Below, piece by piece: positions 1-64,000 of a stretch of DNA of 64,000 nucleotides (position 1 is the first letter of the stretch; the number at the start of each line of letters is the position of its first letter). Both the position numbers and the translations under genes were made by a program. The DNA comes from Falsiroseomonas frigidaquae. GTDB taxonomy: Bacteria > Pseudomonadota > Alphaproteobacteria > Acetobacterales > Acetobacteraceae. The notes below the pieces were generated by a model, which searched no databases, was not told where the DNA came from, and worked only from the letters and a program-made list of their open reading frames with translations. The stretch is from assembly GCF_012163145.1 (NCBI RefSeq), contig NZ_JAAVTX010000001.1:868001-932000 (forward strand), given 5' to 3'.

Positions 1-1
1 C

Positions 2-1537
2 TTCCTGGCGACCTTCGCTACAGGCGGGATGGCGCAGACGCTGAGCATCGGCGTTGGCGGCGCCTTCACCTCGATGGACCCGCACTACCACACGCTCACG
101 CCCAACAACGCACTGAACAAGCACATTTTCGACCGGCTGGTCGGTACGGATGAGGATTTCCGCCTGCGCCCCGGGCTGGCCGAATCCTGGACCTCGATCA
201 GCCCCACCGTGTGGGAGTTCAAGCTGCGGCAGGGCGTCACCTGGCACGACGGCACGCCCTTCACGGCGGAGGATGTCGTCTCGACCTTCGCGCGCGTGCC
301 GAATGTGCGGAACAGCCCGGGCAGCTTCACCATCTACACCCGCCAGGTGCAGCGGCTTGAGGTGGTGGATGACCACACCATCCGCATGCACACCGCCGCG
401 CCGAACCCGCTGGTGCCGAACTGGATGAGCGGCATCTCCATCATCAGCCGGAAGCTCGGCACGGATATCGACACCTCGGATTTCAACAACGGCCGCGCCG
501 CCATCGGCACCGGCCCCTATCGCCTGGTGTCCTACAGCCCAGGCACCGAGGCGGTGATGGAGCGCAACCCGGCCTGGTGGGGTCCGGCGCAGCCCTGGGC
601 ACGGGTGAACTACCGCATCATCGCCAATGACGCGTCGCGCATCGCGGCGCTGCGTGCGGGCGATGTGCAGGCCATCGATGCCGTCTCGACGCGGGATGTC
701 GCGACGCTGCGGGGCGATCCGAACATCCGCATCGCCAGCCGCGCCGCGCTGCGGAACATCTACCTGTATCTCGACCACCAGCGCGACGACACGCCGGGCG
801 TCTCCGGCCCGAATGGCGAAAGGCTGGAGCGCAGCCCGCTGCGGGACAATCGCGTTCGCCAGGCGCTGTCCATCGCCATCAATCGCGACGCCATCGTCAG
901 CCGCGTGATGGGCGGCTTCGCCTCACCTTCCGGGCAGTTCCTGGCGGAGGGCGTCATGGGCCACGACCCGACGCTGAAGCCGGCCAGCTACGACCCGCCG
1001 CGGGCGCAGCAATTGCTGCGCGAGGCCGGCTTCCCGAACGGCTTCCGCGTGCTGCTGGCCGGCCCCAACAACCGCTACGTGAATGATGAGCAGATCATCC
1101 AGGCGGTGGCACAGATGTGGGCGCGCATCGGCGTGCGCGCCGATGTGCAGGCGATGCCGTCCAACGTCTATTTCAGCCGTTCCGCCCGCAACGAATTCCC
1201 CATCGGCCTGTCCGGCTGGGGCACCGGCACCGGCGAGCCGGACAGCCCGATGGTGGGCCTGATCGCGACCCCGAACCGCGAACGCGGCCGCGGCACCTCC
1301 AACCGCTCGCTCTATTCCAACCCGGAATTCGACGCGCTGCTGGAACGCGCCCTGACCACCATCGACGTGGAGCAGCGGGAGGAGCTGTATCGCCAGGCGA
1401 CGCGCGTCGCCATGGCCGACCATGCCATCATCCCGCTGCACCACCAGGTGAACATCTGGGCGTCCCGCCGCAACGTCGAAGTTCTCGCGCGCAATGACGA
1501 GGAGACCTACGCGATGTCGATGAAGCCGGCGCAGTAG
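2..1537 (+). CDS. ABC transporter substrate-binding protein, family 5 (5' partial)
   Basis: Periplasmic solute receptor of the SBP_bac_5 family (dipeptide, oligopeptide and nickel type), which delivers ligand to an ABC permease. The frame is open from base 2, before the first internal ATG at 29. The residues before that ATG look like the end of a signal peptide, so the true start lies left of the window. Family features include an early 'MDPHYHTLTPNNAL' segment and the 'WHDGTPFTAEDVV' stretch typical of the first lobe. The roughly 500-residue length fits a nearly complete mature protein. The ligand cannot be read from sequence. No permease or ATPase gene follows; they may lie upstream. The last codons and the TAG stop form the first unit of a tandem repeat array. 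Confidence 0.9.
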   Translation, partial: FLATFATGGMAQTLSIGVGGAFTSMDPHYHTLTPNNALNKHIFDRLVGTDEDFRLRPGLAESWTSISPTVWEFKLRQGVTWHDGTPFTAEDVVSTFARVPNVRNSPGSFTIYTRQVQRLEVVDDHTIRMHTAAPNPLVPNWMSGISIISRKLGTDIDTSDFNNGRAAIGTGPYRLVSYSPGTEAVMERNPAWWGPAQPWARVNYRIIANDASRIAALRAGDVQAIDAVSTRDVATLRGDPNIRIASRAALRNIYLYLDHQRDDTPGVSGPNGERLERSPLRDNRVRQALSIAINRDAIVSRVMGGFASPSGQFLAEGVMGHDPTLKPASYDPPRAQQLLREAGFPNGFRVLLAGPNNRYVNDEQIIQAVAQMWARIGVRADVQAMPSNVYFSRSARNEFPIGLSGWGTGTGEPDSPMVGLIATPNRERGRGTSNRSLYSNPEFDALLERALTTIDVEQREELYRQATRVAMADHAIIPLHHQVNIWASRRNVEVLARNDEETYAMSMKPAQ

Positions 1538-1681
1538 CCGCCGGCGGGGTCGATGAAGCCGGCGCAGTAGCCGCCGGCGGGGTCGATGAAGCCGGCGGAA
1601 TAACCGCCGGCTGGGTCGATGAAGCCGGCGGAATAGCCGCCGGCGGGGTCGATGAAGCCGGCGGAATAGCCGCCGGCCGGG
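1517..1681. repeat. Five tandem 33-bp repeats, each a hairpin, between convergent genes
   Basis: Five head-to-tail 33-bp units start at 1517, 1550, 1583, 1616 and 1649. Units 3-5 each contain a perfect 8-bp stem (GCCGGCGG / CCGCCGGC) with a 5-base loop (AATAA or AATAG). Units 1-2 keep a 7-bp stem. Unit 1 is the end of the solute-binding gene, with its TAG stop in the hairpin loop. The array ends 3 bp before the stop of the leftward ligase gene. A bidirectional terminator or mRNA-end stabiliser is my inference. There is no T-tract. Confidence 0.92.
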
Positions 1682-1684
1682 CTG

Positions 1685-3100
1685 TCAGAACAGCTCGAAA
1701 TACTCGCGGTGTTCCCACTCTGACACCTCGCCCTCGAAGCGCGCGATCTCGGCGCGCTTCAGCCGGGCGAAGTAGTTCACGAAGGTATCGCCGAAGGCGG
1801 CCCGCGCCGTGGTGCTCTCCTCCAGCGCCGTCACCGCTTCCGCCAGGCTGCGCGGCAGCAGCGGCGCCTCGGTCTCATAGGGCGTATCGGCGGGCGGGCC
1901 AGGGTCGCGCTGCGCGGCGATCCCTTCCAGCCCATAGGCGAGCTGCGAAGCCAGATACAGATACGGGTTGGCCGCCGGTTCGCCGACGCGATTCTCCAGC
2001 CGCGTCGCCGCATCCCCCGGCGCACCCAGCGCGCGCACCATCACGCCGCGATTGTCGATGCCCCAGATGGCGCGATCCGGCGCCAGGGAATGGCTGCGGT
2101 AGCGGCGATAGCCATTGATGGTGGGCGTGGAGAAGGCGGCCGCCGCGCCCGCATGGTGCAGCAGCCCGCCGAGGTAATGCCGCGCCGTCTGCGACAGCAG
2201 CGTGCCGTCGCCGATGAAGGCGTTGCGGCCATCCTTCACCAGCGACTGGTGCAGGTGCCAGCCGCTCGACATCACGTTCGGGATGCGCGGGCGGCACATG
2301 AAGGTGGCGTGGTAGCCATGCCGGCGCGCCACCTGCTTCACCGCGCTGCGGAACAGCACCATGGCATCGGCGCTGGCCAGGCCGGATTGCGGGCCGAAGG
2401 TGAACTCCACCTGGCTCGGCCCGTATTCCACCTCCATCGAGCGCAGCGGCAGGCCTAGCGCCTGGACCTCGCGGCGCAGCAGTTCCAGCACGATGTCGAT
2501 CTGGTCGTAGCGCAGCTCGGTCAGGTAGTTGTAGCCCTGCGTCAGCAGCGCGACCTCCGGCGGCGTGCCAGGCTGGCCCGCGTCGCTGGGCGCCAGCTTC
2601 GGGTCGGTCAGGCGGAACAGATGAAACTCCACCTCCAGTCCGGTGACGAAGTCGAAGCCCAGTTCAGCAGCCTTCGAAACCTGTTGGCGCAGCAGGTGGC
2701 GCGTATCCAGCGGCACCGGGCGGCCATCGGGGAAATAGGCGTCGCAGAGGATCCAGCCGCTATGCGGCGCCCAGGGCAGGATACGGAAGGTTGCGGGGTC
2801 CGGGATCAGCAGCGCATCCGCCGCCCCCTCCATCGCCTTCTCGCCCATCGCCCCGCCGGCGGACCAGACGGGGAAGACCGTGCGGTGGGAGGTGTCCTTC
2901 AGCAGCAGCGTGGTGGTCATCGCCACGCCATTGGCCAGCGCGGCCGCGGCATCGGCGGCCATGATGGTCTTGCCGCGCAGGATGCCGTGCTGGTCGGAGA
3001 AGGCCAGGCGCAGCACGCCGAGGCCCGCCGCCTCGATCTGCTTCAGGACATCGGCGCGCTCGGCCGCGCTGTGCAGCCCGTGACGCTCGACGAAGCTCAT
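1685..3100 (-). CDS. Glutamine synthetase-family ligase (GlnA type III / gamma-glutamyl-amide synthetase-like)
   Basis: This 471-aa protein has the GS fold. Visible features are an N-terminal 'SDQHGILRGK' motif, the 'SSGWHLHQSL' metal and substrate loop in place of the usual GSGMHxHxSL, and a 'RLENRVGEPAANPYLY' stretch matching the conserved catalytic Arg/Glu and ANPYL region. Members of this branch often join glutamate to amines (PuuA, aniline-type gamma-glutamylanilide synthases) rather than ammonia. The start at 3100 is chosen because its ATG overlaps the TGA of the upstream Rieske gene (ATGA), implying translational coupling. A ligase working with the oxygenase on an amine substrate is an inference; true glutamine synthesis is less likely in this setting. 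Confidence 0.85.
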   Translation of the reverse strand: MSFVERHGLHSAAERADVLKQIEAAGLGVLRLAFSDQHGILRGKTIMAADAAAALANGVAMTTTLLLKDTSHRTVFPVWSAGGAMGEKAMEGAADALLIPDPATFRILPWAPHSGWILCDAYFPDGRPVPLDTRHLLRQQVSKAAELGFDFVTGLEVEFHLFRLTDPKLAPSDAGQPGTPPEVALLTQGYNYLTELRYDQIDIVLELLRREVQALGLPLRSMEVEYGPSQVEFTFGPQSGLASADAMVLFRSAVKQVARRHGYHATFMCRPRIPNVMSSGWHLHQSLVKDGRNAFIGDGTLLSQTARHYLGGLLHHAGAAAAFSTPTINGYRRYRSHSLAPDRAIWGIDNRGVMVRALGAPGDAATRLENRVGEPAANPYLYLASQLAYGLEGIAAQRDPGPPADTPYETEAPLLPRSLAEAVTALEESTTARAAFGDTFVNYFARLKRAEIARFEGEVSEWEHREYFELF

Positions 3101-4422
3101 TCCGCGGCGAGCGCCGGCGGGGCCCAGGGCGCGGCGCCGCGTCGTCGCGCCACCGCGTCCCGCCAGCGGCTTTCCCATTCGGCGGTCGGCGCCATGGTGT
3201 CGATGGTGGCGGGGCCGATGATGCGGCGCGTGGCCTCCGCATCCTGCATCAGGGCCGGGGGGCGGCCTTCCTCCATCGCGGCCATGGCGCGCAGCAGCAG
3301 GCGGCGATTGGCGGCGATCGCCTTGTCGCTGCTCGCCAGATTCTCCCGCGTGCGATCCTGGATGGCGCCCTGCGATTCCACGGCCCATTGGTCGTGGACA
3401 TTGATGTCCTCGCCCATGCCCGTATAGGTCGCGGTGGCCTGCTCGTCCGGGTCGAAGCCGTAGTCGTTGTGGCGGCCGAGCTTCGGCAGGTAGTCCGGCA
3501 GGCTGTAGGATTCCAGCCGCTGCGCGCGCATCTGCGCCTTGTCCACCGGCTTGGCGAAGCTGGTGAAGATCGCGACCCAGTAGGTGTGCGTGTCATCCAC
3601 CGGCATGTGCCACTGGGTGATGGTCATTTCCGCGCTCATCGGAATGACGAAGGCCTGCGGGAAGACCAGGTTGGTGACGCGCACATGCGTCGTCGCATCG
3701 TTGATGGTCCGCAGCGCCGTCACGCGCAGGCCGTAATCGGTGTTCTCCACCTCGATCCGCGGCCGCGCATATTCGCGCAGCACATAGGTCATCGGCAGGT
3801 CGGAGCCGTCGGAGGTGGCGCGGAACTGCTTGCCGTAGGATTGGGCCGCGTCGCCATCCTCGAAGAAGCGGTGCAGGAAGCTGGCATGGGCGGGGTCGAT
3901 GCCGACCTCCAGCGCCTGCAGCCAGTTGCAGGAAATCAGGCCCTTGAAGGCGAAGACATGCGTATCCGGCGCGGTGAAGCAATCCAGCGCCGGAAAGGGC
4001 GGCGCCGCGCCCTCGCCGAGGAAGGCGAAGACGATGCCGCTGCGGATTTCCACCGGGTAGGATCGCTGGCGGATGCGCGTGCACAGCGTGCTGCCTTCCG
4101 GCTCCGCCGGCGTGTCCAGGCATTGGCCCTGCACGTCGAACAGCCAGCCATGAAAGGGGCAGCGCAGCCCGCCATCCTCCAGCCGGCCGAAGGCGAGGTC
4201 GGCGTTGCGATGCGGGCAATCCCGGTCCAGCAGGCCGAGGCGCCCGGCCTCGTCCCGGAACAGCACGAAGTCCTGGCCGAGCGCGCGCACGGCGCGCACC
4301 GGGCGCTTCGCATCAAGCTCATCCACCAGCGCGATCGGCTGCCAGTACTGGCGCAGCACACGCCCGCCCGGCGTGCCGGGCCCGACGCGCGTCAGGCGTT
4401 CATTCACTTCGGCGGAGATCAT
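3097..4422 (-). CDS. Rieske non-heme iron oxygenase, alpha subunit
   Basis: This 441-aa aromatic-ring-hydroxylating or demethylase-type oxygenase resembles the phthalate dioxygenase branch. The Rieske [2Fe-2S] ligands are visible as CPH (residues 69-71) and CPFH (88-91). The mononuclear iron site is D176, H179 and H184 in 'DPAHASFLH'. No beta subunit, ferredoxin or reductase is adjacent, so electrons must come from elsewhere. The start at 4422 begins the conserved N-terminus; an in-frame GTG upstream is possible. A promoter with a palindromic operator lies just upstream, shared in design with the divergent operon beyond the IclR gene. The gene is translationally coupled to the GS-like ligase. 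Substrate unknown. Confidence 0.9.
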   Translation of the reverse strand: MISAEVNERLTRVGPGTPGGRVLRQYWQPIALVDELDAKRPVRAVRALGQDFVLFRDEAGRLGLLDRDCPHRNADLAFGRLEDGGLRCPFHGWLFDVQGQCLDTPAEPEGSTLCTRIRQRSYPVEIRSGIVFAFLGEGAAPPFPALDCFTAPDTHVFAFKGLISCNWLQALEVGIDPAHASFLHRFFEDGDAAQSYGKQFRATSDGSDLPMTYVLREYARPRIEVENTDYGLRVTALRTINDATTHVRVTNLVFPQAFVIPMSAEMTITQWHMPVDDTHTYWVAIFTSFAKPVDKAQMRAQRLESYSLPDYLPKLGRHNDYGFDPDEQATATYTGMGEDINVHDQWAVESQGAIQDRTRENLASSDKAIAANRRLLLRAMAAMEEGRPPALMQDAEATRRIIGPATIDTMAPTAEWESRWRDAVARRRGAAPWAPPALAAE

Positions 4423-4445
4423 GGCGGCAGCAGCTCCGGCAGCAG

Positions 4446-4462
4446 TGTTCACTGACCGAACA
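4446..4462. promoter_or_regulatory. Probable IclR operator 1 (17-bp palindrome)
   Basis: The minus strand reads TGTTCGGTCAGTGAACA, an inverted repeat that extends to arms GTGTTC/GAACAC at 4445-4463. It closely matches a second palindrome at 5373-5389. It starts 9 bp downstream of the -10 hexamer of the leftward promoter, a position suited to blocking transcription. Assignment to the adjacent IclR protein is inferred. Confidence 0.75.
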
Positions 4463-4470
4463 CTTGTGCG

Positions 4471-4500
4471 ATAGTAGCGAAGGCCCAGCTTCCCGCACAA
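4471..4500 (-). promoter_or_regulatory. Promoter of the Rieske/GS-like pair
   Basis: On the minus strand there is TTGTGC (4495-4500), an 18-bp spacer and TACTAT (4471-4476), a sigma-70-like pair. The flanks CTTGTGCG (4463-4470) and CGCACAAG (4494-4501) also form an 8-bp inverted repeat around the promoter. Confidence 0.6.
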
Positions 4501-4525
4501 GCCGCAATTCAGAAGGTCCCGCACC

Positions 4526-5326
4526 ATGCCGCGCCTGAATGCCGAGGATGCGGGCCGCAGAGAAGCCGCCGGCCACGGCCCGGATTTCCTCGAGGCCCTG
4601 GCGCGAGGCCTGGCCGTTCTGCAGGCATTCGGGCCGGAGCGCCGGCAGATGACGCTGGCCGAGGTCGCGCGCGAAGTGGACCTGCCCCGCGCCACGGTGC
4701 GCCGCGCGCTGCACACGCTGGTCGTGCTCGGCCATGTGGCGGCGGAGGGCAAGCTGTTCCGCCTCACGCCCGGCGTGCTGCGGCTCGCCGCCGGCTATCT
4801 CGGCTCCAACGGCCTGTCCAACATCCTGCAGCCACGCTGCGAGAAACTCAGCGCGGAGGTCGGCGCGCCCTGTTCCGCCGCGGTGCTGGATGGGGCGGAG
4901 ATCGTCTTCATCGCCTACGGCCAGCCGGCCCGCCTGCTGAACCTGACCACCAATGTCGGCCTGCGCCTGCCCGCCTTCTGCACGGCGCTCGGCCGCGTGC
5001 TGCTGGCCGGGCTGCCGGAGGCGGAGATGGAGGCGGTGCTGGCGCGCCACCCACCCGTGGCCCTCACGCCGCAGACGGAGCTCGACCCGGCTCGCATCCG
5101 CAAGCGCATCGCCAAGGCGCGCAGCGACGGTTTTGCATTGGTGGACCAGGAGGCGGAGCAGGGTTTTCGTTCCCTTGCCGTGCCGCTGCGGCGGCATGAC
5201 GGGCGTGTGGTCGCGGCGCTCAACATCGGCATGCACACCGAACGCGGCACCGCGACTGCCCTGCGCGAAGGCTTCCTGCCGCTGCTGCGCGCACAGGCCG
5301 CCGAACTGGCGCAGCAATTGTTGTAG
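4526..5326 (+). CDS. IclR-family transcriptional regulator
   Basis: This 266-aa regulator has an N-terminal winged helix-turn-helix (about residues 22-85, 'MTLAEVAREVDLPRATVRRA') and a C-terminal IclR effector domain. It is closest in appearance to the PcaR/PobR type that controls aromatic catabolism. An AGAAGG ribosome-binding site sits about 8 bases before the ATG. The gene lies between the leftward Rieske/GS-like pair and the rightward oxidoreductase/oxoprolinase operon. Both flanking promoters carry nearly the same palindrome at the same distance from the -10 box. It is therefore the likely joint regulator of both. The ligand and sign of regulation cannot be read from sequence. Confidence 0.92.
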   Translation: MPRLNAEDAGRREAAGHGPDFLEALARGLAVLQAFGPERRQMTLAEVAREVDLPRATVRRALHTLVVLGHVAAEGKLFRLTPGVLRLAAGYLGSNGLSNILQPRCEKLSAEVGAPCSAAVLDGAEIVFIAYGQPARLLNLTTNVGLRLPAFCTALGRVLLAGLPEAEMEAVLARHPPVALTPQTELDPARIRKRIAKARSDGFALVDQEAEQGFRSLAVPLRRHDGRVVAALNIGMHTERGTATALREGFLPLLRAQAAELAQQLL

Positions 5327-5333
5327 CGCGTCG

Positions 5334-5364
5334 TTGCGCGTTGCGCGGAACGCGCGCTAGCATT
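5334..5364 (+). promoter_or_regulatory. Promoter of the amino-acid oxidoreductase operon
   Basis: TTGCGC (5334-5339), a 19-bp spacer and TAGCAT (5359-5364) form a weak sigma-70-like promoter. The -10 end is 9 bp from operator 2, exactly as in the leftward promoter. The bases between -10 and operator (CGCACA) are also shared. Confidence 0.5.
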
Positions 5365-5372
5365 CGCACAGA

Positions 5373-5389
5373 TGTTCGGTGTTCGAACA
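5373..5389. promoter_or_regulatory. Probable IclR operator 2 (17-bp palindrome)
   Basis: TGTTCGGTGTTCGAACA has perfect 6-bp arms, 7 bp if extended to 5372-5390. It shares the TGTTCGGT half-site and GAACA end with operator 1 at 4446-4462. It lies 20 bp before the start codon of the first gene of the rightward operon. Confidence 0.78.
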
Positions 5390-5409
5390 TTCGCCAGGTA
5401 GGACCCAGC

Positions 5410-6651
5410 ATGCGCATCGCGGTGATCGGCAATGGCATCGTCGGCACCGCCACCGCCGCCTGGCTGCAGCGCGATGGCCACCAGGTGATGTTCGTCGATC
5501 CGCTCGGCCCGGCGGAGGCGACCTCCTTCGGCAATGCCGGCTCGCTTTCGCCCTCCGCCTGCCTGCCGGTCGGCATGCCGGGCATGTGGAAGAAGGTGCC
5601 GGGCTGGCTGCTGGATCCGCTCGGGCCGCTCGCCGTGCGCTGGTGGTACGCGCCGGTCGCCGCGCCCTGGCTGCTGCGCTTCCTGAAGCATTCGTCGCGG
5701 GAGGAAGTGGTGCGCATCGCCACCGCATTGCGCGGGTTGCTGGCGCCGATCTTCGATTGCTACGAGCCGCTGCTGCAGCGCGCCAATGCCAGCGGGCTGA
5801 TGCGCCGCAGCGGCTGCCTCTATGTCTATTCAGGCGAGCAGGCCGCGCGGCAATGGGCCTGGGGGATGAACCTGCGCCGCTCGCTCGGCGTCGAGATGCG
5901 TGACGTGGCCGAGGATGAGCTGGTCGCATTGGAGCCCGACCTGAAGGGCCGCTTCCGCTTCGGCATATTGGCGCCGGAGAATGGCAGCACGCTCGACCCC
6001 GCCGCGATGACACGTGCGCTGTTTGAACAATGCGAACGCGACGGCGCGCAGGTGCATCGCGCGCGCGTCACCGGTTTTCGGGTGAAAGGCGGCTCCGTGC
6101 ATGCGCTGGAGTTGGAGGGTGGCGAGGCGCTGGAGGTGGAGGGTGTGGTGCTGGCCGGCGGTGCCTGGTCCGCACGCCTTGCCAACCAGCTCGGCCCGCG
6201 CATCCCGCTGGAGACGCAGCGCGGCTACCATGTGACGGTCGGCAGCAACAATTTGGCGCTGCGCCACACCGTGATGGCGGTGGAGCACAACCTCATGGTG
6301 AACCCCATGCAGATGGGGCTTCGCCTGGCAGGGTCCGTGGAATTCGCGGGCCTCAGTGCCGCGCCCGATTACCGCCGCGCCGCGATGCTGCTGGCGCGAG
6401 GCAAGGAAATGTTCCCGCATCTCGATACCAGCGTCACCAGCGAATGGATGGGCCACCGCCCCTGCCTGCCGGACAGTCTGCCGGTGATCGGCCGCGCGCC
6501 GCGCGTGGACAATGCCTGGTTCGCCTTCGGCCATGGCCATATCGGCATGTGCGGCGCCGCCAGCACGGGGCGGGAGATTGCGCATCTCGTCGCCGGGCGT
6601 GATCCGGAGATCGATCTTGCGGCCTTCGCCCCCACGCGCTGGGCCGCCTGA
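5410..6651 (+). CDS. FAD-dependent oxidoreductase (D-amino-acid dehydrogenase/DAO family)
   Basis: This 413-aa flavoenzyme begins with a dinucleotide-binding motif 'VIGNGIVGTATA' (residues 5-16), and its C-terminus has 'MGHRPCLPDSLPVIG', typical of the DadA/glycine-oxidase family. Such enzymes oxidise amino acids or secondary amines to imines and pass electrons to quinone or oxygen. The start at 5410 follows an AGGTAGGA ribosome-binding site and begins directly at the Rossmann strand. It is the first gene of a five-gene operon; the next start codon is 2 bases after its stop. Association with oxoprolinase-like genes suggests an imino or D-amino acid substrate, but this is not shown. Confidence 0.88.
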   Translation: MRIAVIGNGIVGTATAAWLQRDGHQVMFVDPLGPAEATSFGNAGSLSPSACLPVGMPGMWKKVPGWLLDPLGPLAVRWWYAPVAAPWLLRFLKHSSREEVVRIATALRGLLAPIFDCYEPLLQRANASGLMRRSGCLYVYSGEQAARQWAWGMNLRRSLGVEMRDVAEDELVALEPDLKGRFRFGILAPENGSTLDPAAMTRALFEQCERDGAQVHRARVTGFRVKGGSVHALELEGGEALEVEGVVLAGGAWSARLANQLGPRIPLETQRGYHVTVGSNNLALRHTVMAVEHNLMVNPMQMGLRLAGSVEFAGLSAAPDYRRAAMLLARGKEMFPHLDTSVTSEWMGHRPCLPDSLPVIGRAPRVDNAWFAFGHGHIGMCGAASTGREIAHLVAGRDPEIDLAAFAPTRWAA

Positions 6652-6653
6652 GC

Positions 6654-8477
6654 ATGACGCGCCGCCTGGATGTCGCGATCGATATCGGCGGTGATTTTTC
6701 CGACATCTTCGCAAGCGCGCAGGGTACGCTGCCGATCCTGCTGAAGCGCCCGAGCGACCACGCCGCGCCGCTGCGCGAGTCCGTCGCCGCGCTGCTCTCC
6801 GCCGCCGGCATCGCGGCAGGGGAGGTGGCGCGGCTGCGCCTGTCCACCACGCTGGCCACCAATGCGCTGATCAGCGGCACGGCGAGCCCGGTGGCGCTGC
6901 TCACCACGCAGGGTTTTCGCGACATCCCCGATCTCGGCCGCCAATCCAAGCGCGACCCGATGGATGAGGCGCCGCCACCGCCGACGCCGCCCTGGCTCTC
7001 CCCGCCCGATTGGCGCTGCGAGATCGCCGGCCGCATTGATGCGCACGGCGTGGAGGTGGAACCGCTCGCCGCGCTGCCTGCGCTGATCGCGACGCTGCCG
7101 CAGGGCACGCCGGTTGCCATCTGCCTGTTGTTCGCGCCGCTGAACCCGGCGCATGAGCTGGCGGTGGCGCAGGCCATCCACGCGATGCGGCCCGATCTGC
7201 GCCTGTCGCTGTCGCACCAAATCGATCCCGGGCTGCGCGAATTCGAGCGCATGCTGGCGACGCTGGCCGATGCGGCGCTGAAGCCGCTGCTGGAAACGCG
7301 CCTGACCGGCCTGCTTCCCGCGCCCTGGGTGCTGCGCGCGGAAGGCGGCCTGGCGCCGCTGGCGGATGCGCTGGCACAGCCGCTTGGCCTCGCGCTCTCC
7401 GGCCCCGCCGCCGGGGCGCGCGCCGTCGCGCATTGGGCGGCGGGCGAGGATGCGATCGGGCTCGACATGGGCAGCACCACGGCGGAGGTCAGCCTGGTGC
7501 GGGCCGGCGTGCCACTGACGGCGCGGGAGATCGGGCTCGGTTCGCTGCGGCTGCGCTGCCCGGCACTGGATGTCGAAAGCCTGGCGATGGGCGGCGGCGC
7601 GACCCTGGCCCTGCGCGGCGGCCGCATCCGCTTCGGCGCGCCATCCCGCCCCGCCTGCCGCGGCGGCGCGCAGGCCACGCTGACGGATGCCGCGCTGCTG
7701 GCCGGCTGGCTGCCCAAAGCCCTCTCGGGCCAGGTGCTGGAGCGGGATGCCGCCGCCGCCGCCCTGCGCGCGGCGCTCGGCACCACGGAGGCGACGCCGG
7801 CGCTGGAACTGGCGGAGGCGATCATCGCCGGCGCCCTGCGCCGCATCGCGCTGCGGCGGGGGCTGGACCCCACCACCGCGCTGCTGGTGGCGGGCGGCGG
7901 GGCCGGGCCGCTGCACGCCGCCGCCATCGCGCGCCGCATCGGCGCCCGGCGGCTGCTGGTACCGTCGGCGCCCGGCCTGCTCTCCGCCTTTGGCCTGGCC
8001 CTGGCGCCCGCCTCCGCGGCGCTGGAGGCGCCCTGCGACCTGGCGCTGGACGACCTACCCCACCAACAGGCCCTGGCGCAGGCCGAGGCGCTGACGGAGC
8101 GCCTCGCCGCCTGGGGCTGCGCGGCGGAGCCCCGGCACAGCCTCGCCATGGCCTATGGCGGCCAGGCGGAGACGCTGGAGGTGCCCTTCACCCCCGGCGA
8201 GCCCGCCTCCGCGCTGGCCGCGCGTTTCGACGCCGCCCATGCCGCAGCCCGCGGCCATGCGCCCGGCGGCGCGCGGCGCATCCTGGCGCTGCGCTGCGCG
8301 GCCAGCGCGCCGCTCGCCCCGCCACCGCGCCACATCGCCGCCTCCGCATGGGCGGAGCGCCATCTGCCGGATGGCACGGTGCTGCGTGATTCCGACGATT
8401 CCACCCTCCGCATCCCGCCCGGCTGGCGTCCCAGGCGGCGCGAGGATGGCGCGCTGCTGCTGGAAGACGCGTCATGA
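6654..8477 (+). CDS. hyuA: Hydantoinase/oxoprolinase subunit A (HyuA-like)
   Basis: This 607-aa ATP-dependent amidohydrolase subunit belongs to the actin/ASKHA-fold hydantoinase A and 5-oxoprolinase family. Two nucleotide-binding motifs are visible. The N-terminal one is DIGGDFSD at residues 10-17, where the family norm is DxGGTFTD; the Thr-to-Asp change is unusual. The second is LDMGSTTAE near residue 270. The protein is shorter than many HyuA proteins (about 650-700 aa). It overlaps hyuB by 4 bp (ATGA), fitting a two-subunit enzyme. 5-oxoproline, hydantoins, N-methylhydantoin and acetophenone-type substrates are all known in the family, so the substrate is open. Confidence 0.88.
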   Translation: MTRRLDVAIDIGGDFSDIFASAQGTLPILLKRPSDHAAPLRESVAALLSAAGIAAGEVARLRLSTTLATNALISGTASPVALLTTQGFRDIPDLGRQSKRDPMDEAPPPPTPPWLSPPDWRCEIAGRIDAHGVEVEPLAALPALIATLPQGTPVAICLLFAPLNPAHELAVAQAIHAMRPDLRLSLSHQIDPGLREFERMLATLADAALKPLLETRLTGLLPAPWVLRAEGGLAPLADALAQPLGLALSGPAAGARAVAHWAAGEDAIGLDMGSTTAEVSLVRAGVPLTAREIGLGSLRLRCPALDVESLAMGGGATLALRGGRIRFGAPSRPACRGGAQATLTDAALLAGWLPKALSGQVLERDAAAAALRAALGTTEATPALELAEAIIAGALRRIALRRGLDPTTALLVAGGGAGPLHAAAIARRIGARRLLVPSAPGLLSAFGLALAPASAALEAPCDLALDDLPHQQALAQAEALTERLAAWGCAAEPRHSLAMAYGGQAETLEVPFTPGEPASALAARFDAAHAAARGHAPGGARRILALRCAASAPLAPPPRHIAASAWAERHLPDGTVLRDSDDSTLRIPPGWRPRRREDGALLLEDAS

Positions 8478-10090
8478 GCCTCGCCGAGGCCGCAGCCCGG
8501 GACATCCTGCGCCTGGCGCTGGAGGGCCTGGCCGACCGCATGCAGGACAGCCTGCTGGCCAGCGCGCTGTCCCCGGTGGCGCGTGAGGGCATGGATTGCG
8601 CCGCCGCGCTGTTCCTGCCGGATGGGCGCGTGCTGGCGCAGGCACGGTCGCTGCCCCTGCTGCTCGGCGGCATGATCCCGGCCATCGCCGCCCTGGCCCG
8701 CGCCTTCCCGCCCGAAACGCTGGCCGAGGGCGACGGGCTGCTGCTGAACGATCCCTGGTCCGGCGGCACGCATCTGCCGGATCTGATCCTGGCGCGCCCG
8801 GTCTTCGCGGAAGGCGGCGTGGTGGCCTTCGCCGCCACCATCCTGCACCACCAGGATGTCGGCGGCATCGCCCCCGGCTCCGTGCCGCCGGATGCGCAAA
8901 ACATCTTCCAGGAAGGCCTGCGCCTGCCGCCCGTGAAATGGCGCCATGCGGGGGTGGAGGATGCGGGTATCGCCACCATCCTCGCCGCCAATACCCGCAC
9001 GCCCGCGATGCTGGCCGGCGACCTGGCCGCGCAATGGGCTGCCGTATCCCTGGCGGCGCGGGAGGTTTCGGTGCTCGCCACCAGCATGGGCGCGGCTTCC
9101 TTCGCGCAGGGCTGCGAGGCGCTGCTGGCGGAAGCGCGAGACACCCTGGCGCAGGCGCTGGCCGCGCTGCCGGAAGCCGAGGCCACGGCGGAGGATGCGC
9201 TGGAAGGCGACGGACGCAGCCCCGCCGCCGTGCCCATCCGCGTCACGCTGCGCCGACTGCCTGGGCCGCGGCTGGCCGTGGATTTCACCGGATCGGCGCC
9301 GCAGACGGCGGGGCCGGTGAATGCCGCGCCCTCCGGCCTGCTCGCCGCCTGCTTCTGCCTGTTGCAGCGCCTGGCGCCGGAGGCGCCTGCCAATCACGGG
9401 CTGCTCGATCTGCTGGACCTGCACCTGCCGGAGGGCAGCGTGGTGAACCCGCGCTTCCCGGCCGCGGTGAATGCGCGCACCGCCACGGTGAAGCTGGCCT
9501 GCAACGCGCTGTTCGCGGCGCTGGCGCGGCTTTCGCCGAAACCCGCCGCCGCACCCAATGCCGGGGTTGCCGTGGTGCTGTCCATCGGCGGCACGGACGC
9601 CGAGGGCCGGCGCTGGATCTTCACGGAGATCGTCGCCGGCGGGTCGGGTGGCCGGCCGGATGGGCCGGGGCAGCCGGGGCTTTCGGCCGATGTCTCCAAC
9701 GCCCGCAACCTGCCGGCCGAAATGCTGGAATCGGCCGCTCCGATCCGCGTGGAGGCCATCGAACGCCGGCGCGGCTCCGGTGGCGCCGGGTTGCATCCGG
9801 GGGGCGACGGCGTGCGGCGGATCTATCGGCTGCTGTCGGGCACGGCCGAGATCTCCTACCGCGGCGAGCGGCACCTGGCCGGCGCCCCGGGCGCGCAGGG
9901 TGGCGGCGCCGCCGCGCCCGCCACGGCACGCATCCTGCAGGCGGATGGCACGGCGCGACACTTGCCTTCGAAGGCGCGCACCACCTGGGCGGCGGGCGAC
10001 CGCTTCATCCTGGAGACCGCGGGCGGGGGCGGCTGGGGCCCCGCACAACAAGAATCCGCACAACAAGAACTGGGAGACTTGGCATCATGA
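8474..10090 (+). CDS. hyuB: Hydantoinase/oxoprolinase subunit B (HyuB-like)
   Basis: This 538-aa protein is the partner of the preceding A subunit. The family signature 'LLNDPWSGGTHLPDLILARPVF' region, split here as 'LLNDPWSGGTHLPD' and 'LILARPVF', lies near residues 92-115. The C-terminus has 'FILETAGGGGWG', the glycine-rich ending typical of HyuB. Length matches standalone B subunits. The start codon overlaps the hyuA stop, and its own stop overlaps the next start (ATGA at 10087-10090), so the three genes are translationally chained. Confidence 0.92.
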   Translation: MSLAEAAARDILRLALEGLADRMQDSLLASALSPVAREGMDCAAALFLPDGRVLAQARSLPLLLGGMIPAIAALARAFPPETLAEGDGLLLNDPWSGGTHLPDLILARPVFAEGGVVAFAATILHHQDVGGIAPGSVPPDAQNIFQEGLRLPPVKWRHAGVEDAGIATILAANTRTPAMLAGDLAAQWAAVSLAAREVSVLATSMGAASFAQGCEALLAEARDTLAQALAALPEAEATAEDALEGDGRSPAAVPIRVTLRRLPGPRLAVDFTGSAPQTAGPVNAAPSGLLAACFCLLQRLAPEAPANHGLLDLLDLHLPEGSVVNPRFPAAVNARTATVKLACNALFAALARLSPKPAAAPNAGVAVVLSIGGTDAEGRRWIFTEIVAGGSGGRPDGPGQPGLSADVSNARNLPAEMLESAAPIRVEAIERRRGSGGAGLHPGGDGVRRIYRLLSGTAEISYRGERHLAGAPGAQGGGAAAPATARILQADGTARHLPSKARTTWAAGDRFILETAGGGGWGPAQQESAQQELGDLAS

Positions 10091-11055
10091 CCCTCACCCG
10101 ACGCAGCCTCGGCGCCGTCCTGGGCGCCGCGCTGGCGACACCCGCACTCGGACAAAGCTGGCCGAGCCGCACCATCCGCATCGTCGTGCCCTTCCCACCC
10201 GGCGGCAGCACGGACACGCTGGCGCGGCGCCTGGCGGAGAAGCTGACGGCCGCCCTCGGCCAGACCGTGGTGGTGGAGAACCGCCCCGGCGCCGGCGGCA
10301 CGGTGGGCGCCGACATGGTGGCGAAATCCCCGCCGGATGGGCATACGCTGCTGATGGGCGTCACCGGCAGCAATGCCATCGCCGGCAGCCTGTTCCGCAC
10401 CCTGCCCTATGATCCCGCCAATGCCTTCGCGCCGCTGTCGCGCGTGGTCTCCGCGCCGCTGATCCTGGTGGTGAACAAGGACCAGCCGATCCAGGACCTG
10501 GCGGGCTATATCGCCGCGGCCAAGGCGGCGAATGGCGGGCTGACCTATGCGACGCCGGGCAACGGCACCTCGATGCACCTGACCGGCGTGATGTTCGGCC
10601 AGGCCGCGAAAGTGGAGCTGACGCATGTGCCCTATCGCGGCTCCGCCGCGGCGCTGACGGACCTGGTCGGCGGCCAGGTGCAGTCCAGCTTCGCCGATTT
10701 CCTGGTGGCGCTGCCGCAGGTGCGGGCCGGGGCGCTGCGGGCCCTCGCGGTCACCTCCCCGGCCCGCCACCCGCTGCTGCCGCAGGTGCCGACGATGGAC
10801 GAGGCCGGGCTGCCGGGCTTCGCCGCCACCTCCTGGCAGGGGTTGTTCGCCCCCGCCGGCACCCCGGCGCCGATCATGGCCCGGCTGCATGCGGAAGTGG
10901 CCCGCGCCATGACGGCGCCAGAGATCAAGGACAGCTTCGCCGCCCAGGGCTTCACCGTGGAGGCCACCACCCCCGCGGAATTCGACGCCTTCGTCCGGGC
11001 GGAGGTGGCGAAATGGGCCGTGGTGGTGCGCGAGGGCCGCATCTCCCTGGATTGA
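10087..11055 (+). CDS. Tripartite tricarboxylate transporter receptor (Bug/TctC family)
   Basis: This 322-aa periplasmic receptor has a signal peptide 'MTLTRRSLGAVLGAALATPALGQ' that can be split as residues 1-15 and 16-23, and mature sequence beginning 'WPSRTIRIVVPFPPGGSTD', the hallmark of Bug proteins. These bind carboxylates or amino-acid-like compounds. Most are orphans, and no TctA/TctB membrane genes are in this window. Its position in the IclR-controlled operon suggests it captures the pathway substrate. The start overlaps the hyuB stop. Confidence 0.93.
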   Translation: MTLTRRSLGAVLGAALATPALGQSWPSRTIRIVVPFPPGGSTDTLARRLAEKLTAALGQTVVVENRPGAGGTVGADMVAKSPPDGHTLLMGVTGSNAIAGSLFRTLPYDPANAFAPLSRVVSAPLILVVNKDQPIQDLAGYIAAAKAANGGLTYATPGNGTSMHLTGVMFGQAAKVELTHVPYRGSAAALTDLVGGQVQSSFADFLVALPQVRAGALRALAVTSPARHPLLPQVPTMDEAGLPGFAATSWQGLFAPAGTPAPIMARLHAEVARAMTAPEIKDSFAAQGFTVEATTPAEFDAFVRAEVAKWAVVVREGRISLD

Positions 11056-11121
11056 CCCACCCCGCTTGACGCATCCGGGGCTGGAGCGTTCGCTGCCAGC
11101 CCCATCCGCATGAGGATCGCC

Positions 11122-12087
11122 ATGGACGCCGCCCAAAACCTGCCGATCATCGACCTCGGCGCCCTGGGCACGGCGGAGGGCGATGCCGCCATCGCGCGGG
11201 CGCTGGATGCGGCCTTCGGCGGCATCGGCTTCGCCTATTTCGCCAATACGCCGATCAGCCCGGCGCAGCAGGCGGCGATCTTCGCAGCCTCCCGCCGCTT
11301 CCACGCGCTGCCGGATGCGGCGAAGCGCGCGATCGACATGAACGGCTTCCACCGCGGCTACATGGCGCCGAAGACCAGCGTCATCCAGACATCCTCGGTT
11401 GCCCGCGTCACCAAGCCCAACTTCTCCGAATCCTTCATGTTCATGCATGAGGTGGCGGAAGATGACCCGCGCTTCGGCATGCCCCTGCAGGGGCCGAACC
11501 AGTGGCCGGCGGAGCTGCCCGGGTTCCGGGCGGAGGTTCTGGCCTACCAGGCGGCGATGGAAGACTTCTGCCGCCGCCTGCTGCGCCCGATCGCGCTGGC
11601 GCTGAACCTGCCGCCCGACTTCCTGCTGCCCTTCTTCGAAAAGCCCACCACCTTCCTGCGCCTGCTGCACTACCCGCCGCAGCCGCCGGATGCGGCGGAG
11701 GATGAATTCGGCTCCGCCCCGCATACCGACTACGGCTTCATCACCGTGCTGCTGCAGGACATGTCGGGCGGGCTGGAGGTGCGGCGCGCCGATGGCATGT
11801 GGCTGCGCGCCACGCCGATCCCCGGCAGCTTCGTGGTGAATGTGGGCGACATGCTGGCGCGCTGGACCAATGGGCGCTGGCAATCCACGCCGCACCGGGT
11901 GAAGAACCTGTCGGGCGGGGATCGCTATTCCTGCCCCTATTTCTTCGACATGGACATGGCGAGCGAGGTGGCCTGCCTGCCGAGCTGCACCAGCGCCGCC
12001 AATCCGGCGAAGCACCCACCCGTGCTATACGGCGACTACCTGCTGGAACGGCTGAACAAGAACTATTCCTACCGCCGCCAGGCCTGA
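11122..12087 (+). CDS. 2-oxoglutarate/Fe(II)-dependent oxygenase (isopenicillin N synthase-like)
   Basis: This 321-aa double-stranded beta-helix oxygenase has iron ligands H201, D203 ('APHTDYGF') and H258 ('STPHRVKN'). The 2-oxoglutarate-binding pair R268 and S270 lies in 'DRYS'. The N-terminus 'LPIIDLGAL' is the usual DIOX_N start. I place the start at 11122, since GAGG lies 6 bases before it; an in-frame ATG at 11110 would add 4 residues. It is 66 bp after the receptor gene and probably the last gene of the operon. Its stop directly abuts the stop of the convergent permease gene, with no bases between them. Substrate unknown; hydroxylation or demethylation are the usual reactions. Confidence 0.9.
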   Translation: MDAAQNLPIIDLGALGTAEGDAAIARALDAAFGGIGFAYFANTPISPAQQAAIFAASRRFHALPDAAKRAIDMNGFHRGYMAPKTSVIQTSSVARVTKPNFSESFMFMHEVAEDDPRFGMPLQGPNQWPAELPGFRAEVLAYQAAMEDFCRRLLRPIALALNLPPDFLLPFFEKPTTFLRLLHYPPQPPDAAEDEFGSAPHTDYGFITVLLQDMSGGLEVRRADGMWLRATPIPGSFVVNVGDMLARWTNGRWQSTPHRVKNLSGGDRYSCPYFFDMDMASEVACLPSCTSAANPAKHPPVLYGDYLLERLNKNYSYRRQA

Positions 12088-12951
12088 TCAGCCGGCCAGA
12101 TGCGGCCGCCGGACCCAGCGCGCCAGCAGCCCATCCACCGGCCCGAACACCACGGACACTGCCCAGGCCACCCCCGCCGTCAGCACGATGGCGGGGCCGG
12201 AGGGCAGGTCGAGGTGGTAGCTCGCCAGCAGCCCGAACAGCGCGGAGAGCATCGCCAGCCCCACGGCGGCATAGGCCATGCCGGACAATTCCCGCCCCCA
12301 ATGCCGCGCCGCGACGGCGGGCAGCATCATCAGCCCCACCGCCATCAGCGTGCCCATGGCCTGGAAGGCGGCCAGCACGTTCAGCACCACCAGCACCAGG
12401 AACAGCCCGTGCCACAGCCCGCCGCGCACGCCCTCCGCCGCGGCGAAGCCCGGGTCGAAGCATTCCAGCGCCAGCGGCCGCCAGGCCAGCGCCAGCACCG
12501 GCAGGGTCAGCGTGGCGACGCCCGCCATCAGCAGCAGCGCCGGATCATCCACCCCCAGCACCTGGCCGAACAGCAGATGCGTGAGGTCCGAGGTATCACC
12601 GCGCAGCGACACCAGCGTCACGCCGAGCGCCAGCGCGATCAGGTACAGCGCGGTCAGCGCCGCATCCTCCCGCCCCCCCGTGGCACGGGACAGCGCCCCG
12701 GCACCCACCGCCACGGCCAGCCCGGCGATCAGCCCGCCGAGCGACATGGCCGGCACCGAAAGCCCCGCGATCAGGAAGCCCGCCGCGATGCCTGGCGTCA
12801 CGCCATGCGCCAGCACCTCCGCGGTCAACGAGGTCCGTCGCAGCATCAGGAACACGCCGAGCAGCGGCGCCGCCACGGCCAGCGCCAGGCAGCCGACCAA
12901 GGCGCGGCGCATGAAGCCGAATTCGAGGAAGGGGCCGAACAGCCAGTCCAT
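12088..12951 (-). CDS. znuB: Metal ABC transporter permease (ZnuB-like)
   Basis: This 287-aa integral membrane protein of the ABC-3 family has about eight hydrophobic helices and exports or imports divalent metal, in this family usually Zn2+, Mn2+ or Fe2+ uptake. Typical features are 'LMLRRTSLTAEVLAHGVTPG' near the N-terminus and 'QAMGTLMAVGLMMLPA' in the second half. The ATG at 12951 is chosen; a GTG at 12987 is an alternative, and neither has a strong ribosome-binding site. It follows the ATPase gene by 120 bp. No znuA-type binding protein is adjacent, which is unusual for this transporter class. Confidence 0.88.
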   Translation of the reverse strand: MDWLFGPFLEFGFMRRALVGCLALAVAAPLLGVFLMLRRTSLTAEVLAHGVTPGIAAGFLIAGLSVPAMSLGGLIAGLAVAVGAGALSRATGGREDAALTALYLIALALGVTLVSLRGDTSDLTHLLFGQVLGVDDPALLLMAGVATLTLPVLALAWRPLALECFDPGFAAAEGVRGGLWHGLFLVLVVLNVLAAFQAMGTLMAVGLMMLPAVAARHWGRELSGMAYAAVGLAMLSALFGLLASYHLDLPSGPAIVLTAGVAWAVSVVFGPVDGLLARWVRRPHLAG

Positions 12952-12955
12952 GGCG

Positions 12956-13075
12956 TTAAGCCCGCGGCCGCGAACGCGGCCCGCCACTTATGCTGCGAAG
13001 CCAAAGAAACCGGAGGTTTCCGCCCGGCGCATGAGGGGGGCCGGAGCGGTCACGCGACGGAACCATCGCCGTCAT
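12956..13075 (-). CDS. Possible 39-aa spacer reading frame in the metal transporter operon
   Basis: A short frame starts with an ATG overlapping the ATPase stop (ATGA at 13072-13075) and ends with TAA 4 bases before the permease ATG. The fit is neat enough to suggest a translated linker that carries ribosomes across the 120-bp gap. Composition is arginine, glycine and proline rich with no recognisable domain, so it may be chance. The interval also contains a perfect hairpin (13006-13020, GAAACC/GGTTTC). Confidence 0.25.
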   Translation of the reverse strand: MTAMVPSRDRSGPPHAPGGNLRFLWLRSISGGPRSRPRA

Positions 13076-13839
13076 GCCGCGCAGGCGGGGGCGATCTCGT
13101 CCCAGGCCTCGGCCATCATGCGGGCGCGCAGGCGGTTGGCGGCGGACAGCACCTCGGCGGTCGGACCGCAGGCAATCGCCTCCCGCGCCAGCAGCAGGCA
13201 GTCGGGGAATTCGCGCTGCACCAGGTCCAGGTCGTGCAGCACGGCCAGCACGGTGCGGCCCTCGCCATGCCAGCGGCGCAGCACGGCCAGAAGATCGGCG
13301 GCGGTGCGCGCATCCACCGCGTTGAACGGCTCGTCCAGCAGGATCAGGTCGGCGTCCTGCACCAGCAGCCGGGCGAAGAGCAGCCGCTGGAACTGGCCGG
13401 CGGACATGGCGCCGACCGGCCGCTTCGCGAAACCGCCCAGCCCCACCGCCTCCAGCGCCTGCTGCGCCCGGTCCCGGTCCGCCGCGCTGGTGCCGCGGAA
13501 GGCGCCGAGGCGCGACCACATGCCCTGCAGCACCACATCCAGGCAAAGGATCGGGAAGGCGCGGTCCATGCCGGATTGCTGCGGCAGCAGCGCCACGCGC
13601 GGCTTCTGGCCCGTCAGCGTCACCCGCCCCTCATCCACCCGGTGCAGCCCGGCGATCGCCCGCAGCAGCGTGGTCTTGCCGGCGCCGTTCGGGCCGACGA
13701 TCGCCGCCAGCGACCCGGCGGCGAAGCGCGCGGAGACGTGATGCACCGCCGGATGGCGCTGATGCGTCGCCGTGAGGTTGGCAAGTTCCACCGCCGGCCC
13801 ACGCCGCGCCACCGGCTTTTCCGCCATCGCCCGCATCAT
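13072..13839 (-). CDS. znuC: Metal ABC transporter ATP-binding protein (ZnuC-like)
   Basis: This 255-aa ATPase has Walker A 'GPNGAGKTT' (residues 49-57), signature 'MSAGQFQRLLFARLL' and Walker B 'LILLDEPFNAVD'. It powers the adjacent ABC-3 permease. The start at 13839 is supported by an ATGA overlap with the stop of the 44-aa membrane peptide gene just upstream. Zinc is favoured over manganese or iron because of the Zur-like box upstream, but the metal is inferred. Confidence 0.9.
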   Translation of the reverse strand: MMRAMAEKPVARRGPAVELANLTATHQRHPAVHHVSARFAAGSLAAIVGPNGAGKTTLLRAIAGLHRVDEGRVTLTGQKPRVALLPQQSGMDRAFPILCLDVVLQGMWSRLGAFRGTSAADRDRAQQALEAVGLGGFAKRPVGAMSAGQFQRLLFARLLVQDADLILLDEPFNAVDARTAADLLAVLRRWHGEGRTVLAVLHDLDLVQREFPDCLLLAREAIACGPTAEVLSAANRLRARMMAEAWDEIAPACAA

Positions 13840-13970
13840 GCGGCCAACGCCCAGCCCACGGCCGCCCAAAGCACCGCCAAAACGCTCGCGGCCAGCAGAA
13901 GGCGCGCGCCGGCGCTGGCCGAAAGGGCCAGGGGATCAACGGTGCGGAGCGAGGTGAGCAAGGGGCGCAT
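13836..13970 (-). CDS. 44-aa single-span membrane peptide heading the zinc transporter operon
   Basis: A short frame of 44 residues starts MRPLLTSLRTVDPLALS and continues into one hydrophobic helix (about residues 22-43, rich in Leu, Ala, Val and Trp) that ends the protein. The ATG at 13970 is preceded by TAAGG about 5 bases away. The stop overlaps the ATPase start (ATGA), so it is translationally coupled. I recognise no family. Its place, immediately behind a Zur-like operator and ahead of znuC, suggests a small accessory or modulator of the transporter. Reality as a protein rests on the coupled overlap, the ribosome-binding site and the clean hydrophobic segment. Confidence 0.6.
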   Translation of the reverse strand: MRPLLTSLRTVDPLALSASAGARLLLAASVLAVLWAAVGWALAA

Positions 13971-13971
13971 G

Positions 13972-14007
13972 GTTACCTTATAACGTCACGCCCCCTATAG
14001 CCTTCAA
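13972..14007 (-). promoter_or_regulatory. Zur-like box and overlapping promoter
   Basis: GTTACCTTATAAC (13972-13984) matches 11 of 13 positions of the Zur-type palindrome GTTATAnTATAAC. It overlaps a candidate -10 (TTATAA, 13978-13983), with TTGAAG (14002-14007) as -35 at 18-bp spacing on the minus strand. If this promoter is used, transcription would start almost at the ATG, giving a leaderless or very short leader mRNA. Confidence 0.5.
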
Positions 14008-14052
14008 GCTGCGGCTGGGAAAAGGGCTTCCGGTGGCCTACCTGCGCTTGCA

Positions 14053-15357
14053 ATGCAGGACAGCCCCCCGCCCCCCTCGCCCCTCCCCCTCACCCCGGAT
14101 ACGGAGGATCAGCTCCGCCGCGGCCTCAACCGGCACCGCGCCGCCGCCACCGGGCTGCTCGCCGGCATGGGCGGGCTGCTGCTCGGCAGCTACGCGCTGC
14201 CGCCAGGCTATGGCACGGACCTGCTGCAGGCCGCCGCCAAGGCCGGCGTGGTCGGCGGCATCGCCGACTGGTTCGCGGTGACGGCGCTGTTCCGCCACCC
14301 GCTGGGCCTGCCCATCCCGCACACCGCCATCATCCCGATGCAGAAGGAAAGGCTGGGCGCCGGGCTCGGCCGCTTCGTCGCGAACCACGTCTTCACCGAG
14401 GCCGAGGTTTCACGGGTTCTGTCCAAGGTGGACCTGGCACGGGTGCTGGGCGATTTCTTTTCGGACCCCGCCGCGGTGCAGCCGGCCGCCGGCGCGCTGG
14501 CCAAGGGGCTGCCGCGCATCCTGGCCAGCCTGGAGGATGGCCGCGCCCGCCGCCTGCTGGGCCGCCTGCTGCCGCGCATCGCCGGCGGGCCGGGCGCCGC
14601 CCGGGTGCTCGCCCGCGCCCTGACGGCGCTGATCGAGGGCGGCCGGCACCAGGAGGTGTTCGACCTGGCGATCGGCCAGCTCAAGGCCGTGCTGGTGGCG
14701 AAGGAGGACCAGCTGCAATCCGCCATCGCCGCGCGGGTGCGGGCGGAGGGTGGCGCGCTGGTCGGCTGGATCGCCGGCGCCGGCATCGCGCGGCGCGTGC
14801 TGTCCGCCCTGAATGCCGAGCTGGACCGCGTGCAGCCCGGCGACAGCGACCTGCGCGCCGCCTTCGAGGCCTGGATCCGCGCGGAGATCACCCGGCTGGA
14901 GACCGACCCGGACCGCGCCGCCGCCGTCGGCCGAGCCTTGCGGGAAGCCCTGGCTCACCCCGCCGTCGCCGCCTGGCTGGGCGATATCTGGGGCCGGCTG
15001 CGCGCGGCGCTGGAGGCGGATGCGGCGAACCCGAACGGGCGCACCGTGCAGGCGCTGCAGGCAGCGCTGGGCAATCTCGGCACCATGCTGGCGGAGGATC
15101 CGGCGGCGCGGGACCGGCTGAACAAGGGCGCCGAACGCGCCCTGATCGCCCTGCTGCCGCGTGCCCGCACCCAGCTTTCGGACTTCATCGCCGGCGTGGT
15201 GCGGAACTGGGACACGGCGACGGTGACGGAGAAGATCGAGCTGCGCGTCGGCCGCGACCTGCAATATGTGCGGATGAACGGCACGCTGGTCGGCTTCCTG
15301 GTCGGCGGCGCGCTGTACGCCCTGCTGACGGCGATCTTCGGCCGGGTGGCGGGCTGA
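14053..15357 (+). CDS. DUF445 family membrane-associated protein (YjiN-like)
   Basis: This 434-aa protein matches the DUF445 pattern: a hydrophobic helix near the N-terminus ('GLLAGMGGLLLGSYAL'), the conserved 'GIADWFAVTALFRHPLGLPIPHTAIIP' region (the longest stretch of identity, about residues 75-100), a long helical middle, and a C-terminal membrane helix ('LVGFLVGGALYALLTAIF'). Function is unknown in the family. The ATG at 14053 has no clear ribosome-binding site. It is transcribed away from the zinc operon. Confidence 0.85.
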   Translation: MQDSPPPPSPLPLTPDTEDQLRRGLNRHRAAATGLLAGMGGLLLGSYALPPGYGTDLLQAAAKAGVVGGIADWFAVTALFRHPLGLPIPHTAIIPMQKERLGAGLGRFVANHVFTEAEVSRVLSKVDLARVLGDFFSDPAAVQPAAGALAKGLPRILASLEDGRARRLLGRLLPRIAGGPGAARVLARALTALIEGGRHQEVFDLAIGQLKAVLVAKEDQLQSAIAARVRAEGGALVGWIAGAGIARRVLSALNAELDRVQPGDSDLRAAFEAWIRAEITRLETDPDRAAAVGRALREALAHPAVAAWLGDIWGRLRAALEADAANPNGRTVQALQAALGNLGTMLAEDPAARDRLNKGAERALIALLPRARTQLSDFIAGVVRNWDTATVTEKIELRVGRDLQYVRMNGTLVGFLVGGALYALLTAIFGRVAG

Positions 15358-15391
15358 GGCGCGGCCAGCACCCGGAGGGGCCGGCCGCGCC
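15358..15391. terminator. Hairpin between convergent DUF445 and PEP-CTERM genes
   Basis: A perfect 9-bp stem (GGCGCGGCC / GGCCGCGCC) with a 16-base loop begins directly after the DUF445 stop and ends 12 bp before the stop of the opposing gene. There is no long T-tract, so its role as a bidirectional terminator is inferred. Confidence 0.55.
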
Positions 15392-15403
15392 TTGGCCGGA
15401 TGG

Positions 15404-16075
15404 TCAGGCCAGCCCGTTCCGGCGGGCGGCGCGGCGGCGCACCATGCCGAGGCCGAGCAGCCCGGCGCCGAACAGCGCCAGCGAGGCCGGCTCCGGCACC
15501 GGGACCGCCGTCAGCGTCACGTTCGCGCCGGGGCTGATGGAGCCGTTCTCCGCGAAGTACATGTCGGAGATATCGACCAGGAAGGTTCCACCGACGCCGA
15601 AATTGACCGTGACCGGCGCGAAGTCGATGAAGAAGTCGGTGATGCGGACGCCGGGGATGTTCTCCAGCAGGTCGTCCACCGGGCCGCTGAACGCGCCCGT
15701 GCTCGCCACCAGCTGCACGGTCTCAGCCAGCGGGCTGGTGAAGGCGAAGCTGGCTACAACGTCCAGGTTGTCGGTTTCGTTGGTGAACAGGTTCTCAGGG
15801 AAGCCGCCACAGAACAGCGCCGGGTTGATGCAGGTCTCGTTGAACGTGACTCGCCCGAACAGGAAGGATTCCGTCTCACCCAGGTTGAGGCTGAAGGATT
15901 GCGGCGTCACCAGATCGGTGAATGTGACATCGAGCTGGCCGCTGCCGGTGCCATAGCCGGACCCGACGGTGAAGCCCCCGGAGAGGATGCTGAAATTTAC
16001 CGGCTGGGCCTGGGCAGCCGACACGCCGATCAGCGCCATTGCACCAACTGCAGCGCCGAGAATAGTCCTGAACAT
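15404..16075 (-). CDS. PEP-CTERM sorting domain protein
   Basis: This 223-aa secreted protein has a signal peptide (residues 1-24, ending AQAQ). It ends with the PEP-CTERM tripartite signal: VPEPAS, a hydrophobic helix 'LALFGAGLLGLGMV', then RRRAARR. Such proteins are processed and anchored by exosortase, usually with exopolysaccharide production. The middle is a beta-rich extracellular domain of unknown type. The ATG at 16075 is chosen, with AGGAAA 6-8 bases upstream; an in-frame TTG at 16090 is less likely. A sigma-54 promoter is visible upstream. No exosortase is in this window. Confidence 0.93.
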   Translation of the reverse strand: MFRTILGAAVGAMALIGVSAAQAQPVNFSILSGGFTVGSGYGTGSGQLDVTFTDLVTPQSFSLNLGETESFLFGRVTFNETCINPALFCGGFPENLFTNETDNLDVVASFAFTSPLAETVQLVASTGAFSGPVDDLLENIPGVRITDFFIDFAPVTVNFGVGGTFLVDISDMYFAENGSISPGANVTLTAVPVPEPASLALFGAGLLGLGMVRRRAARRNGLA

Positions 16076-16120
16076 TTCTTGTTTCCTCAATGGCAGCGAG
16101 ATTGCTGCATGCCACGGGAG

Positions 16121-16136
16121 AGCAACGAGCGTGCCA
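16121..16136 (-). promoter_or_regulatory. Sigma-54 promoter of the PEP-CTERM gene
   Basis: The minus strand reads TGGCACGCTCGTTGCT, a full match to the -24/-12 consensus TGGCACGnnnnTTGCW. The expected transcription start is about 35 bases before the ATG at 16075. PEP-CTERM genes in other bacteria are controlled by the PrsK/PrsR/RpoN system, so the site makes functional sense. Confidence 0.88.
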
Positions 16137-16140
16137 CTTC

Positions 16141-16190
16141 ATCATGATACTGAAATTGTTCCATAAAAAATAAAATTTAGTTTTGTTGTT
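16141..16190. other. AT-rich upstream segment
   Basis: About 50 bp of mainly A and T, with runs of A, in a window that is otherwise near 70% GC. It lies immediately upstream of the sigma-54 promoter, where an activator or IHF-like bending protein would act. No clear activator palindrome was found in it. Confidence 0.6.
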
Positions 16191-16197
16191 GCGGCGA

Positions 16198-16225
16198 GCG
16201 TCAAGCCTGCCGACAGGCTTCACGC
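16198..16225. repeat. Inverted repeat / hairpin in the PEP-CTERM upstream region
   Basis: GCGT-C-AAGCCTG, loop CCGA, CAGGCTT-C-ACGC: a 7-bp inner stem and a 4-bp outer stem separated by one C/C mismatch. It could be the binding site of the sigma-54 activator (about 60-75 bp upstream of the -24 element) or a terminator. An enhancer role is inferred only from position. Confidence 0.5.
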
Positions 16226-16292
16226 TTGTTCGGGAGAATTGTCCGATTCCTGAGACGCCTTAAGCCGGCGGTAGGGACCAGCGTCGCATGCT

Positions 16293-16314
16293 GTCCTCCT
16301 CGCCCCAGGAGGAC
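16293..16314 (+). promoter_or_regulatory. Hairpin that buries a Shine-Dalgarno sequence
   Basis: GTCCTCCT, loop CGCCCC, AGGAGGAC: a perfect 8-bp stem whose right arm contains the strong ribosome-binding site AGGAGG. The ATG of a 26-aa frame lies 5 bases after the stem. This is the layout of an RNA thermometer or leader-controlled gene; regulation itself is inferred. Confidence 0.6.
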
Positions 16315-16319
16315 CGTCC

Positions 16320-16400
16320 ATGCGCCCGATTTCCACCGACCCGCTCCTCGCCCTGATCGACAGCATCTACTTCGCCATCATGCGGCGCGTGCGGTCCTGA
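16320..16400 (+). CDS. Putative 26-aa microprotein
   Basis: The frame begins MRPISTDPLLALIDSIYFAI and ends RRVRS-type, with an amphipathic or short membrane-seeking helix in the middle and a basic end. A perfect AGGAGG sits 7 bases before the ATG but is sequestered in a hairpin (16293-16314). No family is recognised. An overlapping 22-aa frame in another phase (16288-16356) could act as an upstream reading frame. From 16401 to 16555 I see nothing further. Coding status depends mainly on the exceptional ribosome-binding site. Confidence 0.45.
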   Translation: MRPISTDPLLALIDSIYFAIMRRVRS

Positions 16401-16555
16401 GGCGGAGGCCTCACGCCAAAGCCACTGATGGGAGCCTGCGCCTGCCGATGGCGGGCGAGCGGCCGGATGGCGGCCGCGCCAGGTGGCGCGTAGCCAAGCC
16501 GGCGGATGCGTCGGCGATCGAGGCGGTGATCGGTCACGATCACCGGGATCTGGTA

Positions 16556-17026
16556 TCAGTAGGCCACCCGGTCGGGCTTCGCCGCCCATTCGGCAAAGAC
16601 CTCCAGCGCCTCCGCCCCCAGCAGGCGCTGCATGGGCAGGCTGCGATGCGCGATCGGCTTCGGGATCTCGGCATAGAGGAAGGCATCGTCGAAGCCGATG
16701 CCGGCGGCCTGCTCCCGGTCATTCGCATAGACCACACGGTCGCAACGCGACCAGTACAGCCCCGCCAGGCACATCGGGCAGGGCTCGCAGCTGGTGAATA
16801 CCGTGGCGCCGCGCAGGTCGAAGCGGCCGAGCGCGGTGCAGGCGCGGCGGATGGCGACAATCTCCGCATGGGCGGTCGGGTCGTTGGTGCTGGTCACCTG
16901 GTTCCAGCCCTCCGCCACCACCCGCCCCTCCAGCACCACCACCGCCCCGAAGGGACCACCCGCGCCGCCTTCCATGCCGCGGCGGGACAGGGCGATGGCG
17001 TGGCGCATGAAATCCTCGTCCGTCAT
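16556..17026 (-). CDS. guaD: Guanine deaminase
   Basis: This 156-aa member of the cytidine/deoxycytidylate deaminase fold converts guanine to xanthine. Zinc ligands are H53 in TAHAE, with catalytic E55, and C83 and C86 in CEPCPMC. The 'GGPFGAVVV', 'TSTNDPTAHAE' and 'GFDDAFLYAEI.KP' segments and the final Tyr match Bacillus-type GuaD in order and length. I start at 17026, where GAGG lies 5 bases upstream. It is divergent from the luciferase-like gene, 55 bp away. Confidence 0.82.
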   Translation of the reverse strand: MTDEDFMRHAIALSRRGMEGGAGGPFGAVVVLEGRVVAEGWNQVTSTNDPTAHAEIVAIRRACTALGRFDLRGATVFTSCEPCPMCLAGLYWSRCDRVVYANDREQAAGIGFDDAFLYAEIPKPIAHRSLPMQRLLGAEALEVFAEWAAKPDRVAY

Positions 17027-17081
17027 GGCCACCTCGACGCGCGGGGGCATAGGCCCCACCTTGCGGGCTGGAGGGTCCATG

Positions 17082-18119
17082 ATGCCGCTCGCGCTGTCCA
17101 TTCTCGACCAATCGACCATCGCCTCCGGCCGCGGTGCGGATGAGGCGATCCGGGAGACGCTGGCGCTGGCCAGGCTGGCGGACCAATGGGGCTATCGCCG
17201 CTACTGGCTGGCGGAGCACCACAACAGCGCCTCCCACGCCGGGACCGCGCCGGAGGTACTGGCAGCGGCCATCGCGGCCACCACCCAGCGCATCCGCATC
17301 GGCACCGCCGGCGTGATGCTGCCGCATTATTCGGCGCTGAAGGTGGCGGAGCAGTTCCGGGTGCTGGAGTCGATCGCGCCCGGCCGCATCGACCTCGGCG
17401 TCGGCCGCGCCCCGGGCTCGGATGGCCGCACCGCCTATGCGCTGAACCCGGATGCGGCGGCGGCGGCGGATCGCTTTCCGCAGCAGGTGCAGGACCTGAT
17501 GGGCTGGCTCGGCGACGGGCTGCCGGAAAGCCACCCCTTCCGGATGGTCACCGCCAACCCCGCCATCCCGACCCGGCCGGAGGTCTGGATCCTCGGCAGC
17601 TCGGATTTCGGCGCCCAGCTCGCCGCCTATTTCGGCCTGCCCTACTGCTTCGCCCATTTCATCACCGATGGGCGCGGCAGCGAGGAGGCGATGGGCCTGT
17701 ATCGCGAGGGATTCCGGCCGCATCCCGGCGTGCCGGGCCGGCTGGCGAAGCCGCAGGGTGTCGTTGCGGTTTACGCCCTCACGGCTTCGACGGAAGCCGA
17801 GGCGTTCCGCCACTTCCGGTCCCGCGCCATCTGGCGCCTGTCCCGCGACCGCGGAGTCTATCCGCCGCTGCCCTCCGTCGAGGAGGCCGAGGCCTATTCC
17901 CTGACATCGGAGGAAGCCGCCAAGATCGAGCGCATGCGCGCCCGCGCGCTGGTCGGCGCCCCGGAACAGGTCGCCGCGCGCCTGGCGGCGCTGGCCGCGG
18001 CGCATGGGGTGGAGGAGGTCGCGGTGCTGACCCCCTGCCACGATCCGAAGGCCCGGCAGGACAGTTTTCGCCTGTTGGCAGAGGCGGTGGCGTCCGTCAG
18101 CCTGTCCGCAGCGGCCTGA
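17082..18119 (+). CDS. LLM-class flavin-dependent oxidoreductase (luciferase-like, YhbW type)
   Basis: This 345-aa (beta/alpha)8-barrel protein has 'YRRYWLAEHHNSASHAGTAP' split across the early strand-loop, 'IRIGTAGVMLPHYSALKVAEQF' and 'RIDLGVGRAPGSDGRT', all hallmarks of the MsnO8/YhbW branch of luciferase-like monooxygenases. These use reduced FMN on usually unknown substrates. Two ATGs lie in tandem; the second (17082) has a GGAGG site at 7-base spacing and is preferred. It is divergent from guaD. Confidence 0.9.
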   Translation: MPLALSILDQSTIASGRGADEAIRETLALARLADQWGYRRYWLAEHHNSASHAGTAPEVLAAAIAATTQRIRIGTAGVMLPHYSALKVAEQFRVLESIAPGRIDLGVGRAPGSDGRTAYALNPDAAAAADRFPQQVQDLMGWLGDGLPESHPFRMVTANPAIPTRPEVWILGSSDFGAQLAAYFGLPYCFAHFITDGRGSEEAMGLYREGFRPHPGVPGRLAKPQGVVAVYALTASTEAEAFRHFRSRAIWRLSRDRGVYPPLPSVEEAEAYSLTSEEAAKIERMRARALVGAPEQVAARLAALAAAHGVEEVAVLTPCHDPKARQDSFRLLAEAVASVSLSAAA

Positions 18120-18131
18120 TCAGCCGCCCGA

Positions 18132-18521
18132 TCATCCGCGCGGAAATTCCGGCGCCCGGCGCCGATGCCGGCGCCTCGCGCGCTGCCGGGCCGCGGCCTC
18201 GGCCAGCGCGGGCAGGCCGAGCAGCGGCGCCGTCAGCACCGCCAGCAGCCCGAAGCCTGCGCCCCAGTGTGCCCCGCCCAGCATCAAGGCAGCGCCGGAT
18301 GCGGTCCAGGTCACAGCGTTGATCGCCAGGCCAATGCCGAACAGCCAGCGCATCCGCCGCAACCGGGCGGCGGCCTCGGCCGGATCGCCCTCGGTCCAGG
18401 GGGTGCCGCGGGGGGAAACTTCGTAGAGCCGGCCCGGGTCGATCCGGAACGGCGGGCGACTCAGCGCCGCATCACGACGAAGACGGGCCGCCCCTGCTGC
18501 CGGGCGCGACGCAGGCGCCAC
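18132..18521 (-). CDS. Hypothetical membrane protein
   Basis: Up to 129 aa with two predicted membrane helices ('WLFGIGLAINAVTWTASGAAL' region and 'GFGLLAVLTAPLLGLPAL') and an Arg-rich C-terminus. The start is uncertain: the frame opens at 18521, overlapping the preceding gene by 61 bp, and a shorter start further in is quite possible. It is convergent with the luciferase-like gene, 12 bp apart. No family recognised. Confidence 0.55.
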   Translation of the reverse strand: MAPASRPAAGAARLRRDAALSRPPFRIDPGRLYEVSPRGTPWTEGDPAEAAARLRRMRWLFGIGLAINAVTWTASGAALMLGGAHWGAGFGLLAVLTAPLLGLPALAEAAARQRARRRHRRRAPEFPRG

Positions 18522-18760
18522 CAGATGGAGCCGGCGCCGATCAGCCCGGCCACCAGCAGCACCGGCAGGATCAGGCCGACGAACACCACGGCGAGCGAGG
18601 CCAGCACCAGGCCGCCAGCGATCAGCGCGACCAGCAGCGCAACCCCGCCGACCCGCGCCAGGACGCGGTCAAGCAGGCCGGGCTGCCGCGGGGTTGGCGG
18701 CTGCGTGAACTGCCCGTCAGGCGTCATATCGATGACAGGCGGGGGGCGATTCGGTTCCAT
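18461..18760 (-). CDS. Small hypothetical membrane protein
   Basis: A 99-aa protein with a Pro-rich N-terminus (about residues 1-28), then two closely spaced hydrophobic helices (about residues 38-77) and a basic C-terminus. No recognised family. It is in the same direction as the gene after it and recJ behind it, but separated from recJ by about 70 bp, so it may have its own promoter. Confidence 0.65.
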   Translation of the reverse strand: MEPNRPPPVIDMTPDGQFTQPPTPRQPGLLDRVLARVGGVALLVALIAGGLVLASLAVVFVGLILPVLLVAGLIGAGSIWWRLRRARQQGRPVFVVMRR

Positions 18761-18832
18761 GGGCCGTCATGTTGCCCGCCGGACGCCCTCGTTCAAGGGC
18801 GAAGCTGTTACGACCTGTGACACCTCATCCAA

Positions 18833-20656
18833 CTACCCGACCGGCGCCGCATCCACCACATGGAAGCCGGCGGTCACGCTGTCGTTCCAGCTTTCGGCGC
18901 GCAGATGGCCAGCCAGGTGCAGCGTGCCGCCGCCCAGCAGCGCGGCGGCCAGCGGGCCTTCCTTGGCGCGGAAGCAGATCGCCTTCAGGCGGCCGCTGCC
19001 GCCCTCGCCTTCCAGGAATGCGCGGATGGTGCCGCCTTCCTTGCCCACCCGGTCGGCGCGGACCACCCGGGCGCGGGACAGCACGAAGACGGGTTCGTCA
19101 TTGCCGGCGCCGAAGGGGGCGAGGCGGGCGATCTGACTGGCGACCTCCACCGTGGCACCCGCCACGGCGAGCGAGCCTTCCACCGGCAGATCCGCCGCAC
19201 CCGGCAGGTCCGCAGCATGCGACAGGCGCTCATCCAGGAAGGAATGGAACTCCCCCTCGCGCGCCGCGAGGAAGGAAAATCCGGCGGCCATGGCGTGCCC
19301 ACCGCCGGTCTCCAGCAGCCCGGCCTGACGCGCGGCGATGATGGCCGCGCCCAGATCCACCCCGGCGACGGAGCGGCCGGAGCCCTTGGCCAGCCCGTTG
19401 TTCAGGCCGGCGACGCAGGCCGGGCGGTTATACTTTTCCTTCATCCGGCCGGCGACGATGCCCACCACGCCGGGGTGCCAGCCTTCGCCCACCACCAGCA
19501 GAACGGGGTGGCCGTGCTGCGCCTGGCGCTCGGCCTCGGCCATGGCGGCGGTCAGCACGTCCGCCTCCACCTCCTGCCGCCGCTTGTTCACCGCATCCAG
19601 CTTCTCCGCCATGGCGCGGGCCTCCAGCGGGTCATCCTCCAGCAGCAGGCGCAGCCCCAGATCGCTCTCATCGATGCGGCCGGAGGCGTTGATGCGCGGG
19701 CCGAGCAGGAAGCCGAGCGTGTGGGCGGTTGGCGAATCCTTGGCCAGCGCCACTTCCAGCAGCGCGGAGACGCCGGCCCGGCCGCGGCGGGCCATCACCT
19801 TCAGCCCCTGCGCCACCAAAGCGCGGTTCAGCCCGGTCAGCGGCATCACGTCGCAGACGGTGGCCAGCGCCACCAGATCCAGCAGATCCAGCAGCCTGGG
19901 TTCCGGCCTTGTGGCGAAGGCGCCGCGGCGGCGCATCTCCCGCACCGTGGCGACGCCCGCCAGGAAGGCCACCCCGGCGGCACACAGCATGCCGAGGCCG
20001 CTGGTGCAGTCCAGCCGGTTCGGATTGACCGCGGCGCGCACCACCGGCACCGGGCCTTCCGCCTTGTGGTGGTCCAGGATCACCACATCGGCCCGGCCGC
20101 GCGCCGCCTCCAGCGCCACCTCCGCCGCGATGCCGCAATCCACCGTGACGATCAGCGTGGCGCCGCGGTCGCACAGCGTGGCGATGGCACGTGCATTAGG
20201 GCCATAGCCCTCCGCGATGCGGTCCGGCACGTAATGGGTGACGCGGGCGCCGAGTTCGCGCAGCAGCCGCACGGTCAGCGCCCCGGAACAGGCGCCGTCC
20301 ACGTCGTAGTCGCCGAACACCACCACCTGCTCACCGGCCTGCGCCGCATCCGCCAGGCGGGACGCCGCCGCATCCATGTCCCGCAGGGTGGAGGGGTCCG
20401 GCATCAGGGCGCGCAGCGTAGGTTCTAGGAAATCGGCCGCCGCCTCGACCCCGACGCCGCGCGCCGCCAGCAGCCGCCCGACCAGTTCGGGCAGTTCCAG
20501 GCGCTGCGCGATGCCGAGCCCGGTGCGCGCATCGCCCTGGCGCCAGATCCAGCGCCGGCCGAGCGCGCTGCGGGCCACGCCCAGCGCGATCTCCGCGCCG
20601 GGCGCGCCCAACAGGGCGCCGGGGGCACCCAGAAGGGTCGCGGCCGCGTCGTTCAA
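18833..20656 (-). CDS. recJ: Single-stranded-DNA-specific exonuclease RecJ
   Basis: This 607-aa 5'-to-3' exonuclease acts on single-stranded DNA in recombination and mismatch repair. DHH-family motifs are visible: 'VVFGDYDVDGACSG' (motif I), 'TVDCGI' (II) and 'VVILDHHKAEG' (III), with a DHHA1 domain ('GGGHAMAAGF') and C-terminal OB-like domain. The start is a TTG at 20656 that overlaps the glpX stop (TTGA); the upstream residues 'LGVARSALGRRW' look conserved, which argues against a shorter start. Confidence 0.95.
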   Translation of the reverse strand: MNDAAATLLGAPGALLGAPGAEIALGVARSALGRRWIWRQGDARTGLGIAQRLELPELVGRLLAARGVGVEAAADFLEPTLRALMPDPSTLRDMDAAASRLADAAQAGEQVVVFGDYDVDGACSGALTVRLLRELGARVTHYVPDRIAEGYGPNARAIATLCDRGATLIVTVDCGIAAEVALEAARGRADVVILDHHKAEGPVPVVRAAVNPNRLDCTSGLGMLCAAGVAFLAGVATVREMRRRGAFATRPEPRLLDLLDLVALATVCDVMPLTGLNRALVAQGLKVMARRGRAGVSALLEVALAKDSPTAHTLGFLLGPRINASGRIDESDLGLRLLLEDDPLEARAMAEKLDAVNKRRQEVEADVLTAAMAEAERQAQHGHPVLLVVGEGWHPGVVGIVAGRMKEKYNRPACVAGLNNGLAKGSGRSVAGVDLGAAIIAARQAGLLETGGGHAMAAGFSFLAAREGEFHSFLDERLSHAADLPGAADLPVEGSLAVAGATVEVASQIARLAPFGAGNDEPVFVLSRARVVRADRVGKEGGTIRAFLEGEGGSGRLKAICFRAKEGPLAAALLGGGTLHLAGHLRAESWNDSVTAGFHVVDAAPVG

Positions 20657-21669
20657 CCGGCGAAGGCCGCGGGCTTCAGCGCGAAGTTGTGGTGACCCTC
20701 CACGTAGCGGACGGTGCCGGACTTCGAGCGCATGACGATGGAATGGGTGATCGCGCCCTTCCCGAAGTCGCGCACGCCGCGCAGCATCGGGCCGGTGGTC
20801 ACGCCGGTGGCGGCGAACATCACGTCGCCCTTCGCCATGTCAGTCATGGAATAGATGCGGCTGGCATCGGTGATGCCCATTTCCTTGGCGCGCAGCACCT
20901 GGTCCTCGCTCTCGAAGATCAGGCGGCCCTGCATCTGGCCGCCGATGCAACGCAGCGCCGCCGCCGCCAGCACGCCTTCCGGCGCCCCGCCGCTGCCCAT
21001 GTAGATGTCCACGCCCGTATCGAGCTGGGAAACCGCCACGACGCCGGAAACGTCGCCATCCGGGATCATCATGATGCGCGCCCCGGCGGCGCGGCAGCGC
21101 TTGATGATCTCCTTGTGCCGGTCGCGGTCCAGCAGGCAGACGACCAGGTCATTGACGCTGCGGCCCTTGGCCTTGGCCAGGTTCGCCAGGTTCTCCTCGA
21201 CCGAGGCGTCCAGGTGGACCACGCCCTCCGGCAGGCCGGGGCCAACCGCGATCTTGTCCATGTACACGTCCGGCGCGTGCAGGAAGCCGCCCTTCTGGGC
21301 CAGCGCCACGCAGGCCATGGCGTTGGGGCCGCCCTTGGCGGTGATGGTGGTGCCCTCCAGCGGGTCCACCGCGATATCCACCTCCGGCCCGCCACCGGCC
21401 TTGGCGTAGAGGCCGACCTTCTCGCCGATGTAGAGCATCGGCGCCTCGTCCATCTCGCCCTCGCCGATCACCACGGTGCCGGAGATGGCGACGGTGTCGA
21501 AGGCGCGGCGCATGGCTTCCACGGCGGCGCCATCGGCGGCGTTCTTGTCGCCGCGGCCCATCCAGCGGCTGGCGGCCAGGCCCGCGGCCTCCGTCACCCG
21601 GACCAGTTCAAGGGCCAGGTTGCGATCGACATGGACCTGACGGTCCATCTGCGGCGTGGTCTCGGACAA
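20653..21669 (-). CDS. glpX: Fructose-1,6-bisphosphatase class II
   Basis: This 338-aa enzyme hydrolyses fructose-1,6-bisphosphate in gluconeogenesis, and in some bacteria sedoheptulose-1,7-bisphosphate. Family motifs include 'GEGEMDEAPMLYIGE', 'VDPLEGTT' (metal-binding Asp/Glu) and 'GSGGAPEGVLAAAAL'. It starts with TTG at 21669, supported by GGAGGAAG 8 bases upstream; the later ATG at 21648 has no ribosome-binding site. It is followed by recJ with overlapping stop and start. Confidence 0.95.
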   Translation of the reverse strand: MSETTPQMDRQVHVDRNLALELVRVTEAAGLAASRWMGRGDKNAADGAAVEAMRRAFDTVAISGTVVIGEGEMDEAPMLYIGEKVGLYAKAGGGPEVDIAVDPLEGTTITAKGGPNAMACVALAQKGGFLHAPDVYMDKIAVGPGLPEGVVHLDASVEENLANLAKAKGRSVNDLVVCLLDRDRHKEIIKRCRAAGARIMMIPDGDVSGVVAVSQLDTGVDIYMGSGGAPEGVLAAAALRCIGGQMQGRLIFESEDQVLRAKEMGITDASRIYSMTDMAKGDVMFAATGVTTGPMLRGVRDFGKGAITHSIVMRSKSGTVRYVEGHHNFALKPAAFAG

Positions 21670-21776
21670 GGTGGCTTCCTCCGGATCGGGGCTGGGGGGC
21701 AGTCTCCGCCCACCGGCCAGGCGGATGTTGTGGCCCGGAACCGGGGGCGGCGGAAAGGGGGCTTAGCAGGCTGTGG

Positions 21777-21810
21777 AAAAGCCCTCTCCACCCAAATGGG
21801 TGAGAGGGCT
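21777..21810 (-). terminator. Rho-independent terminator downstream of hom
   Basis: On the minus strand there is a 13-bp stem with one bulged base (AGCCCTCTCACCC pairing with GGGTGGAGAGGGCT) and a short loop, followed by TTTT. It is about 100 bp past the hom stop and ahead of glpX, so glpX-recJ probably has its own promoter. Confidence 0.8.
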
Positions 21811-21864
21811 GGCCGAGGGGGGCGCTACGGGCGGCGGCAGCGTTCCATGCCGGGACGCCGCTCC

Positions 21865-21885
21865 GCCCCCATGAAGGATGGGGGC
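21865..21885. repeat. Perfect hairpin just after hom
   Basis: GCCCCCAT, loop GAAGG, ATGGGGGC: 8-bp perfect stem, 26 bases past the hom stop codon on the minus strand. It has no T-tract. It may stabilise the hom mRNA end upstream of the true terminator. Confidence 0.5.
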
Positions 21886-21911
21886 AGGGGTCTTTGTGCC
21901 GATTCCGGCCC

Positions 21912-23204
21912 CTACAACGCCTCGATGCGGATCATCGCCGGCGTCTCCAGCACGGCCTCTAGCGCCTCGATCCGGGCGATGGCGGCGCGCATCTGGGCTT
22001 CCTCGCAATCATGTGTTGTCACCACCACCGGCACCACCTCGCCCGGCGCCCTGCCGCGCTGCAGCATGGATTCCAGGCTGATATGGTGGTCGCGCAGCGC
22101 GGCGGTGACATCGGCGATGACGCCGGGCCGGTCCACCACCATCAGCCGCAGGTAATAGGCGCCGACGCGCTTCGACATGGGCACATTGGGCGCATGCGAG
22201 AGGTCCGGGGAGGCGACGCCCCAGACCGGCGTGGTGCGGCCGCGCGCCACATCGATCAGGTCGGCGCAGATGGCGCTGGCCGTCGGCCCCGCCCCGGCGC
22301 CGCGGCCTTCCAGCACGATGCGGCCGACGAAATCGCCCTCCGCCACCACCGCGTTGAACACGCCATCGACGCGCGCGATCGGGTGCGCTACCGGCACCAT
22401 GCAGGGGTGCATCCGCGTCTCGATGCCCGCATCGGTGCGCCGCGCGATGCCGAGCAGCTTGATGCGGTAGCCCAGCTCCTCCGCCAGCTTGATATCCAGG
22501 GCGGAGATGGCGCGGATGCCCTCGACATGCACGGCGTCGAAATCCACCGGGCGGCCGAAGGCCAGCGCGGCCAGGATCGCCAGCTTGTGGGCGGCGTCGA
22601 TGCCATCCACGTCGAAGGCCGGGTCGGCCTCCGCATAGCCCAGCTTCTGCGCCTCGCTCAGCGCCTGCGCGAATTCGATGCCGCGCTCGCGCATCTGCGT
22701 CAGGATGTAGTTGCAGGTGCCGTTGAGGATGCCGAGCACGCGGCTGATGTCATTCGCCGCCAGCCCCTCGCGCAGCGCCTTGATGGCCGGGATGCCGCCG
22801 GCCACCGCCGCCTCATAGGCCAAGGCGACGCCCTTGGACTCGGCCAGTGCCGCCAGTTCCGCGCCATGCACGGCCAGCAGTGCCTTGTTGGCGGTGACCA
22901 CCGGCTTGCCGGCCTTCAGCGCGGCGCGCACCAGATCCGCGCCCTGGCCCTCCGACCCGCCGATCGCCTCCACCACCACATCCACATTCGGGTCATGCGC
23001 CAGCGCCACCGGGTCATCGTACCAGCGCAGCCCGGCGATCGAGACGCCGCGGTCGCGCGTCCGGTCGCGGGCGGAGACGGCGGTGACGGCGATCGGCCGA
23101 CCGGCGCGGGCCGTGATGGTCGCGGCATTGTCGCGCAGCAGCGTCAGCACGCCGGCGCCCACCGTGCCGAGGCCGGCCACCGCGACGGAAAGCGGCTTGG
23201 TCAT
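21912..23204 (-). CDS. hom: Homoserine dehydrogenase
   Basis: This 430-aa enzyme reduces aspartate semialdehyde to homoserine on the route to threonine and methionine. An NAD(P)-binding 'VAGLGTVGAGV' is near the N-terminus; 'NGTCNYILTQM' and 'KLAILAALAFG' are catalytic-domain signatures. A C-terminal ACT domain ('YYLRLMVVDRPGVIADVTAALRD', split) suggests threonine feedback. The ATG at 23204 opens the Rossmann fold directly. It follows the aminotransferase gene by 22 bp, probably in one operon. Homoserine kinase is at 51873. Confidence 0.96.
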   Translation of the reverse strand: MTKPLSVAVAGLGTVGAGVLTLLRDNAATITARAGRPIAVTAVSARDRTRDRGVSIAGLRWYDDPVALAHDPNVDVVVEAIGGSEGQGADLVRAALKAGKPVVTANKALLAVHGAELAALAESKGVALAYEAAVAGGIPAIKALREGLAANDISRVLGILNGTCNYILTQMRERGIEFAQALSEAQKLGYAEADPAFDVDGIDAAHKLAILAALAFGRPVDFDAVHVEGIRAISALDIKLAEELGYRIKLLGIARRTDAGIETRMHPCMVPVAHPIARVDGVFNAVVAEGDFVGRIVLEGRGAGAGPTASAICADLIDVARGRTTPVWGVASPDLSHAPNVPMSKRVGAYYLRLMVVDRPGVIADVTAALRDHHISLESMLQRGRAPGEVVPVVVTTHDCEEAQMRAAIARIEALEAVLETPAMIRIEAL

Positions 23205-23226
23205 GTGCAGATATCCAATCGAGAAA

Positions 23227-24450
23227 TCAGGCCGCGTCGGGAGTTTCGACGGGGGCATCGACCGGCCCGGCATTGTCGGCGGTCAGGAAGTTCTTGATGC
23301 CGCGCATCGCCTGGCGAATGCGCTGGCTGTTCTCCACCAGCGCGATGCGGACATGGCCGTCGCCATGCTCGCCGAAGCCGATGCCCGGCGCGACGGCAAC
23401 CTTCGCCTTGGCCAGCAGCAGCTTGGCGAAATCGACCGAGCCGAGATGCTTGAAGCGGTCCGGGATCGGCGCCCAGAGGAACATCGAGCCCTCCGGGGAC
23501 GGCACCTGCCAGCCGGCGGAGGCCAGGCCCTTCACCATCACGTCGCGGCGTTCGCGGTACAGGTCGCGCATTTCCTGCACGCAATCCTGCGGCCCGTTCA
23601 GCGCGGCGGCGGCGGCGATCTGGATCGGCGCGAAGGCGCCGTAATCCAGGTAGGACTTCACCCGCGTCAGCGCCGAGACCAGCCGCGGATTGCCGGCGGC
23701 AAACCCCATGCGCCAGCCCGGCATGTTGTAGGTCTTCGACATGGAGGTGAATTCCACCGCCACATCCTTCGCACCCGGCACTTCCAGGATCGAAGGCGGC
23801 ACGTTCGAGCCGAAATAGATCTCGGCATAGGCGAGGTCGGACAGGATGAAGATCTCGTGCTTGCGCGCGAAATCGACGATCTGCCTGTAGAAATACAGAT
23901 CGGCCAGCATCGCCGTCGGGTTGGACGGGAAGTTCACGATCAGCGCCGTCGGCTTCGGCACCGAATGCTTCACCGCGCGGTCCAGCGCCGACAGCATGTC
24001 GTCATCCGGCGTGCAGGGAATGGACCGGACGGAGGCGCCGGCCAGCACGAAGCCGAACTGGTGGATCGGGTAGGACGGGTTCGGCACCAGGATGGTATCG
24101 CCCGGGCTGGTGATGGCCGCCGCCAGGTTGGCCAGCCCCTCCTTCGACCCGAGGGTGGCGACCACCTCCGTCTCCGGGTCCAGCTTCACGTTGAAGCGGC
24201 GGTCGTAATAGCCGGCCAGGGCCTTGCGCAGCCCGGGGATGCCCTTCGACGCGCTGTAGCGGTGCGTGCGGGGGTCGGCCACGGCCTCGATCAGCTTGGC
24301 GACGATATGCGGCGGCGTCGGGCTGTCCGGATTGCCCATTCCGAGGTCCACGATGTCCTCGGCGGCTGCGCGTGCCTTGGCCTTGGCCGAGTTCACCTCG
24401 GCGAAGACGTAGGGCGGCAGGCGCCGGATGCGGTGGAACTCCTCGGTCAT
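23227..24450 (-). CDS. Class I/II PLP-dependent aminotransferase (AlaC / LL-DAP aminotransferase-like)
   Basis: This 407-aa fold-type I aminotransferase has 'LGMGNPDSPTPPHIV', 'TLGSKEGLANLA' and 'NPSYPIHQFGF'. The PLP lysine lies in 'SMSKTYNMPGWRMGF'. It matches the AlaC branch (alanine/glutamate aminotransferase), often labelled LL-diaminopimelate aminotransferase. Genomic coupling with homoserine dehydrogenase suggests a role in aspartate-family or alanine synthesis. The specific donor cannot be decided from sequence. Confidence 0.92.
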   Translation of the reverse strand: MTEEFHRIRRLPPYVFAEVNSAKAKARAAAEDIVDLGMGNPDSPTPPHIVAKLIEAVADPRTHRYSASKGIPGLRKALAGYYDRRFNVKLDPETEVVATLGSKEGLANLAAAITSPGDTILVPNPSYPIHQFGFVLAGASVRSIPCTPDDDMLSALDRAVKHSVPKPTALIVNFPSNPTAMLADLYFYRQIVDFARKHEIFILSDLAYAEIYFGSNVPPSILEVPGAKDVAVEFTSMSKTYNMPGWRMGFAAGNPRLVSALTRVKSYLDYGAFAPIQIAAAAALNGPQDCVQEMRDLYRERRDVMVKGLASAGWQVPSPEGSMFLWAPIPDRFKHLGSVDFAKLLLAKAKVAVAPGIGFGEHGDGHVRIALVENSQRIRQAMRGIKNFLTADNAGPVDAPVETPDAA

Positions 24451-24514
24451 TTTCGTCGGGTCCGTGGCGTGAAGGGAAGCCGGGGGTGGAGGAAGGGCAG
24501 GATAGCCGAAGGGT

Positions 24515-25132
24515 TCAGTTGCCGCGAGGCGCCAGCAGATCCGCGCCCGGCGGCGGCGGCGGCGCCAGCAGATCCCCCATCGGCGCCGGCGGCGGGCCGG
24601 ACAGCGGCGGCGGGGCAGCCTGCGGCAGCGGTGCGGGCGCCGGCTGCGTCGCCGTGCCTGACTGCGTCGCCGTTCCTGGCTGCGTCGCCGTTCCTGACTG
24701 CGTCGCGGGGGGCGCTGGCGTGGCCGGAACCGTTGGCGCCGCGACGGCGGGTGCGAAGGGCGCGGGCACCGGCTCCAGCCGGATCGCCGGCACCGAAGCC
24801 AGGGTCGGCGGCGCCGGCGGCTGGCTGCCGGAGGTTACGGGTGCGGGGCTTCCCGTCATCCCGGTGCGGGACCCCTCGCGATCCGCGGCCAGGGCGGCGG
24901 ACAGGGCAGCCCGTTCCGCCGCGGTGGGCGGCACCGGCCGGGCCGGCACGGTGGCCAGGTTGGGGTAGGGCGCATCGCGGCCCGGCGGCGGTTCGCGCCC
25001 ATCCAGGTAGCCGCCGCTGACGTTGCGCCACCAGTAGCGCGGGTCGATATCCTGCGGCACGCCGCCGGAACATCCCGCCAGCAGCAGGACGCAGGCCAGC
25101 ACGGCGCCGGGCCGCGCTTGATCGCCCGGCAT
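24515..25132 (-). CDS. Proline-rich lipoprotein
   Basis: This 205-aa protein has a signal peptide and lipobox LLAGC (Cys near residue 21). After about 70 residues of folded-looking sequence it becomes Pro/Ala rich. There is a six-residue repeat, TATQPG/TATQSG, encoded by tandem 18-bp DNA units (about 24645-24710). The C-terminus repeats 'LLAPPPPPGADLLAPRG'. It has no recognised domain and is likely periplasm-facing. It is divergent from phaC, with about 180 bp between starts. Confidence 0.75.
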   Translation of the reverse strand: MPGDQARPGAVLACVLLLAGCSGGVPQDIDPRYWWRNVSGGYLDGREPPPGRDAPYPNLATVPARPVPPTAAERAALSAALAADREGSRTGMTGSPAPVTSGSQPPAPPTLASVPAIRLEPVPAPFAPAVAAPTVPATPAPPATQSGTATQPGTATQSGTATQPAPAPLPQAAPPPLSGPPPAPMGDLLAPPPPPGADLLAPRGN

Positions 25133-25312
25133 CCGGCCCTTACCTTCACAGTGTTTCCCGTGGCGTCCGACGCGCGGGTGCATGGCTTCCCAATCCTTCG
25201 CGCGCCGAGGGTTACCCCGAACCACCAGCCGGCGAAAGCACCAAGGCGAGGGTTCGGCGGGAAGACTCACCCGGGCGGGCGGCCGGCGGCGAATTCGGGG
25301 GAATGCGGGCGC

Positions 25313-27223
25313 ATGGCGCAGGATACGGGTGCGGACCACACCAAGGCCGGCGAGGCCAAGGGCGGCGAGGCGGCGGGCCATGAAAGCTCGGCCCGTGGCG
25401 CCGCGGCGCGCGAGGCGACGGGCCATGCCCGGCCGAATGGCGGGGATGCGGCCGGCTTCCGCCTGCCGGACCCGGCGCTGGTCAGCCGCACCATGGCCGA
25501 TGTGGCGGAGCGCGGGCAGCGCATCGTCGGCGATTTCCTGAAGCGCCAGGCGGAAGGAACGCCGTCCACCGGGCCGGACCCGCTGCATATCGGCTCCGCC
25601 TTCCTCGACATGACCACGCGGCTGATGGCCAACCCCGCCCGCCTGATGCAGGCGCAGATCGGCTTCTGGCAGGACTACCTGACCCTCTGGCAGAACACCG
25701 CGCGCCGGATGATGGGCGAACCTGCCCCCGCCGTGATCGAGGAAACCAAGGGCGATCGCCGCTTCAAGGACGATGCCTGGCGGGAGAATGAGGTCTTCGA
25801 CTTCATCCGCCAGTCCTACCTGCTCTCCGCCCGCTACTTCACCAATGTGGTGCAGGGCGCGGAGGGGCTGGACAACAAGACCGCGCAGAAGGTGGATTTC
25901 TACACGCGACAATTCGTCGATGCGATGAGCCCCTCCAACTTCCTGATGACCAATCCGGAAGTGCTGCGCCGCACCGCGGAGACGGGCGGCGAGAACCTGC
26001 TGAAGGGCCTGTCCAACCTGCTGTCCGACCTGGAACGCGGCAAGGGCAACCTGCGCATCCGCATGACCGACGACAGCAAGTTCAAGGTCGGCGAGAACAT
26101 TGCGGTGACGCCCGGCAAGGTGGTGTTCCGCAACGCACTGATGGAGCTGATCCAGTACACCCCGGCGACGGAGCAGGTGCTGAAGCGCCCGCTGCTGATC
26201 CTGCCGCCCTGGATCAACAAGTTCTACATCCTCGACCTCCGCCCCAAGAACAGTTTTATCAAATGGGCGGTGGAGCAGGGCCACACGGTCTTCGTGGTGT
26301 CCTGGGTCAATCCGGACGAGTCGCTCGCCGACAAGGGCTTCGAGGACTACATGCGCGAGGGCCCCTACGCGGCGCTCGATGCGATCGAGGCCGCCACGGG
26401 CGAGAAATCCGTCAACGCCATCGGCTATTGCCTGGGCGGCACGCTGCTGGCCTGCACCCTGGCCCACATGGCGGCGAAGAAGGACACGCGGATCAAATCC
26501 GCCACCTACTTCGTCACCATGACGGATTTCGAGGAGGCCGGCGAACTCGGCGTCTTCATCGATGAGGAACAGCTGCTCGGCATCGAGGAGAAGATGTCGA
26601 AGAAGGGCTTCCTCGAGGGGCGGGAGATGGCGACCACCTTCAACATGCTGCGCGCCAACGACCTGATCTGGTCCTTCGTGGTGAACAACTACCTGCTGGG
26701 GCAGGAGCCCTTCCCCTTCGACCTGCTGTACTGGAACGACGACAGCACCCGCATGCCGGCGAAGATGCACAGCTTCTACCTGCGCCGGATGTACCAGCAG
26801 AACGACCTGGTGAAACCCGGCGCCATCGAGCTGGACGGCGTGAAGATCGACCTGCGGAAGATCAAGGTGCCGAACTACATGATCTCGACGCGGGAGGATC
26901 ACATCGCGCCGTGGAAATCCACCTATCGCGGCACGCAGATCTATGGCGGCAAGACCCGCTTCGTGCTCGCTGCCTCCGGCCACATCGCCGGCGTAGTGAA
27001 CCCGCCGGACTCGGGAAAATACAGCCACTGGGTGAACACCAGCCTGCCGGCGGACCCGGATGAGTGGTTCAAGGGCGCGACCGAGCTCGCCGGGTCCTGG
27101 TGGCCGGATTGGCAGCGCTGGGTGCTGGCGCTGGACAAGGACATGGTGCCGGCCCGCCAGCCCAAGGATGCCGGGCTGGGGGATGCGCCCGGCAGCTACG
27201 TGCTGGTGATGGCGAAGGACTGA
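25313..27223 (+). CDS. phaC: Class I polyhydroxyalkanoate synthase
   Basis: This 636-aa enzyme polymerises hydroxyacyl-CoA into PHA granules. The lipase-like box GYCLGG holds the catalytic Cys at about residue 373. Asp (about 529, 'EDHIAPW') and His (about 557, 'SGHIAG') complete the triad with class I spacing. The N-terminal 45 residues are Gly/Ala/Glu rich and low complexity. Start at 25313, with a GGGGGA upstream. No phaA, phaB or phasin gene is adjacent. Confidence 0.96.
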   Translation: MAQDTGADHTKAGEAKGGEAAGHESSARGAAAREATGHARPNGGDAAGFRLPDPALVSRTMADVAERGQRIVGDFLKRQAEGTPSTGPDPLHIGSAFLDMTTRLMANPARLMQAQIGFWQDYLTLWQNTARRMMGEPAPAVIEETKGDRRFKDDAWRENEVFDFIRQSYLLSARYFTNVVQGAEGLDNKTAQKVDFYTRQFVDAMSPSNFLMTNPEVLRRTAETGGENLLKGLSNLLSDLERGKGNLRIRMTDDSKFKVGENIAVTPGKVVFRNALMELIQYTPATEQVLKRPLLILPPWINKFYILDLRPKNSFIKWAVEQGHTVFVVSWVNPDESLADKGFEDYMREGPYAALDAIEAATGEKSVNAIGYCLGGTLLACTLAHMAAKKDTRIKSATYFVTMTDFEEAGELGVFIDEEQLLGIEEKMSKKGFLEGREMATTFNMLRANDLIWSFVVNNYLLGQEPFPFDLLYWNDDSTRMPAKMHSFYLRRMYQQNDLVKPGAIELDGVKIDLRKIKVPNYMISTREDHIAPWKSTYRGTQIYGGKTRFVLAASGHIAGVVNPPDSGKYSHWVNTSLPADPDEWFKGATELAGSWWPDWQRWVLALDKDMVPARQPKDAGLGDAPGSYVLVMAKD

Positions 27224-27263
27224 GCAGCCCTTCCCGGTCGGTGGGGGCCAACACCTGCCCCCC

Positions 27264-28574
27264 TCACCGCGCCGGCCCGGTCAGGCCCGGCGGCGGAATC
27301 TCCGACCGTTCCGGCGCATCCGGGTCGCGCCCCTGGCTGCGGTCCAGCCAGCGCATCACGGGCGTCACCGTCAGCCCGTGCATCAGCACCGACAGCAGCA
27401 CGATCAGCCCGACCACCGCCCAAAGCCGCTCCGCCTCCGCGAAATCCGCGTGGTTCAGCCCGTAGGCCAGGTAGTAGAACGACCCTACGCCGCGGATGCC
27501 GAAGAAGGCGAGCGTCAGCTTCTCGCCCCAGGCGGCGCGCAGCCCGACCAGCCCGGCCAGCCCCGCCAGCGGCCGCACCAGCAGCAGCACCGCCACCGCC
27601 AGCGCCACATCCACCCAGCCCAGCGGCGCCAGCAGGCCGGAAACCAGCGCTCCGCCGAACAGCAGCAGCAGCAGCATCATCGCCAGCCGCTCCACCTGCT
27701 CCGTCAGATCGTGCATCTCGCGGTGGAATTCGTGCTTGCGATGGGCGTGGCGCAGCGTCAGCGTGGTGACGAAGACCGCAAGGAAGCCGTAGCACTGCGC
27801 CATCTCCGTCAGCCCGTAGGAGACGAAGGTGGCGGCGATGGCAATCAGCCCATCGCCGGTCTTCGCCAACTGGTTGTCGCCCGGCATGTGGAAGGTCAGC
27901 CAGCCGAAGACGCGGCCCACCAGCCAGCCCGCCGCCACGCCGAAGCCGATTTCCCATATCACGTGGTAGCCGATCCAGTGCAGCAGCCAGGGCTCGCCGG
28001 ACTCCGCCGCCAGGGCCAGCACGATCGCCAGGTGGACGAAGGGAAAGGCCAGCCCGTCATTCAGCCCGGCCTCGGAGGTCAGGCCGAAGCGCACCTCATC
28101 CTCCTGCCCGGATTCCGGCGGGCCGACCTGCACATCGGCTGCCAGCACCGGGTCGGTCGGCGCCAGGCTGGCGCCCAGTAGCAGCGCCGCCACCCAGGGC
28201 AGCCCGGCCCAGGCGCCGAGCAGGGTGATGGCCAGGATCGACAGCGGCATGGTGATGCCGAGCAGCCGCCAGGTCACCGCCCAGCGATGGATGTGGAACA
28301 CCCGGTCGATCTTCAGCCCGGCGCCCATCAGGGCAATGATGACGACGAACTCGGTGAAGCGCTCCGTGAAGGCGGGGAAGGCCAGCGGCAGCGGCTCCGA
28401 CCCCACCATGGGCAGGGCGAAGATGGCGGCGCCGAGCAGGATGCAGACGATGGGCAGGGACAGCGGCAGGCGCTTCAGCGCCAGCGGCAGCCACGCCACG
28501 AGGGCGATCAACAGGCCGATACAGGTCAGGACGACGATGTAGGGTTCAGGCCGCAGGGTATCTATGGGGGGCAT
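27264..28574 (-). CDS. Cation:proton antiporter (CPA1/NhaP type)
   Basis: This 436-aa membrane protein has about 12 helices and exchanges Na+ or K+ for H+. Ion-site motifs are 'APTDPVLAADVQVG' and 'SEAGLNDGLAFPFV', the latter with the Asn-Asp pair typical of electroneutral CPA1 exchangers. It is convergent with phaC, with 40 bp between stops, where a short GC hairpin (about 27243-27262) may terminate both. Confidence 0.92.
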   Translation of the reverse strand: MPPIDTLRPEPYIVVLTCIGLLIALVAWLPLALKRLPLSLPIVCILLGAAIFALPMVGSEPLPLAFPAFTERFTEFVVIIALMGAGLKIDRVFHIHRWAVTWRLLGITMPLSILAITLLGAWAGLPWVAALLLGASLAPTDPVLAADVQVGPPESGQEDEVRFGLTSEAGLNDGLAFPFVHLAIVLALAAESGEPWLLHWIGYHVIWEIGFGVAAGWLVGRVFGWLTFHMPGDNQLAKTGDGLIAIAATFVSYGLTEMAQCYGFLAVFVTTLTLRHAHRKHEFHREMHDLTEQVERLAMMLLLLLFGGALVSGLLAPLGWVDVALAVAVLLLVRPLAGLAGLVGLRAAWGEKLTLAFFGIRGVGSFYYLAYGLNHADFAEAERLWAVVGLIVLLSVLMHGLTVTPVMRWLDRSQGRDPDAPERSEIPPPGLTGPAR

Positions 28575-28582
28575 GCAGGGCT

Positions 28583-28628
28583 AACGGCGGAACCCCCGCG
28601 CCGTTCGCTCCTGCAGCAACAGGCAGGA
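28583..28628 (-). terminator. Paired hairpins between lipoprotein and antiporter genes
   Basis: AACGGCG/CGCCGTT (28583-28605) and TCCTGC/GCAGGA (28609-28628) form two adjacent stems downstream of the leftward lipoprotein gene and just upstream of the antiporter ATG. They could end the preceding operon or shape the antiporter leader. No T-tract. Confidence 0.35.
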
Positions 28629-28675
28629 AACGGGTCCGGCCGGTTCCGCCGGGCGGGTCTTGCCCTGCCGTCCGT

Positions 28676-29314
28676 TCAGCGCGGCCCGATGCCGAGGCCC
28701 CGCCCCGGCTCCGGGTTCACCCATCCGGCCTGCGGGTCCAGCGCCCCGGTCAGGCCCCAGACCCGGCTGCGCGCCAGGCGGTCCACCTCGTCCCGGGCCA
28801 GCGATGTGGCGATACGGCCCTGTGGCAGCGGGCCCGGGCGGCTAAGGAAGGCCAGCGTGCCCGCCCCGCCCGGTTCGAACAGCGCCGGGCTAAGCGCCGC
28901 TTCCGCCGCCGGACGGTCGCCCCGCCGCAACGCCACATGCGCGGCGGTCAGCGCCCGCACCACCGCATCCGGATCGGCGCCGGCGCGGATGCCGAGCGCG
29001 GCGCGGCCCTCCACCCGGGCGCCGCGCAGCTCGAACACCACGCCGGAGGGCAGCGGCGCCCAGCGCAGGTCGCGCATGAATTCCACCGTCAGGAGTTCCA
29101 CCTGCGCCGCGGCGCGGGCCATGGCGGCCGGGTCGTTGGCCAGCGATCGCCCGCCATCGGCATAGGCCAGCGCCGCCTGCCCCACCGCATCGCGCAGCGG
29201 GTCCGCACTGCCGGCGCCGAGCACCGCGGGGATGCGCGCGGAAGGCGGCGGCTGGCGCAGTTCCGCGCAGCCGGCCAGCGCGAAGGCGAGAAGCGCGAAC
29301 AGGGCAGGCCGCAT
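28676..29314 (-). CDS. Putative lipoprotein
   Basis: This 212-aa protein has a signal peptide and lipobox ALAGC (Cys near 15), giving an acylated N-terminus. The rest is Ala-rich helical sequence, with no recognised domain. The start at 29314 follows GGGAGA. It is 34 bp after the PLP-enzyme gene in the same direction and so probably the last gene of the PelD-like operon. Confidence 0.7.
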   Translation of the reverse strand: MRPALFALLAFALAGCAELRQPPPSARIPAVLGAGSADPLRDAVGQAALAYADGGRSLANDPAAMARAAAQVELLTVEFMRDLRWAPLPSGVVFELRGARVEGRAALGIRAGADPDAVVRALTAAHVALRRGDRPAAEAALSPALFEPGGAGTLAFLSRPGPLPQGRIATSLARDEVDRLARSRVWGLTGALDPQAGWVNPEPGRGLGIGPR

Positions 29315-29348
29315 GGGGCGAATCTCCCGGCGTGTCATGGCGCGCATC

Positions 29349-30527
29349 CTATCCGGCTTTCTGCGCGCTGGCGAAGGCGGCCGCCAGCGCCTGGCCCAGC
29401 GGTACCAGATCCGCCTCCGCCAGCGCCGCCGGATGCACCACCAGCACGCCGTCCCGCATCCGCCCCTGGTTCACATGCACCCGCCGGGCCCGCAGCGCGG
29501 CTTCCACCTGCGCAGCCGCGGCAGGATCGGCGCAGCGCAGCAGCAGCAGCGGTGTCGGACCCTGCGCGATCTCGGCGGGCACCGCGCCCATCGCCGCCCG
29601 CACCGCGTCGAGCCGCGCCAGCATGCGTGCCTGCCGGGCGGCATCACCCTCCGCCACGAAGCGGCGCAGCGCGACCAGCAGGCCCACCACCTCCTCCTTC
29701 CCCGCCTTGCAGGACCGGCCAATGCCGTGCCGCGGCAGGAAGGGCAGCGCCGTGTTGCCGGCGAATTCCGGCGGCAGGCGGAACTGCGCATCCGGCACAT
29801 CCAGGTCCAGCATCTGCAGCAGCGCGCTGGCCACCAGGGGCCGCCGCCCGGCCAGGATGCCACTCGCCTGCGGCCCGCCGATCGCCTTGCCGCCGGAAAA
29901 CGCCACCAGGTCGGCGCCGGCATCGAGGAAGCCGCGCAGATTGGCGACCGGGGGAAGTTGCGCCGCGGCATCCACCAGCACCGGCACGCCGGCCGCATGC
30001 GCCACGCGCACCACCTCGGCCAGCGACGGCTCCGACCAGGGCTGCGCCACCCAGAATACGGCGGCGGTGCGCGGCCCGATCGCGGCGGCGACCTCCCCCA
30101 CCGAGGCATCGCGCACCCCGGCGCCGGAGAAGCGGTCCGGGATGCCGACCTCGACAATGCGCCCGCCCGCCACTTCCAGCGCCCGGTCATACATGTTGCG
30201 CTGGCTGCGGCTGACGATGAATTCGCAGCGTTCCCCCGCCGCCGGCAGCGCATTCATCGCCACCGGGTCGAGCCCCGCCAGGCAGGCGGCCGCGCCCAGC
30301 AGCAGCGCCGCGGAGGCGCCGCCGGTGACGATGCCGGCCTCCGCGCCGGTCGCCGCCACAATCTCCCGGCTCGCCGCCGCCTGCAGCTCCAGCATGTCGA
30401 AGCAGGCGGATGCGGCCTCGGCCATCGCCGCGCGGACCTCCGGCGCCAGGATGCCGCCCGACAGGCGGGTGACGGTGCCGGCGGCGTTGATGACCGGCGC
30501 CAGGCCCAGCTCCGCCAGAGCGCTCAT
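29349..30527 (-). CDS. SelA/DgaE-like PLP-dependent enzyme
   Basis: This 392-aa fold-type I protein starts '[19 protein letters not shown]', the mark of the SelA-like family that includes D-glucosaminate-6-phosphate ammonia-lyase. The PLP lysine is in '[14 protein letters not shown]'. Selenocysteine synthase itself is unlikely: the protein is short and no selB or selC is seen. An amino-sugar-phosphate or amino-acid lyase role is plausible. It is translationally coupled to glpK (ATGA). Confidence 0.8.
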
Positions 30528-32020
30528 GTCAGCACGCGGCGCACCGCATCCTGCCAGCCGGCATGGCGGCGATCGGCCTCGGCGCGCGGCATGGACGGAT
30601 GAAAGCGTCGGTCCAGCCGCCAATGCGCCACCGCCGGCCCCGGCGGCGGCAGCAGCCCGGCCTGGAGACCGGCGAGATAGGCGGCGCCCAGCGCCGTGGT
30701 CTCCTGCACCTCCGGCCGATCGACCGGCGCGCCCAGCAGGTCCGCCAGCGCCTGCATGGCGTAGTCCGAGGCGGTCATGCCGCCATCGACCCGAAGCACG
30801 GTCCCGCCGCCGCGCGCGCCCCAATCGGCCTGCATCGCCTCCACCAGGTCGCGGGTCTGGAAGGCCACCGCCTCCAGCGCCGCACGGCAGATTTCGGCCG
30901 GGCCGGTGTTGCGGGTCAGGCCGAAGATGGCGCCGCGTGCCTCGGCATCCCAATGCGGCGCGCCGAGCCCGGTGAAGGCCGGCACGAAATACACCGGCTG
31001 CGCCGGGTCCGCCTTTGCCGCCAAGCGCCCACTCTCGGCCGCATCCTTGATGATGCCGAGCCCGTCGCGCAGCCATTGCACCGCCGCGCCAGCGATGAAG
31101 ATGGCGCCTTCCAGCGCATAGGTCCGCTGCCCGCCCAGCTGCCAGGCCAGCGTCGTCAGCAACCGGTTCTTCGAAGGCACCGCGACATCGCCGGTGTTCA
31201 GCAGAAGAAAACAGCCGGTGCCATAGGTGGATTTGACCATGCCCGGGGCGAAGCAGGCCTGGCCGAGCATCGCCGCATGCTGGTCGCCCGCCATGCCGCG
31301 CACCGGCACCGCCGTGCCGAGCAGCCCGGGCTCCGTCATGCCGAAGTCGCAGGCATTGTCCCGCACCTCCGGCAGCAGCGATTCGGGAATGCCGAACAGC
31401 TTCAGCAGATCGGCGTCCCAGCAGCCGCGGCGGATGTCGAACAGCATGGTCCGCGCCGCATTGGTAGCGTCCGTCGCATGCACCCGCCCACCGGTCAGCC
31501 GCCAGAGAAGAAAGCTGTCCACCGTGCCGAAGGCGAGGTCGCCGCGTTCCGCCGCCGCCCGCGCGCCGCCGACATTGTCCAGCAGCCAGGCCAGCTTGGT
31601 GGCGGAGAAATAGGGGTCCGGCAGCAGCCCGCTGCGCTCCGCGATCAGCCCGCCTGCGCCTTCCGCCGCCAGCCGGGCGCAATGCGCGGCGGTGCGGCGG
31701 TCCTGCCAGACGATGGCGCGGTGGATCGCCCGCCCGCTGCGGCGATCCCAGACCAGCGTCGTCTCCCGCTGGTTGGTGATGCCGATGCCGGCCAGGTCCT
31801 TCGCCGCGGCGCCGCCCTGGGCCTCCCCCTGGGCCAGGGCATCGCGCATCGTGGCCAGCGTCGCCGCCCAGATCTCCTCCGGCTCATGCTCCACCCAGCC
31901 CGGCGCCGGGAAATGCTGGGCGAGCGCCCGCTGCGCGCTGGCGCGCGGCGCCAGATCCGGCCCATGCAGGATGGACCGGGTGGAGGTGGTGCCCTGGTCG
32001 ATCGCGAGCAGCAGGTCCAT
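30524..32020 (-). CDS. glpK: Glycerol kinase
   Basis: This 498-aa FGGY-family kinase phosphorylates glycerol to sn-glycerol-3-phosphate. '[12 protein letters not shown]' is the ATP/phosphate loop, and 'GITNQRETT', 'GMAGDQHAA' and '[11 protein letters not shown]' are further family signatures. Its ATG shares a base with the upstream TGA (TGATG), so it is coupled to a membrane protein gene; an in-frame GTG one codon earlier is possible. No glpF or glpD is nearby. Its placement in a PelD/PelE-like chain is odd. Confidence 0.94.
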
Positions 32021-33099
32021 CACGCCTCTCCCCGGAGCAGAAGCCAGAAGGCGAAGCCGGTGGCCAGCACCGGCGCGGCCAGGGCGCCGAAATCGGCCAG
32101 CTCAGGCTGCAGCAGCCCCAGCAGCGGCCCCAGCCCGGCGGACAGCACCGCCAGGACCAGCGCCGCCAGAACCGCCGACCGTGGCGAGCGCCGTTCCAGC
32201 AGCGCGGCCGCCAGGGCGGCGAAGGCCGGCAGGAAGCCGGCGCCGAGCAGCGCCAGCCGGAAGGCTGGCAGCCCCTCCACCGAAACCCAGCCCGCCGCCG
32301 CCGGCGCGCCGCCGATCACCAGCCCCAGCGCCACTGCCAGCGCCTGCAGGCCGAGCAGCGCAGTGGCCAGCGGCAGCGGCGCCAGGCCGCGCGTGGCCGC
32401 CAGCAGCAGCAGCCCCGGCAAGGCCACCGGCAGGGCCAGCGCCACCGCCATCAGCTTGCCATCGGTGCCATAGGCCATCAGCGGCCCGGCCAGCACCGCC
32501 AGCGCCAGCGCTAGCCCGGCCGCGCCCTGGCCGGCCAGCACCCGCGCCTCGCCCGGGCGCAGCCGCGGCGGGGCGGCGGCGGCCGGAGCGGCGGCGAGGA
32601 AGCCGGCCAGCGCGGCGCCCAGCGCCAGGCCCCAGAAGGCTCCCGCCAGCCCACCGACCAGCCAGGCCAGCGCCGCGCCCAGCAGCGCCCCGGCCGCCAG
32701 CCCGGCCAGCGGCGGCAGGCCGAAGCCCGCGGCCACGCCCAGCCCGACCCAGAGCAGCGCCAGCGCCGCGCTGGCCAGGGCGCCGGCCAGCGCCTCCGCC
32801 ACCGGCAGCCCGTCCAGCAGATGGAACAGCGCGAAGGCGGCAAGCCCCGCGCCGCCGGTGGCCAGGCCGAGCGGCCGGCCGAGCACCCCGCGCCGCGCCG
32901 CCAGCATCGCCGCCGGCGCGCCCGCCAGCAGGGACAGGGCGACGACGAACAGCAGGCTGATGAACTCGCCCTCCACCCCGAGCAGCGCCAGCAGCGCCAA
33001 GCCGGCCAGCATCGCCAGCACCGGCCCGAGCCAGGCGCCCGCCACCAGCGCCCCGGCCACGCCCGGCCGGTCCGGCGCTTCAGCCTCGGTCCCGCTCAT
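32020..33099 (-). CDS. Multi-spanning membrane protein, unknown
   Basis: This 359-aa, very Leu/Ala/Gly-rich protein has about ten hydrophobic helices. I do not recognise a family. It sits directly after the PelE-like gene (ATGA overlap) where a Pel cluster often has PelG, but length and N-terminal sequence do not resemble PelG (usually about 450 aa and 12 helices). It may be a flippase-like or structural partner. The start at 33099 is set by the overlap. Confidence 0.7.
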
Positions 33100-34235
33100 C
33101 GCGGCGCCTCGGCCAGCCACAGGCGCCAGGCGGCGGCATGCGGGCCGGTGACGGCGGCGCGCCGCGCCTCGGCTTCCAGCAGCGGGCGCCAGCGCAGCAC
33201 CAGCGCCTCCAGCGCCGCGAAGTCACGGGCGCGGAACAGGCATTCGGCGAGCCAGCCGATGGCGCTGCCGCCCGCCGCGCCGCGCGTCACCGCCGCCTCA
33301 AGCGCCCGCCGCGCCGCCGGCAGGTCGCCCAGCGCCAGCAGGTTGCGGCCCAGCGCCGCCTCGGCCTCGGCATCACCGCCCTCGGGGCCGCCATCGGGCG
33401 CGGCCTCGGCCAGCGCCTGCCACAGCCCGGCGGCCTCCGCCCGGCAGGCATCGGCGCGCGGCGGTTCGAGCAGGCCGGAGAAGGCGGCACGGTCCAGCGC
33501 GCGAGCCAGGGCGCGCTGCGCGGCACGGCCATTGGCGCCGGACTGGCCGCGCGCCACGGCACGCAGCGCTTCCGCTGCCTCCAGCAGCCGGCGTTCCACC
33601 TGCGGCCGCAGCAGTTCCGTGCGTGCCCGCACCGCCGGGTCGGCATCGCTCAGCGCCAGCCGCAGCAGCGCGACGCCGCCGGGGCGGGCCGGTTCGGCCG
33701 CCAGGTCCAGGGCGCGCGCCTTCTGCCGCGCATGCCCCCAGCGCAGCACATCGCCCAGCGATTCCAGCAGCAGGCCGTCCGGCACGTCCCGCGCCAGGGC
33801 AATGGCATCCAGCCGCGCATCGACCGGGTCCTCCGGCAGCGGCGGCGCCACCCGGCGCAGCCGGCGCGGCACGCCGAGCGCCAGCGCCGCCAGCGCGCCC
33901 GGGATCGCCAGCGGCCCGAGCGCCGGCAGCGTCGCCGTGAGCAGACGCAGCACCGCGGTGGCCCAGGGTTCCGCATCGGGCGGCGGCGCGGGCCGCAGCA
34001 GCAGCGCCAGGCAGCAGCCGAGATGCAGGACCAGCGCCACCAGCCACCAGCCCAGCCCGAGCGCCAGCACCACCAGCGCCTGCCCCATCGCCAGCCCGGC
34101 CAGGATCAGCGCCTCGCCTGCCACGCCGGCCGGCACGAACACCACCGGCGAGCGGCGCTCGGCGCCGCCGCGCGGCCGCAGGCGCCGGGTCAACCCGCGG
34201 CGGTCCCCCGGCAGGGCGCGCGCCGGGCTAGCCAT
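33096..34235 (-). CDS. PelE-like membrane protein with helical-repeat domain
   Basis: This 379-aa protein has three or so hydrophobic helices in the first 130 residues, then a soluble helical-repeat region ('SLGDVLRWGHARQKARALDL', 'LLRLALSDADPAVR', and a C-terminal TPR-like 'LGDLPAARRALEAAV'). This is the PelE plan, an inner-membrane partner of PelD. The start overlaps the PelD-like stop by 8 bp. Homology is inferred from architecture and context; sequence similarity could not be computed. Confidence 0.55.
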   Translation of the reverse strand: MASPARALPGDRRGLTRRLRPRGGAERRSPVVFVPAGVAGEALILAGLAMGQALVVLALGLGWWLVALVLHLGCCLALLLRPAPPPDAEPWATAVLRLLTATLPALGPLAIPGALAALALGVPRRLRRVAPPLPEDPVDARLDAIALARDVPDGLLLESLGDVLRWGHARQKARALDLAAEPARPGGVALLRLALSDADPAVRARTELLRPQVERRLLEAAEALRAVARGQSGANGRAAQRALARALDRAAFSGLLEPPRADACRAEAAGLWQALAEAAPDGGPEGGDAEAEAALGRNLLALGDLPAARRALEAAVTRGAAGGSAIGWLAECLFRARDFAALEALVLRWRPLLEAEARRAAVTGPHAAAWRLWLAEAPR

Positions 34236-36039
34236 GCGGGCGCACCACCTGCCAGCCCCCACCGGCCAGGCCGTGCAGCAGCGCCACCCCCACCACCACC
34301 TGCCCGGTCGCCGAGGGCGCGCGTTCCGCCAGCAGCGCGCGCAGCCGCGCCGCCGCCGCCTCCGCCCCGGCCACCGCGGCTCCCGGCAGCAGGATGGACA
34401 GGCGGCGTTCCTCCAGCCGCGATTCCAGCAGCAGGTCCGAGCCGCGGAACGCCTCCGCCATCGCCGCCCGCGTCGCCTCCAGCGCCGCCGCGCCGCGCGG
34501 CCCGGCGGGGATCTCGGCCGAGAGCAGCGCCAGTTCGAAGCCCAGGCGGCGGGCCAGGCCGGTCATCACCGCAATGGCGCGGGACGCTTCCTCGCCGGGC
34601 ACCATCAGCCCGCCACCGGCCGCCGCGCCGGGCTGGCCGCCGACGCCCGAGGCCGCTTCCGCCGCCTCCCGCGCCCGGGCCTCCGCCAGGGCGGCACCGA
34701 TCCAGCCCGCCGCGGCCTCCAGCGCCGCGATGGTGTCGAGGCCGAGATCCTCGAAGCCGATATCCTCGATCTTGACCATGCCGAGCACGAAGCCGTCCCA
34801 GGGCGACAGCACCGGCGCCGCCAGCAGCCCCTCGCCGCCCAGGGCCAGGCGGTCGCTCAGGCGGGTCGCCACCAGCGCGCCGCGGCCCTGGGCGATGGCA
34901 TCGGTCAGCGGGCCGGGCAGGATGGTCTGCGCCCATGACGGGGCATGCGGCGGGTCGGTCTGCTGCGGCCAACCCTCGGCGGCCACCAGATGCAGCGTGC
35001 GGTCCTCGGCCAGCCAGAAGGAACAGGCGGTGCAGCCGGTAGCGGCGCGCAGCAGGCCGGTGGCGCCGCGGATCACGCCTTCGGTGCCGCTGCCCAGGAT
35101 GCGCGCGGCCTCGAACACCGCCGTGGTGGCCTGCAGCCGGGCGCCGAGCCGGGCGTCCAGTTCCAGCGCGCGTTCCGCCAGGCGCTGGTTGGCCTCGGCG
35201 ATCGCGGCGCGGTCCTGCTCGGCGGCGGCAACGGCCGCCTGCGCCGCGCGCAGCCGGCGCAGGTGCCATTCGCTGAAGCCGCCGACCAGCGCCGCCAGCA
35301 GCGGCCAGACCAGCGGCAGTGCCCAGGCACCCAGGTTCCAGAGGTCGGCGGACACCGCGAGGCCCATGCGGAGCAGGCCGGCGACGAGCGCCAGGGCGAC
35401 GCCCGGCACCAGCCCATAGCGGGCGGCGACATACAGCACCGGCAGCATGAAGGGGGAGGCCGGGTAATGCGCGAAGCCATTGCCGCCGGTCAGTACCCGG
35501 TCCAGCACCGCCATCAGCAGCAGGCCGCCGAGCCCTTCGACCAGCGGTCGCAGCGGCACGCGCAGCGGCGGCAGGCTGGTGAAGGGCAGCCCAGGCAGCG
35601 ACGCCGCGACGGAAAGTGCCGCAGGTGGAGGTGTCGCAGCGGGTGGCTTCATCTCGGTCGGCTTCGTATCGGTCGGCTTCGTGTCGGTCGGCTTCGTAGC
35701 GGGTCGGGCGTGGTCAGGCTCGGCAATCGCCCGCAGCCGCGCCGCGGCCGCATCCGCCGGGCGAGCTCGGCGCTGCCAGGGCCAGCGCCAGCCACGGGCG
35801 GGGCGCCTCGGGGGTTGGGCCACGGGGCGAGAGGGCGGAGCCGCTTCCGGCGGCTGCGGCGTGGCGACATGCGAGGCCCAGGGGTCGGACCACGGGTCGG
35901 ACCAGGCCTCGCTGCCCGGCTGCGTCTCCGGGCTGGCATCGGCAGGCGGCGGCGGGGCGAAAGCGGGCCCCGGGCCGTGCTGCGTCGCATCCGGCGGCGA
36001 CGGCGCGGATGCGCGGCGCCCGGCAGAGGCCGTGGGCAT
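34228..36039 (-). CDS. PelD-like c-di-GMP receptor (membrane, GAF, degenerate GGDEF)
   Basis: This 603-aa protein has four close membrane helices (about residues 165-265), then a coiled segment, a GAF domain, and a C-terminal degenerate GGDEF-like domain without the GG(D/E)EF active site. A candidate inhibitory-site RxxD (RGSD, residues 532-535) is kept, the feature by which PelD binds c-di-GMP. The N-terminal 160 residues are an extra Pro-rich tail absent from the 455-aa Pseudomonas PelD, including TKPTD repeats (15-bp DNA units, about 35654-35701). The ATG at 36039 is used; upstream GTG starts exist. Divergent from the repeat-protein gene. Confidence 0.75.
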   Translation of the reverse strand: MPTASAGRRASAPSPPDATQHGPGPAFAPPPPADASPETQPGSEAWSDPWSDPWASHVATPQPPEAAPPSRPVAQPPRRPARGWRWPWQRRARPADAAAARLRAIAEPDHARPATKPTDTKPTDTKPTEMKPPAATPPPAALSVAASLPGLPFTSLPPLRVPLRPLVEGLGGLLLMAVLDRVLTGGNGFAHYPASPFMLPVLYVAARYGLVPGVALALVAGLLRMGLAVSADLWNLGAWALPLVWPLLAALVGGFSEWHLRRLRAAQAAVAAAEQDRAAIAEANQRLAERALELDARLGARLQATTAVFEAARILGSGTEGVIRGATGLLRAATGCTACSFWLAEDRTLHLVAAEGWPQQTDPPHAPSWAQTILPGPLTDAIAQGRGALVATRLSDRLALGGEGLLAAPVLSPWDGFVLGMVKIEDIGFEDLGLDTIAALEAAAGWIGAALAEARAREAAEAASGVGGQPGAAAGGGLMVPGEEASRAIAVMTGLARRLGFELALLSAEIPAGPRGAAALEATRAAMAEAFRGSDLLLESRLEERRLSILLPGAAVAGAEAAAARLRALLAERAPSATGQVVVGVALLHGLAGGGWQVVRPHG

Positions 36040-36148
36040 CCTCAAGCCAGCAATTCCGAAGCCGCCATCGCCCACATCCGCCTGCCCCCGCAGTTCCCCA
36101 AGCAATATCGGCAGCCGTCCCGCCGCGCCAGGGCCGCCTCGCGCCCCA

Positions 36149-36199
36149 CCCACCTGCCGCACGGCCCCACCTGCCGCACGGCCCCACTTGCAGCACGAC
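36149..36199. repeat. Three 17-bp direct repeats in the pelD-like divergent region
   Basis: CCCACCTGCCGCACGGC occurs perfectly at 36149 and 36166, with a third copy at 36183 carrying three changes. They lie back to back midway between two divergent start codons (36039 and 36314). This is the position expected for an activator or repressor array. Confidence 0.75.
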
Positions 36200-36313
36200 G
36201 CCGGCACGCTTCGCCACCGCAGGGGACCCAGCGCCATCCGGATGACCTTAACCCTGCCGGATCACCTCGCCCCTGGCGGATCGGGCAAGGCCCCGCTACC
36301 TGTTGGCGGGACA

Positions 36314-38554
36314 ATGTCCTCCACCGCCCTGCCAGCCCCGCCCGGCCAGCTCTCTGGACAGCCCCCAGGACAGTTCCTCGGCGGGCTGCCTCCGGCGCAG
36401 CGCTTCGGCCTGGCCTTCGGCGCGGCCGTGCTGGCGGCGCTGGCCGCCGCCACGCTGTTGCCGCCCCCCGCCCCGCCGCCGCCGCTGCGTGCTTCGGAAC
36501 CGCTGCGCCCGGCCGAGGACCGCCTGACCGCCACGCTGGAACGCGCCGCCGCCGCCCGGCCGGATGACCCTGCCGCGCTGCGCCGGCTGGCCGACCACCT
36601 GCGCGCCAGCCACCGCCCGGTGCAGCTTGCCGCCGTGCTGGAACGCCTGCACGCGCTGACCGGCGAGCCCGCCACATTGCGGGAGGCGATGCAGCTTCGC
36701 GATGAGCTGGGCGATGCCGCCGCCGCCCGCGCCGGCCTGGAGCGCCTTTCCGCCATCGGCGCGACGATGCAGGCGGAGGCGCTGCGCCTGGCGGCGCTGC
36801 GGATGGAGGCGGGCGATGCCGCCGGCGCCTTCGCCGGGCTGCTCGCCGCGGTGGGCCGCAGCCCGACCCCGGAGCTCGCGCTGCGCGCCATGCAGGCGGC
36901 AGCCCGGCTGCCCGACCCGGCGATGGCGATGCGACCGCTCGGTGCGCTGCTGGTCCAGGTGGCGCCGGATCTGATGGAGGCGCTGCGCCGCGTGCTGATG
37001 GGCGATGGCCGCCCCGATCTGGCGCTGTTCCTGCTGGAGGGCCTGCCGGCCGAGGACCAGGCCGCCCCCCGCGCCGCCCTGGCGCTGGCGGAGGCCGAGG
37101 CACGCGCCGGCTGGGCGGGCGGTGCGCTGGCCCGCCTCATGGCGCTGCGCGCGACGGAAGGCCTGCCGCCCGGCGGCGGCGCGCTGCTGATCGATCTCGC
37201 CTTGCGCGAAGGCCAGGTCGAGGAAGCCTTCGCCGTGGCCGCCCTGCTGCCACCGGATGCCTGGCCGCCCGAACTGCCGATGCGGCTGCACGAGGCCGCC
37301 CGCGCGTCGCGCGACCCGGCGCTGTTCCGCCGCATCGACCCGGCCCGCCTGGCGGCCCGCCCGGATGCCGCAGCGGTGGTGGCGCTGGCGCGTGGCGACC
37401 GCGCGGCGGCGCGGCGCTACGCCCAGCAGGCGGTGGAGCAGCCGCCGGCCTCCGTGGAAGGCGCGCGCGGGGTTGCCGCGGTGCTGCGCGAACTGGGCCT
37501 CGACCAGGCCGCGCATGACCGGCTGCGGCGGGAGGTGCAGGCACCCGAACCCGCGCCGCTGGCGGTCCGCCTGTTCGCCGAGCTCGCCGCCCTGCCCGGC
37601 CGCCGCGCCGCCGCCCTGCCGCTGCTGGAGCGGCTGCGCGCCTCCGGCCCGATCGCCGGCGAGGCCTGGCTGCGCCTGGCGCTGGCCGAGGACCGGTTGG
37701 CCGATGTGACGCGCTTCCTGACCGGCGGCGGCACCGCCTCCGCCGCCGCGCTGGCCGAAACGCTGACCCTGGCGGCGCAGCGCCGCGCCGCGCCGCTGGC
37801 GGATGCCGCCGCGGCCGCGCTGCGCGCCCTGCCCGGACTGCCGGAGGGCTGGACGGCGGAGGAGGTGGCGGTGACCGCCTCCCTCGCCCGGCCGCTCGGT
37901 GCCGCGGGGCTGACCGGCGCGCTGAACCTGCTGGGCTGGACCGGGGAGGTTGCGGCCGGCGACCGCGTGGTGCGGCTGCTGGCGGCGGCGCCGGAGGTGG
38001 CGGGCGCCGCCGCCTTCCTCGGCGCCGCGCAGCACCCCGCCGTGCCACGCCTGCTGCGCGGGGCGGAGGCGCCGGGCGAGGCCGGCACGGCCCGGCTGGC
38101 GCTGGTTTCCGTGCTGGCGCCCGCCGCCGCGGCGCCGCTGCTGGAACGGCGGGCGGAGACCGAGCCGGCCCGCTTCGGCCCGGCCCTGGTGCTCGCCCGG
38201 CTGCGTGGCGAGGGTGCGGCGGAAGGTGAAGCGGCGCTGCGCGACCTGCTGCCGCGGCTGGACCGGGCGCAGCGCGAGCAGGCGCTGTTCCTGGTGCTCG
38301 CCGCGGCGCCGCAGGATTCGCAGGCCGCGCTGCGACGGCTGGCGGAGGCGACGCTGGGTGCCGGCTGGCAGGCCCGCTACGAGGCGGCGCTGACCCGCCA
38401 GGGCCGCCGCGCCGAATTGCTCGCCGCGCTGCGCACCCGCGCGGCGCTCGCCGATGCGGCGGAGCGGCAGGAGATCGCCGCGCGGATGATCGAGTTGGGC
38501 GACCCGGACGGTGCCGGCGCGGTGCTGCGGGGCGATGTGGAGGAATTGCGGTGA
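36314..38554 (+). CDS. Membrane-anchored helical-repeat (TPR-like) protein
   Basis: This 746-aa protein has a short cytoplasmic tail, one membrane helix (about residues 31-49), a Pro-rich linker, then about 680 residues of Ala/Leu/Arg helical hairpins resembling TPR repeats. PelB has a similar membrane-anchored TPR part but also an outer-membrane barrel, which is missing here. Start at 36314, with GGCGGG just upstream; 36242 is possible. It is divergent from the PelD-like gene across the 17-bp repeats. A scaffold role is inferred. Confidence 0.65.
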   Translation: MSSTALPAPPGQLSGQPPGQFLGGLPPAQRFGLAFGAAVLAALAAATLLPPPAPPPPLRASEPLRPAEDRLTATLERAAAARPDDPAALRRLADHLRASHRPVQLAAVLERLHALTGEPATLREAMQLRDELGDAAAARAGLERLSAIGATMQAEALRLAALRMEAGDAAGAFAGLLAAVGRSPTPELALRAMQAAARLPDPAMAMRPLGALLVQVAPDLMEALRRVLMGDGRPDLALFLLEGLPAEDQAAPRAALALAEAEARAGWAGGALARLMALRATEGLPPGGGALLIDLALREGQVEEAFAVAALLPPDAWPPELPMRLHEAARASRDPALFRRIDPARLAARPDAAAVVALARGDRAAARRYAQQAVEQPPASVEGARGVAAVLRELGLDQAAHDRLRREVQAPEPAPLAVRLFAELAALPGRRAAALPLLERLRASGPIAGEAWLRLALAEDRLADVTRFLTGGGTASAAALAETLTLAAQRRAAPLADAAAAALRALPGLPEGWTAEEVAVTASLARPLGAAGLTGALNLLGWTGEVAAGDRVVRLLAAAPEVAGAAAFLGAAQHPAVPRLLRGAEAPGEAGTARLALVSVLAPAAAAPLLERRAETEPARFGPALVLARLRGEGAAEGEAALRDLLPRLDRAQREQALFLVLAAAPQDSQAALRRLAEATLGAGWQARYEAALTRQGRRAELLAALRTRAALADAAERQEIAARMIELGDPDGAGAVLRGDVEELR

Positions 38555-39243
38555 CGCTGCGGATGTACGATTTGGCCGGTGCCGACCCGGCGCGGCGCTT
38601 CAGCCCCTATTGCTGGCGCACGAAGATGGCGCTGGCGATGAAGGGGCTGCCGGTGGAAACCATCGCCTGGCGCTTCACGGAAAAGCAGGTGCTGGGCGCG
38701 CTCGGCTGCGACAAGGTGCCGGTGCTGGTCGATGGCGACCGCGTGGTGACCGATAGCTGGGCGATCGCCGAATATCTGGAGGAAACCTACCCCGACCGCC
38801 CCAGCCTGTTCGGCGGCCCCGGCGGGCATGCGCTGGCCCGCTTCATCAATGCCTGGACCGATGCGGTGCTGCATGCCGGGCTGGTGCGGATGGTGGTGGC
38901 CGACATCGCCAAGGTGCTCGCCCCCGAGGATGCCGGCTACTTCCGGCAGAGCCGGGAGGCCCGCTTCGGCATGCCGCTGGAGGCCGTGCAGGCGGACCGG
39001 GAGGCGAAGCTGGAGGGCTTCCGCCAGAGCCTGCACCCGCTGCGGATGGTGCTGCGGACGCAGCCCTTCCTGGGTGGCGCGGCACCGCTGTATGCGGACG
39101 CCATCGTCTTCGGCGGCTTCCAATGGGCGCGCTGCGTCAGCCCCTTCCGGCTGCTGGCGGCGGACGACCAGGTGGAGGCCTGGCGGCAGCGGATGCTGGA
39201 CCTGCATGGCGGCCTGGCCCGCGCCGCGATCGGCTTCGACTGA
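38551..39243 (+). CDS. Glutathione S-transferase family protein
   Basis: This 230-aa protein has a thioredoxin-like N-domain with 'FSPYCWRTKMALAMKGL' (active Ser/Cys region), 'VPVLVDG' cis-Pro loop and 'TDSWAIAEYLEETYP' GSH-binding segment, then an all-helical domain. It looks closest to the LigE/ beta-etherase-type branch. It starts with GTG overlapping the stop of the repeat protein (GTGA). Substrate unknown. Confidence 0.88.
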   Translation: MTLRMYDLAGADPARRFSPYCWRTKMALAMKGLPVETIAWRFTEKQVLGALGCDKVPVLVDGDRVVTDSWAIAEYLEETYPDRPSLFGGPGGHALARFINAWTDAVLHAGLVRMVVADIAKVLAPEDAGYFRQSREARFGMPLEAVQADREAKLEGFRQSLHPLRMVLRTQPFLGGAAPLYADAIVFGGFQWARCVSPFRLLAADDQVEAWRQRMLDLHGGLARAAIGFD

Positions 39244-39341
39244 GGCGCGATCCCGCTGGCAAGTGCCGCCGCGCTGTGGCCTGATGCCGCACCCGCCATT
39301 CCGGCCGAGAGCGGCATGGCGGCGGCGGAGACGATCAGTCC

Positions 39342-39893
39342 ATGCTGAACAAGACGATGCTGGCGGGCGCGGCCGCGCTCGCCCTTCTTGCGGTCGGAAT
39401 TCCGGCCGGTGCGCAGCCCCGCGCGCCCTACACCACCGGCCCGCACAACATCACCCTGCCGAGCGACTGGGAGCAGCGCTTCATCCGCTACGCCACGGTG
39501 GACAAGGCGGACCGCAAGATCATCCGGCACCTGTACGTCAACCCGGAAGCCTTCGCCGCCGCCCGCGCCGGCCAGCCCCTGCCCCATGGCAGCCTGATCA
39601 TCATGGCCGATACGCGCGCGCGGCTGGATGCGGCGGGCAACCCGCTGCTGGACCAGCAGGGCCGCTTCATCGCCGCGCCCGGCTGGATCGCGCTGGCGGC
39701 GCAGGAGAAGCAGCCGGGCTGGGGCGAGGGCTATCCGCCGGAGCTGCGCAATGGCGAATGGGAATACGCCGCCTTCACCGGCACCGGTGAACGGCGCAAC
39801 GTGTCGTTGAACGGCTGCTTCACCTGTCACATCAACACCCGGGCGCAGCAGGATTTCGCCTTCAACTTCTGGGACTACGTACAGACCCGATGA
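39342..39893 (+). CDS. Cytochrome P460-like c-type heme protein
   Basis: This 183-aa periplasmic protein has a signal peptide (about residues 1-24, ending AGAQ), a P460-type domain with 'LPSDWEQRFIRYATVDKAD' split at the N-terminal strand, and a single c-heme motif CFTCH near residue 160. Cytochrome P460 proteins oxidise hydroxylamine or bind NO, but many homologs have no known role. The stop overlaps the next start (ATGA). Confidence 0.85.
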   Translation: MLNKTMLAGAAALALLAVGIPAGAQPRAPYTTGPHNITLPSDWEQRFIRYATVDKADRKIIRHLYVNPEAFAAARAGQPLPHGSLIIMADTRARLDAAGNPLLDQQGRFIAAPGWIALAAQEKQPGWGEGYPPELRNGEWEYAAFTGTGERRNVSLNGCFTCHINTRAQQDFAFNFWDYVQTR

Positions 39894-40546
39894 CCTTCTC
39901 GCTGATCGGCCGGTGCGCGCGCACCGGCCAGTTCGGGGCCGCGGCCACCACCTCCTCCCTCGCCGTGGGCGCACGGGTCCATGCCGTGGCGCCCGGAATC
40001 GGCGCAGTGCTGACGCAGCATCGCACCGACCCGCGGCTCGGCCCGCGCGGCATAGGGCTGCTGCGCTCCGGCTGCTCGGCCTCCGAGACGGTGGCCGCCC
40101 TGGTTGCCTCCACCCCGGATCATGGCTGGCGGCAATTGGCGGCGATCGATGCGGCGGGGCGGACGGCGCATTTCCACGGCGCGCGGGTGAAGCCCGAACA
40201 TGGCGCGGCGCATGGCACGGATGTGGTGGCGATCGGCAACATCCTCTCCAGCGCCCAGGTGCCGGATGCGATGGTGAAGGGCTTCCTGGCGAATCCGGAG
40301 CTGCCGCTGGCCGAGCGCCTGGTGCGCGGGCTGGAGGCCGGGGAGGCCGCCGGCGGCGAGCATGGCGATGTGCGCTCCGCCAGCCTGCTGGTGTTCGGCG
40401 CGCATGATTTCGCGCTGGTCGATCTGCGCGCCGATGGCCATGCCCGGCCGATCCCGGCGCTGCGCGCGCTGTGGGAGGAATACGCGCCGCTGGTCGATGC
40501 CTATGTGGTGCGCGTGCTGAACCCCGACGACGCCATCGCTCTCTGA
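39890..40546 (+). CDS. DUF1028 domain protein
   Basis: This 218-aa protein has the DUF1028 beginning 'TFSLIGRCARTGQFGAAATT' and the 'GIGAVLTQ', 'GIGLLRSG' and 'GNILSS' segments; the family shares an Ntn-hydrolase-like layout. Function is not established. It often neighbours amidohydrolases, as here, where the M20 gene starts 25 bp later. Coupled to the P460 gene. Confidence 0.9.
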   Translation: MTFSLIGRCARTGQFGAAATTSSLAVGARVHAVAPGIGAVLTQHRTDPRLGPRGIGLLRSGCSASETVAALVASTPDHGWRQLAAIDAAGRTAHFHGARVKPEHGAAHGTDVVAIGNILSSAQVPDAMVKGFLANPELPLAERLVRGLEAGEAAGGEHGDVRSASLLVFGAHDFALVDLRADGHARPIPALRALWEEYAPLVDAYVVRVLNPDDAIAL

Positions 40547-40571
40547 ACTCCTGCTGGAAGGTCTCGAAAGA

Positions 40572-41747
40572 ATGCCGATCAACAACCGGATCGCCGCGAT
40601 GCAGCCCGAGATGGAGGTGTGGCGCCGCGACCTGCACATGCATCCGGAGCTGCGCTTCCAGGAACACCGCACCGCCGCCCAGGTGGCGAAGCTGCTGGCT
40701 GGTTGGGGCATTGAGGTGCACACCAATATCGCCACCACCGGCGTGGTCGGCGTGCTGCGTGGCAATGGCGGTGGCAGCCGTAGCATCGGCCTGCGCGCGG
40801 ACATGGACGCGCTGCCGATGACGGAGGCCACCGGCCTGCCCCATGCGTCGCAGACCCCCGGGGTGATGCATGCCTGCGGCCATGACGGCCACACCACCAT
40901 GCTGCTCGGCGCCGCCAAGTACCTGGCGGAGACGCGCAACTTCGACGGCACCGTGCATTTCATCTTCCAGCCCGCCGAGGAAGGCGGCGCCGGGGCCAAG
41001 GTGATGATGGAGGAGGGCCTGTTCACGCGCTTCCCCTGCGACAGCGTCTACGGCATGCACAACGACCCGTCCCTGCCGATCGGCGAGGCGGATATCCGCG
41101 ACGACGTGATGATGGCCGCCGCCGATGGCTTCACCATCACGGTGCGCGGCAAGGGCGGCCACGCGGCGCGGCCGCATGGCGGCATCGACCCCGTCGTGGT
41201 CGGCGCGCAGATCGTCATGGCGCTGCAGACCATCGTGGCGCGGCGCGTGGATCCGCTGGAATCGGCGGTGATCTCCACCACGCAGTTCCATGCCGGCACC
41301 GCCAGCAACGTGATCCCCGACGAGGCGATGCTGAACGGCACGGTGCGCACGCTGAACCCCGCCGTGCGGGACCTGGTCGAGGCGACCATGCGCCGCGTGG
41401 TGGAGGCGACGGCGGCAGCCCATGACGCGGTGGCGGAAATCACCTACCAGCGCGGCTACCCGCCCACCGTCAATCATGCGGAGAATGCCAGGCTCGCCGC
41501 GCGGATCTGCGCCGGCATACTGGGCGAGGGCAAGGTCCGCCGCGACATGCCGCCGGTGATGGGCGCGGAGGATTTCTCCTACATGCTGCTGGAGAAGCCG
41601 GGCGCCTATATCAAGCTCGGCCAGGGCGCCGGCGCCAAGGGCAGCGCGCCGGTGCATACGGTGCAGTACGACTTCAACGACGACCTGCTGCCGATCGGCG
41701 CCAGCTTCTTCGCCGGCATCGTGGAGCAGGAGCTGAAGCGAGGGTAG
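40572..41747 (+). CDS. M20-family amidohydrolase (hippurate hydrolase-like)
   Basis: This 391-aa zinc/manganese-dependent hydrolase cleaves N-acyl amino acids. Metal-site motifs are 'ADMDALPM', 'HACGHDGHTTMLLGAA' and 'PAEEGGAGAK'; the dimerisation domain follows, with 'GGHAARPHGGIDP'. Length matches the family. It lies in a three-gene unit with the P460-like and DUF1028 genes. The acyl and amino-acid parts of the substrate are unknown. Confidence 0.92.
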   Translation: MPINNRIAAMQPEMEVWRRDLHMHPELRFQEHRTAAQVAKLLAGWGIEVHTNIATTGVVGVLRGNGGGSRSIGLRADMDALPMTEATGLPHASQTPGVMHACGHDGHTTMLLGAAKYLAETRNFDGTVHFIFQPAEEGGAGAKVMMEEGLFTRFPCDSVYGMHNDPSLPIGEADIRDDVMMAAADGFTITVRGKGGHAARPHGGIDPVVVGAQIVMALQTIVARRVDPLESAVISTTQFHAGTASNVIPDEAMLNGTVRTLNPAVRDLVEATMRRVVEATAAAHDAVAEITYQRGYPPTVNHAENARLAARICAGILGEGKVRRDMPPVMGAEDFSYMLLEKPGAYIKLGQGAGAKGSAPVHTVQYDFNDDLLPIGASFFAGIVEQELKRG

Positions 41748-41784
41748 GACGGCGACAGCCCCCCACCCCCGACCAGCCTCCGGT

Positions 41785-41818
41785 GTTGCGGCAGCGCCGC
41801 AACCCCCGCCGGCGGGGG
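41785..41818. terminator. Double hairpin between M20 and moaB genes
   Basis: GTTGCGGC-AGC-GCCGCAAC (41785-41803) is followed by a perfect 16-bp GC palindrome (41803-41818). They lie between convergent stops at 41747 and 41834, so they probably terminate transcription from both sides. No T-tract. Confidence 0.6.
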
Positions 41819-41833
41819 AGGGAGAGGCGGGCC

Positions 41834-42373
41834 TTACGCGGCGCGCAGGTGTTCCTGCAGGCGCGGCATCAGCTCCACCAGGTTGCAGGGGCGGAAGCGG
41901 GCATCAAGCTGGTGCACCAGGATGTCGTCCCAGGCATCCTTGCAGGCGCCGGTGCTACCCGGCAGCGCGAACAGGTAGGTGCCGCCCGCCACCCCGCCGA
42001 TGGCGCGGGACTGGATGGTGGAGGTGCCGATCTTCGCATAGCTCAGCATGCGGAACAGCTCGCCGAAGCCGGTGATCTCCTTCTCCAGCACCCGGGCGAA
42101 GGCCTCCGGCGTCACGTCCCGGCCGGTGATGCCGGTGCCGCCGGTGGTGATGACGCAATCCACCTGCGGATCGGCGATCCAGGCGCGGAGCTGCGCCTCG
42201 ATCAGCGCGGCCTCGTCGCGCAGGATCTCCCGCGCCGCCAGCTCATGCCCCGCCGCCGCGATGCGTCCCACCAGGGTATCGCCCGACCGGTCCGAGGCCA
42301 GGTCGCGGGTGTCGGAGACGGTGAGCACCGCGATCCGCACCGGGACAAACTTTCTCGACTCATCGATCGGCAT
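41834..42373 (-). CDS. moaB: Molybdenum cofactor biosynthesis protein B
   Basis: This 179-aa MogA/MoaB-family protein acts in adenylation of molybdopterin before molybdenum insertion. '[16 protein letters not shown]' and the '[15 protein letters not shown]' loop are the family motifs. Usual length. It is relevant to the molybdenum hydroxylase at 60569-64000, though not linked in an operon. Confidence 0.94.
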
Positions 42374-42422
42374 GGGCCGCGTCTTTCTGCTGCAACGGTG
42401 CAGAGATAGGCGCGGCAGAGCC

Positions 42423-44192
42423 TCAGCGCGAGATCAGCATGGCGGCGACGGCGGGCGCGCCCTGGAATTGCGGGAAGCGCCCGGTGGCCAGCGCATCCAG
42501 GGATGGCGAGGGCAGGCCAAGCCGCGCGGCATAGATCCAGGAATAGGCCAGCACCCGCTGCACGAAGGCGCGGGTTTCCCCGACCGGGATGCTCTCGATG
42601 AACAGGAAGGGGTCGGACCGGTGCCGCACCGCGGGCAGCCAGCGGGACAGGTTGCCGGGGCCGTTGTTGTAGGCAGCCAGCAGGCGGATCAGGTCGCCAT
42701 CCACCTGTCCCGTCTGGGCCAGGTAATGGACGTAGCGCTGCCCCACCTCCAGCGAGAAGCCGGGGTCGTGCAGCCGGGCGACATTGGCGCCGCGCAGGCT
42801 GCTGTCGCCGGTCACGTAGCTGGCGGTGGCCGGCATGATCTGCAGAATGCCGCGCGCCCCGGCCGGGGAGATGGCGGCCGGGTTGAAGTTGGATTCCTGC
42901 CGGGCCAGCGCATAGACCAGCGCCGGGTCCATGCGGAAGCCGTGCATCGGCTCCAGCCGCGGCAGCGGGAAGCGGGCGAAGTCGCGCGGCCTTCCATCGG
43001 CGGATTGCGACAGCGCGGCGAGCTGGGACGCCAGTTCCGGCATGTTGGCCTGGGTCGCCACCAGCAGCATCGCCCGCACCACGCCGGCATTGCCCTGCAC
43101 GCGCGGCCACAGCGCCCGCAGCTCGGCCTCGGCCCGGCTGTTCTGGCCGATCTGCAGCAGTGCCAGGGCGCGCCAGCCGCCGGCGGTCTCGGCGATGGCG
43201 GCGGCCTCGTTCTCCCCGGCCACCTCGCGCTGCCAGGCGAAACCCATGGGCAGGCCGAGGGCGCGGCGGGCGACCAGGCCGTAGAAGGTGCGCGGTTCCT
43301 GCGCCGCCTGCATCATCCACGGCACATAGGCCTGGGGCCGGCGGGCGCGTACCGCGGCGCGGGCGGTCCAGAAGGCGGCGGCGGCGCGGGTGGCCGGGGC
43401 TGCGATCTCGGATCGCGCGGCGTGCTCGAAATAGGCCAGCGCCGCTTCCGGGCGGTTCAGCGCCCAGGCGGCGAGGCCGGCGATATAGCCGGGGAAGGCG
43501 CTGCCACCGGAATGCCGCGCAGCCTCGGCGGCGATCCGGAAGGCGTCCTCGTCCTTGCCCTGCTGCAGCAGGATCTGCGCCACCTCCGCTTTCAGCAGCG
43601 CCTCATAGGCGTCGCTGGCGCGGCTGCGGGCGATATTGGCCAATGCGCCGGCGATGTCGCCATCCCGCGCCCGTTCGCGCACCGTGCGGTCCAGCGGGGC
43701 GTAGCGGATGATCCGGCGGGCGGTGGGCTCGCGTTCCTCCGGCACCACCTCGGTGCTGTCGGACAGCATCTCCAGCGCCGGGGCGGCGGGCAGCGCCATG
43801 CCGGGGGGTGCGCGGCGGGCCAGGATGGCGTGGATGGCGGGGGCGTCGGGGTGGTCGCTGAAATCGGTCAGCCAGGCGACCACTTCCGGCAGTGGCGGCG
43901 ATACGCCGGCCTTCAGCCAGCGATCGGCCAGCACATGGCCGACCAGCCTGCGGTCCTGCAGCCGCTCCATCTCCCGCGTCGCCTGCGCGGTCTCGCCCTG
44001 GGCATGGAGCGCGAAGATATGGCGAAGGCGCGCCGCATCCGACGGCGCTAGGGGTTGCGGGAACCCGGCGTCCCGGCCCTGCGCCGCAGGGTTCGGAACA
44101 CTGAAGGCGGCCTGTTCGACCCGTTGCGCGACGGCAGGGACCTGAGCCCCCAGCGTCAATGTCGCCCCCAGCAGCAGGGCCCGCGCGATCAT
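42423..44192 (-). CDS. slt: Soluble lytic murein transglycosylase
   Basis: This 589-aa periplasmic enzyme cleaves peptidoglycan to anhydromuropeptides. It has a signal peptide (residues 1-23), a long helical superhelix domain and a C-terminal lysozyme-like domain with catalytic Glu (about residue 433, 'ARQESNFNP') and '[13 protein letters not shown]'. The ATG at 44192 gives a clean signal peptide; ATG at 44246 would add 18 residues. A gap of about 180 bp separates it from the glycosylase gene upstream. Confidence 0.92.
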
Positions 44193-44369
44193 GCGAAGGT
44201 GATCCGCCGGCGGGGAACGCCGGGCCATTTGGCAGAACGCTTGCATGGCGCCCCACCCCTACCGGCCGGGCTAAGCCCCTGGCAACCCTATATTCGATCT
44301 GCCGTTTACGGTTTTGAGACGGCTTTCACGGAATCAATCCTTTACCGGATTAAGCTGCGGCGGATTTTT

Positions 44370-45176
44370 TCAGCCCGGCTGCGTCTCGCCATCCAGTGTG
44401 CGCCGCAACAAGACCAAGTCCATCCAGGCTTCCCGCTTCGCCGCCGGGCTTCGCAGAAGGTAGGCGGGGTGCAGGGTGGGCAGCGCCGGGATGCTGCCCT
44501 CCGGCATCGCCACGCTATGCCAGCGGCCGCGCAGCCGCGTGATGCCGTCCTTTGCCCGCAGCAGGGATTTGGCCGGCGTGCCGCCCAGCAGAACGATGTG
44601 GCGCGGCCGCACCAGGGCGATGTGGCGCAGCAGGAAAGGCAGGAACAGCGCCACCTCGCCATCCGTCGGCGTGCGGTTGCCGGGCGGGCGCCAGGGCAGG
44701 ATGTTGGTCAGGTAGAAGTTCTTTGTCCGGTCCAGGCCGATGCTCGCCATCATCCGGTCCAGCAATTGGCCGGAGACGCCGACGAAGGGGCGGCCGAGCC
44801 GGTCCTCATCCGCGCCCGGCGCCTCGCCGATCATCATCAGGCCGGATTCCGGCACGCCATCACCGAAGACCAGGTTGGTGGCGGTATCGCGCAGCGGGCT
44901 GTCGGTTTCCGCGATCGCGGCGCGCAATGCCTCCAGGCTGCCGGCTTGCGCGGCGCGGCCGGTGGCGAGCGCGGCAGGAGTCGGGATGGCCGGCAGGATC
45001 GCGGGCGTGGGTGGCGGCCGTACCGGAGCCTGCAGCGGTTCCGGCGCGGCATCCGGCTGCGGAGCGGCCGGCGCGGCGAAGCGGTCCAGCGGCGCCGCAT
45101 CCAGCGCCTCATCCACCCCCCAATCGATCTGCAGCCGCAGCGCGGCCAGCAGCTCCTCGCGCAATCCTGCCTGCAT
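44370..45176 (-). CDS. Uracil-DNA glycosylase, family 4-like, without Fe-S cysteines
   Basis: This 268-aa protein has a Pro-rich tail of about 80 residues before the catalytic domain. '[17 protein letters not shown]' (motif A), '[10 protein letters not shown]' (motif B) and '[10 protein letters not shown]' identify the family that removes uracil from DNA. The family normally holds a [4Fe-4S] cluster on four Cys, but this protein has no Cys at all. ATG at 45176; a TTG at 45212 is an alternative. Divergent from ETF-QO. Confidence 0.88.
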
Positions 45177-45421
45177 GGGTGTGATATCGGGCCGCTTCGG
45201 GGTTCCGCGCAATGGGTGGCGACGCTACATCCCTGGCAGACCATTCGAGAACACCAGCGGGTCGGTTTCGCTGGGCTTTTCCGCCCCTGGAGCGTTCCCA
45301 GGCTTGCCGGTGCAACCAGCATCGGCCGCGCCCGGCTCCTTCCCAGGACGAAAGATCCCGCGCGAATCCCAGCCGCCGGCGTTGCCGGATGGTCTCTCAG
45401 CAGAACGCCGGAGGAACAGTG

Positions 45422-47095
45422 ATGTCGGATGGGGCCGAACAGCGGGAATCGATGGAGTTCGACGTGCTGGTGGTCGGCGGCGGCCCTGCCGGCCTCGCCA
45501 CCGCCATTCGGCTCAAGCAGGCCCGCCCGGACACCAATGTGTGCCTGGTGGAGAAGGGCGGCGAGATCGGCGCGCATATCCTCTCGGGCGCCGTGCTCGA
45601 GCCCCGCGCGCTGGATGAGCTGATCCCGGATTGGCGTGACGACCCGCCGGCTCTGGCCACCGCTGTCACCGACGACCGCTTCATGATGCTGACGGAAACC
45701 CGCGGCTTCAAGCTGCCGACCCCGCCGCAGATGCACAATGAGGGCAACTACGTCGTCTCCCTCGGCAATGTCTGCCGCTGGCTTGGCGCCAAGGCGGAGG
45801 CGCTGGGGGTGGAGATCTATCCCGGCTTCGCCGCCTCCCAGCTCATCATCGAGGAAGGCCCAGGGGGAGCCCAGGTGCGCGGCGTGGTGGCGGGCGTCGC
45901 CGGCATCCAGAAGGATGGCAGCAAGGGCCCGTCCTACGAGCCAGGCATGGAGCTGCGCGCCACCTACACGGTGTTCGCGGAGGGCTGCCGCGGCAGCCTC
46001 GCCAAGATGCTGTTCGACACTTTCAACCTGCGCGAGGGCGTGGCGCCGCAGACCTATGCGCTGGGCATGAAGGAGCTGTGGGAGATCCCGAAGGACAAGC
46101 ACACCCCGGGCCTGGTGTGGCATTCCACCGGCTGGCCGCTGCCGTCCGACACCTATGGCGGGTCCTGGCTGTACATGCTGGGGGACAACCTGGTCTCGGT
46201 CGGCTTCGTCGTCGGGCTGGACTACCCGAACCCCTGGCTGTCGCCCTTCGACGAATTCCAGCGCTTCAAGACCCATCCTGCCGTGCGCGGCTTCCTCGAA
46301 GGCGGCAAGCGCATCGCCTATGGCGCCCGCGCGCTGAACGAGGGCGGCATCCAGGCGGTGCCGAAGCTGGTCTTCCCGGGCGGCATGCTGGTGGGCGACG
46401 CCGCCGGCTTCCTCAACGTGCCGAAGATCAAGGGCACGCATACCTCGATGAAATCCGGCATGGTGGCGGCGGATGCCATCGCCGAGGCGCTTGCCGGCGA
46501 GGCCCCAGGGGAGGCCCCGCCGCCGGTGCTGGAGAGCTACCCGACCGCGCTGAAGGCGAGCTGGGTGTGGTCCGAGCTGGAAGGCGTGCGCAACATCCGC
46601 CCGGGCTTCGCGAAATACGGCTTCTGGGGCGGCATGGCGGCCGCGGCGCTGGATACCTACGTGCTGCGCGGCAAGGCACCCTGGACCTGGGGCCACCATG
46701 CGGACCATGAGACGCTGAAGCCGGCCGCCGAGTCCAAGAAGATCGCCTATCCGAAGCCGGATGGCGTGCTGACCTTCGACCGGCTGTCCTCGGTGTTCCT
46801 GTCCAACACCAACCACGAGGAACACCAGCCCAGCCACCTGGTGCTGCGCGACCCGGCCGCCTGGAAGGGCACGAACTGGGACAAGTTCGCCTCCCCGGAA
46901 AGCCGCTACTGCCCGGCCGCGGTGTATGAGGCAGTGGGCGCCGAGGCCGGCAACGGCGATGGCGAGATGCACCTGGTGATCAACGCGCAGAACTGCGTCC
47001 ACTGCAAGACCTGCGACATCAAGGACCCGCTGCAGAACATCGACTGGAAGACCCCGGAAGGTGGCGGTGGACCGAACTACATCGGCGGCATGTAG
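45422..47095 (+). CDS. Electron transfer flavoprotein-ubiquinone oxidoreductase
   Basis: This 557-aa inner-membrane flavoprotein passes electrons from ETF to ubiquinone in fatty-acid and amino-acid oxidation. The FAD motif 'VVGGGPAGLATAIRL' is near residue 15, and the C-terminal 4Fe-4S ferredoxin domain has 'NCVHCKTCDIKDP', with the typical ending 'GGGGPNYIGGM'. ATG at 45422, with GGAGG 7 bases before. Upstream is about 245 bp of non-coding DNA, with no motif I could name. Confidence 0.95.
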   Translation: MSDGAEQRESMEFDVLVVGGGPAGLATAIRLKQARPDTNVCLVEKGGEIGAHILSGAVLEPRALDELIPDWRDDPPALATAVTDDRFMMLTETRGFKLPTPPQMHNEGNYVVSLGNVCRWLGAKAEALGVEIYPGFAASQLIIEEGPGGAQVRGVVAGVAGIQKDGSKGPSYEPGMELRATYTVFAEGCRGSLAKMLFDTFNLREGVAPQTYALGMKELWEIPKDKHTPGLVWHSTGWPLPSDTYGGSWLYMLGDNLVSVGFVVGLDYPNPWLSPFDEFQRFKTHPAVRGFLEGGKRIAYGARALNEGGIQAVPKLVFPGGMLVGDAAGFLNVPKIKGTHTSMKSGMVAADAIAEALAGEAPGEAPPPVLESYPTALKASWVWSELEGVRNIRPGFAKYGFWGGMAAAALDTYVLRGKAPWTWGHHADHETLKPAAESKKIAYPKPDGVLTFDRLSSVFLSNTNHEEHQPSHLVLRDPAAWKGTNWDKFASPESRYCPAAVYEAVGAEAGNGDGEMHLVINAQNCVHCKTCDIKDPLQNIDWKTPEGGGGPNYIGGM

Positions 47096-47146
47096 CGCAC
47101 CCTCGCAGCGCGTCGCCGCATCGCCCGTCGTCGCATCGTCCCGGGC

Positions 47147-48751
47147 ATGAGCGCGGCGACCGGCCCGGTACCCGCCCGCCGGCCGGCGGCGCGGATGGCT
47201 GCGGCGCGAACGGCGCCGGCCGAGGTGGCGCCGGTTCGGCTGGCGCGGCCGATGATGGTCCTCGGCCTGCTGCTCGGGCTGGCGGCGGACCTGCTGCAGC
47301 CGCTGCTGCCGCTGGCCGGTCTGCTGGCGCTGGGCACCGCGCTGCTGCTGGCCCTGGCGCTGGCGCTGCGCGCGCGATGCGCCGCCGGCAGGGCGGCCGG
47401 GTTGCTGCTCGGGCTGGCAGGGCTGGCCGCGGCGCAGATGCTGGCGGGCGGGCCGCGTGGCGTGCTGGCCCAGCATGTGCCGGCGGTCGCCGCCTGGCAG
47501 GCGTCGGCGCTGCACCTGCCGCCACAACCCTGGCCGGTGGAGCGGCTGCGCGCCGCCCTGGCCGCACCCGGCGCCCGGCCCTTGCCCTTCCCGGATTCGG
47601 CCGATTCGCATCTGTTCAACGCGCTGGTGCTGGATGCGCGGGGCGACCGGCGCGGCGCCGCCGCGGCACTGGTCGCCTCCCTCGCAAGGCGGGAGACGCC
47701 GCGCCCGGATGCGCTGCTGCTGCATGACGCGCTGATGGGCTGGCCGGATGCGCAACCCATCCTCGCCGCCGCCGCATTGCCGCCGGAAGCCGCCGCATTG
47801 CTGCGCGCGCTGCGATTGCCCGCTGCCGCCGCCCGCGTGGCGGCGCTGGAGGCGATCCTGGCCCGGCCGCCCGCCGAGGGCCGGCCGCCCGCCGAGGGCC
47901 TCTCCGCCGGGGCCGCACCCGCCCCCGGCACGGCCCGGGCGCCGGATGCGATGGTCGCCCTTGCGGCGCTGGCCCATGCCCGCATCGCCGCCACTCTGCC
48001 TGATGGCCCCACCGTGGCGGAGGCGGCGCGCATCGCCCCGGCGGTGGAAGCCTTCGCCGACGAGGCCCGCTTCGCCACCTTTGCCGGCCAGTTCCTCGAC
48101 CCGAGCCGCGCCCGGCAGCTTCGACAGGGTGTCGCCACGCTGGATTGGGTGCGGGAGGTGGCGGCACGGCGCCTGGCCATCACCACCCTGGCGCCGCCGC
48201 CCGGCCTGACCGACCAGCCGATCCTGCTGCGCCTGGCGCCGCCGGAGCCAGCCCGCGCGGTGCAGCTTCGCGTCGGCGAGGCCTGGGTGGAGGTGCCGCG
48301 GGAGGATGGCGTGCCCACCCTGCGCCTGCCGCGCCCCTTCGCGCCGCAGCGCCTGGTGCTGCGCTACCTGGACCGGAACGGCGTGGCCTCCGCCGAGCTG
48401 GTGCAGGATGTCGATCCGGCCGGGATCATCCGCGCCGGGGCGCAGCAGGCGCTTCGCCGGCAGGGGCCCTTCGGCCTGTACCAGCCCGGCTGGACCGCGC
48501 CCGGCCAGGTCAACCCGCTGCCGATCGCCGGCGCGCTGCGGGCCGGCCTCAGCGCCATCGAATGGTGGACGGAGGTCGAGCCGACGCCGCGACGGGTGCC
48601 GGTGGAGGTGCCGGATTCGGTGCTGCTCGCCGGTGATGCACCGCGGATCCTGGTGGAGTTCACCCCGCCGGAGGAGGCCCGCACGCTGGTGCTCGCGGCG
48701 ATCTATGCCGATGGCAGCCGCAGCGAGCCGCTGGCCCTGCCGATCCGCTAG
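47147..48751 (+). CDS. Hypothetical membrane protein with helical and beta domains
   Basis: This 534-aa protein has a basic N-terminus, about three hydrophobic helices (residues 35-100), a soluble Ala-rich helical region with TPR-like character, and a beta-rich C-terminal 180 residues. I recognise no family. A 15-bp duplication gives RPPAEG twice near residue 245. The stop codon lies in the first unit of a tandem repeat array. Confidence 0.65.
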   Translation: MSAATGPVPARRPAARMAAARTAPAEVAPVRLARPMMVLGLLLGLAADLLQPLLPLAGLLALGTALLLALALALRARCAAGRAAGLLLGLAGLAAAQMLAGGPRGVLAQHVPAVAAWQASALHLPPQPWPVERLRAALAAPGARPLPFPDSADSHLFNALVLDARGDRRGAAAALVASLARRETPRPDALLLHDALMGWPDAQPILAAAALPPEAAALLRALRLPAAAARVAALEAILARPPAEGRPPAEGLSAGAAPAPGTARAPDAMVALAALAHARIAATLPDGPTVAEAARIAPAVEAFADEARFATFAGQFLDPSRARQLRQGVATLDWVREVAARRLAITTLAPPPGLTDQPILLRLAPPEPARAVQLRVGEAWVEVPREDGVPTLRLPRPFAPQRLVLRYLDRNGVASAELVQDVDPAGIIRAGAQQALRRQGPFGLYQPGWTAPGQVNPLPIAGALRAGLSAIEWWTEVEPTPRRVPVEVPDSVLLAGDAPRILVEFTPPEEARTLVLAAIYADGSRSEPLALPIR

Positions 48752-48809
48752 AAGCCAGGGACGCTAGAAGGCCGGGACGCTAGAAGCCAGGGCCGCTAGA
48801 AGGCCGGGC
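48746..48809. repeat. Four tandem 16-bp repeats across a stop codon
   Basis: Units begin at 48746, 48762, 48778 and 48794 and alternate between CGCTAGAAGCCAGGGA and CGCTAGAAGGCCGGGA types, so a 32-bp unit has itself been duplicated. The first TAG is the stop of the preceding gene. A fifth partial copy follows. Confidence 0.9.
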
Positions 48810-48889
48810 CGCTGAACGGCCGCCCCCTTCCCGTGCGGCCCGGTTGCAGGCACAGGAACCCACCAACCCCCATCGGAGAAACGCCAACC

Positions 48890-49360
48890 ATGACGCACCA
48901 GGCCCCCGCCGGCTTCCAGCATGGCATCACCACCGCCGCCGCCCGCACCATTCTGGACGCCAGCCTCGCCAAGGGGCGGGAGCTGGGCCTCGCGCCGCTG
49001 ACCGTGGTGGTACTGGATGCCGGCGGCCACCTGAAGGCGGCGCTGAAGGAGGATGGCAGCAGCCTGCTGCGGCCGGACATAGCCTGGGGCAAGGCCTTCG
49101 GCGCCATGGCGCTCGGCTTCGGGTCGCGCGAGATGGCGCGGCGCAGCCAGTCCATGCCCGGCTTCATGAACGCGCTGTCGGACCTCGCCGGCGGCCGGTC
49201 GGTGCCGGTGCCGGGCGGCGTGCTGGTGCGCGCGGCGGATGGCGCGGTGCTGGGCGCGGTCGGCGTCTCCGGCGATGTGTCGGACAAGGACGAGATCTGC
49301 GCGGTGGCCGGCATCCAGGCGGCGGGGCTCATCGCCGATACCGGCGACGCGCCCGCCTGA
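48890..49360 (+). CDS. GlcG/HbpS-family heme-binding-like protein
   Basis: This 156-aa protein belongs to the DUF336/GlcG family: 'LTVVVLDAGGHLKAALKEDG' early in the chain and 'GVLVRAADGAVLGAVGVSGD' with 'DKDEICAVAGI' later. Some members bind heme or corrinoids, others accompany glycolate or diol use. No diagnostic partner is adjacent. GGAGAA lies about 9 bases before the ATG at 48890. Confidence 0.88.
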   Translation: MTHQAPAGFQHGITTAAARTILDASLAKGRELGLAPLTVVVLDAGGHLKAALKEDGSSLLRPDIAWGKAFGAMALGFGSREMARRSQSMPGFMNALSDLAGGRSVPVPGGVLVRAADGAVLGAVGVSGDVSDKDEICAVAGIQAAGLIADTGDAPA

Positions 49361-49383
49361 TCCACCCGGGTTACGGGCCGGCT

Positions 49384-49436
49384 CAAATGGACCGGCCCAA
49401 ATGGACCGGCCAAATGGACCGGCCAGATGGACCGGC
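49384..49436. repeat. Four tandem 13-bp repeats upstream of a GST gene
   Basis: CAAATGGACCGGC at 49384, 49398 (after one extra C) and 49411, with CAGATGGACCGGC at 49424. The array starts 24 bp after the GlcG-like stop and runs almost into the hairpin at 49439. Confidence 0.88.
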
Positions 49437-49438
49437 GC

Positions 49439-49470
49439 GCGGTTGCGGGGCAGATTTGTCCCGCAACCGC
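49439..49470. promoter_or_regulatory. Perfect 11-bp hairpin before a GST gene
   Basis: GCGGTTGCGGG, 10-base loop, CCCGCAACCGC. It ends 17 bases before the GST ATG at 49488, so it is either the terminator of the previous gene, an operator, or an mRNA leader structure. No T-tract follows. Confidence 0.6.
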
Positions 49471-49487
49471 AAGAGACTCGACAAATC

Positions 49488-50096
49488 ATGCTCCGAATCC
49501 ATGGCATCGCCCGCTCCCGCGCCTTCCGCTGCATCTGGGCGGCGGAGGAGGCCGGCCAGGCCTATGAGGTGGTGCCGGTGGGCTTCGGCCCCGGCCTGAA
49601 GGACGCCATCACGCCGATCAACCCGAACGGGAAGATCCCGGCGCTGGAGGATGGCGGGCTGGTGCTGTTCGAGAGCCTGGCGATCAACCTGCATATCGGC
49701 GCCAAGGCCGGCGCGCCGCTGATGCCGGCGGGCGACGACGGCGCGCGGGTGCTGCAATGGACGCTGTGGGCGGCGACGGAGGCCGAGCCCCAGGCCATGC
49801 AATGGGCCTACAACACCTTCATCCTGCCGGCCGACCAGCGCGACCCGGCGCTGGCCGCCGCCGGCGCCGCTTCCCTGGCGCAGCGGCTTGCGGTGCTGGA
49901 GGCGCATCTGGCGGCCGGCGGCCCCTGGCTGCTCGGCACCGGCTTCACCATGGCCGACTGCAACCTGGCCAGCGTGCTGTACGGCGCCTGGGCCAATAAA
50001 TTCGACCTGGCGCCCTTTCCCAAGGTGAAGACCTGGCTGGACGCCGCCTTCAACCGCCCGGCGGCACTGGCCGCCCGCAAGCAGCGGGAGGGCTGA
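49488..50096 (+). CDS. Glutathione S-transferase family protein
   Basis: This 202-aa GST has an N-domain 'MLRIHGIARSRAFRCIWAAE', 'NPNGKIPALEDGG' cis-Pro loop and 'LFESLAINLHIG' GSH site, then a helical C-domain with 'WLLGTGFTMADCNLASVL', the conserved N-capping box. Substrate unknown. Weak ribosome-binding site (AGAGA). Convergent with the lipoprotein gene, stops 3 bp apart. Confidence 0.9.
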   Translation: MLRIHGIARSRAFRCIWAAEEAGQAYEVVPVGFGPGLKDAITPINPNGKIPALEDGGLVLFESLAINLHIGAKAGAPLMPAGDDGARVLQWTLWAATEAEPQAMQWAYNTFILPADQRDPALAAAGAASLAQRLAVLEAHLAAGGPWLLGTGFTMADCNLASVLYGAWANKFDLAPFPKVKTWLDAAFNRPAALAARKQREG

Positions 50097-50099
50097 CCC

Positions 50100-50654
50100 T
50101 CAGCGCGGCCCGCGGGCGCGGTTCAGGGCGAGTTCCTCGGGCGTAAGCTGCAGGCTGATCCGCACCGTGTAGTCCACGGCGCGGACGCCCTGGCCGAGCG
50201 GCATGGAAAGCCGCGCCGTCTGCCCCTGGATGGTGGTGCGGACCACGTTCGGGCCGAAGGTGACGCGGCTGGTGAAGGCCTGGCGGTCCAGCAGGGCGGC
50301 GTCGCCGGCATCCGACAGGGCGACGAACCAGGGCAGCTCCAGCGTGCGGCCTTCCGCCGCCGGGCCGCGCTCCACCTCGAAGCGCGGCGTCACGCGGACA
50401 TCGAGCGCGCTGCGGTCGCGGCCGGCAAAGTCGCAATTCGCCTGGAAGCCGGCGATCCGCGCATCCGCGGTCAGCGCCGTGAGGTCGCCGCTGGCGCCGG
50501 CACGGAAGCGGGTCAGGTCCGCGCCGTCGGCCAGGATCACGATGCGCGGACAGGGCGCCTGGCTTGCGGCGGAGGTCAGGCTCTGGTTGCCGCCACAACC
50601 CGCCAGCAATGCCAGCCCGGCCAGCGCCGCCACACCCATGCTGCTTCGTGCCAT
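50100..50654 (-). CDS. Putative lipoprotein
   Basis: This 184-aa protein has a signal peptide with lipobox LLAGC (Cys near residue 19). The soluble part is predicted beta-rich and ends '[14 protein letters not shown]'. No named domain is recognised. ATG at 50654, with GGGAG about 12 bases upstream. Divergent from ispH. Confidence 0.75.
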
Positions 50655-50818
50655 CACGGCGCATTCTCCCATCGCAGCCGGCCGCCTGCGAAGCGGACCC
50701 TTTGAAGCGGGCCCCGCGGCCGGTAAGGTGGTGCATCGGCACCACGCGCTGCGTCTATCGCATCGCCGGCGCCGTCCGACCATCCCCGCCCCGCCTTCGG
50801 GGCGCAGCCCTGGGGCAT

Positions 50819-50862
50819 CATTCCCGGGCCGTCATTTCCGGGACCACCATTCCCGGATGCAG
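50819..50862. repeat. Three imperfect 14-15-bp repeats upstream of ispH
   Basis: CATTCCCGGG, CATTTCCGGG and CATTCCCGG begin at 50819, 50833 and 50848, about one and a half helical turns apart and 20-60 bp before the ispH ATG. A hairpin GTGGTGC-ATCG-GCACCAC lies upstream (50728-50745). Possible regulatory sites for ispH; unproven. Confidence 0.45.
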
Positions 50863-50881
50863 CGAGGCGCCGAGCACCCAT

Positions 50882-51862
50882 ATGCCCGAGACCATGATGC
50901 CCAACCCCTCCCCCAAGCCCCCGCTGAAGGTGCTGCTCGCCGGCCCGCGCGGATTCTGTGCCGGGGTCGATCGCGCCATCAAGATCGTCGAGGAGGCGCT
51001 GAAGCGCCACGGCGCGCCGGTCTATGTGCGGCACGAGATCGTCCATAACCGCTTCGTGGTGGAAAGCCTGGAACGCCAGGGCGCCGTCTTCGTCGAGGAA
51101 CTTTCGGAAATTCCCGATGACGGGAGGCCCGTCGTGTTCTCCGCCCATGGGGTGCCGAAATCGGTGCCGGAGGCGGCGGCGCAGCGGAAGATGTTCGCCC
51201 TCGATGCCACCTGCCCGCTGGTCTCCAAGGTCCACCGGGAGGCGGAGCGCCACCACGCGCGCGGCCGCCACATCCTGCTGATCGGGCATGAGGGCCATCC
51301 GGAGGTGATCGGCACCATGGGCCAGCTGCCGCCCGGCGCCGTGACCCTGGTGGAGGATGCGGCGCAGGCGGAGGTGGTGGTGCCGCCGGGCGACCTGCCG
51401 CTGGCCTACACCACGCAGACCACGTTGTCCGTCGATGACACCGCCGGCATCGTCGCCATCCTGCAGCGCCGCTTCCCGACCATCGCCGGGCCGGCGAAGG
51501 AGGATATCTGCTACGCCACCACCAATCGCCAGGCCGCCGTGAAGGCGATCGCGGCGCGGGGGGCGGAGCTGGTGATCGTGGTCGGCGCGCCGAATTCCAG
51601 CAATTCCGTGCGGCTGGCCGAGGTGGCCAAGCGCGCCGGGGCGAAGCGGTCCCTGCTGGTGCAGCGCGGCGCCGCGCTGGACCCGACCATGGCGGATGGC
51701 TGCACCACCATCGGCCTGACCGCCGGCGCCAGCGCGCCGGAGGTTCTGGTGGAGGAAGTGCTGGCGAAGCTCGCCACCCGCTTCACGCTGGAGGTGGAGG
51801 AAGTGGTGGTGGCCGAGGAAAAGGTGGTGTTCCGGCTTCCGCCCGCACTCGCGGCCGAATAG
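50882..51862 (+). CDS. ispH: 4-hydroxy-3-methylbut-2-enyl diphosphate reductase
   Basis: This 326-aa Fe-S enzyme performs the last step of the MEP isoprenoid pathway, making IPP and DMAPP. Cluster cysteines are in 'GFCAGV' (C26), 'DATCPLV' and '[10 protein letters not shown]'; 'EIVHNRFVV' and 'TTQTTLS' are further signatures. The ATG at 50882 adds a short tail; 50894 is an alternative. First of the conserved ispH-thrB-rnhA run. Confidence 0.96.
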
Positions 51863-51872
51863 ACCCCGTTTC

Positions 51873-52853
51873 ATGGCTGTCTATACCGAGGTGACGGATG
51901 AGGCGCTGCGCGCCTTCCTCACGGATTACGAACTGGGCGGATTGATCGCCTTCCGCGGCATCGCGGAGGGGGTGGAGAACTCGAACTACGCGCTGCGCAC
52001 CGAAAGCGGCGACTTCGTCCTCACGCTGTACGAGCGGCGCGTCGATCCGGCCGAGCTGCCCTATTTCCTCGGCCTGATGGAGCATCTGGCACGGGCCGGC
52101 CTGGCCTGCCCCACCCCGGTGCGCGGCCGGGACGGCGAGGCGCTGCGGGAATTGGCCGGGCGGCCGGCGGCGATCTGCACCTTCCTGGAGGGCGTCTGGC
52201 CGCGCCGGGTGCGGCCGGAGCATCTGGCCCCGCTCGGCGATGCGCTGGCCCGGCTGCATGCGGCGAGCGGCGATTTCGCTGGCCGCCGGCCCAACGCGCT
52301 CGGCCCCGCCGGCTGGGCGCCGCTGCTGGAAGCCTGCCGCGGCCGGGGGGATGAGGTGCAGCCCGGGCTGATGGCGGAGCTGGAGGCGCAGCTTGCGGAC
52401 ATCCTGGCCGGCTGGCCGGCGGCTGACGCGCTGCCGGTCGGGCAGATCCACGCCGACATGTTCCCGGACAACGTGTTCTTCCTGCCCGATGCCGAGGGCA
52501 GGCCGCGCGTTTCCGGCATCATCGACTTCTACTTCGCCTGCACCGACCTGCTGGCCTACGACATCGCCGTCTGCCTGAACGCCTGGTGCTTCGAGGCCGA
52601 TGGCGCCTTCAACCTGACCAAGGCGCGGGCGATGCTGGCGACCTACCAGGCGGTGCGGCCGCTGAGCGCGGCGGAATGCGCGGCGCTGCCGGTGCTGTGC
52701 CGCGGTGCCGCGATCCGCTTCCTGCTGACCCGGCTGTATGACTGGACCCACACCCCGGCGGATGCGCTGGTGACCCGGAAAGATCCGTTGGAATACCTCA
52801 GGAAACTGCGCTTCTTCGCGCGGGTGGAGAGCCCCGGTGCCATCGGTGCTTGA
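51873..52853 (+). CDS. thrB: Homoserine kinase (type II, APH-fold)
   Basis: This 326-aa kinase phosphorylates homoserine for threonine synthesis. It has an aminoglycoside-phosphotransferase fold: '[11 protein letters not shown]' near the nucleotide loop, catalytic '[11 protein letters not shown]' and metal-binding '[15 protein letters not shown]'. It starts 10 bp after ispH and overlaps rnhA by 17 bp. It acts directly after Hom (21912-23204), which is not linked. Confidence 0.95.
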
Positions 52854-53325
52854 GACGCACCCGGCCGAGCCGGGACCGCCGCTGGAGGAGCGGCCCTTCG
52901 TCGAAATCTGGACCGATGGCGGCTGCAAGCCGAACCCGGGACCCGGCGGCTGGGCGGCCATCCTGCGCTCCGGCGGCACGGAGAAGGAACTGACCGGCGC
53001 CGACGCCGAGACCACCAACAACCGCATGGAACTGACCGCCGCCTGCGCCGCGCTGGAGGCCTTGAAGAAGCCCTGCCGCGTGGTGCTGCACACGGACAGC
53101 GAATATGTCCGCAACGGCATGGAGCGCTGGATCAAGGGCTGGGTGCGGAACAACTGGCGCAACGCGGCCAAGCAGCCGGTGGCCAACTACCCGCTCTGGC
53201 AACGCCTGCTGACGGCGGCGAAGCCGCATGAGGTGGAGTGGCGCTGGGTGCGCGGCCATGCGGGCGATGTGATGAACGAACGCGCGGATGTCCTGGCAAC
53301 CCAGGCGCGGCAGGGGCTGGGGTAG
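52837..53325 (+). CDS. rnhA: Ribonuclease HI
   Basis: This 162-aa nuclease cleaves RNA in RNA/DNA hybrids. The four catalytic acidic residues lie in '[12 protein letters not shown]', 'NNRMELTA', 'LHTDSEYV' and 'NERADVLA'. It starts with GTG at 52837, inside the end of thrB, implying coupling. The 20-residue tail before the first strand is common in alphaproteobacteria. Confidence 0.95.
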
Positions 53326-53335
53326 AGCATTTCAA

Positions 53336-53373
53336 GCCTTGCGGCTTCGCAAGGCAACCCGGAAGCGGGGTTT
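53336..53373 (+). terminator. Two consecutive hairpins after rnhA
   Basis: GCCTTGCG-GCTT-CGCAAGGC (53336-53355) is a perfect 8-bp stem with a tight 4-base loop. AACCC...GGGTT with TT follows (53356-53373). Ten bases after the rnhA stop, these likely end the ispH-thrB-rnhA transcript. The preceding TAGAGCATTTC resembles short intergenic repeats seen in alphaproteobacteria. Confidence 0.6.
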
Positions 53374-53402
53374 CGGCGCACGCCCCAAAGGGAGATGTCG
53401 GC

Positions 53403-54662
53403 ATGACATTCGATGCGACGCTGGCTGGGATCGCGAAGCAGGCCTGGGACGTCATGGAGGAGATCGGCCACCTCACCGGCACGAAGCAGGCGGGCATCAC
53501 GCGCCCCTGCTACGGCGAGGGCGAGCAGCTTGCCGCGGAACGGGTGACGGCCTTCGCCCGCGACCTCGGGCTGGCGCTGCAGCCGGACCGCTACGGCAAT
53601 CTGCATGTCATCGTGCCGGGCTCGGATCCGCAGGCCAGGGCCATCATGACCGGGTCGCACCTGGATTCGGTTCCCGGCGGCGGCAATTACGATGGGCTGG
53701 CCGGCGTCATGGCCGGGCTGGCGGTTGCCGCGGCGGCGCTGCGGAGCGGCGGGCATCGGCGCGGCATCCATGCCGTCGCGATGCGCGGCGAGGAAAGCCC
53801 GTGGTTCGGCACCGCCTATGTCGGCAGCCGGCTGATGCTCGGCCATTCGACGCTGGCGGAGATCAGCGGCCTGCGCCGCATCGACAGCGGCCGGACGCTG
53901 CAGGACCATCTCGATGACCTCGGCCTGGCCGATGCGCCGGAGATGCCGATCTCGCGCGATACGGTGGCCGGCTTCCTGGAACTGCATATCGAGCAGGGGC
54001 CGCTGCTGACTGCCGCCGCGTTGCCGGTCGGCATCGCCACCGATATCCGCGGCAACATCCGCTACCCGGAAGCCCGCTGCCTTGGCGAGTACGGCCATTC
54101 CGCCGCCCTGCCGCGCGCCTTCCGCCACGACGCGGTGCTGGCGGTGGCCGAGCTTGCCCTCGCCTTCGAACGGTTCTGGGAGGAGACGGAGCAGCGCGAT
54201 CCCTCCTGCGTCTTCACCATGGGCAAGTTCGGCACCGACCCGGCCACGCACGCCATGACCAAGGTCCCCGGCGAGGTCCGCTTCAGCTTCAATGTCGGCT
54301 CGATCCGGGAGGATGTGATCGCCGAGGCCGATGCGCTGCTGGCCCGCCTGCTCGACAGCATCGCCCAGCGCCGCGGGGTGCGGTTCGAGATGGGGCCGCG
54401 CTTCGGTTCCATGCCGTCCCACCTCGATGCCGCCCTGGTTGCGGCCGTGGAGGGGGCGGCCGGGGCGCTCGGAATCGGCTGCACGCACCTCGCCACCGTC
54501 GGGCATGACGCGGCGATGTTCCACCAGGCGGGCATCCCGGCCTCGGTGATCCTGGTCCGCAATGCGAATGGCAGCCACAACCCGGCGGAGAGCATGACGG
54601 AAGCCGATTTCGTGCGCGGGGCCCGGGTGCTGGGCGGGGCGGCCCTCCGCGCGGCGGCTTAG
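53403..54662 (+). CDS. Zn-dependent N-carbamoyl-L-amino-acid / allantoate amidohydrolase-like enzyme
   Basis: This 419-aa M20-type hydrolase is of the AmaB/HyuC/AllC branch. 'GSHLDSVPGGGNYDGLAGV' carries the first metal ligands, 'RGEESPWFG' the bridging Glu pair, and 'FLELHIEQGPLL' is diagnostic; 'GHDAAMFH' closes the metal site. These enzymes split carbamoyl or ureido groups from amino acids. It is not beside the HyuA/B genes (6654-10090). Start at 53403, with GGGAGA upstream. Confidence 0.9.
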   Translation: MTFDATLAGIAKQAWDVMEEIGHLTGTKQAGITRPCYGEGEQLAAERVTAFARDLGLALQPDRYGNLHVIVPGSDPQARAIMTGSHLDSVPGGGNYDGLAGVMAGLAVAAAALRSGGHRRGIHAVAMRGEESPWFGTAYVGSRLMLGHSTLAEISGLRRIDSGRTLQDHLDDLGLADAPEMPISRDTVAGFLELHIEQGPLLTAAALPVGIATDIRGNIRYPEARCLGEYGHSAALPRAFRHDAVLAVAELALAFERFWEETEQRDPSCVFTMGKFGTDPATHAMTKVPGEVRFSFNVGSIREDVIAEADALLARLLDSIAQRRGVRFEMGPRFGSMPSHLDAALVAAVEGAAGALGIGCTHLATVGHDAAMFHQAGIPASVILVRNANGSHNPAESMTEADFVRGARVLGGAALRAAA

Positions 54663-54693
54663 CCGGACACGCGCCGCGGCTTACACCAAATCC

Positions 54694-55491
54694 TCATTCC
54701 GGGCGCTTCGTCCTGCGCCGGTGCAGCGAGAGGGAAACAGGAGCGCGGACCTCCGCGTTGCGCCCGGCCCTGCCGATGGCGGCGAGCCGCTCGGCGGCGG
54801 TGTCGTCGCCCTCGAAGCGCACCTTCGACTGGATGAAGCGCGTCGCCTCCTCGATCTCGCGCCGCAGCAAGGCCGCGGCAGCCTCCCCGGCGCCGCGGCG
54901 CAGCGCGTCGAGCATCGCCGCGTGGTTGTGCCGCAGGCCGCCCGATGCGGCGACGAGAGCGCCCACGGACCGGAATAGCGGCCCGCGTCGCAGCCACAGG
55001 GTCTCGATCAGGCCCAGCAGCAGCGGGGCCTGCGCGGCGCGGTAGATCCGGAACAGGAAGTCGCGATCCGCCGCCTGGGCGGCATCGGCATCGGCCGCCT
55101 CCCGCGCCGCGTCATGCGCGGCCACCAATCCGGCCAGCTCCGCCAGATCGGCTTCGGGAAGGTGGGCCGCGGCCAGCCGTACCGCCAGCGGCTCCAGTTC
55201 CGCCCGCACCGCGCTGAGTTCGGCGAAGCCAGCCCGGGTCAGCCGCGGCACCACGGCGGTGCCGGAGGGCAGCATGTCCAGCGCCTGCTCCGCGGCCAGG
55301 CGCCGTAGCGCCGTGCGCGCCGGCATGGCGCTGACGCCGAGCGATGCCGCCACCCCACGGATGGACAGCCGGTCCCCGGGCAGAACCGCGCCGCTGACCA
55401 GCGCCTCCCGCAGCCGGCGATAGGTCATCTCCTCCAGGGGCAGCCCTTGCTCCTCCGGCGACGGCAAAAATGCGATAGCGCTTCCTGACAT
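54694..55491 (-). CDS. GntR-family regulator (FCD type)
   Basis: This 265-aa regulator has an N-terminal winged helix ('TYRRLREALVSGAVLPGDRLS', with recognition helix near 'SAMPARTALRRLAAE') and a C-terminal all-helical FCD ligand domain. Such proteins usually sense organic acids or amino acids and repress a neighbouring operon. It is divergent from the aminotransferase-SBP-phosphotriesterase unit. A perfect palindrome sits 1 bp before its ATG. Confidence 0.9.
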   Translation of the reverse strand: MSGSAIAFLPSPEEQGLPLEEMTYRRLREALVSGAVLPGDRLSIRGVAASLGVSAMPARTALRRLAAEQALDMLPSGTAVVPRLTRAGFAELSAVRAELEPLAVRLAAAHLPEADLAELAGLVAAHDAAREAADADAAQAADRDFLFRIYRAAQAPLLLGLIETLWLRRGPLFRSVGALVAASGGLRHNHAAMLDALRRGAGEAAAALLRREIEEATRFIQSKVRFEGDDTAAERLAAIGRAGRNAEVRAPVSLSLHRRRTKRPE

Positions 55492-55492
55492 T

Positions 55493-55504
55493 ATGTGATC
55501 ACAT
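55493..55504. promoter_or_regulatory. Probable GntR operator
   Basis: ATGTGATCACAT is a perfect 12-bp palindrome resembling the GntR/FadR TGTnnnACA core. It lies directly before the GntR start codon and about 125 bp before the aminotransferase start, fitting autoregulation and shared control of the divergent operon. Confidence 0.6.
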
Positions 55505-55629
55505 TTCCACCGTTTCTGGCACCGCCGGTTGGTCTTTTGGCGTCATCACGTTGATGTCGGCTGGAAGTGGCCAAGCGGCAAGAGCGTTCCTTGCAAGCCG
55601 TTGGAGTCCCCGATGCCCATTTCCGCCCG

Positions 55630-56961
55630 ATGCCGGAGCCTGCGCCCGTGAGCGCCGCCGTGAAGCTTCGCAACAGCGACCTCGCCTCGGCAGTCGCGGA
55701 GGCGCGCGAAGCCTATGTCGCCGCGCATCCCGCCAGCCAGGCCCTGCATGAGCGCGCCCGCCAGGTCATGCCCGGCGGCAACACCCGCAGCGTGCTGATG
55801 TATTCGCCCTTCCCGACCGCCATGGAGAAGGGCGAGGGCTGCCATCTGCGGGACGTCGATGGCCGCGACTACCTGGACCTGTGCGGCGAATACACCGCGG
55901 GGCTGTTCGGCCATTCCGAACAGCGCATCCATGATGCGGTGCGCGAGGCGCTCGGGCGGGGCCTCAACCTTGCGGCGGTCGGCGCGGCGGAAACCTCGCT
56001 GGCCGGCCTGATCTGCGGCCGCTTTCCCTCGGTCGAGCTGGTCCGCTTCACCAATAGCGGCACCGAGGCGAACCTGATGGCGCTGACCGCCGCGCGCGCC
56101 TTCACCGGCCGCGATGCGGTGCTCGCCTTCCGCGGCGGCTACCATGGCGGCGTGCTGCTGTTCCCGCTCTCCGGCACCAACCCGGCCACCGTGCCCTTCC
56201 CCTTCGTGATGGCCGACTACAACGACGTGGAAGGCACCGTCGCGCTGATCCGCGAGCACGCGGACCGGCTGGCCGCGGTGATCATCGAGCCGATGCTGGG
56301 CAGCGGCGGCTGCATTCCGGCGCGGCCCGATTTCCTCGCCGCGCTGCGCCAGGCGACGACGGAAGCGGGCATCGTGCTGATCTTCGACGAGGTGATGACC
56401 TCGCGCATGAGCGGCGGCGGCATGCAGGCCCGGCTGGGCATCACGCCCGACCTGACCACGCTGGGCAAGTACATGGCCGGCGGCATGTCCTTCGGCGCCT
56501 TCGGCGGCAGCGCCGACATCATGGGGCTGTTCGATGGCCGCATCGCCCATGCCGGCACCTTCAACAACAACGTCTTGTCGATGGCCGCCGGCAATGTCGC
56601 ACTCGGCAAGATCTTCACCCCTGAAGTCGCGGAGACGCTGTTCGCCCGCGGCGAGGCGATGCGCGCGCGGCTGAACGGCATCCTCACCGGCATGGGCACG
56701 ACGATGCATTTCTCCGGCATCGGCTCGATGGCCACAGCGCAGTTCCGCGCCGGCCCGATCGAGCGCCCCGAACCACCGACGGCGGAGGAGGAAGCGCTGC
56801 GCGAGCTGTTCTTCTTCGACATACTCGCCAGCGGCATCTACCTCGCGCGGCGCGGCATGATCGCGCTCAGCCTGCCGGTCGGCGAGGCGGAGCTCGACCG
56901 GCTCGCCGCCGCCGTGGCCGATTTCGCCGAGGCCCGCGCCGCCCTGCTGCCGCGCGCCTGA
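55630..56961 (+). CDS. Class III aminotransferase (glutamate-1-semialdehyde aminomutase-like)
   Basis: This 443-aa fold-type I PLP enzyme has 'PGGNTRSVLMYSPFP', 'RFTNSGTEANLMALTAAR' and 'LIFDEVMTSRMSGGG'. The PLP lysine lies in 'TLGKYMAGG'. Its catabolic setting and lack of heme genes argue against being HemL. It may transaminate a beta-, gamma- or D-amino acid. ATG 55630 is used; GTG 55648 has a better-placed GGAG and is nearly as likely. Confidence 0.88.
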   Translation: MPEPAPVSAAVKLRNSDLASAVAEAREAYVAAHPASQALHERARQVMPGGNTRSVLMYSPFPTAMEKGEGCHLRDVDGRDYLDLCGEYTAGLFGHSEQRIHDAVREALGRGLNLAAVGAAETSLAGLICGRFPSVELVRFTNSGTEANLMALTAARAFTGRDAVLAFRGGYHGGVLLFPLSGTNPATVPFPFVMADYNDVEGTVALIREHADRLAAVIIEPMLGSGGCIPARPDFLAALRQATTEAGIVLIFDEVMTSRMSGGGMQARLGITPDLTTLGKYMAGGMSFGAFGGSADIMGLFDGRIAHAGTFNNNVLSMAAGNVALGKIFTPEVAETLFARGEAMRARLNGILTGMGTTMHFSGIGSMATAQFRAGPIERPEPPTAEEEALRELFFFDILASGIYLARRGMIALSLPVGEAELDRLAAAVADFAEARAALLPRA

Positions 56962-56993
56962 ACCCCCCCTTTTCCAGACGAGGAGACCCGCCC

Positions 56994-58583
56994 ATGGATC
57001 GACGCCGATTCCTCGCCACATCCGCCGGACTGGTCGCAGCGGGCGCGGCGCCCGCGCGTGCCCAGCGCAACGACCGTCGCGTGCTGCGCTTCGTGCCGCA
57101 GGCCAATCTGACGGCGCTGGACCCCGTCTGGACGACGGCGGCGGTGACCTCCGTGCATGGCTACACGGTGTTCGATACGCTGTACGGCACCGACGATTCC
57201 GGCCGCATCCGCCCGCAGATGGCCGAGGGACACAGCGTTTCCGATGACGGCCTGACCTGGACCATCCGCCTGCGCGAAGGGCTGCGCTGGCATGACGGGG
57301 AACGCGTGCTGGCACGCGATTGCGTCGCCAGCCTGCAGCGCTGGAGCCGGCGCGACGTCTTCGGCCAATCCCTCGCCGCCGCCGTTGAGGAATGGGGCAC
57401 GACGGATGACCGCACGCTGCGGATCCGCCTCAAGACCCCCTTCCCGATGCTGCTCTCGGCCATCGGCAAGACGGCGTCCAACATGCCGCTGATGATGCCG
57501 GAGCGGCTGGCGCGCACCGATCCCTTCCGCCAGGTGACGGAGATGGTGGGCTCCGGCCCCTATCGCTTCCTGCAGGATGAATACGTCTCCGGCAGCCGGG
57601 TCGCCTATGCGAAGTTCGATGGCTATGTGCCGCGGCAGGAGCCGGCCGAGAACACCGCCGGCGGCAAGGTGGCGCATTTCGAGCGCATCGAGTGGCACGT
57701 GCTGCCGGACAGCGCCACCGCCGCGGCTGCGTTGCAGGCGGGCGAGGTGGATTGGTGGGACCAGGTGAACCCGGATCTCACGCCCCTGCTCCGGCGCAGC
57801 CGCAACCTGCGCGTCGCGGTGAACGATCCGGCCGGCTACATCGGCACGCTGCGCTTCAACCACCTGCATGCGCCGTTCGACAAGGCGGCGGTGCGCCGGG
57901 CGATTCTCTACGCGGCGAAGCAGGATGACTATCTGCGCGCGATCACCGGCAACGACCCCGAGATCTTCAGCGAGTGCCATTCCATGTGGCCCTGCGGCAC
58001 GCCCTATGGCCGCGAGACCATCCCGCCCGAGCTGCTCGGCAAGCCGGCGGACATGGACCGCGCCAAGCAGATGCTGCGCGATGGCGGCTACAACGGCGAG
58101 AAGGTCGTCATCATCAACCCGAGCGACCTGCCGAGCATCGCGCCCTTCGGCCTGGTGACGGCGGACCTGCTGAGCCGGCTCGGCATGAATGTCGAGCTGA
58201 TCGAGACCGATTGGGGTTCGGTCGTGCAGCGCCGCGTCAGCAAGGAGCCGATCGATCGCGGCGGCTGGTCCATCTTCCATACCTGGTGGCCGAGCCCGTC
58301 GATCCTCAACCCCGCCACCAGCCCGATCCTGCGCGGCCAGGGCGAGCGCGGCTGGTTCGGCTGGTACAGCAATCCCCGGGTCGAGGAGCTTGCGGCACAG
58401 TGGCTGCAGGCGCCGACCGAAGCGGAGCAGGCGCAACTGGCCGAGGAGATCCAGCAGGAATCCTTCCGCGAAGTTCCGGTGGTGCCGCTCGGCCGCTACT
58501 TCATCCGCACCGCCTACGACGCAAGGTTGACCGGCTTCCTGAAAAGCGCCTCCAGCTATCCCTGGAACGTCCGCTGGGCCTGA
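56994..58583 (+). CDS. ABC transporter substrate-binding protein, family 5
   Basis: This 529-aa periplasmic receptor has a twin-arginine-like signal (MDRRRFLATSAGLVAAG, cleaved after ARAQ), suggesting Tat export. Family features include 'GLRWHDGERVLARDCVASLQRW'-type first-lobe sequence (about residues 90-115). Peptides, opines or sugars are known ligands. No permease or ATPase genes accompany it, so it is an orphan here. GAGGAG lies 9 bases before the ATG. Confidence 0.92.
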   Translation: MDRRRFLATSAGLVAAGAAPARAQRNDRRVLRFVPQANLTALDPVWTTAAVTSVHGYTVFDTLYGTDDSGRIRPQMAEGHSVSDDGLTWTIRLREGLRWHDGERVLARDCVASLQRWSRRDVFGQSLAAAVEEWGTTDDRTLRIRLKTPFPMLLSAIGKTASNMPLMMPERLARTDPFRQVTEMVGSGPYRFLQDEYVSGSRVAYAKFDGYVPRQEPAENTAGGKVAHFERIEWHVLPDSATAAAALQAGEVDWWDQVNPDLTPLLRRSRNLRVAVNDPAGYIGTLRFNHLHAPFDKAAVRRAILYAAKQDDYLRAITGNDPEIFSECHSMWPCGTPYGRETIPPELLGKPADMDRAKQMLRDGGYNGEKVVIINPSDLPSIAPFGLVTADLLSRLGMNVELIETDWGSVVQRRVSKEPIDRGGWSIFHTWWPSPSILNPATSPILRGQGERGWFGWYSNPRVEELAAQWLQAPTEAEQAQLAEEIQQESFREVPVVPLGRYFIRTAYDARLTGFLKSASSYPWNVRWA

Positions 58584-58585
58584 TG

Positions 58586-58645
58586 CCGATGCCATCACAC
58601 CCGATGCCGTCACACCCGATGCCGTCACACCCGATGCCATCACAC
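58586..58645. repeat. Four tandem 15-bp repeats between two genes
   Basis: CCGATGCCATCACAC / CCGATGCCGTCACAC units begin at 58586, 58601, 58616 and 58631. The array begins 2 bp after the solute-binding stop (58581-58583) and ends exactly at the ribosome-binding site (AAGGAGAG) of the next gene. Confidence 0.92.
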
Positions 58646-58659
58646 AAGGAGAGAGATGC

Positions 58660-59700
58660 ATGCGCCTGACGCGCGACGAGATGCGGGGCAAGGCCCAGAC
58701 GGTGCTCGGCCTTGTCGATCCGGCCGAGCTCGGCCCGACCTTGATGCATGAGCATCTGATCTGGAACATCACCCACCCCAGCCAGCGCCGGCCAGATGTC
58801 AGCGGCGGGCCGCAGCCCGGGCAGTACTGGGACCTGCTCAACAGCCACGTCGGGGATATCCGCAACACCACCCAGAAGGACCGCGACGTCGCCGCGCGCG
58901 CGACGCAGGAAATGGTGGATGCCGGCGGCAAGACGGTGGTGGAGCTGACAATCGGCGGGCTGGAGCCCGACCCGGAAGGCCTGGCGCAGGTGGCGCGGCA
59001 GACCGGCGCGCATATCGTCATGGGCTGCGGGCACTATGTGCATTCCTACCAGGACCCGGCGAACCACGACCGCAGCATCGACAGCTTCGCGAAGGAGATG
59101 GTGGATCAGGTCCAGCAGGGCGCCTGGGGTACGGATGTGCGGGCCGGCATCGTCGGCGAGATCGGCTGCGAATGGCCGTGGACGGACCTCGAGAAGCGCG
59201 TGCTGGCCGGTGCCGTCATCGCACAGCAGGAAACCGGCGCGTCGCTCACCATCCATCCGGCGCGGCACGAGGACCATCCCTCGATGCTGGTGGAGTTCCT
59301 GCGCGAGCACGGCGCGGACATGTCGCGCACCATCATCGACCACATCGACCGCACCATCTTCGACGATGACCGGCTGTTCCGCCTGGCCGATGCCGGGGTG
59401 ATCCTGGAATGGGACCTGTTCGGGCAGGAGAACACCTACTACGCGCATTCCGACATCGACATGCCGAATGACGGCATGCGGCTGCGCACCATCCGCCGGG
59501 TGATCGATCGCGGCCATCTCGACCAGGTCGTGATCAGCCACGACATCTGCCACACCATCCAGTTCAGCGAATGGGGCGGGCACGGCTATGCCCATATCCA
59601 GAACAAGGTGCTGCCGCACATGCGGAAGCGCGGCTGGAAGGAATCCGAGATCGAGGCGATCATGGTCGGCAACCCCCGCAGGCTGCTGACCTTCATCTGA
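58660..59700 (+). CDS. Phosphotriesterase-family metal-dependent hydrolase
   Basis: This 346-aa TIM-barrel protein of the amidohydrolase superfamily has 'TLMHEHLIWN' with the HxH pair and later 'GEIGCEW', where a Glu takes the place of the carboxylated Lys of classic phosphotriesterase. 'TIHPARH', 'IIDHIDR' and 'ISHDICH' supply the remaining His and Asp ligands. Lactonases and esterases are typical. It follows the solute-binding gene in the same operon. Confidence 0.88.
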   Translation: MRLTRDEMRGKAQTVLGLVDPAELGPTLMHEHLIWNITHPSQRRPDVSGGPQPGQYWDLLNSHVGDIRNTTQKDRDVAARATQEMVDAGGKTVVELTIGGLEPDPEGLAQVARQTGAHIVMGCGHYVHSYQDPANHDRSIDSFAKEMVDQVQQGAWGTDVRAGIVGEIGCEWPWTDLEKRVLAGAVIAQQETGASLTIHPARHEDHPSMLVEFLREHGADMSRTIIDHIDRTIFDDDRLFRLADAGVILEWDLFGQENTYYAHSDIDMPNDGMRLRTIRRVIDRGHLDQVVISHDICHTIQFSEWGGHGYAHIQNKVLPHMRKRGWKESEIEAIMVGNPRRLLTFI

Positions 59701-59764
59701 GACCCCGCCTTACCGGGGGCGTGCCTTGCCCGGCCGGGGGACTTCGCCCGGCCCGCGCCAGGCT

Positions 59765-60367
59765 TCAGCCGCGTTCGCCAGCCCGCGCCGGCGGACCGCC
59801 CTGCGGAAGCCGCAGCCCGTCCATGAAGACATCGAGCAGGCGCATCACCTGCGCCTGCCAGTCCGGTCCATCCTGCAGGTAGCACAGCCCGACGACGGCC
59901 CGCAGCAGGTCCTCCGGGCCGATGTCGCGCCGGATCTCGCCGGCCTCGGCCGCCGGGCCCAGCAGCATCCCGATCGCCTCATGCAGCTTGCCACTGGTGT
60001 AGGCCATCAGCTCCGGCGGCTTGTGCGCGGCCAGTGCGAGCGCCGCGGCCATGCCCTTCTTGGTCGCGACGAACTCCACCAGCGCCTGCGACCAGCGGCG
60101 CAGGCCGGGCAGGTCCGGGCTGAGCTGCCGGGCGAGCTCCGCTAGCTGCTCCACCTCGCGCCGAAAGACCGCCTCATACAGCGCCTCCCGCGTCGGGAAG
60201 TGGCGATAGAGCGTGCCGATGCCGACGCCGGCCCGCCGGGCCACGGTTTCCAGCCCGGCCTCCGGGCCGCCCTGGCTGAACACCGCCTTCGCCGCCTCCA
60301 TCACGCGTTCGCGATTCCGGACGGCATCGGCGCGAGGCTTGCGCGGTCGGCTGGGCTCCTCGGTCAT
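59765..60367 (-). CDS. TetR-family transcriptional regulator
   Basis: This 200-aa repressor has an N-terminal helix-turn-helix ('GLETVARRAGVGIGTLYRHFPTREALYEAV', split) and a variable ligand-binding C-domain. It is divergent from the molybdenum hydroxylase operon. Two matching palindromes between the genes are its probable operators. ATG at 60367; the nearest GAGGAG is 13 bases off. Confidence 0.92.
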   Translation of the reverse strand: MTEEPSRPRKPRADAVRNRERVMEAAKAVFSQGGPEAGLETVARRAGVGIGTLYRHFPTREALYEAVFRREVEQLAELARQLSPDLPGLRRWSQALVEFVATKKGMAAALALAAHKPPELMAYTSGKLHEAIGMLLGPAAEAGEIRRDIGPEDLLRAVVGLCYLQDGPDWQAQVMRLLDVFMDGLRLPQGGPPARAGERG

Positions 60368-60392
60368 GGTCGACCCGAATCTCCTCTTTAAA

Positions 60393-60413
60393 AAACGGAG
60401 GCATCCTCCGTTT
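60393..60413. promoter_or_regulatory. TetR operator 1
   Basis: AAACGGAGG-CAT-CCTCCGTTT, a perfect palindrome with 9-bp arms, 26 bp from the TetR ATG. Shares the CGGAGGCAYCCTCCG core with operator 2. Confidence 0.82.
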
Positions 60414-60417
60414 GCTC

Positions 60418-60446
60418 TTGCAAGCGGAGGCACCCTCCGCATATGA
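60418..60446 (+). promoter_or_regulatory. Promoter of the molybdenum hydroxylase operon, with TetR operator 2 in its spacer
   Basis: TTGCAA (60418-60423), exactly 17 bp, then ATATGA (60441-60446). The whole spacer (60424-60440) is the palindrome GCGGAGG-CAC-CCTCCGC. Operator centres are 29 bp apart. A bound repressor would sit between -35 and -10. The -10 match is weak. Confidence 0.65.
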
Positions 60447-60568
60447 CCCCGCGGCAGCAGATCGGATAGGCCCCGCTGCCAAGCCGGGCGACGGATTCCA
60501 ATGCCGTGGCAAGCTAATTCGCCCCGCCCCGCCGGCCTATCCGCAAACGCCCCCATCGGAGGCTCCGC

Positions 60569-61066
60569 ATGAGCTATTTGGTCACGCTCACCATCAACCG
60601 GGTCCCGCGGACCGTCGAGCTGGACGATCCGCGCGTCACCCTGCTGGACCTGCTGCGCGAGCGGCTGGACCTGCCCGGCACCAAGAAGGGCTGCGATCGC
60701 GGCCAGTGCGGTGCCTGCACCATCCTGCTGGATGGCCGCCGCGTGAACGCCTGCCTGGCCCTGGCGATCAGCCATGACGGCGCGGATATCCTGACCATCG
60801 AGGGCCTGGCGGAGGGGCAGGCGCTGCACCCCGTGCAGGCCGCCTTCATCGCGCATGACGCCTTCCAGTGCGGCTTCTGCACCCCCGGCCAGATCATGAG
60901 CGCCATCGGCCTGATCGGCGAAGGCCAGGCCGGCGACGATGCCGAGCGGGTGCGGGAGGGGATGAGCGGCAATCTCTGCCGCTGCGGCGCCTATCGCGGC
61001 ATCACCGAGGCTGTCCTCGAAGCGACGCGGATCATGGCCGACACCACGCAGGAGAAGGCGGCATGA
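60569..61066 (+). CDS. Molybdenum hydroxylase 2Fe-2S subunit (PaoA/YagT-like)
   Basis: This 165-aa electron-transfer subunit of the xanthine oxidase family carries two [2Fe-2S] clusters. Ligands are C42, C47, C50 and C62 (plant-ferredoxin type) and C101, C104, C137 and C139 (helical domain). It has no signal peptide, unlike periplasmic E. coli PaoA, so this enzyme is probably cytoplasmic. GGAGG is 6 bases before the ATG. It overlaps the FAD subunit by 4 bp. Confidence 0.93.
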   Translation: MSYLVTLTINRVPRTVELDDPRVTLLDLLRERLDLPGTKKGCDRGQCGACTILLDGRRVNACLALAISHDGADILTIEGLAEGQALHPVQAAFIAHDAFQCGFCTPGQIMSAIGLIGEGQAGDDAERVREGMSGNLCRCGAYRGITEAVLEATRIMADTTQEKAA

Positions 61067-62130
61067 ACCGCTTCGAATATGTACGACCGCGCAGCGTGGC
61101 CGAGGCCGTCGCCGCCGCCGCGATTCCCGGCAGCGCCTATCTCGCCGCCGGAACCAACCTGCTCGACCTGATGAAGATCGGCGTCGCGCGGCCGGAACGG
61201 CTGATCGACCTGAACCACCTGCCGGACCTCGACATCATCGAGCAACTGCCGGATGGCACCGTGCGGATCGGCGCGCAGGTGCGCAATGCCGACCTGGCGC
61301 ATGATCCCGATTTCCGCCAGCGCTTCCCTGTCGTGGCGGAGGCGTTGCTCTCCGGCGCCTCGGCGCAGCTGCGCAACATGGCGACCGTTGGCGGCAACCT
61401 GTTGCAGCGCACGCGCTGCGCCTGGTTCCAGGACACCGCCAGCGCCTGCAACCGCCGCGCACCCGGCAGCGGCTGCGACGCGCGCGGCGGCGAGAACCGC
61501 ATGCATGCCGTGCTGGGCTGGAGCGAGCACTGCATCGCCACGCACCCGTCCGATTTCTGCGTGCCGCTGGTGGCGCTCGACGCGGTGGTGGAGATCGAGG
61601 GGCCGGCGGGCCGCCGTGAAATCCCCCTGGCCGATTTCCACCTGCTGCCCGGCGATACCCCGGAGCGCGAAAGCGTGCTGGCGCCTGGCGACCTCGTCGT
61701 CGCGCTGCGGCTGCCGGCCGAGGCCGCCGGCTTCGCCGCGCATGCCCGCTACGCCAAGCTGCGCGAACGCACCTCCTACGCCTTCGCCGTGGTCTCCGCC
61801 GCCGCCGCGCTGCGGATCGCGGATGGCCGGATCACCGAGGCCCGGCTGGCGCTTGGCGGTGTCGCGGCGAAGCCCTGGCGGGCGCGGGCGGCGGAAGCCG
61901 CGCTGGCCGGTGCCACGCCCGATGCCGCGGCCTTCCGCCGCGCCGCGGAAGCCGCGCTCGCCGAGGCGCGGCCCTCCGGCGACAACGGCTTCAAGATCGA
62001 GCTGGCACGGCGCATCGCGATCCGTGCGCTGACGCTCGCCGCCGCCGGCACGCCGGACCGGCTGCCGGCCCTGCCCGCCTCCGCCTTTGCCTCCTCATCC
62101 ACCCCCCGGCCCCGAGGTCTGCATGTCTGA
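61063..62130 (+). CDS. Molybdenum hydroxylase FAD subunit (PaoB/YagS-like)
   Basis: This 355-aa subunit has the FAD-binding fold with 'YLAAGTNLLDLMK' and 'ATVGGNLLQ'. Cysteines C119, C129, C138 and C157 lie in an insert ('TRCAWF', 'ACNRRAPGSGC') that in PaoB and 4-hydroxybenzoyl-CoA reductase-type proteins carries a [4Fe-4S] cluster. It passes electrons between FAD and the 2Fe-2S subunit. Start and stop overlap both neighbours, so all three subunits are translationally coupled. Confidence 0.92.
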   Translation: MNRFEYVRPRSVAEAVAAAAIPGSAYLAAGTNLLDLMKIGVARPERLIDLNHLPDLDIIEQLPDGTVRIGAQVRNADLAHDPDFRQRFPVVAEALLSGASAQLRNMATVGGNLLQRTRCAWFQDTASACNRRAPGSGCDARGGENRMHAVLGWSEHCIATHPSDFCVPLVALDAVVEIEGPAGRREIPLADFHLLPGDTPERESVLAPGDLVVALRLPAEAAGFAAHARYAKLRERTSYAFAVVSAAAALRIADGRITEARLALGGVAAKPWRARAAEAALAGATPDAAAFRRAAEAALAEARPSGDNGFKIELARRIAIRALTLAAAGTPDRLPALPASAFASSSTPRPRGLHV

Positions 62131-64000
62131 GATCCAACACATGCGGCATGGCTCCAGCATCGGCCAGCCGGTCACGCGCCGCGACGGCGTGCTGAAGGTC
62201 ACCGGCCAGGCGCGCTACGCCGCCGACAACCACCCATCGGGCATGCTGCACGCCGTGCTAGCGGTCAGCCGCATCGCCCGTGGCCGCGTCGCCTTCCTGG
62301 ATATCCAGTCGGCCCGGGCGCATCCCGGCGTGGTCGAGGTGATGGTCACGGCCAACCGGCCGGCCCTGGCGCTGCATCCGGACGACAAATCGGTGCCCTT
62401 CTCCTTCAGCATGGACCTGCTGCAGGACGACCGCGTGCGCTACGCCGGCCAGCCCATCGCCGTGGTCATCGCCGAGACGCTGGAGGCGGCGACGGAAGCC
62501 GCCGCCCTGCTCGCGCCGCGCTACGAGGCCGAGCCGGTCGAGGTCACCCTGGATGCCGCGGGGGCCTTCGTGCCGGAAAGCGTCGGCGTCGGCGCCCCGG
62601 CCGAGATGTGGCACGGCGATGTCGAGGCCGGGCTGGCCGCGGCCGCGCAACGCATTGAGGCGACCTACGAGACGCCGCTGCAATTCCACAATGCGATGGA
62701 GCCGCACTGCGTCGTCGCCGCCTGGGACGGCGATGCGCTGTCGCTGGACCTGCCGACGCAGGGCCTGGCGCTGACGCAGATGCGCCTGGCCGCGCTGCTG
62801 GGCATCCGGATGGAGGATCTCCACATCCGCAGTCCCTTCCTGGGCGGCGGCTTCGGATCGAAGCTACTGACCGGGCCGCAGGTGCTGGGCATCCTCGCGG
62901 CGCGGCTCGTCGGGTGGCCGGTGAAGCTGGTGCTGACGCGGGCGCAGATGTACGGCCCCGTCAGCCATCGCTCGCCGACCCGGCAGACGCTGCGCCTCGG
63001 CGCCGCGCAGGATGGCGCACTGGTCGCCATCCACCACCATGTCCGCACCGCGACCAGCCGCTTCGACGAGTTCCTGGAGCCATCGGCCGGCGTCAGCCAG
63101 GCGGTATATGCCGCTCCGGCGATCGCGATCACCAATGAGGCGGTGCGGCTGGACACCGGCACGCCGGGCTTCATGCGCGCCCCCGGGCTGGCCAGTGGCA
63201 GCATCGCGCTGGAAAGCGCGATCGATGAGCTGGCCGATTCCTGCGGCATGGACCCGCTGGACTTCCGCCTGAAGAACTACGCCGAGGTCGAGCCGGTGTC
63301 CGGCAAGCCGTTCTCCTCCAAGGCCCTGCGCGAATGCTATGCGGAGGGCGCGGCGCATTTCGGCTGGGCCGGCCGGCCGCTGGCGCCGCGCCGGATGCGG
63401 GACGCGGACGGGCTGCTGGTGGGTTGGGGCGTCGGCACCGCCACCTTCCCGGCGCATATGTTCCAGGCCGAGGCGCGCGCGGTGCTGCGGCGCGATGGCA
63501 GCGGGCTGATGGAATCCGGCACGCACGACATGGGTCAGGGCGCCTGGACCGCTTTCGCGCAGATCGCGGCCGACAGCCTTGGCCTCGGGCTTGACCGGCT
63601 GGAGTTCCGCGCCGGCCATTCCGACCTTCCGAATGCCGGCATCGCCGGCGGCTCCGCCCACACCGCCAGCGCCGGCGGTGCCATCCATGCCGCGGGCGGC
63701 CAGGCGATCGCGCGGCTGGCGGAGCTGGCCCTGGCCGATCCGCGCTCGCCGCTGTTCGGCGCCGGCAATGTCGGCGTGGTGGCCCGCGGCGGCCGGCTGC
63801 TGCGCCGGGACGACGAGAACCGCGGCGAGAGCTATGCCGACATCCTCGCCCGTGCCGGCCTCGACATGGTCGAGGGGCGCGGCAGCGCGGCCGCGGATGC
63901 CGCCGCGACGGAACGCTACGCGATGCACGCGCATGGCGCGGTCTTCGCCGAGGTGAAGGTGGACCCCGAGCTCGGCCAGATCCGCGCCACGCGCCTGGTC
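62123..64000 (+). CDS. Molybdopterin-binding large subunit (PaoC-like), 3' partial
   Basis: 626 codons are present and the frame is still open at the window end; full-length relatives are about 730 aa. It binds the molybdenum cofactor (likely MCD type) and oxidises aldehydes or N-heterocycles. 'FLGGGFGSKL' (about residues 235-246) is the family cofactor loop, and 'GTHDMGQGAWT' and 'GGSAHTASAGGA' are further cofactor contacts. The catalytic Glu would lie past the edge. Start at 62123 overlaps the FAD subunit by 8 bp. Confidence 0.93.
   Translation, partial: MSEIQHMRHGSSIGQPVTRRDGVLKVTGQARYAADNHPSGMLHAVLAVSRIARGRVAFLDIQSARAHPGVVEVMVTANRPALALHPDDKSVPFSFSMDLLQDDRVRYAGQPIAVVIAETLEAATEAAALLAPRYEAEPVEVTLDAAGAFVPESVGVGAPAEMWHGDVEAGLAAAAQRIEATYETPLQFHNAMEPHCVVAAWDGDALSLDLPTQGLALTQMRLAALLGIRMEDLHIRSPFLGGGFGSKLLTGPQVLGILAARLVGWPVKLVLTRAQMYGPVSHRSPTRQTLRLGAAQDGALVAIHHHVRTATSRFDEFLEPSAGVSQAVYAAPAIAITNEAVRLDTGTPGFMRAPGLASGSIALESAIDELADSCGMDPLDFRLKNYAEVEPVSGKPFSSKALRECYAEGAAHFGWAGRPLAPRRMRDADGLLVGWGVGTATFPAHMFQAEARAVLRRDGSGLMESGTHDMGQGAWTAFAQIAADSLGLGLDRLEFRAGHSDLPNAGIAGGSAHTASAGGAIHAAGGQAIARLAELALADPRSPLFGAGNVGVVARGGRLLRRDDENRGESYADILARAGLDMVEGRGSAAADAAATERYAMHAHGAVFAEVKVDPELGQIRATRLV

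Follow-up and report, generated by a model that had tools for sequence, protein, structure and literature searches.

A candidate aminobenzoate pathway built on a Rieske oxygenase and a glutamine synthetase-like ligase, with an IclR-linked accessory unit

The window (the whole stretch of 64,000 nucleotides that was analysed) contains an IclR gene flanked by two units: RO-GS, encoding a Rieske oxygenase (RO) and a GS-like ligase, and DAO-HyuA-HyuB-TctC-2OG. This arrangement raises the question of which compound RO-GS processes and whether the second unit serves the same pathway. The original prediction joined both units in a single pathway: glutamylation of an amine, its oxidation, and recovery of the glutamyl group via 5-oxoproline. 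We compared the locus with the best 80 of at least 547 ligase relatives (genome loci), 18 of 47 plasmid matches, 150 genomes of the host's family and a class sample, in which 20 of 30 ligase-positive genomes were read and L132 and L133 were picked for a known nearby PcaH. Ten further stretches were also read, two each from G003 and G059 and one of them the host genome's own pca locus. The VIA and Foldseek rankings cover the contents of the PDB.

Genomic organisation

The genes and their order around IclR were found as first described, except that the start of the ligase had to be corrected. The 567-aa GS ORF in the ORF list was rejected, as its start falls within the Rieske gene; a start placed at the stop of that gene gives the 471-aa form. 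RO-GS lies on the minus strand and consists of a phthalate-dioxygenase type oxygenase of 441 aa (3097-4422) and a gamma-glutamyl-amine ligase of the GoaS type (1685-3100; PF00120, E 1.7e-83). On the plus strand, the IclR-family regulator (4526-5326) is followed by an FAD amino-acid/amine oxidoreductase of the DAO family (5410-6651; PF01266, E 1e-56), the hydantoinase/oxoprolinase alpha and beta proteins HyuA (607 aa, 6654-8477; PF01968, PF05378) and HyuB (8474-10090; PF02538, E 2e-141), an ORF overlapping HyuB that keeps its earlier name of TctC/Bug-type periplasmic receptor (10087-11055), and a loosely attached 2-oxoglutarate Fe(II) oxygenase (11122-12087; PF03171, PF14226). The cluster (genes 1685-12087) is devoid of pca, pnb, ferredoxin and reductase genes; a PcaH homologue above the curated cut-off is present elsewhere in the same genome.

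Ligase and oxygenase

The nearest solved structure to the ligase is NpaA1 (8wwu, E 1.5e-130, 439 bits), and the runner-up scores 8.3e-59 and 203 bits. The protein has the GS catalytic fold and is closer to a proven GoaS than to GlnA. We rejected a plain glutamine synthetase, since the ligase scores below the thresholds of the models for GlnA, type III GS and gamma-glutamylputrescine synthetase. By sequence it resembles aromatic-amine gamma-glutamylases and would glutamylate an organic amine rather than ammonia. The amine tunnel of NpaA1 is lined by F75, F86 and W235, a substrate feature that the NpaA1 paper does not treat as class-defining. In our alignment, with the numbering placed from that paper's residues, the set of tunnel aromatics is broken at F75, which is Lys in the host ligase, while F86 and W235 are replaced by Trp and Phe and both positions remain aromatic. 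We therefore filed the ligase as GoaS-like and not as an aniline-type enzyme. The amine loop, KDTSHRT, is cationic, and Lys replaces Phe in 93 of 99 ligase copies, a change that would fit a carboxylated, anionic amine. This loop change was computed directly, as were the gene identities, the conservation of the pair and the operator.

The oxygenase carries a LigXa_C-type catalytic domain (PF19301, E 5.3e-28) and resembles phthalate/isophthalate dioxygenases in sequence. Its Rieske ligands C69, H71, C88 and H91 are kept in 86 of 87 oxygenases, and the iron-site residues D176, H179 and H184 in all 87, as is Arg248. Two other positions are not conserved: PDO R207 aligns with Leu209 and IPDO H257 with Gln270, so that the argument for a carboxylate hangs on one Arg, and Arg248 may be general to the oxygenase family. 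A search of the host genome with the relatives' ferredoxin reductase, run without a positive control, returned no match.

Conservation of RO-GS and the proposed route

The oxygenase gene adjoins the ligase gene in 78 of the best 80 of at least 547 relatives, and both misses are contig ends. The neighbourhood comparison that had been suggested for the Acetobacteraceae bore out the pairing, with RO and GS present in the identical 12 of 150 genomes of the host's family. In the class sample, 4 of the 20 loci read (L137, L138, L144, L151) showed no RO next to the ligase. What the pair might act on is indicated by its neighbours. In one relative the gene string reads RO-GS-pcaH-pcaG-pcaDC, which points to protocatechuate as the product. 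On plasmids of Burkholderiales and Methylobacterium, RO-GS has PnbB and a nitroreductase nearby, and the occurrence of these two in several lineages suggests the 4-isomer of aminobenzoate. This link to protocatechuate and 4-nitrobenzoate genes is a direct result in the relatives. Neither a pca nor a pnb marker was found in 19 Acetobacterales loci (L008-L025, L053), and PcaH above the cut-off is missing from 9 of 30 ligase-positive genomes, a raw count uncorrected for phylogeny or genome size.

Based on these neighbours the substrate class becomes sharper than an amine in general and is most likely an aminobenzoate, in particular the 4-isomer. We consider it probable that RO-GS forms the upper pathway for such a compound, with 4-aminobenzoate as the most likely substrate. 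We infer the substrate, both reactions, the release of glutamine and the binding of IclR. The ligase would use ATP to join the gamma-carboxyl of L-glutamate to the aromatic amine, giving gamma-glutamyl-aminobenzoate, and the Rieske oxygenase would add both atoms of O2 to the ring, at the carbon that bears the amine and at the adjacent one. Re-aromatisation would then yield protocatechuate with loss of the nitrogen as glutamine, a co-product expected by analogy with the aniline system, and protocatechuate would enter the beta-ketoadipate pathway.

A different aromatic amine, such as 3-aminobenzoate, anthranilate, an aminosalicylate or an aminophenyl acid, could be handled by similar glutamylation-dioxygenation chemistry. 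The change in the ligase loop implies no more than an anionic amine, protocatechuate is obtainable from 3-aminobenzoate too, and in many Bradyrhizobium loci the neighbours of RO-GS are benzoyl-CoA (box) genes, not pca. We nevertheless regard such a substrate as unlikely, because PnbB and the nitroreductase favour the 4-isomer and the RO-GS-pca string favours protocatechuate.

Comparison with known pathways

The scheme would resemble that of NpaA1-A5, AtdA1-A5 and TdnQ/DcaQ, where a GS-like ligase attaches a gamma-glutamyl group to an aromatic amine before the conjugate is oxidised by a Rieske dioxygenase. The host ligase shares 43.7% identity with the enzyme of JS3066 (NpaA1 plasmid) and 50.2% with that of pNB8c. 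The aniline-type pairing first proposed holds in so far as a GS-like ligase has a Rieske partner; the partner, however, is not of the alpha/beta aniline type but belongs to a different, phthalate-dioxygenase type family. Compared with the aniline-type loci L097, L116, L119 and L121, the host cluster contains GS and one oxygenase subunit only, without beta subunit, glutamine amidotransferase or reductase, and we rejected its membership of the aniline-type systems. The amine loop is cationic in the host ligase and hydrophobic in theirs, and a LysR gene stands beside the pNB8c cluster in place of IclR. Amidotransferase queries found no match in the 80 genome loci (best 80 of at least 547). The route is most likely related to the aniline pathway already described, but assembled from different parts.

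PDO and IPDO (Comamonas testosteroni KF1) act directly on dicarboxylates and use a separate reductase, whereas the host-type oxygenase nearly always adjoins a ligase and lacks the second carboxylate-binding residue. The 4-nitrobenzoate route (PnbA nitroreductase, PnbB 4-hydroxylaminobenzoate lyase) also ends in protocatechuate; unlike the proposed route, it involves neither oxygenase nor glutamylation, and its genes are absent from the host cluster.

Among the papers listed from an open-licence library we found no glutamylation route for aminobenzoate; subscription papers lie mostly outside this scope, and such a route may be in print. Strains of Ralstonia are stated to convert 4-aminobenzoate to 3-oxoadipate, in passages that give no mechanism (PMC10470067). 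If our reading is true, glutamate capping of amines would not be restricted to plasmid-borne systems for industrial aniline, and the same trick would have recruited two distinct Rieske families. The widely kept version would handle aminobenzoate, from which folate is made and which arises when nitrobenzoate is reduced. A role would also emerge for many genes annotated as 'glutamine synthetase family protein' or 'aromatic ring-hydroxylating dioxygenase', which occur in Bradyrhizobium, Methylobacterium, Burkholderiales and Acetobacterales (at least 547 ligase relatives). The charge of the ligase loop is a candidate substrate switch.

The IclR regulator and its operator

The regulator clears the model of the PcaR/PcaU/PobR subfamily narrowly (TIGR02431, 287.0 bits; cut-off 284.75). 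A palindromic core, TGTTCGGTNNNNGAACA, precedes both RO and DAO, as predicted operators TGTTCGGTCAGTGAACA (4446-4462, minus strand) and TGTTCGGTGTTCGAACA (5373-5389, plus strand). No further exact copy occurs in the 6.08 Mb genome, where about 0.03 copies would be expected by base composition. The original prediction had called the two promoter/operator modules almost identical; the shared operator core is real, but only 27 of 37 aligned columns agree. Allowing two mismatches gave 22 matches and 28 for the reversed control, i.e. no enrichment, so exact sites alone are informative.

Among relatives, 55 of 75 scorable loci have a site upstream of RO that matches 9 or more of the 10 half-site letters; the corresponding share is 0.34% in 3,823 random stretches and 0.25% at 1,221 other gene starts. 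The operator upstream of RO is not a chance occurrence. A 9/10 site also precedes DAO in all four relatives (L008-L011) in which DAO heads its own IclR-adjacent unit. No sigma-70-like promoter was matched across 4300-5500. From the operator and its conservation upstream of RO, a common IclR probably controls both units, in line with the co-regulation originally proposed: a PcaR/PcaU/PobR-type IclR would control RO-GS and, in the host's genus, also DAO-HyuAB-TctC. As in PcaR, PcaU and PobR the operator is palindromic, but RO-GS and DAO-HyuAB take the place of pca or pob genes as predicted targets.

The DAO-HyuAB unit

The route from aminobenzoate to protocatechuate has no step for DAO or HyuAB. 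DAO reaches no curated (NCBIfam) cut-off, its nearest solved relatives are glycine oxidases with weak scores, and its AlphaFold model (mean pLDDT 47.7) is too poor for a fold search. HyuA adjoins DAO in 6 of 9 DAO loci (a contig end cuts three there) with HyuB seen in 3, and HyuAB stands beside DAO in 4 of 4 other DAO loci read. L014, L016 and L017 have DAO then TctC without HyuAB. In the class-sample DAO relatives (41-52%), HyuAB is near DAO in L152 only, among 12 contexts, several of them short, which gave no substrate hint. A strict search found HyuB in 2 of 150 genomes of the host's family, a count that is too low since the four DAO loci read hold more divergent HyuAB.

The glutamyl recovery originally proposed, in which the amine is glutamylated and oxidised and HyuAB opens the returning 5-oxoproline, has the merit that HyuA and HyuB carry the domains of a 5-oxoprolinase (PF05378, PF01968, PF02538), share one IclR operator with RO-GS and recur beside DAO. 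We nonetheless judge it very improbable. Dioxygenation is expected to free glutamine, which would make a 5-oxoproline step unnecessary, and no gamma-glutamylcyclotransferase is among the genes identified (no search was made by name). HyuA and HyuB are under every curated cut-off, at 158.7 and 163.7 bits against the 1000 bits of the nearest model, caprolactamase, with further sub-cut-off matches to acetophenone carboxylase models and no oxoprolinase model among the matches listed. Moreover, of 80 RO-GS loci (best 80 of at least 547, some contig-cut) only 6 gave a match to HyuA and 3 to HyuB. Alternatively, DAO-HyuAB-TctC may be an independent hydantoin/lactam-type catabolic operon that shares the regulator, which is compatible with RO-GS acting on aminobenzoate. 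In two genomes the DAO cassette, without operator, and RO-GS are on separate contigs, and DAO relatives outside the host's family accompany the ligase in 5 of 33 cases, i.e. they do not track it. This reading is possible but doubtful, as all 8 DAO-positive genomes are within the 12 with RO-GS (150 genomes, host's family), which supports a tie of the oxidoreductase to RO-GS in this family, and L012, L124 and L125 carry RO-GS, then DAO and HyuAB, in a single gene string. A further reading, which we hold improbable, would unite RO-GS, DAO and HyuAB of the Acetobacterales in one route for a larger natural aminobenzoate compound, for instance one derived from folate or substituted on the nitrogen, as a dedicated, IclR-controlled salvage of folate fragments. 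4-Aminobenzoate is a building block of folate; DAO would cleave or oxidise the N-substituted part, HyuAB would open a cyclic amide in what is left, and the aminobenzoate set free would be consumed by RO-GS.

DAO-HyuAB is a real accessory module, linked to RO-GS and probably co-regulated with it. It most likely acts on an imported N-containing carboxylate, and that this compound feeds or accompanies aminobenzoate is a guess. TctC has no NCBIfam match, and its homologues come after DAO or HyuB in relatives. The host genome search with the relatives' NMT1-type binding protein, again without a positive control, was empty. In L132 a pcaB-like ORF without a family match is 37% identical to annotated PcaB. 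Relatives of the 2OG oxygenase are absent from L010 and present in L012 (39%) and L009 (89%).

Gene organization around the Rieske oxygenase and ligase

Genes were placed by gene calling and, except for TctC (gene calling alone), by family searches. The GS-like ligase (GS, 1685-3100) and the Rieske oxygenase (RO, 3097-4422) lie on the minus strand, and the IclR regulator (4526-5326) and the FAD oxidoreductase (DAO, 5410-6651) on the plus strand, followed by HyuA (6654-8477), HyuB (8474-10090), TctC (10087-11055) and a 2OG-Fe(II) oxygenase (11122-12087). A 567-aa ligase from the ORF finder was rejected as overlong; its additional start falls within the Rieske gene. Since the 2OG oxygenase has an 89% relative in locus L009, a 39% relative in L012 and none in L010, we consider it only loosely attached to the cluster. 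Directly past it lie two genes on the minus strand (12088-13827), one for a transporter permease of the ABC-3 type and one for an ABC ATPase.

Among the best 80 of at least 547 ligase relatives, the nearest named ones at the RO-GS locus are Falsiroseomonas and Roseomonas. A NitT/NMT1-type ABC importer follows GS in 18 of these 80 loci (L009-L020, L022-L025, L053, L060); it is missing there in the window and in L008, which carry a family-5 binding protein instead (29-1537 in the window). Immediately upstream of IclR-RO-GS, L013, L015, L024 and L053 encode a one-module NRPS-like protein and two cytochrome P450s (L013:2-7784), with a radical SAM gene past the transporter. This is a putative small-molecule cluster beside catabolic genes, identified by Pfam in L013 (condensation, AMP-binding, carrier, thioesterase and methyltransferase domains in the NRPS-like protein) and by clustering and length in the other three.

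Neighboring genes and residues point to an aminobenzoate

Four lines agree on a route from aminobenzoate to protocatechuate for RO-GS: protocatechuate (pca) neighbors, 4-nitrobenzoate neighbors on plasmids, co-occurrence with PcaH and a cationic ligase loop. In class locus L132, pcaH, pcaG, a pcaB-like ORF and a pcaDC fusion come immediately past RO and GS, with PcaH, PcaG and PcaDC each above the curated cut-off, and in L133 pcaC-pcaH-pcaG lies about 6 kb before RO; both loci were chosen because the class search had placed PcaH near the ligase (2 of 30 ligase-positive genomes). Within 10 kb, pcaHG was also found in 4 of the best 80 of at least 547 genome loci (L040, L050, L058, L073), all Afipia and thus a single lineage, and in 1 of 18 plasmid loci fetched from 47 matches (L117), whose ligase is 50.8% identical to that of the window and whose stretch yielded no window-type RO. 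On Methylobacterium and Burkholderiales plasmids, RO-GS stands beside ferredoxin, reductase, aromatic-acid transporter and 4-nitrobenzoate genes. PnbB, a nitroreductase and an aromatic-acid transporter each occur in 5 of the 18 fetched plasmid loci (of 47 matches), and ferredoxin together with reductase in 9; in L141, PnbB lies downstream of RO-GS. PcaH exceeded its cut-off in 21 of 30 ligase-bearing (E ≤ 1e-140) versus 51 of 355 ligase-free class genomes, both counts being taken as the same 385-genome draw matched by genome handles, with kinship and genome size ignored. The window's genome encodes a PcaH above cut-off elsewhere, and its IclR narrowly passes the PcaR/PcaU/PobR model. Against this reading, no pca or pnb marker was detected in any of the 19 Acetobacterales loci (L008-L025, L053); the substrate for the window's lineage is therefore borrowed from remoter relatives.

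Many of L026-L087, mostly Bradyrhizobium, place RO-GS amid benzoyl-CoA (box) genes, a benzoate-CoA ligase, a benzoate-type regulator and a Liv-type importer (BadA-like match in 41 and BoxC in 33 of 107 loci scanned). In distant lineages a small protein recurs near RO-GS or GS (L040, L050, L058, L073, L090, L115, L117, L136); its annotation in L090 and L115 is 5-carboxymethyl-2-hydroxymuconate isomerase, and it may be a further pathway member.

The amine-entrance loop of the 1-naphthylamine ligase NpaA1 (V68-M81) is hydrophobic; its counterpart in the window ligase is TTTLLLKDTSHRT. Lysine occupies the F75 position in 93 of 99 aligned ligases and in 19 of 20 further ones, with His-Arg or His-Lys after it in 89 of the 99. 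The six exceptions among the 99 are the aniline-type ligases L097, L116, L119 and L121 and the actinobacterial L118 and L120. Such a cationic entrance loop would suit an amine bearing a carboxylate. With the four aniline-type ligases as root, a quick tree of 47 sequences places the remaining 43 on one side of a branch (SH-aLRT 99). L118 (Streptomyces plasmid) and L120 (Rhodococcus plasmid), 46-48% identical, lie beside genes for an amidase, an amidotransferase or a carbon-nitrogen hydrolase. The annotations of their stretches include no Rieske gene, and these ligases perhaps serve other glutamylation pathways. At L144:9105-12054 (genome G333), a cationic-loop ligase without RO instead adjoins a divergently oriented 35% DAO relative.

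In the oxygenase, Arg248 is kept in 87 of 87 aligned sequences. Phthalate and isophthalate dioxygenase use the counterpart arginine to bind the carboxylate on the ring (PMC12445078); RO shares it but lacks their other carboxylate-binding residues.

Proposed reaction and possible role of HyuAB

The cluster differs from the aniline dioxygenase system in gene content, which excludes that identity, but by analogy would work alike. The ligase would use ATP and glutamate to form the gamma-glutamyl amide of the amine, RO would attack the amine-bearing and adjacent carbons, and re-aromatization would give the diol and free the amide as glutamine; 4-aminobenzoate would thus yield 3,4-dihydroxybenzoate. 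Such glutamine release would fit the glutaminase gene that L090 carries about 6 kb from its GS. No electron-donor gene for RO was found within the cluster, and the relatives' reductase had no match in the window's genome at E 1e-20. In the accessible text of PMC4539516, gamma-glutamylation is described for aniline alone, and a nitrobenzoate degrader has pnbA, pnbB and pnbR with no ligase mentioned (PMC9302171). Among the open-licence papers listed, a scope outside which most subscription papers fall, we found no glutamylation route for aminobenzoate, and an earlier description is possible.

The original prediction had HyuAB recover the glutamyl group through 5-oxoproline. This loop was not borne out, as the expected co-product is glutamine. 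HyuAB might possibly salvage pyroglutamate from decaying conjugates, but no observation here demands an oxoproline step. The association of DAO with RO-GS held within the family. Of 150 family genomes, 8 carry DAO (E ≤ 1e-130), and each of these is one of the 12 that have RO-GS (hypergeometric, 9e-11); in G003 and G059 DAO sits on another contig. Outside the family the link fails: DAO relatives (E ≤ 1e-100) were found in 33 class genomes, of which 5 also carry the ligase. L012 carries RO-GS, a transporter and DAO-HyuA-HyuB-TctC as a single gene string; L021 has RO-GS-DAO and then HyuA, reaching the contig end; and the genes past RO-GS in L124 and L125 are, in order, a binding protein, DAO, TctC, HyuA, HyuB and TctC. 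DAO and TctC occur without HyuAB in L014, L016 and L017. The strict HyuB search (2 of 150 family genomes) is an undercount, because HyuAB of L122-L125 are just 35-50% identical to the nearest HyuAB of the reference loci. Our conclusion is that the pathway has a lineage-specific partner in DAO, which HyuAB often accompanies.

A predicted operator links the two units within the genus

An exact-match scan of the 6.08-Mb genome found exactly two copies of the operator core TGTTCGGTNNNNGAACA, upstream of RO (4446-4462) and of DAO (5373-5389), against about 0.03 expected from base composition. With two mismatches, 22 matches compare with 28 for a reversed control, so weaker sites are uninformative. 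The modules, predicted to be almost identical, are alike and share the exact core, but with flanks agree at only 27 of 37 aligned columns. The site before DAO is kept in all four relatives where DAO heads its own unit adjoining IclR (L008-L011) and absent from the remaining five named DAO loci (L012, L014, L016, L017, L021), from L124 and L125 and from the unlinked DAO cassettes L122 and L123. Within this genus, shared control of the two units through the predicted operator is thus well supported by sequence; it does not hold universally.

Before RO, 55 of the 75 relatives with a scorable RO start (among the best 80 of at least 547) have a site that matches 9 or more of the 10 half-site letters. 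The corresponding share was 0.34% for 3,823 random stretches and 0.25% for the starts of 1,221 other genes. The site tracks the regulator: it is present at 54 of the 66 loci where IclR was matched and at 1 of the 9 where it was not.
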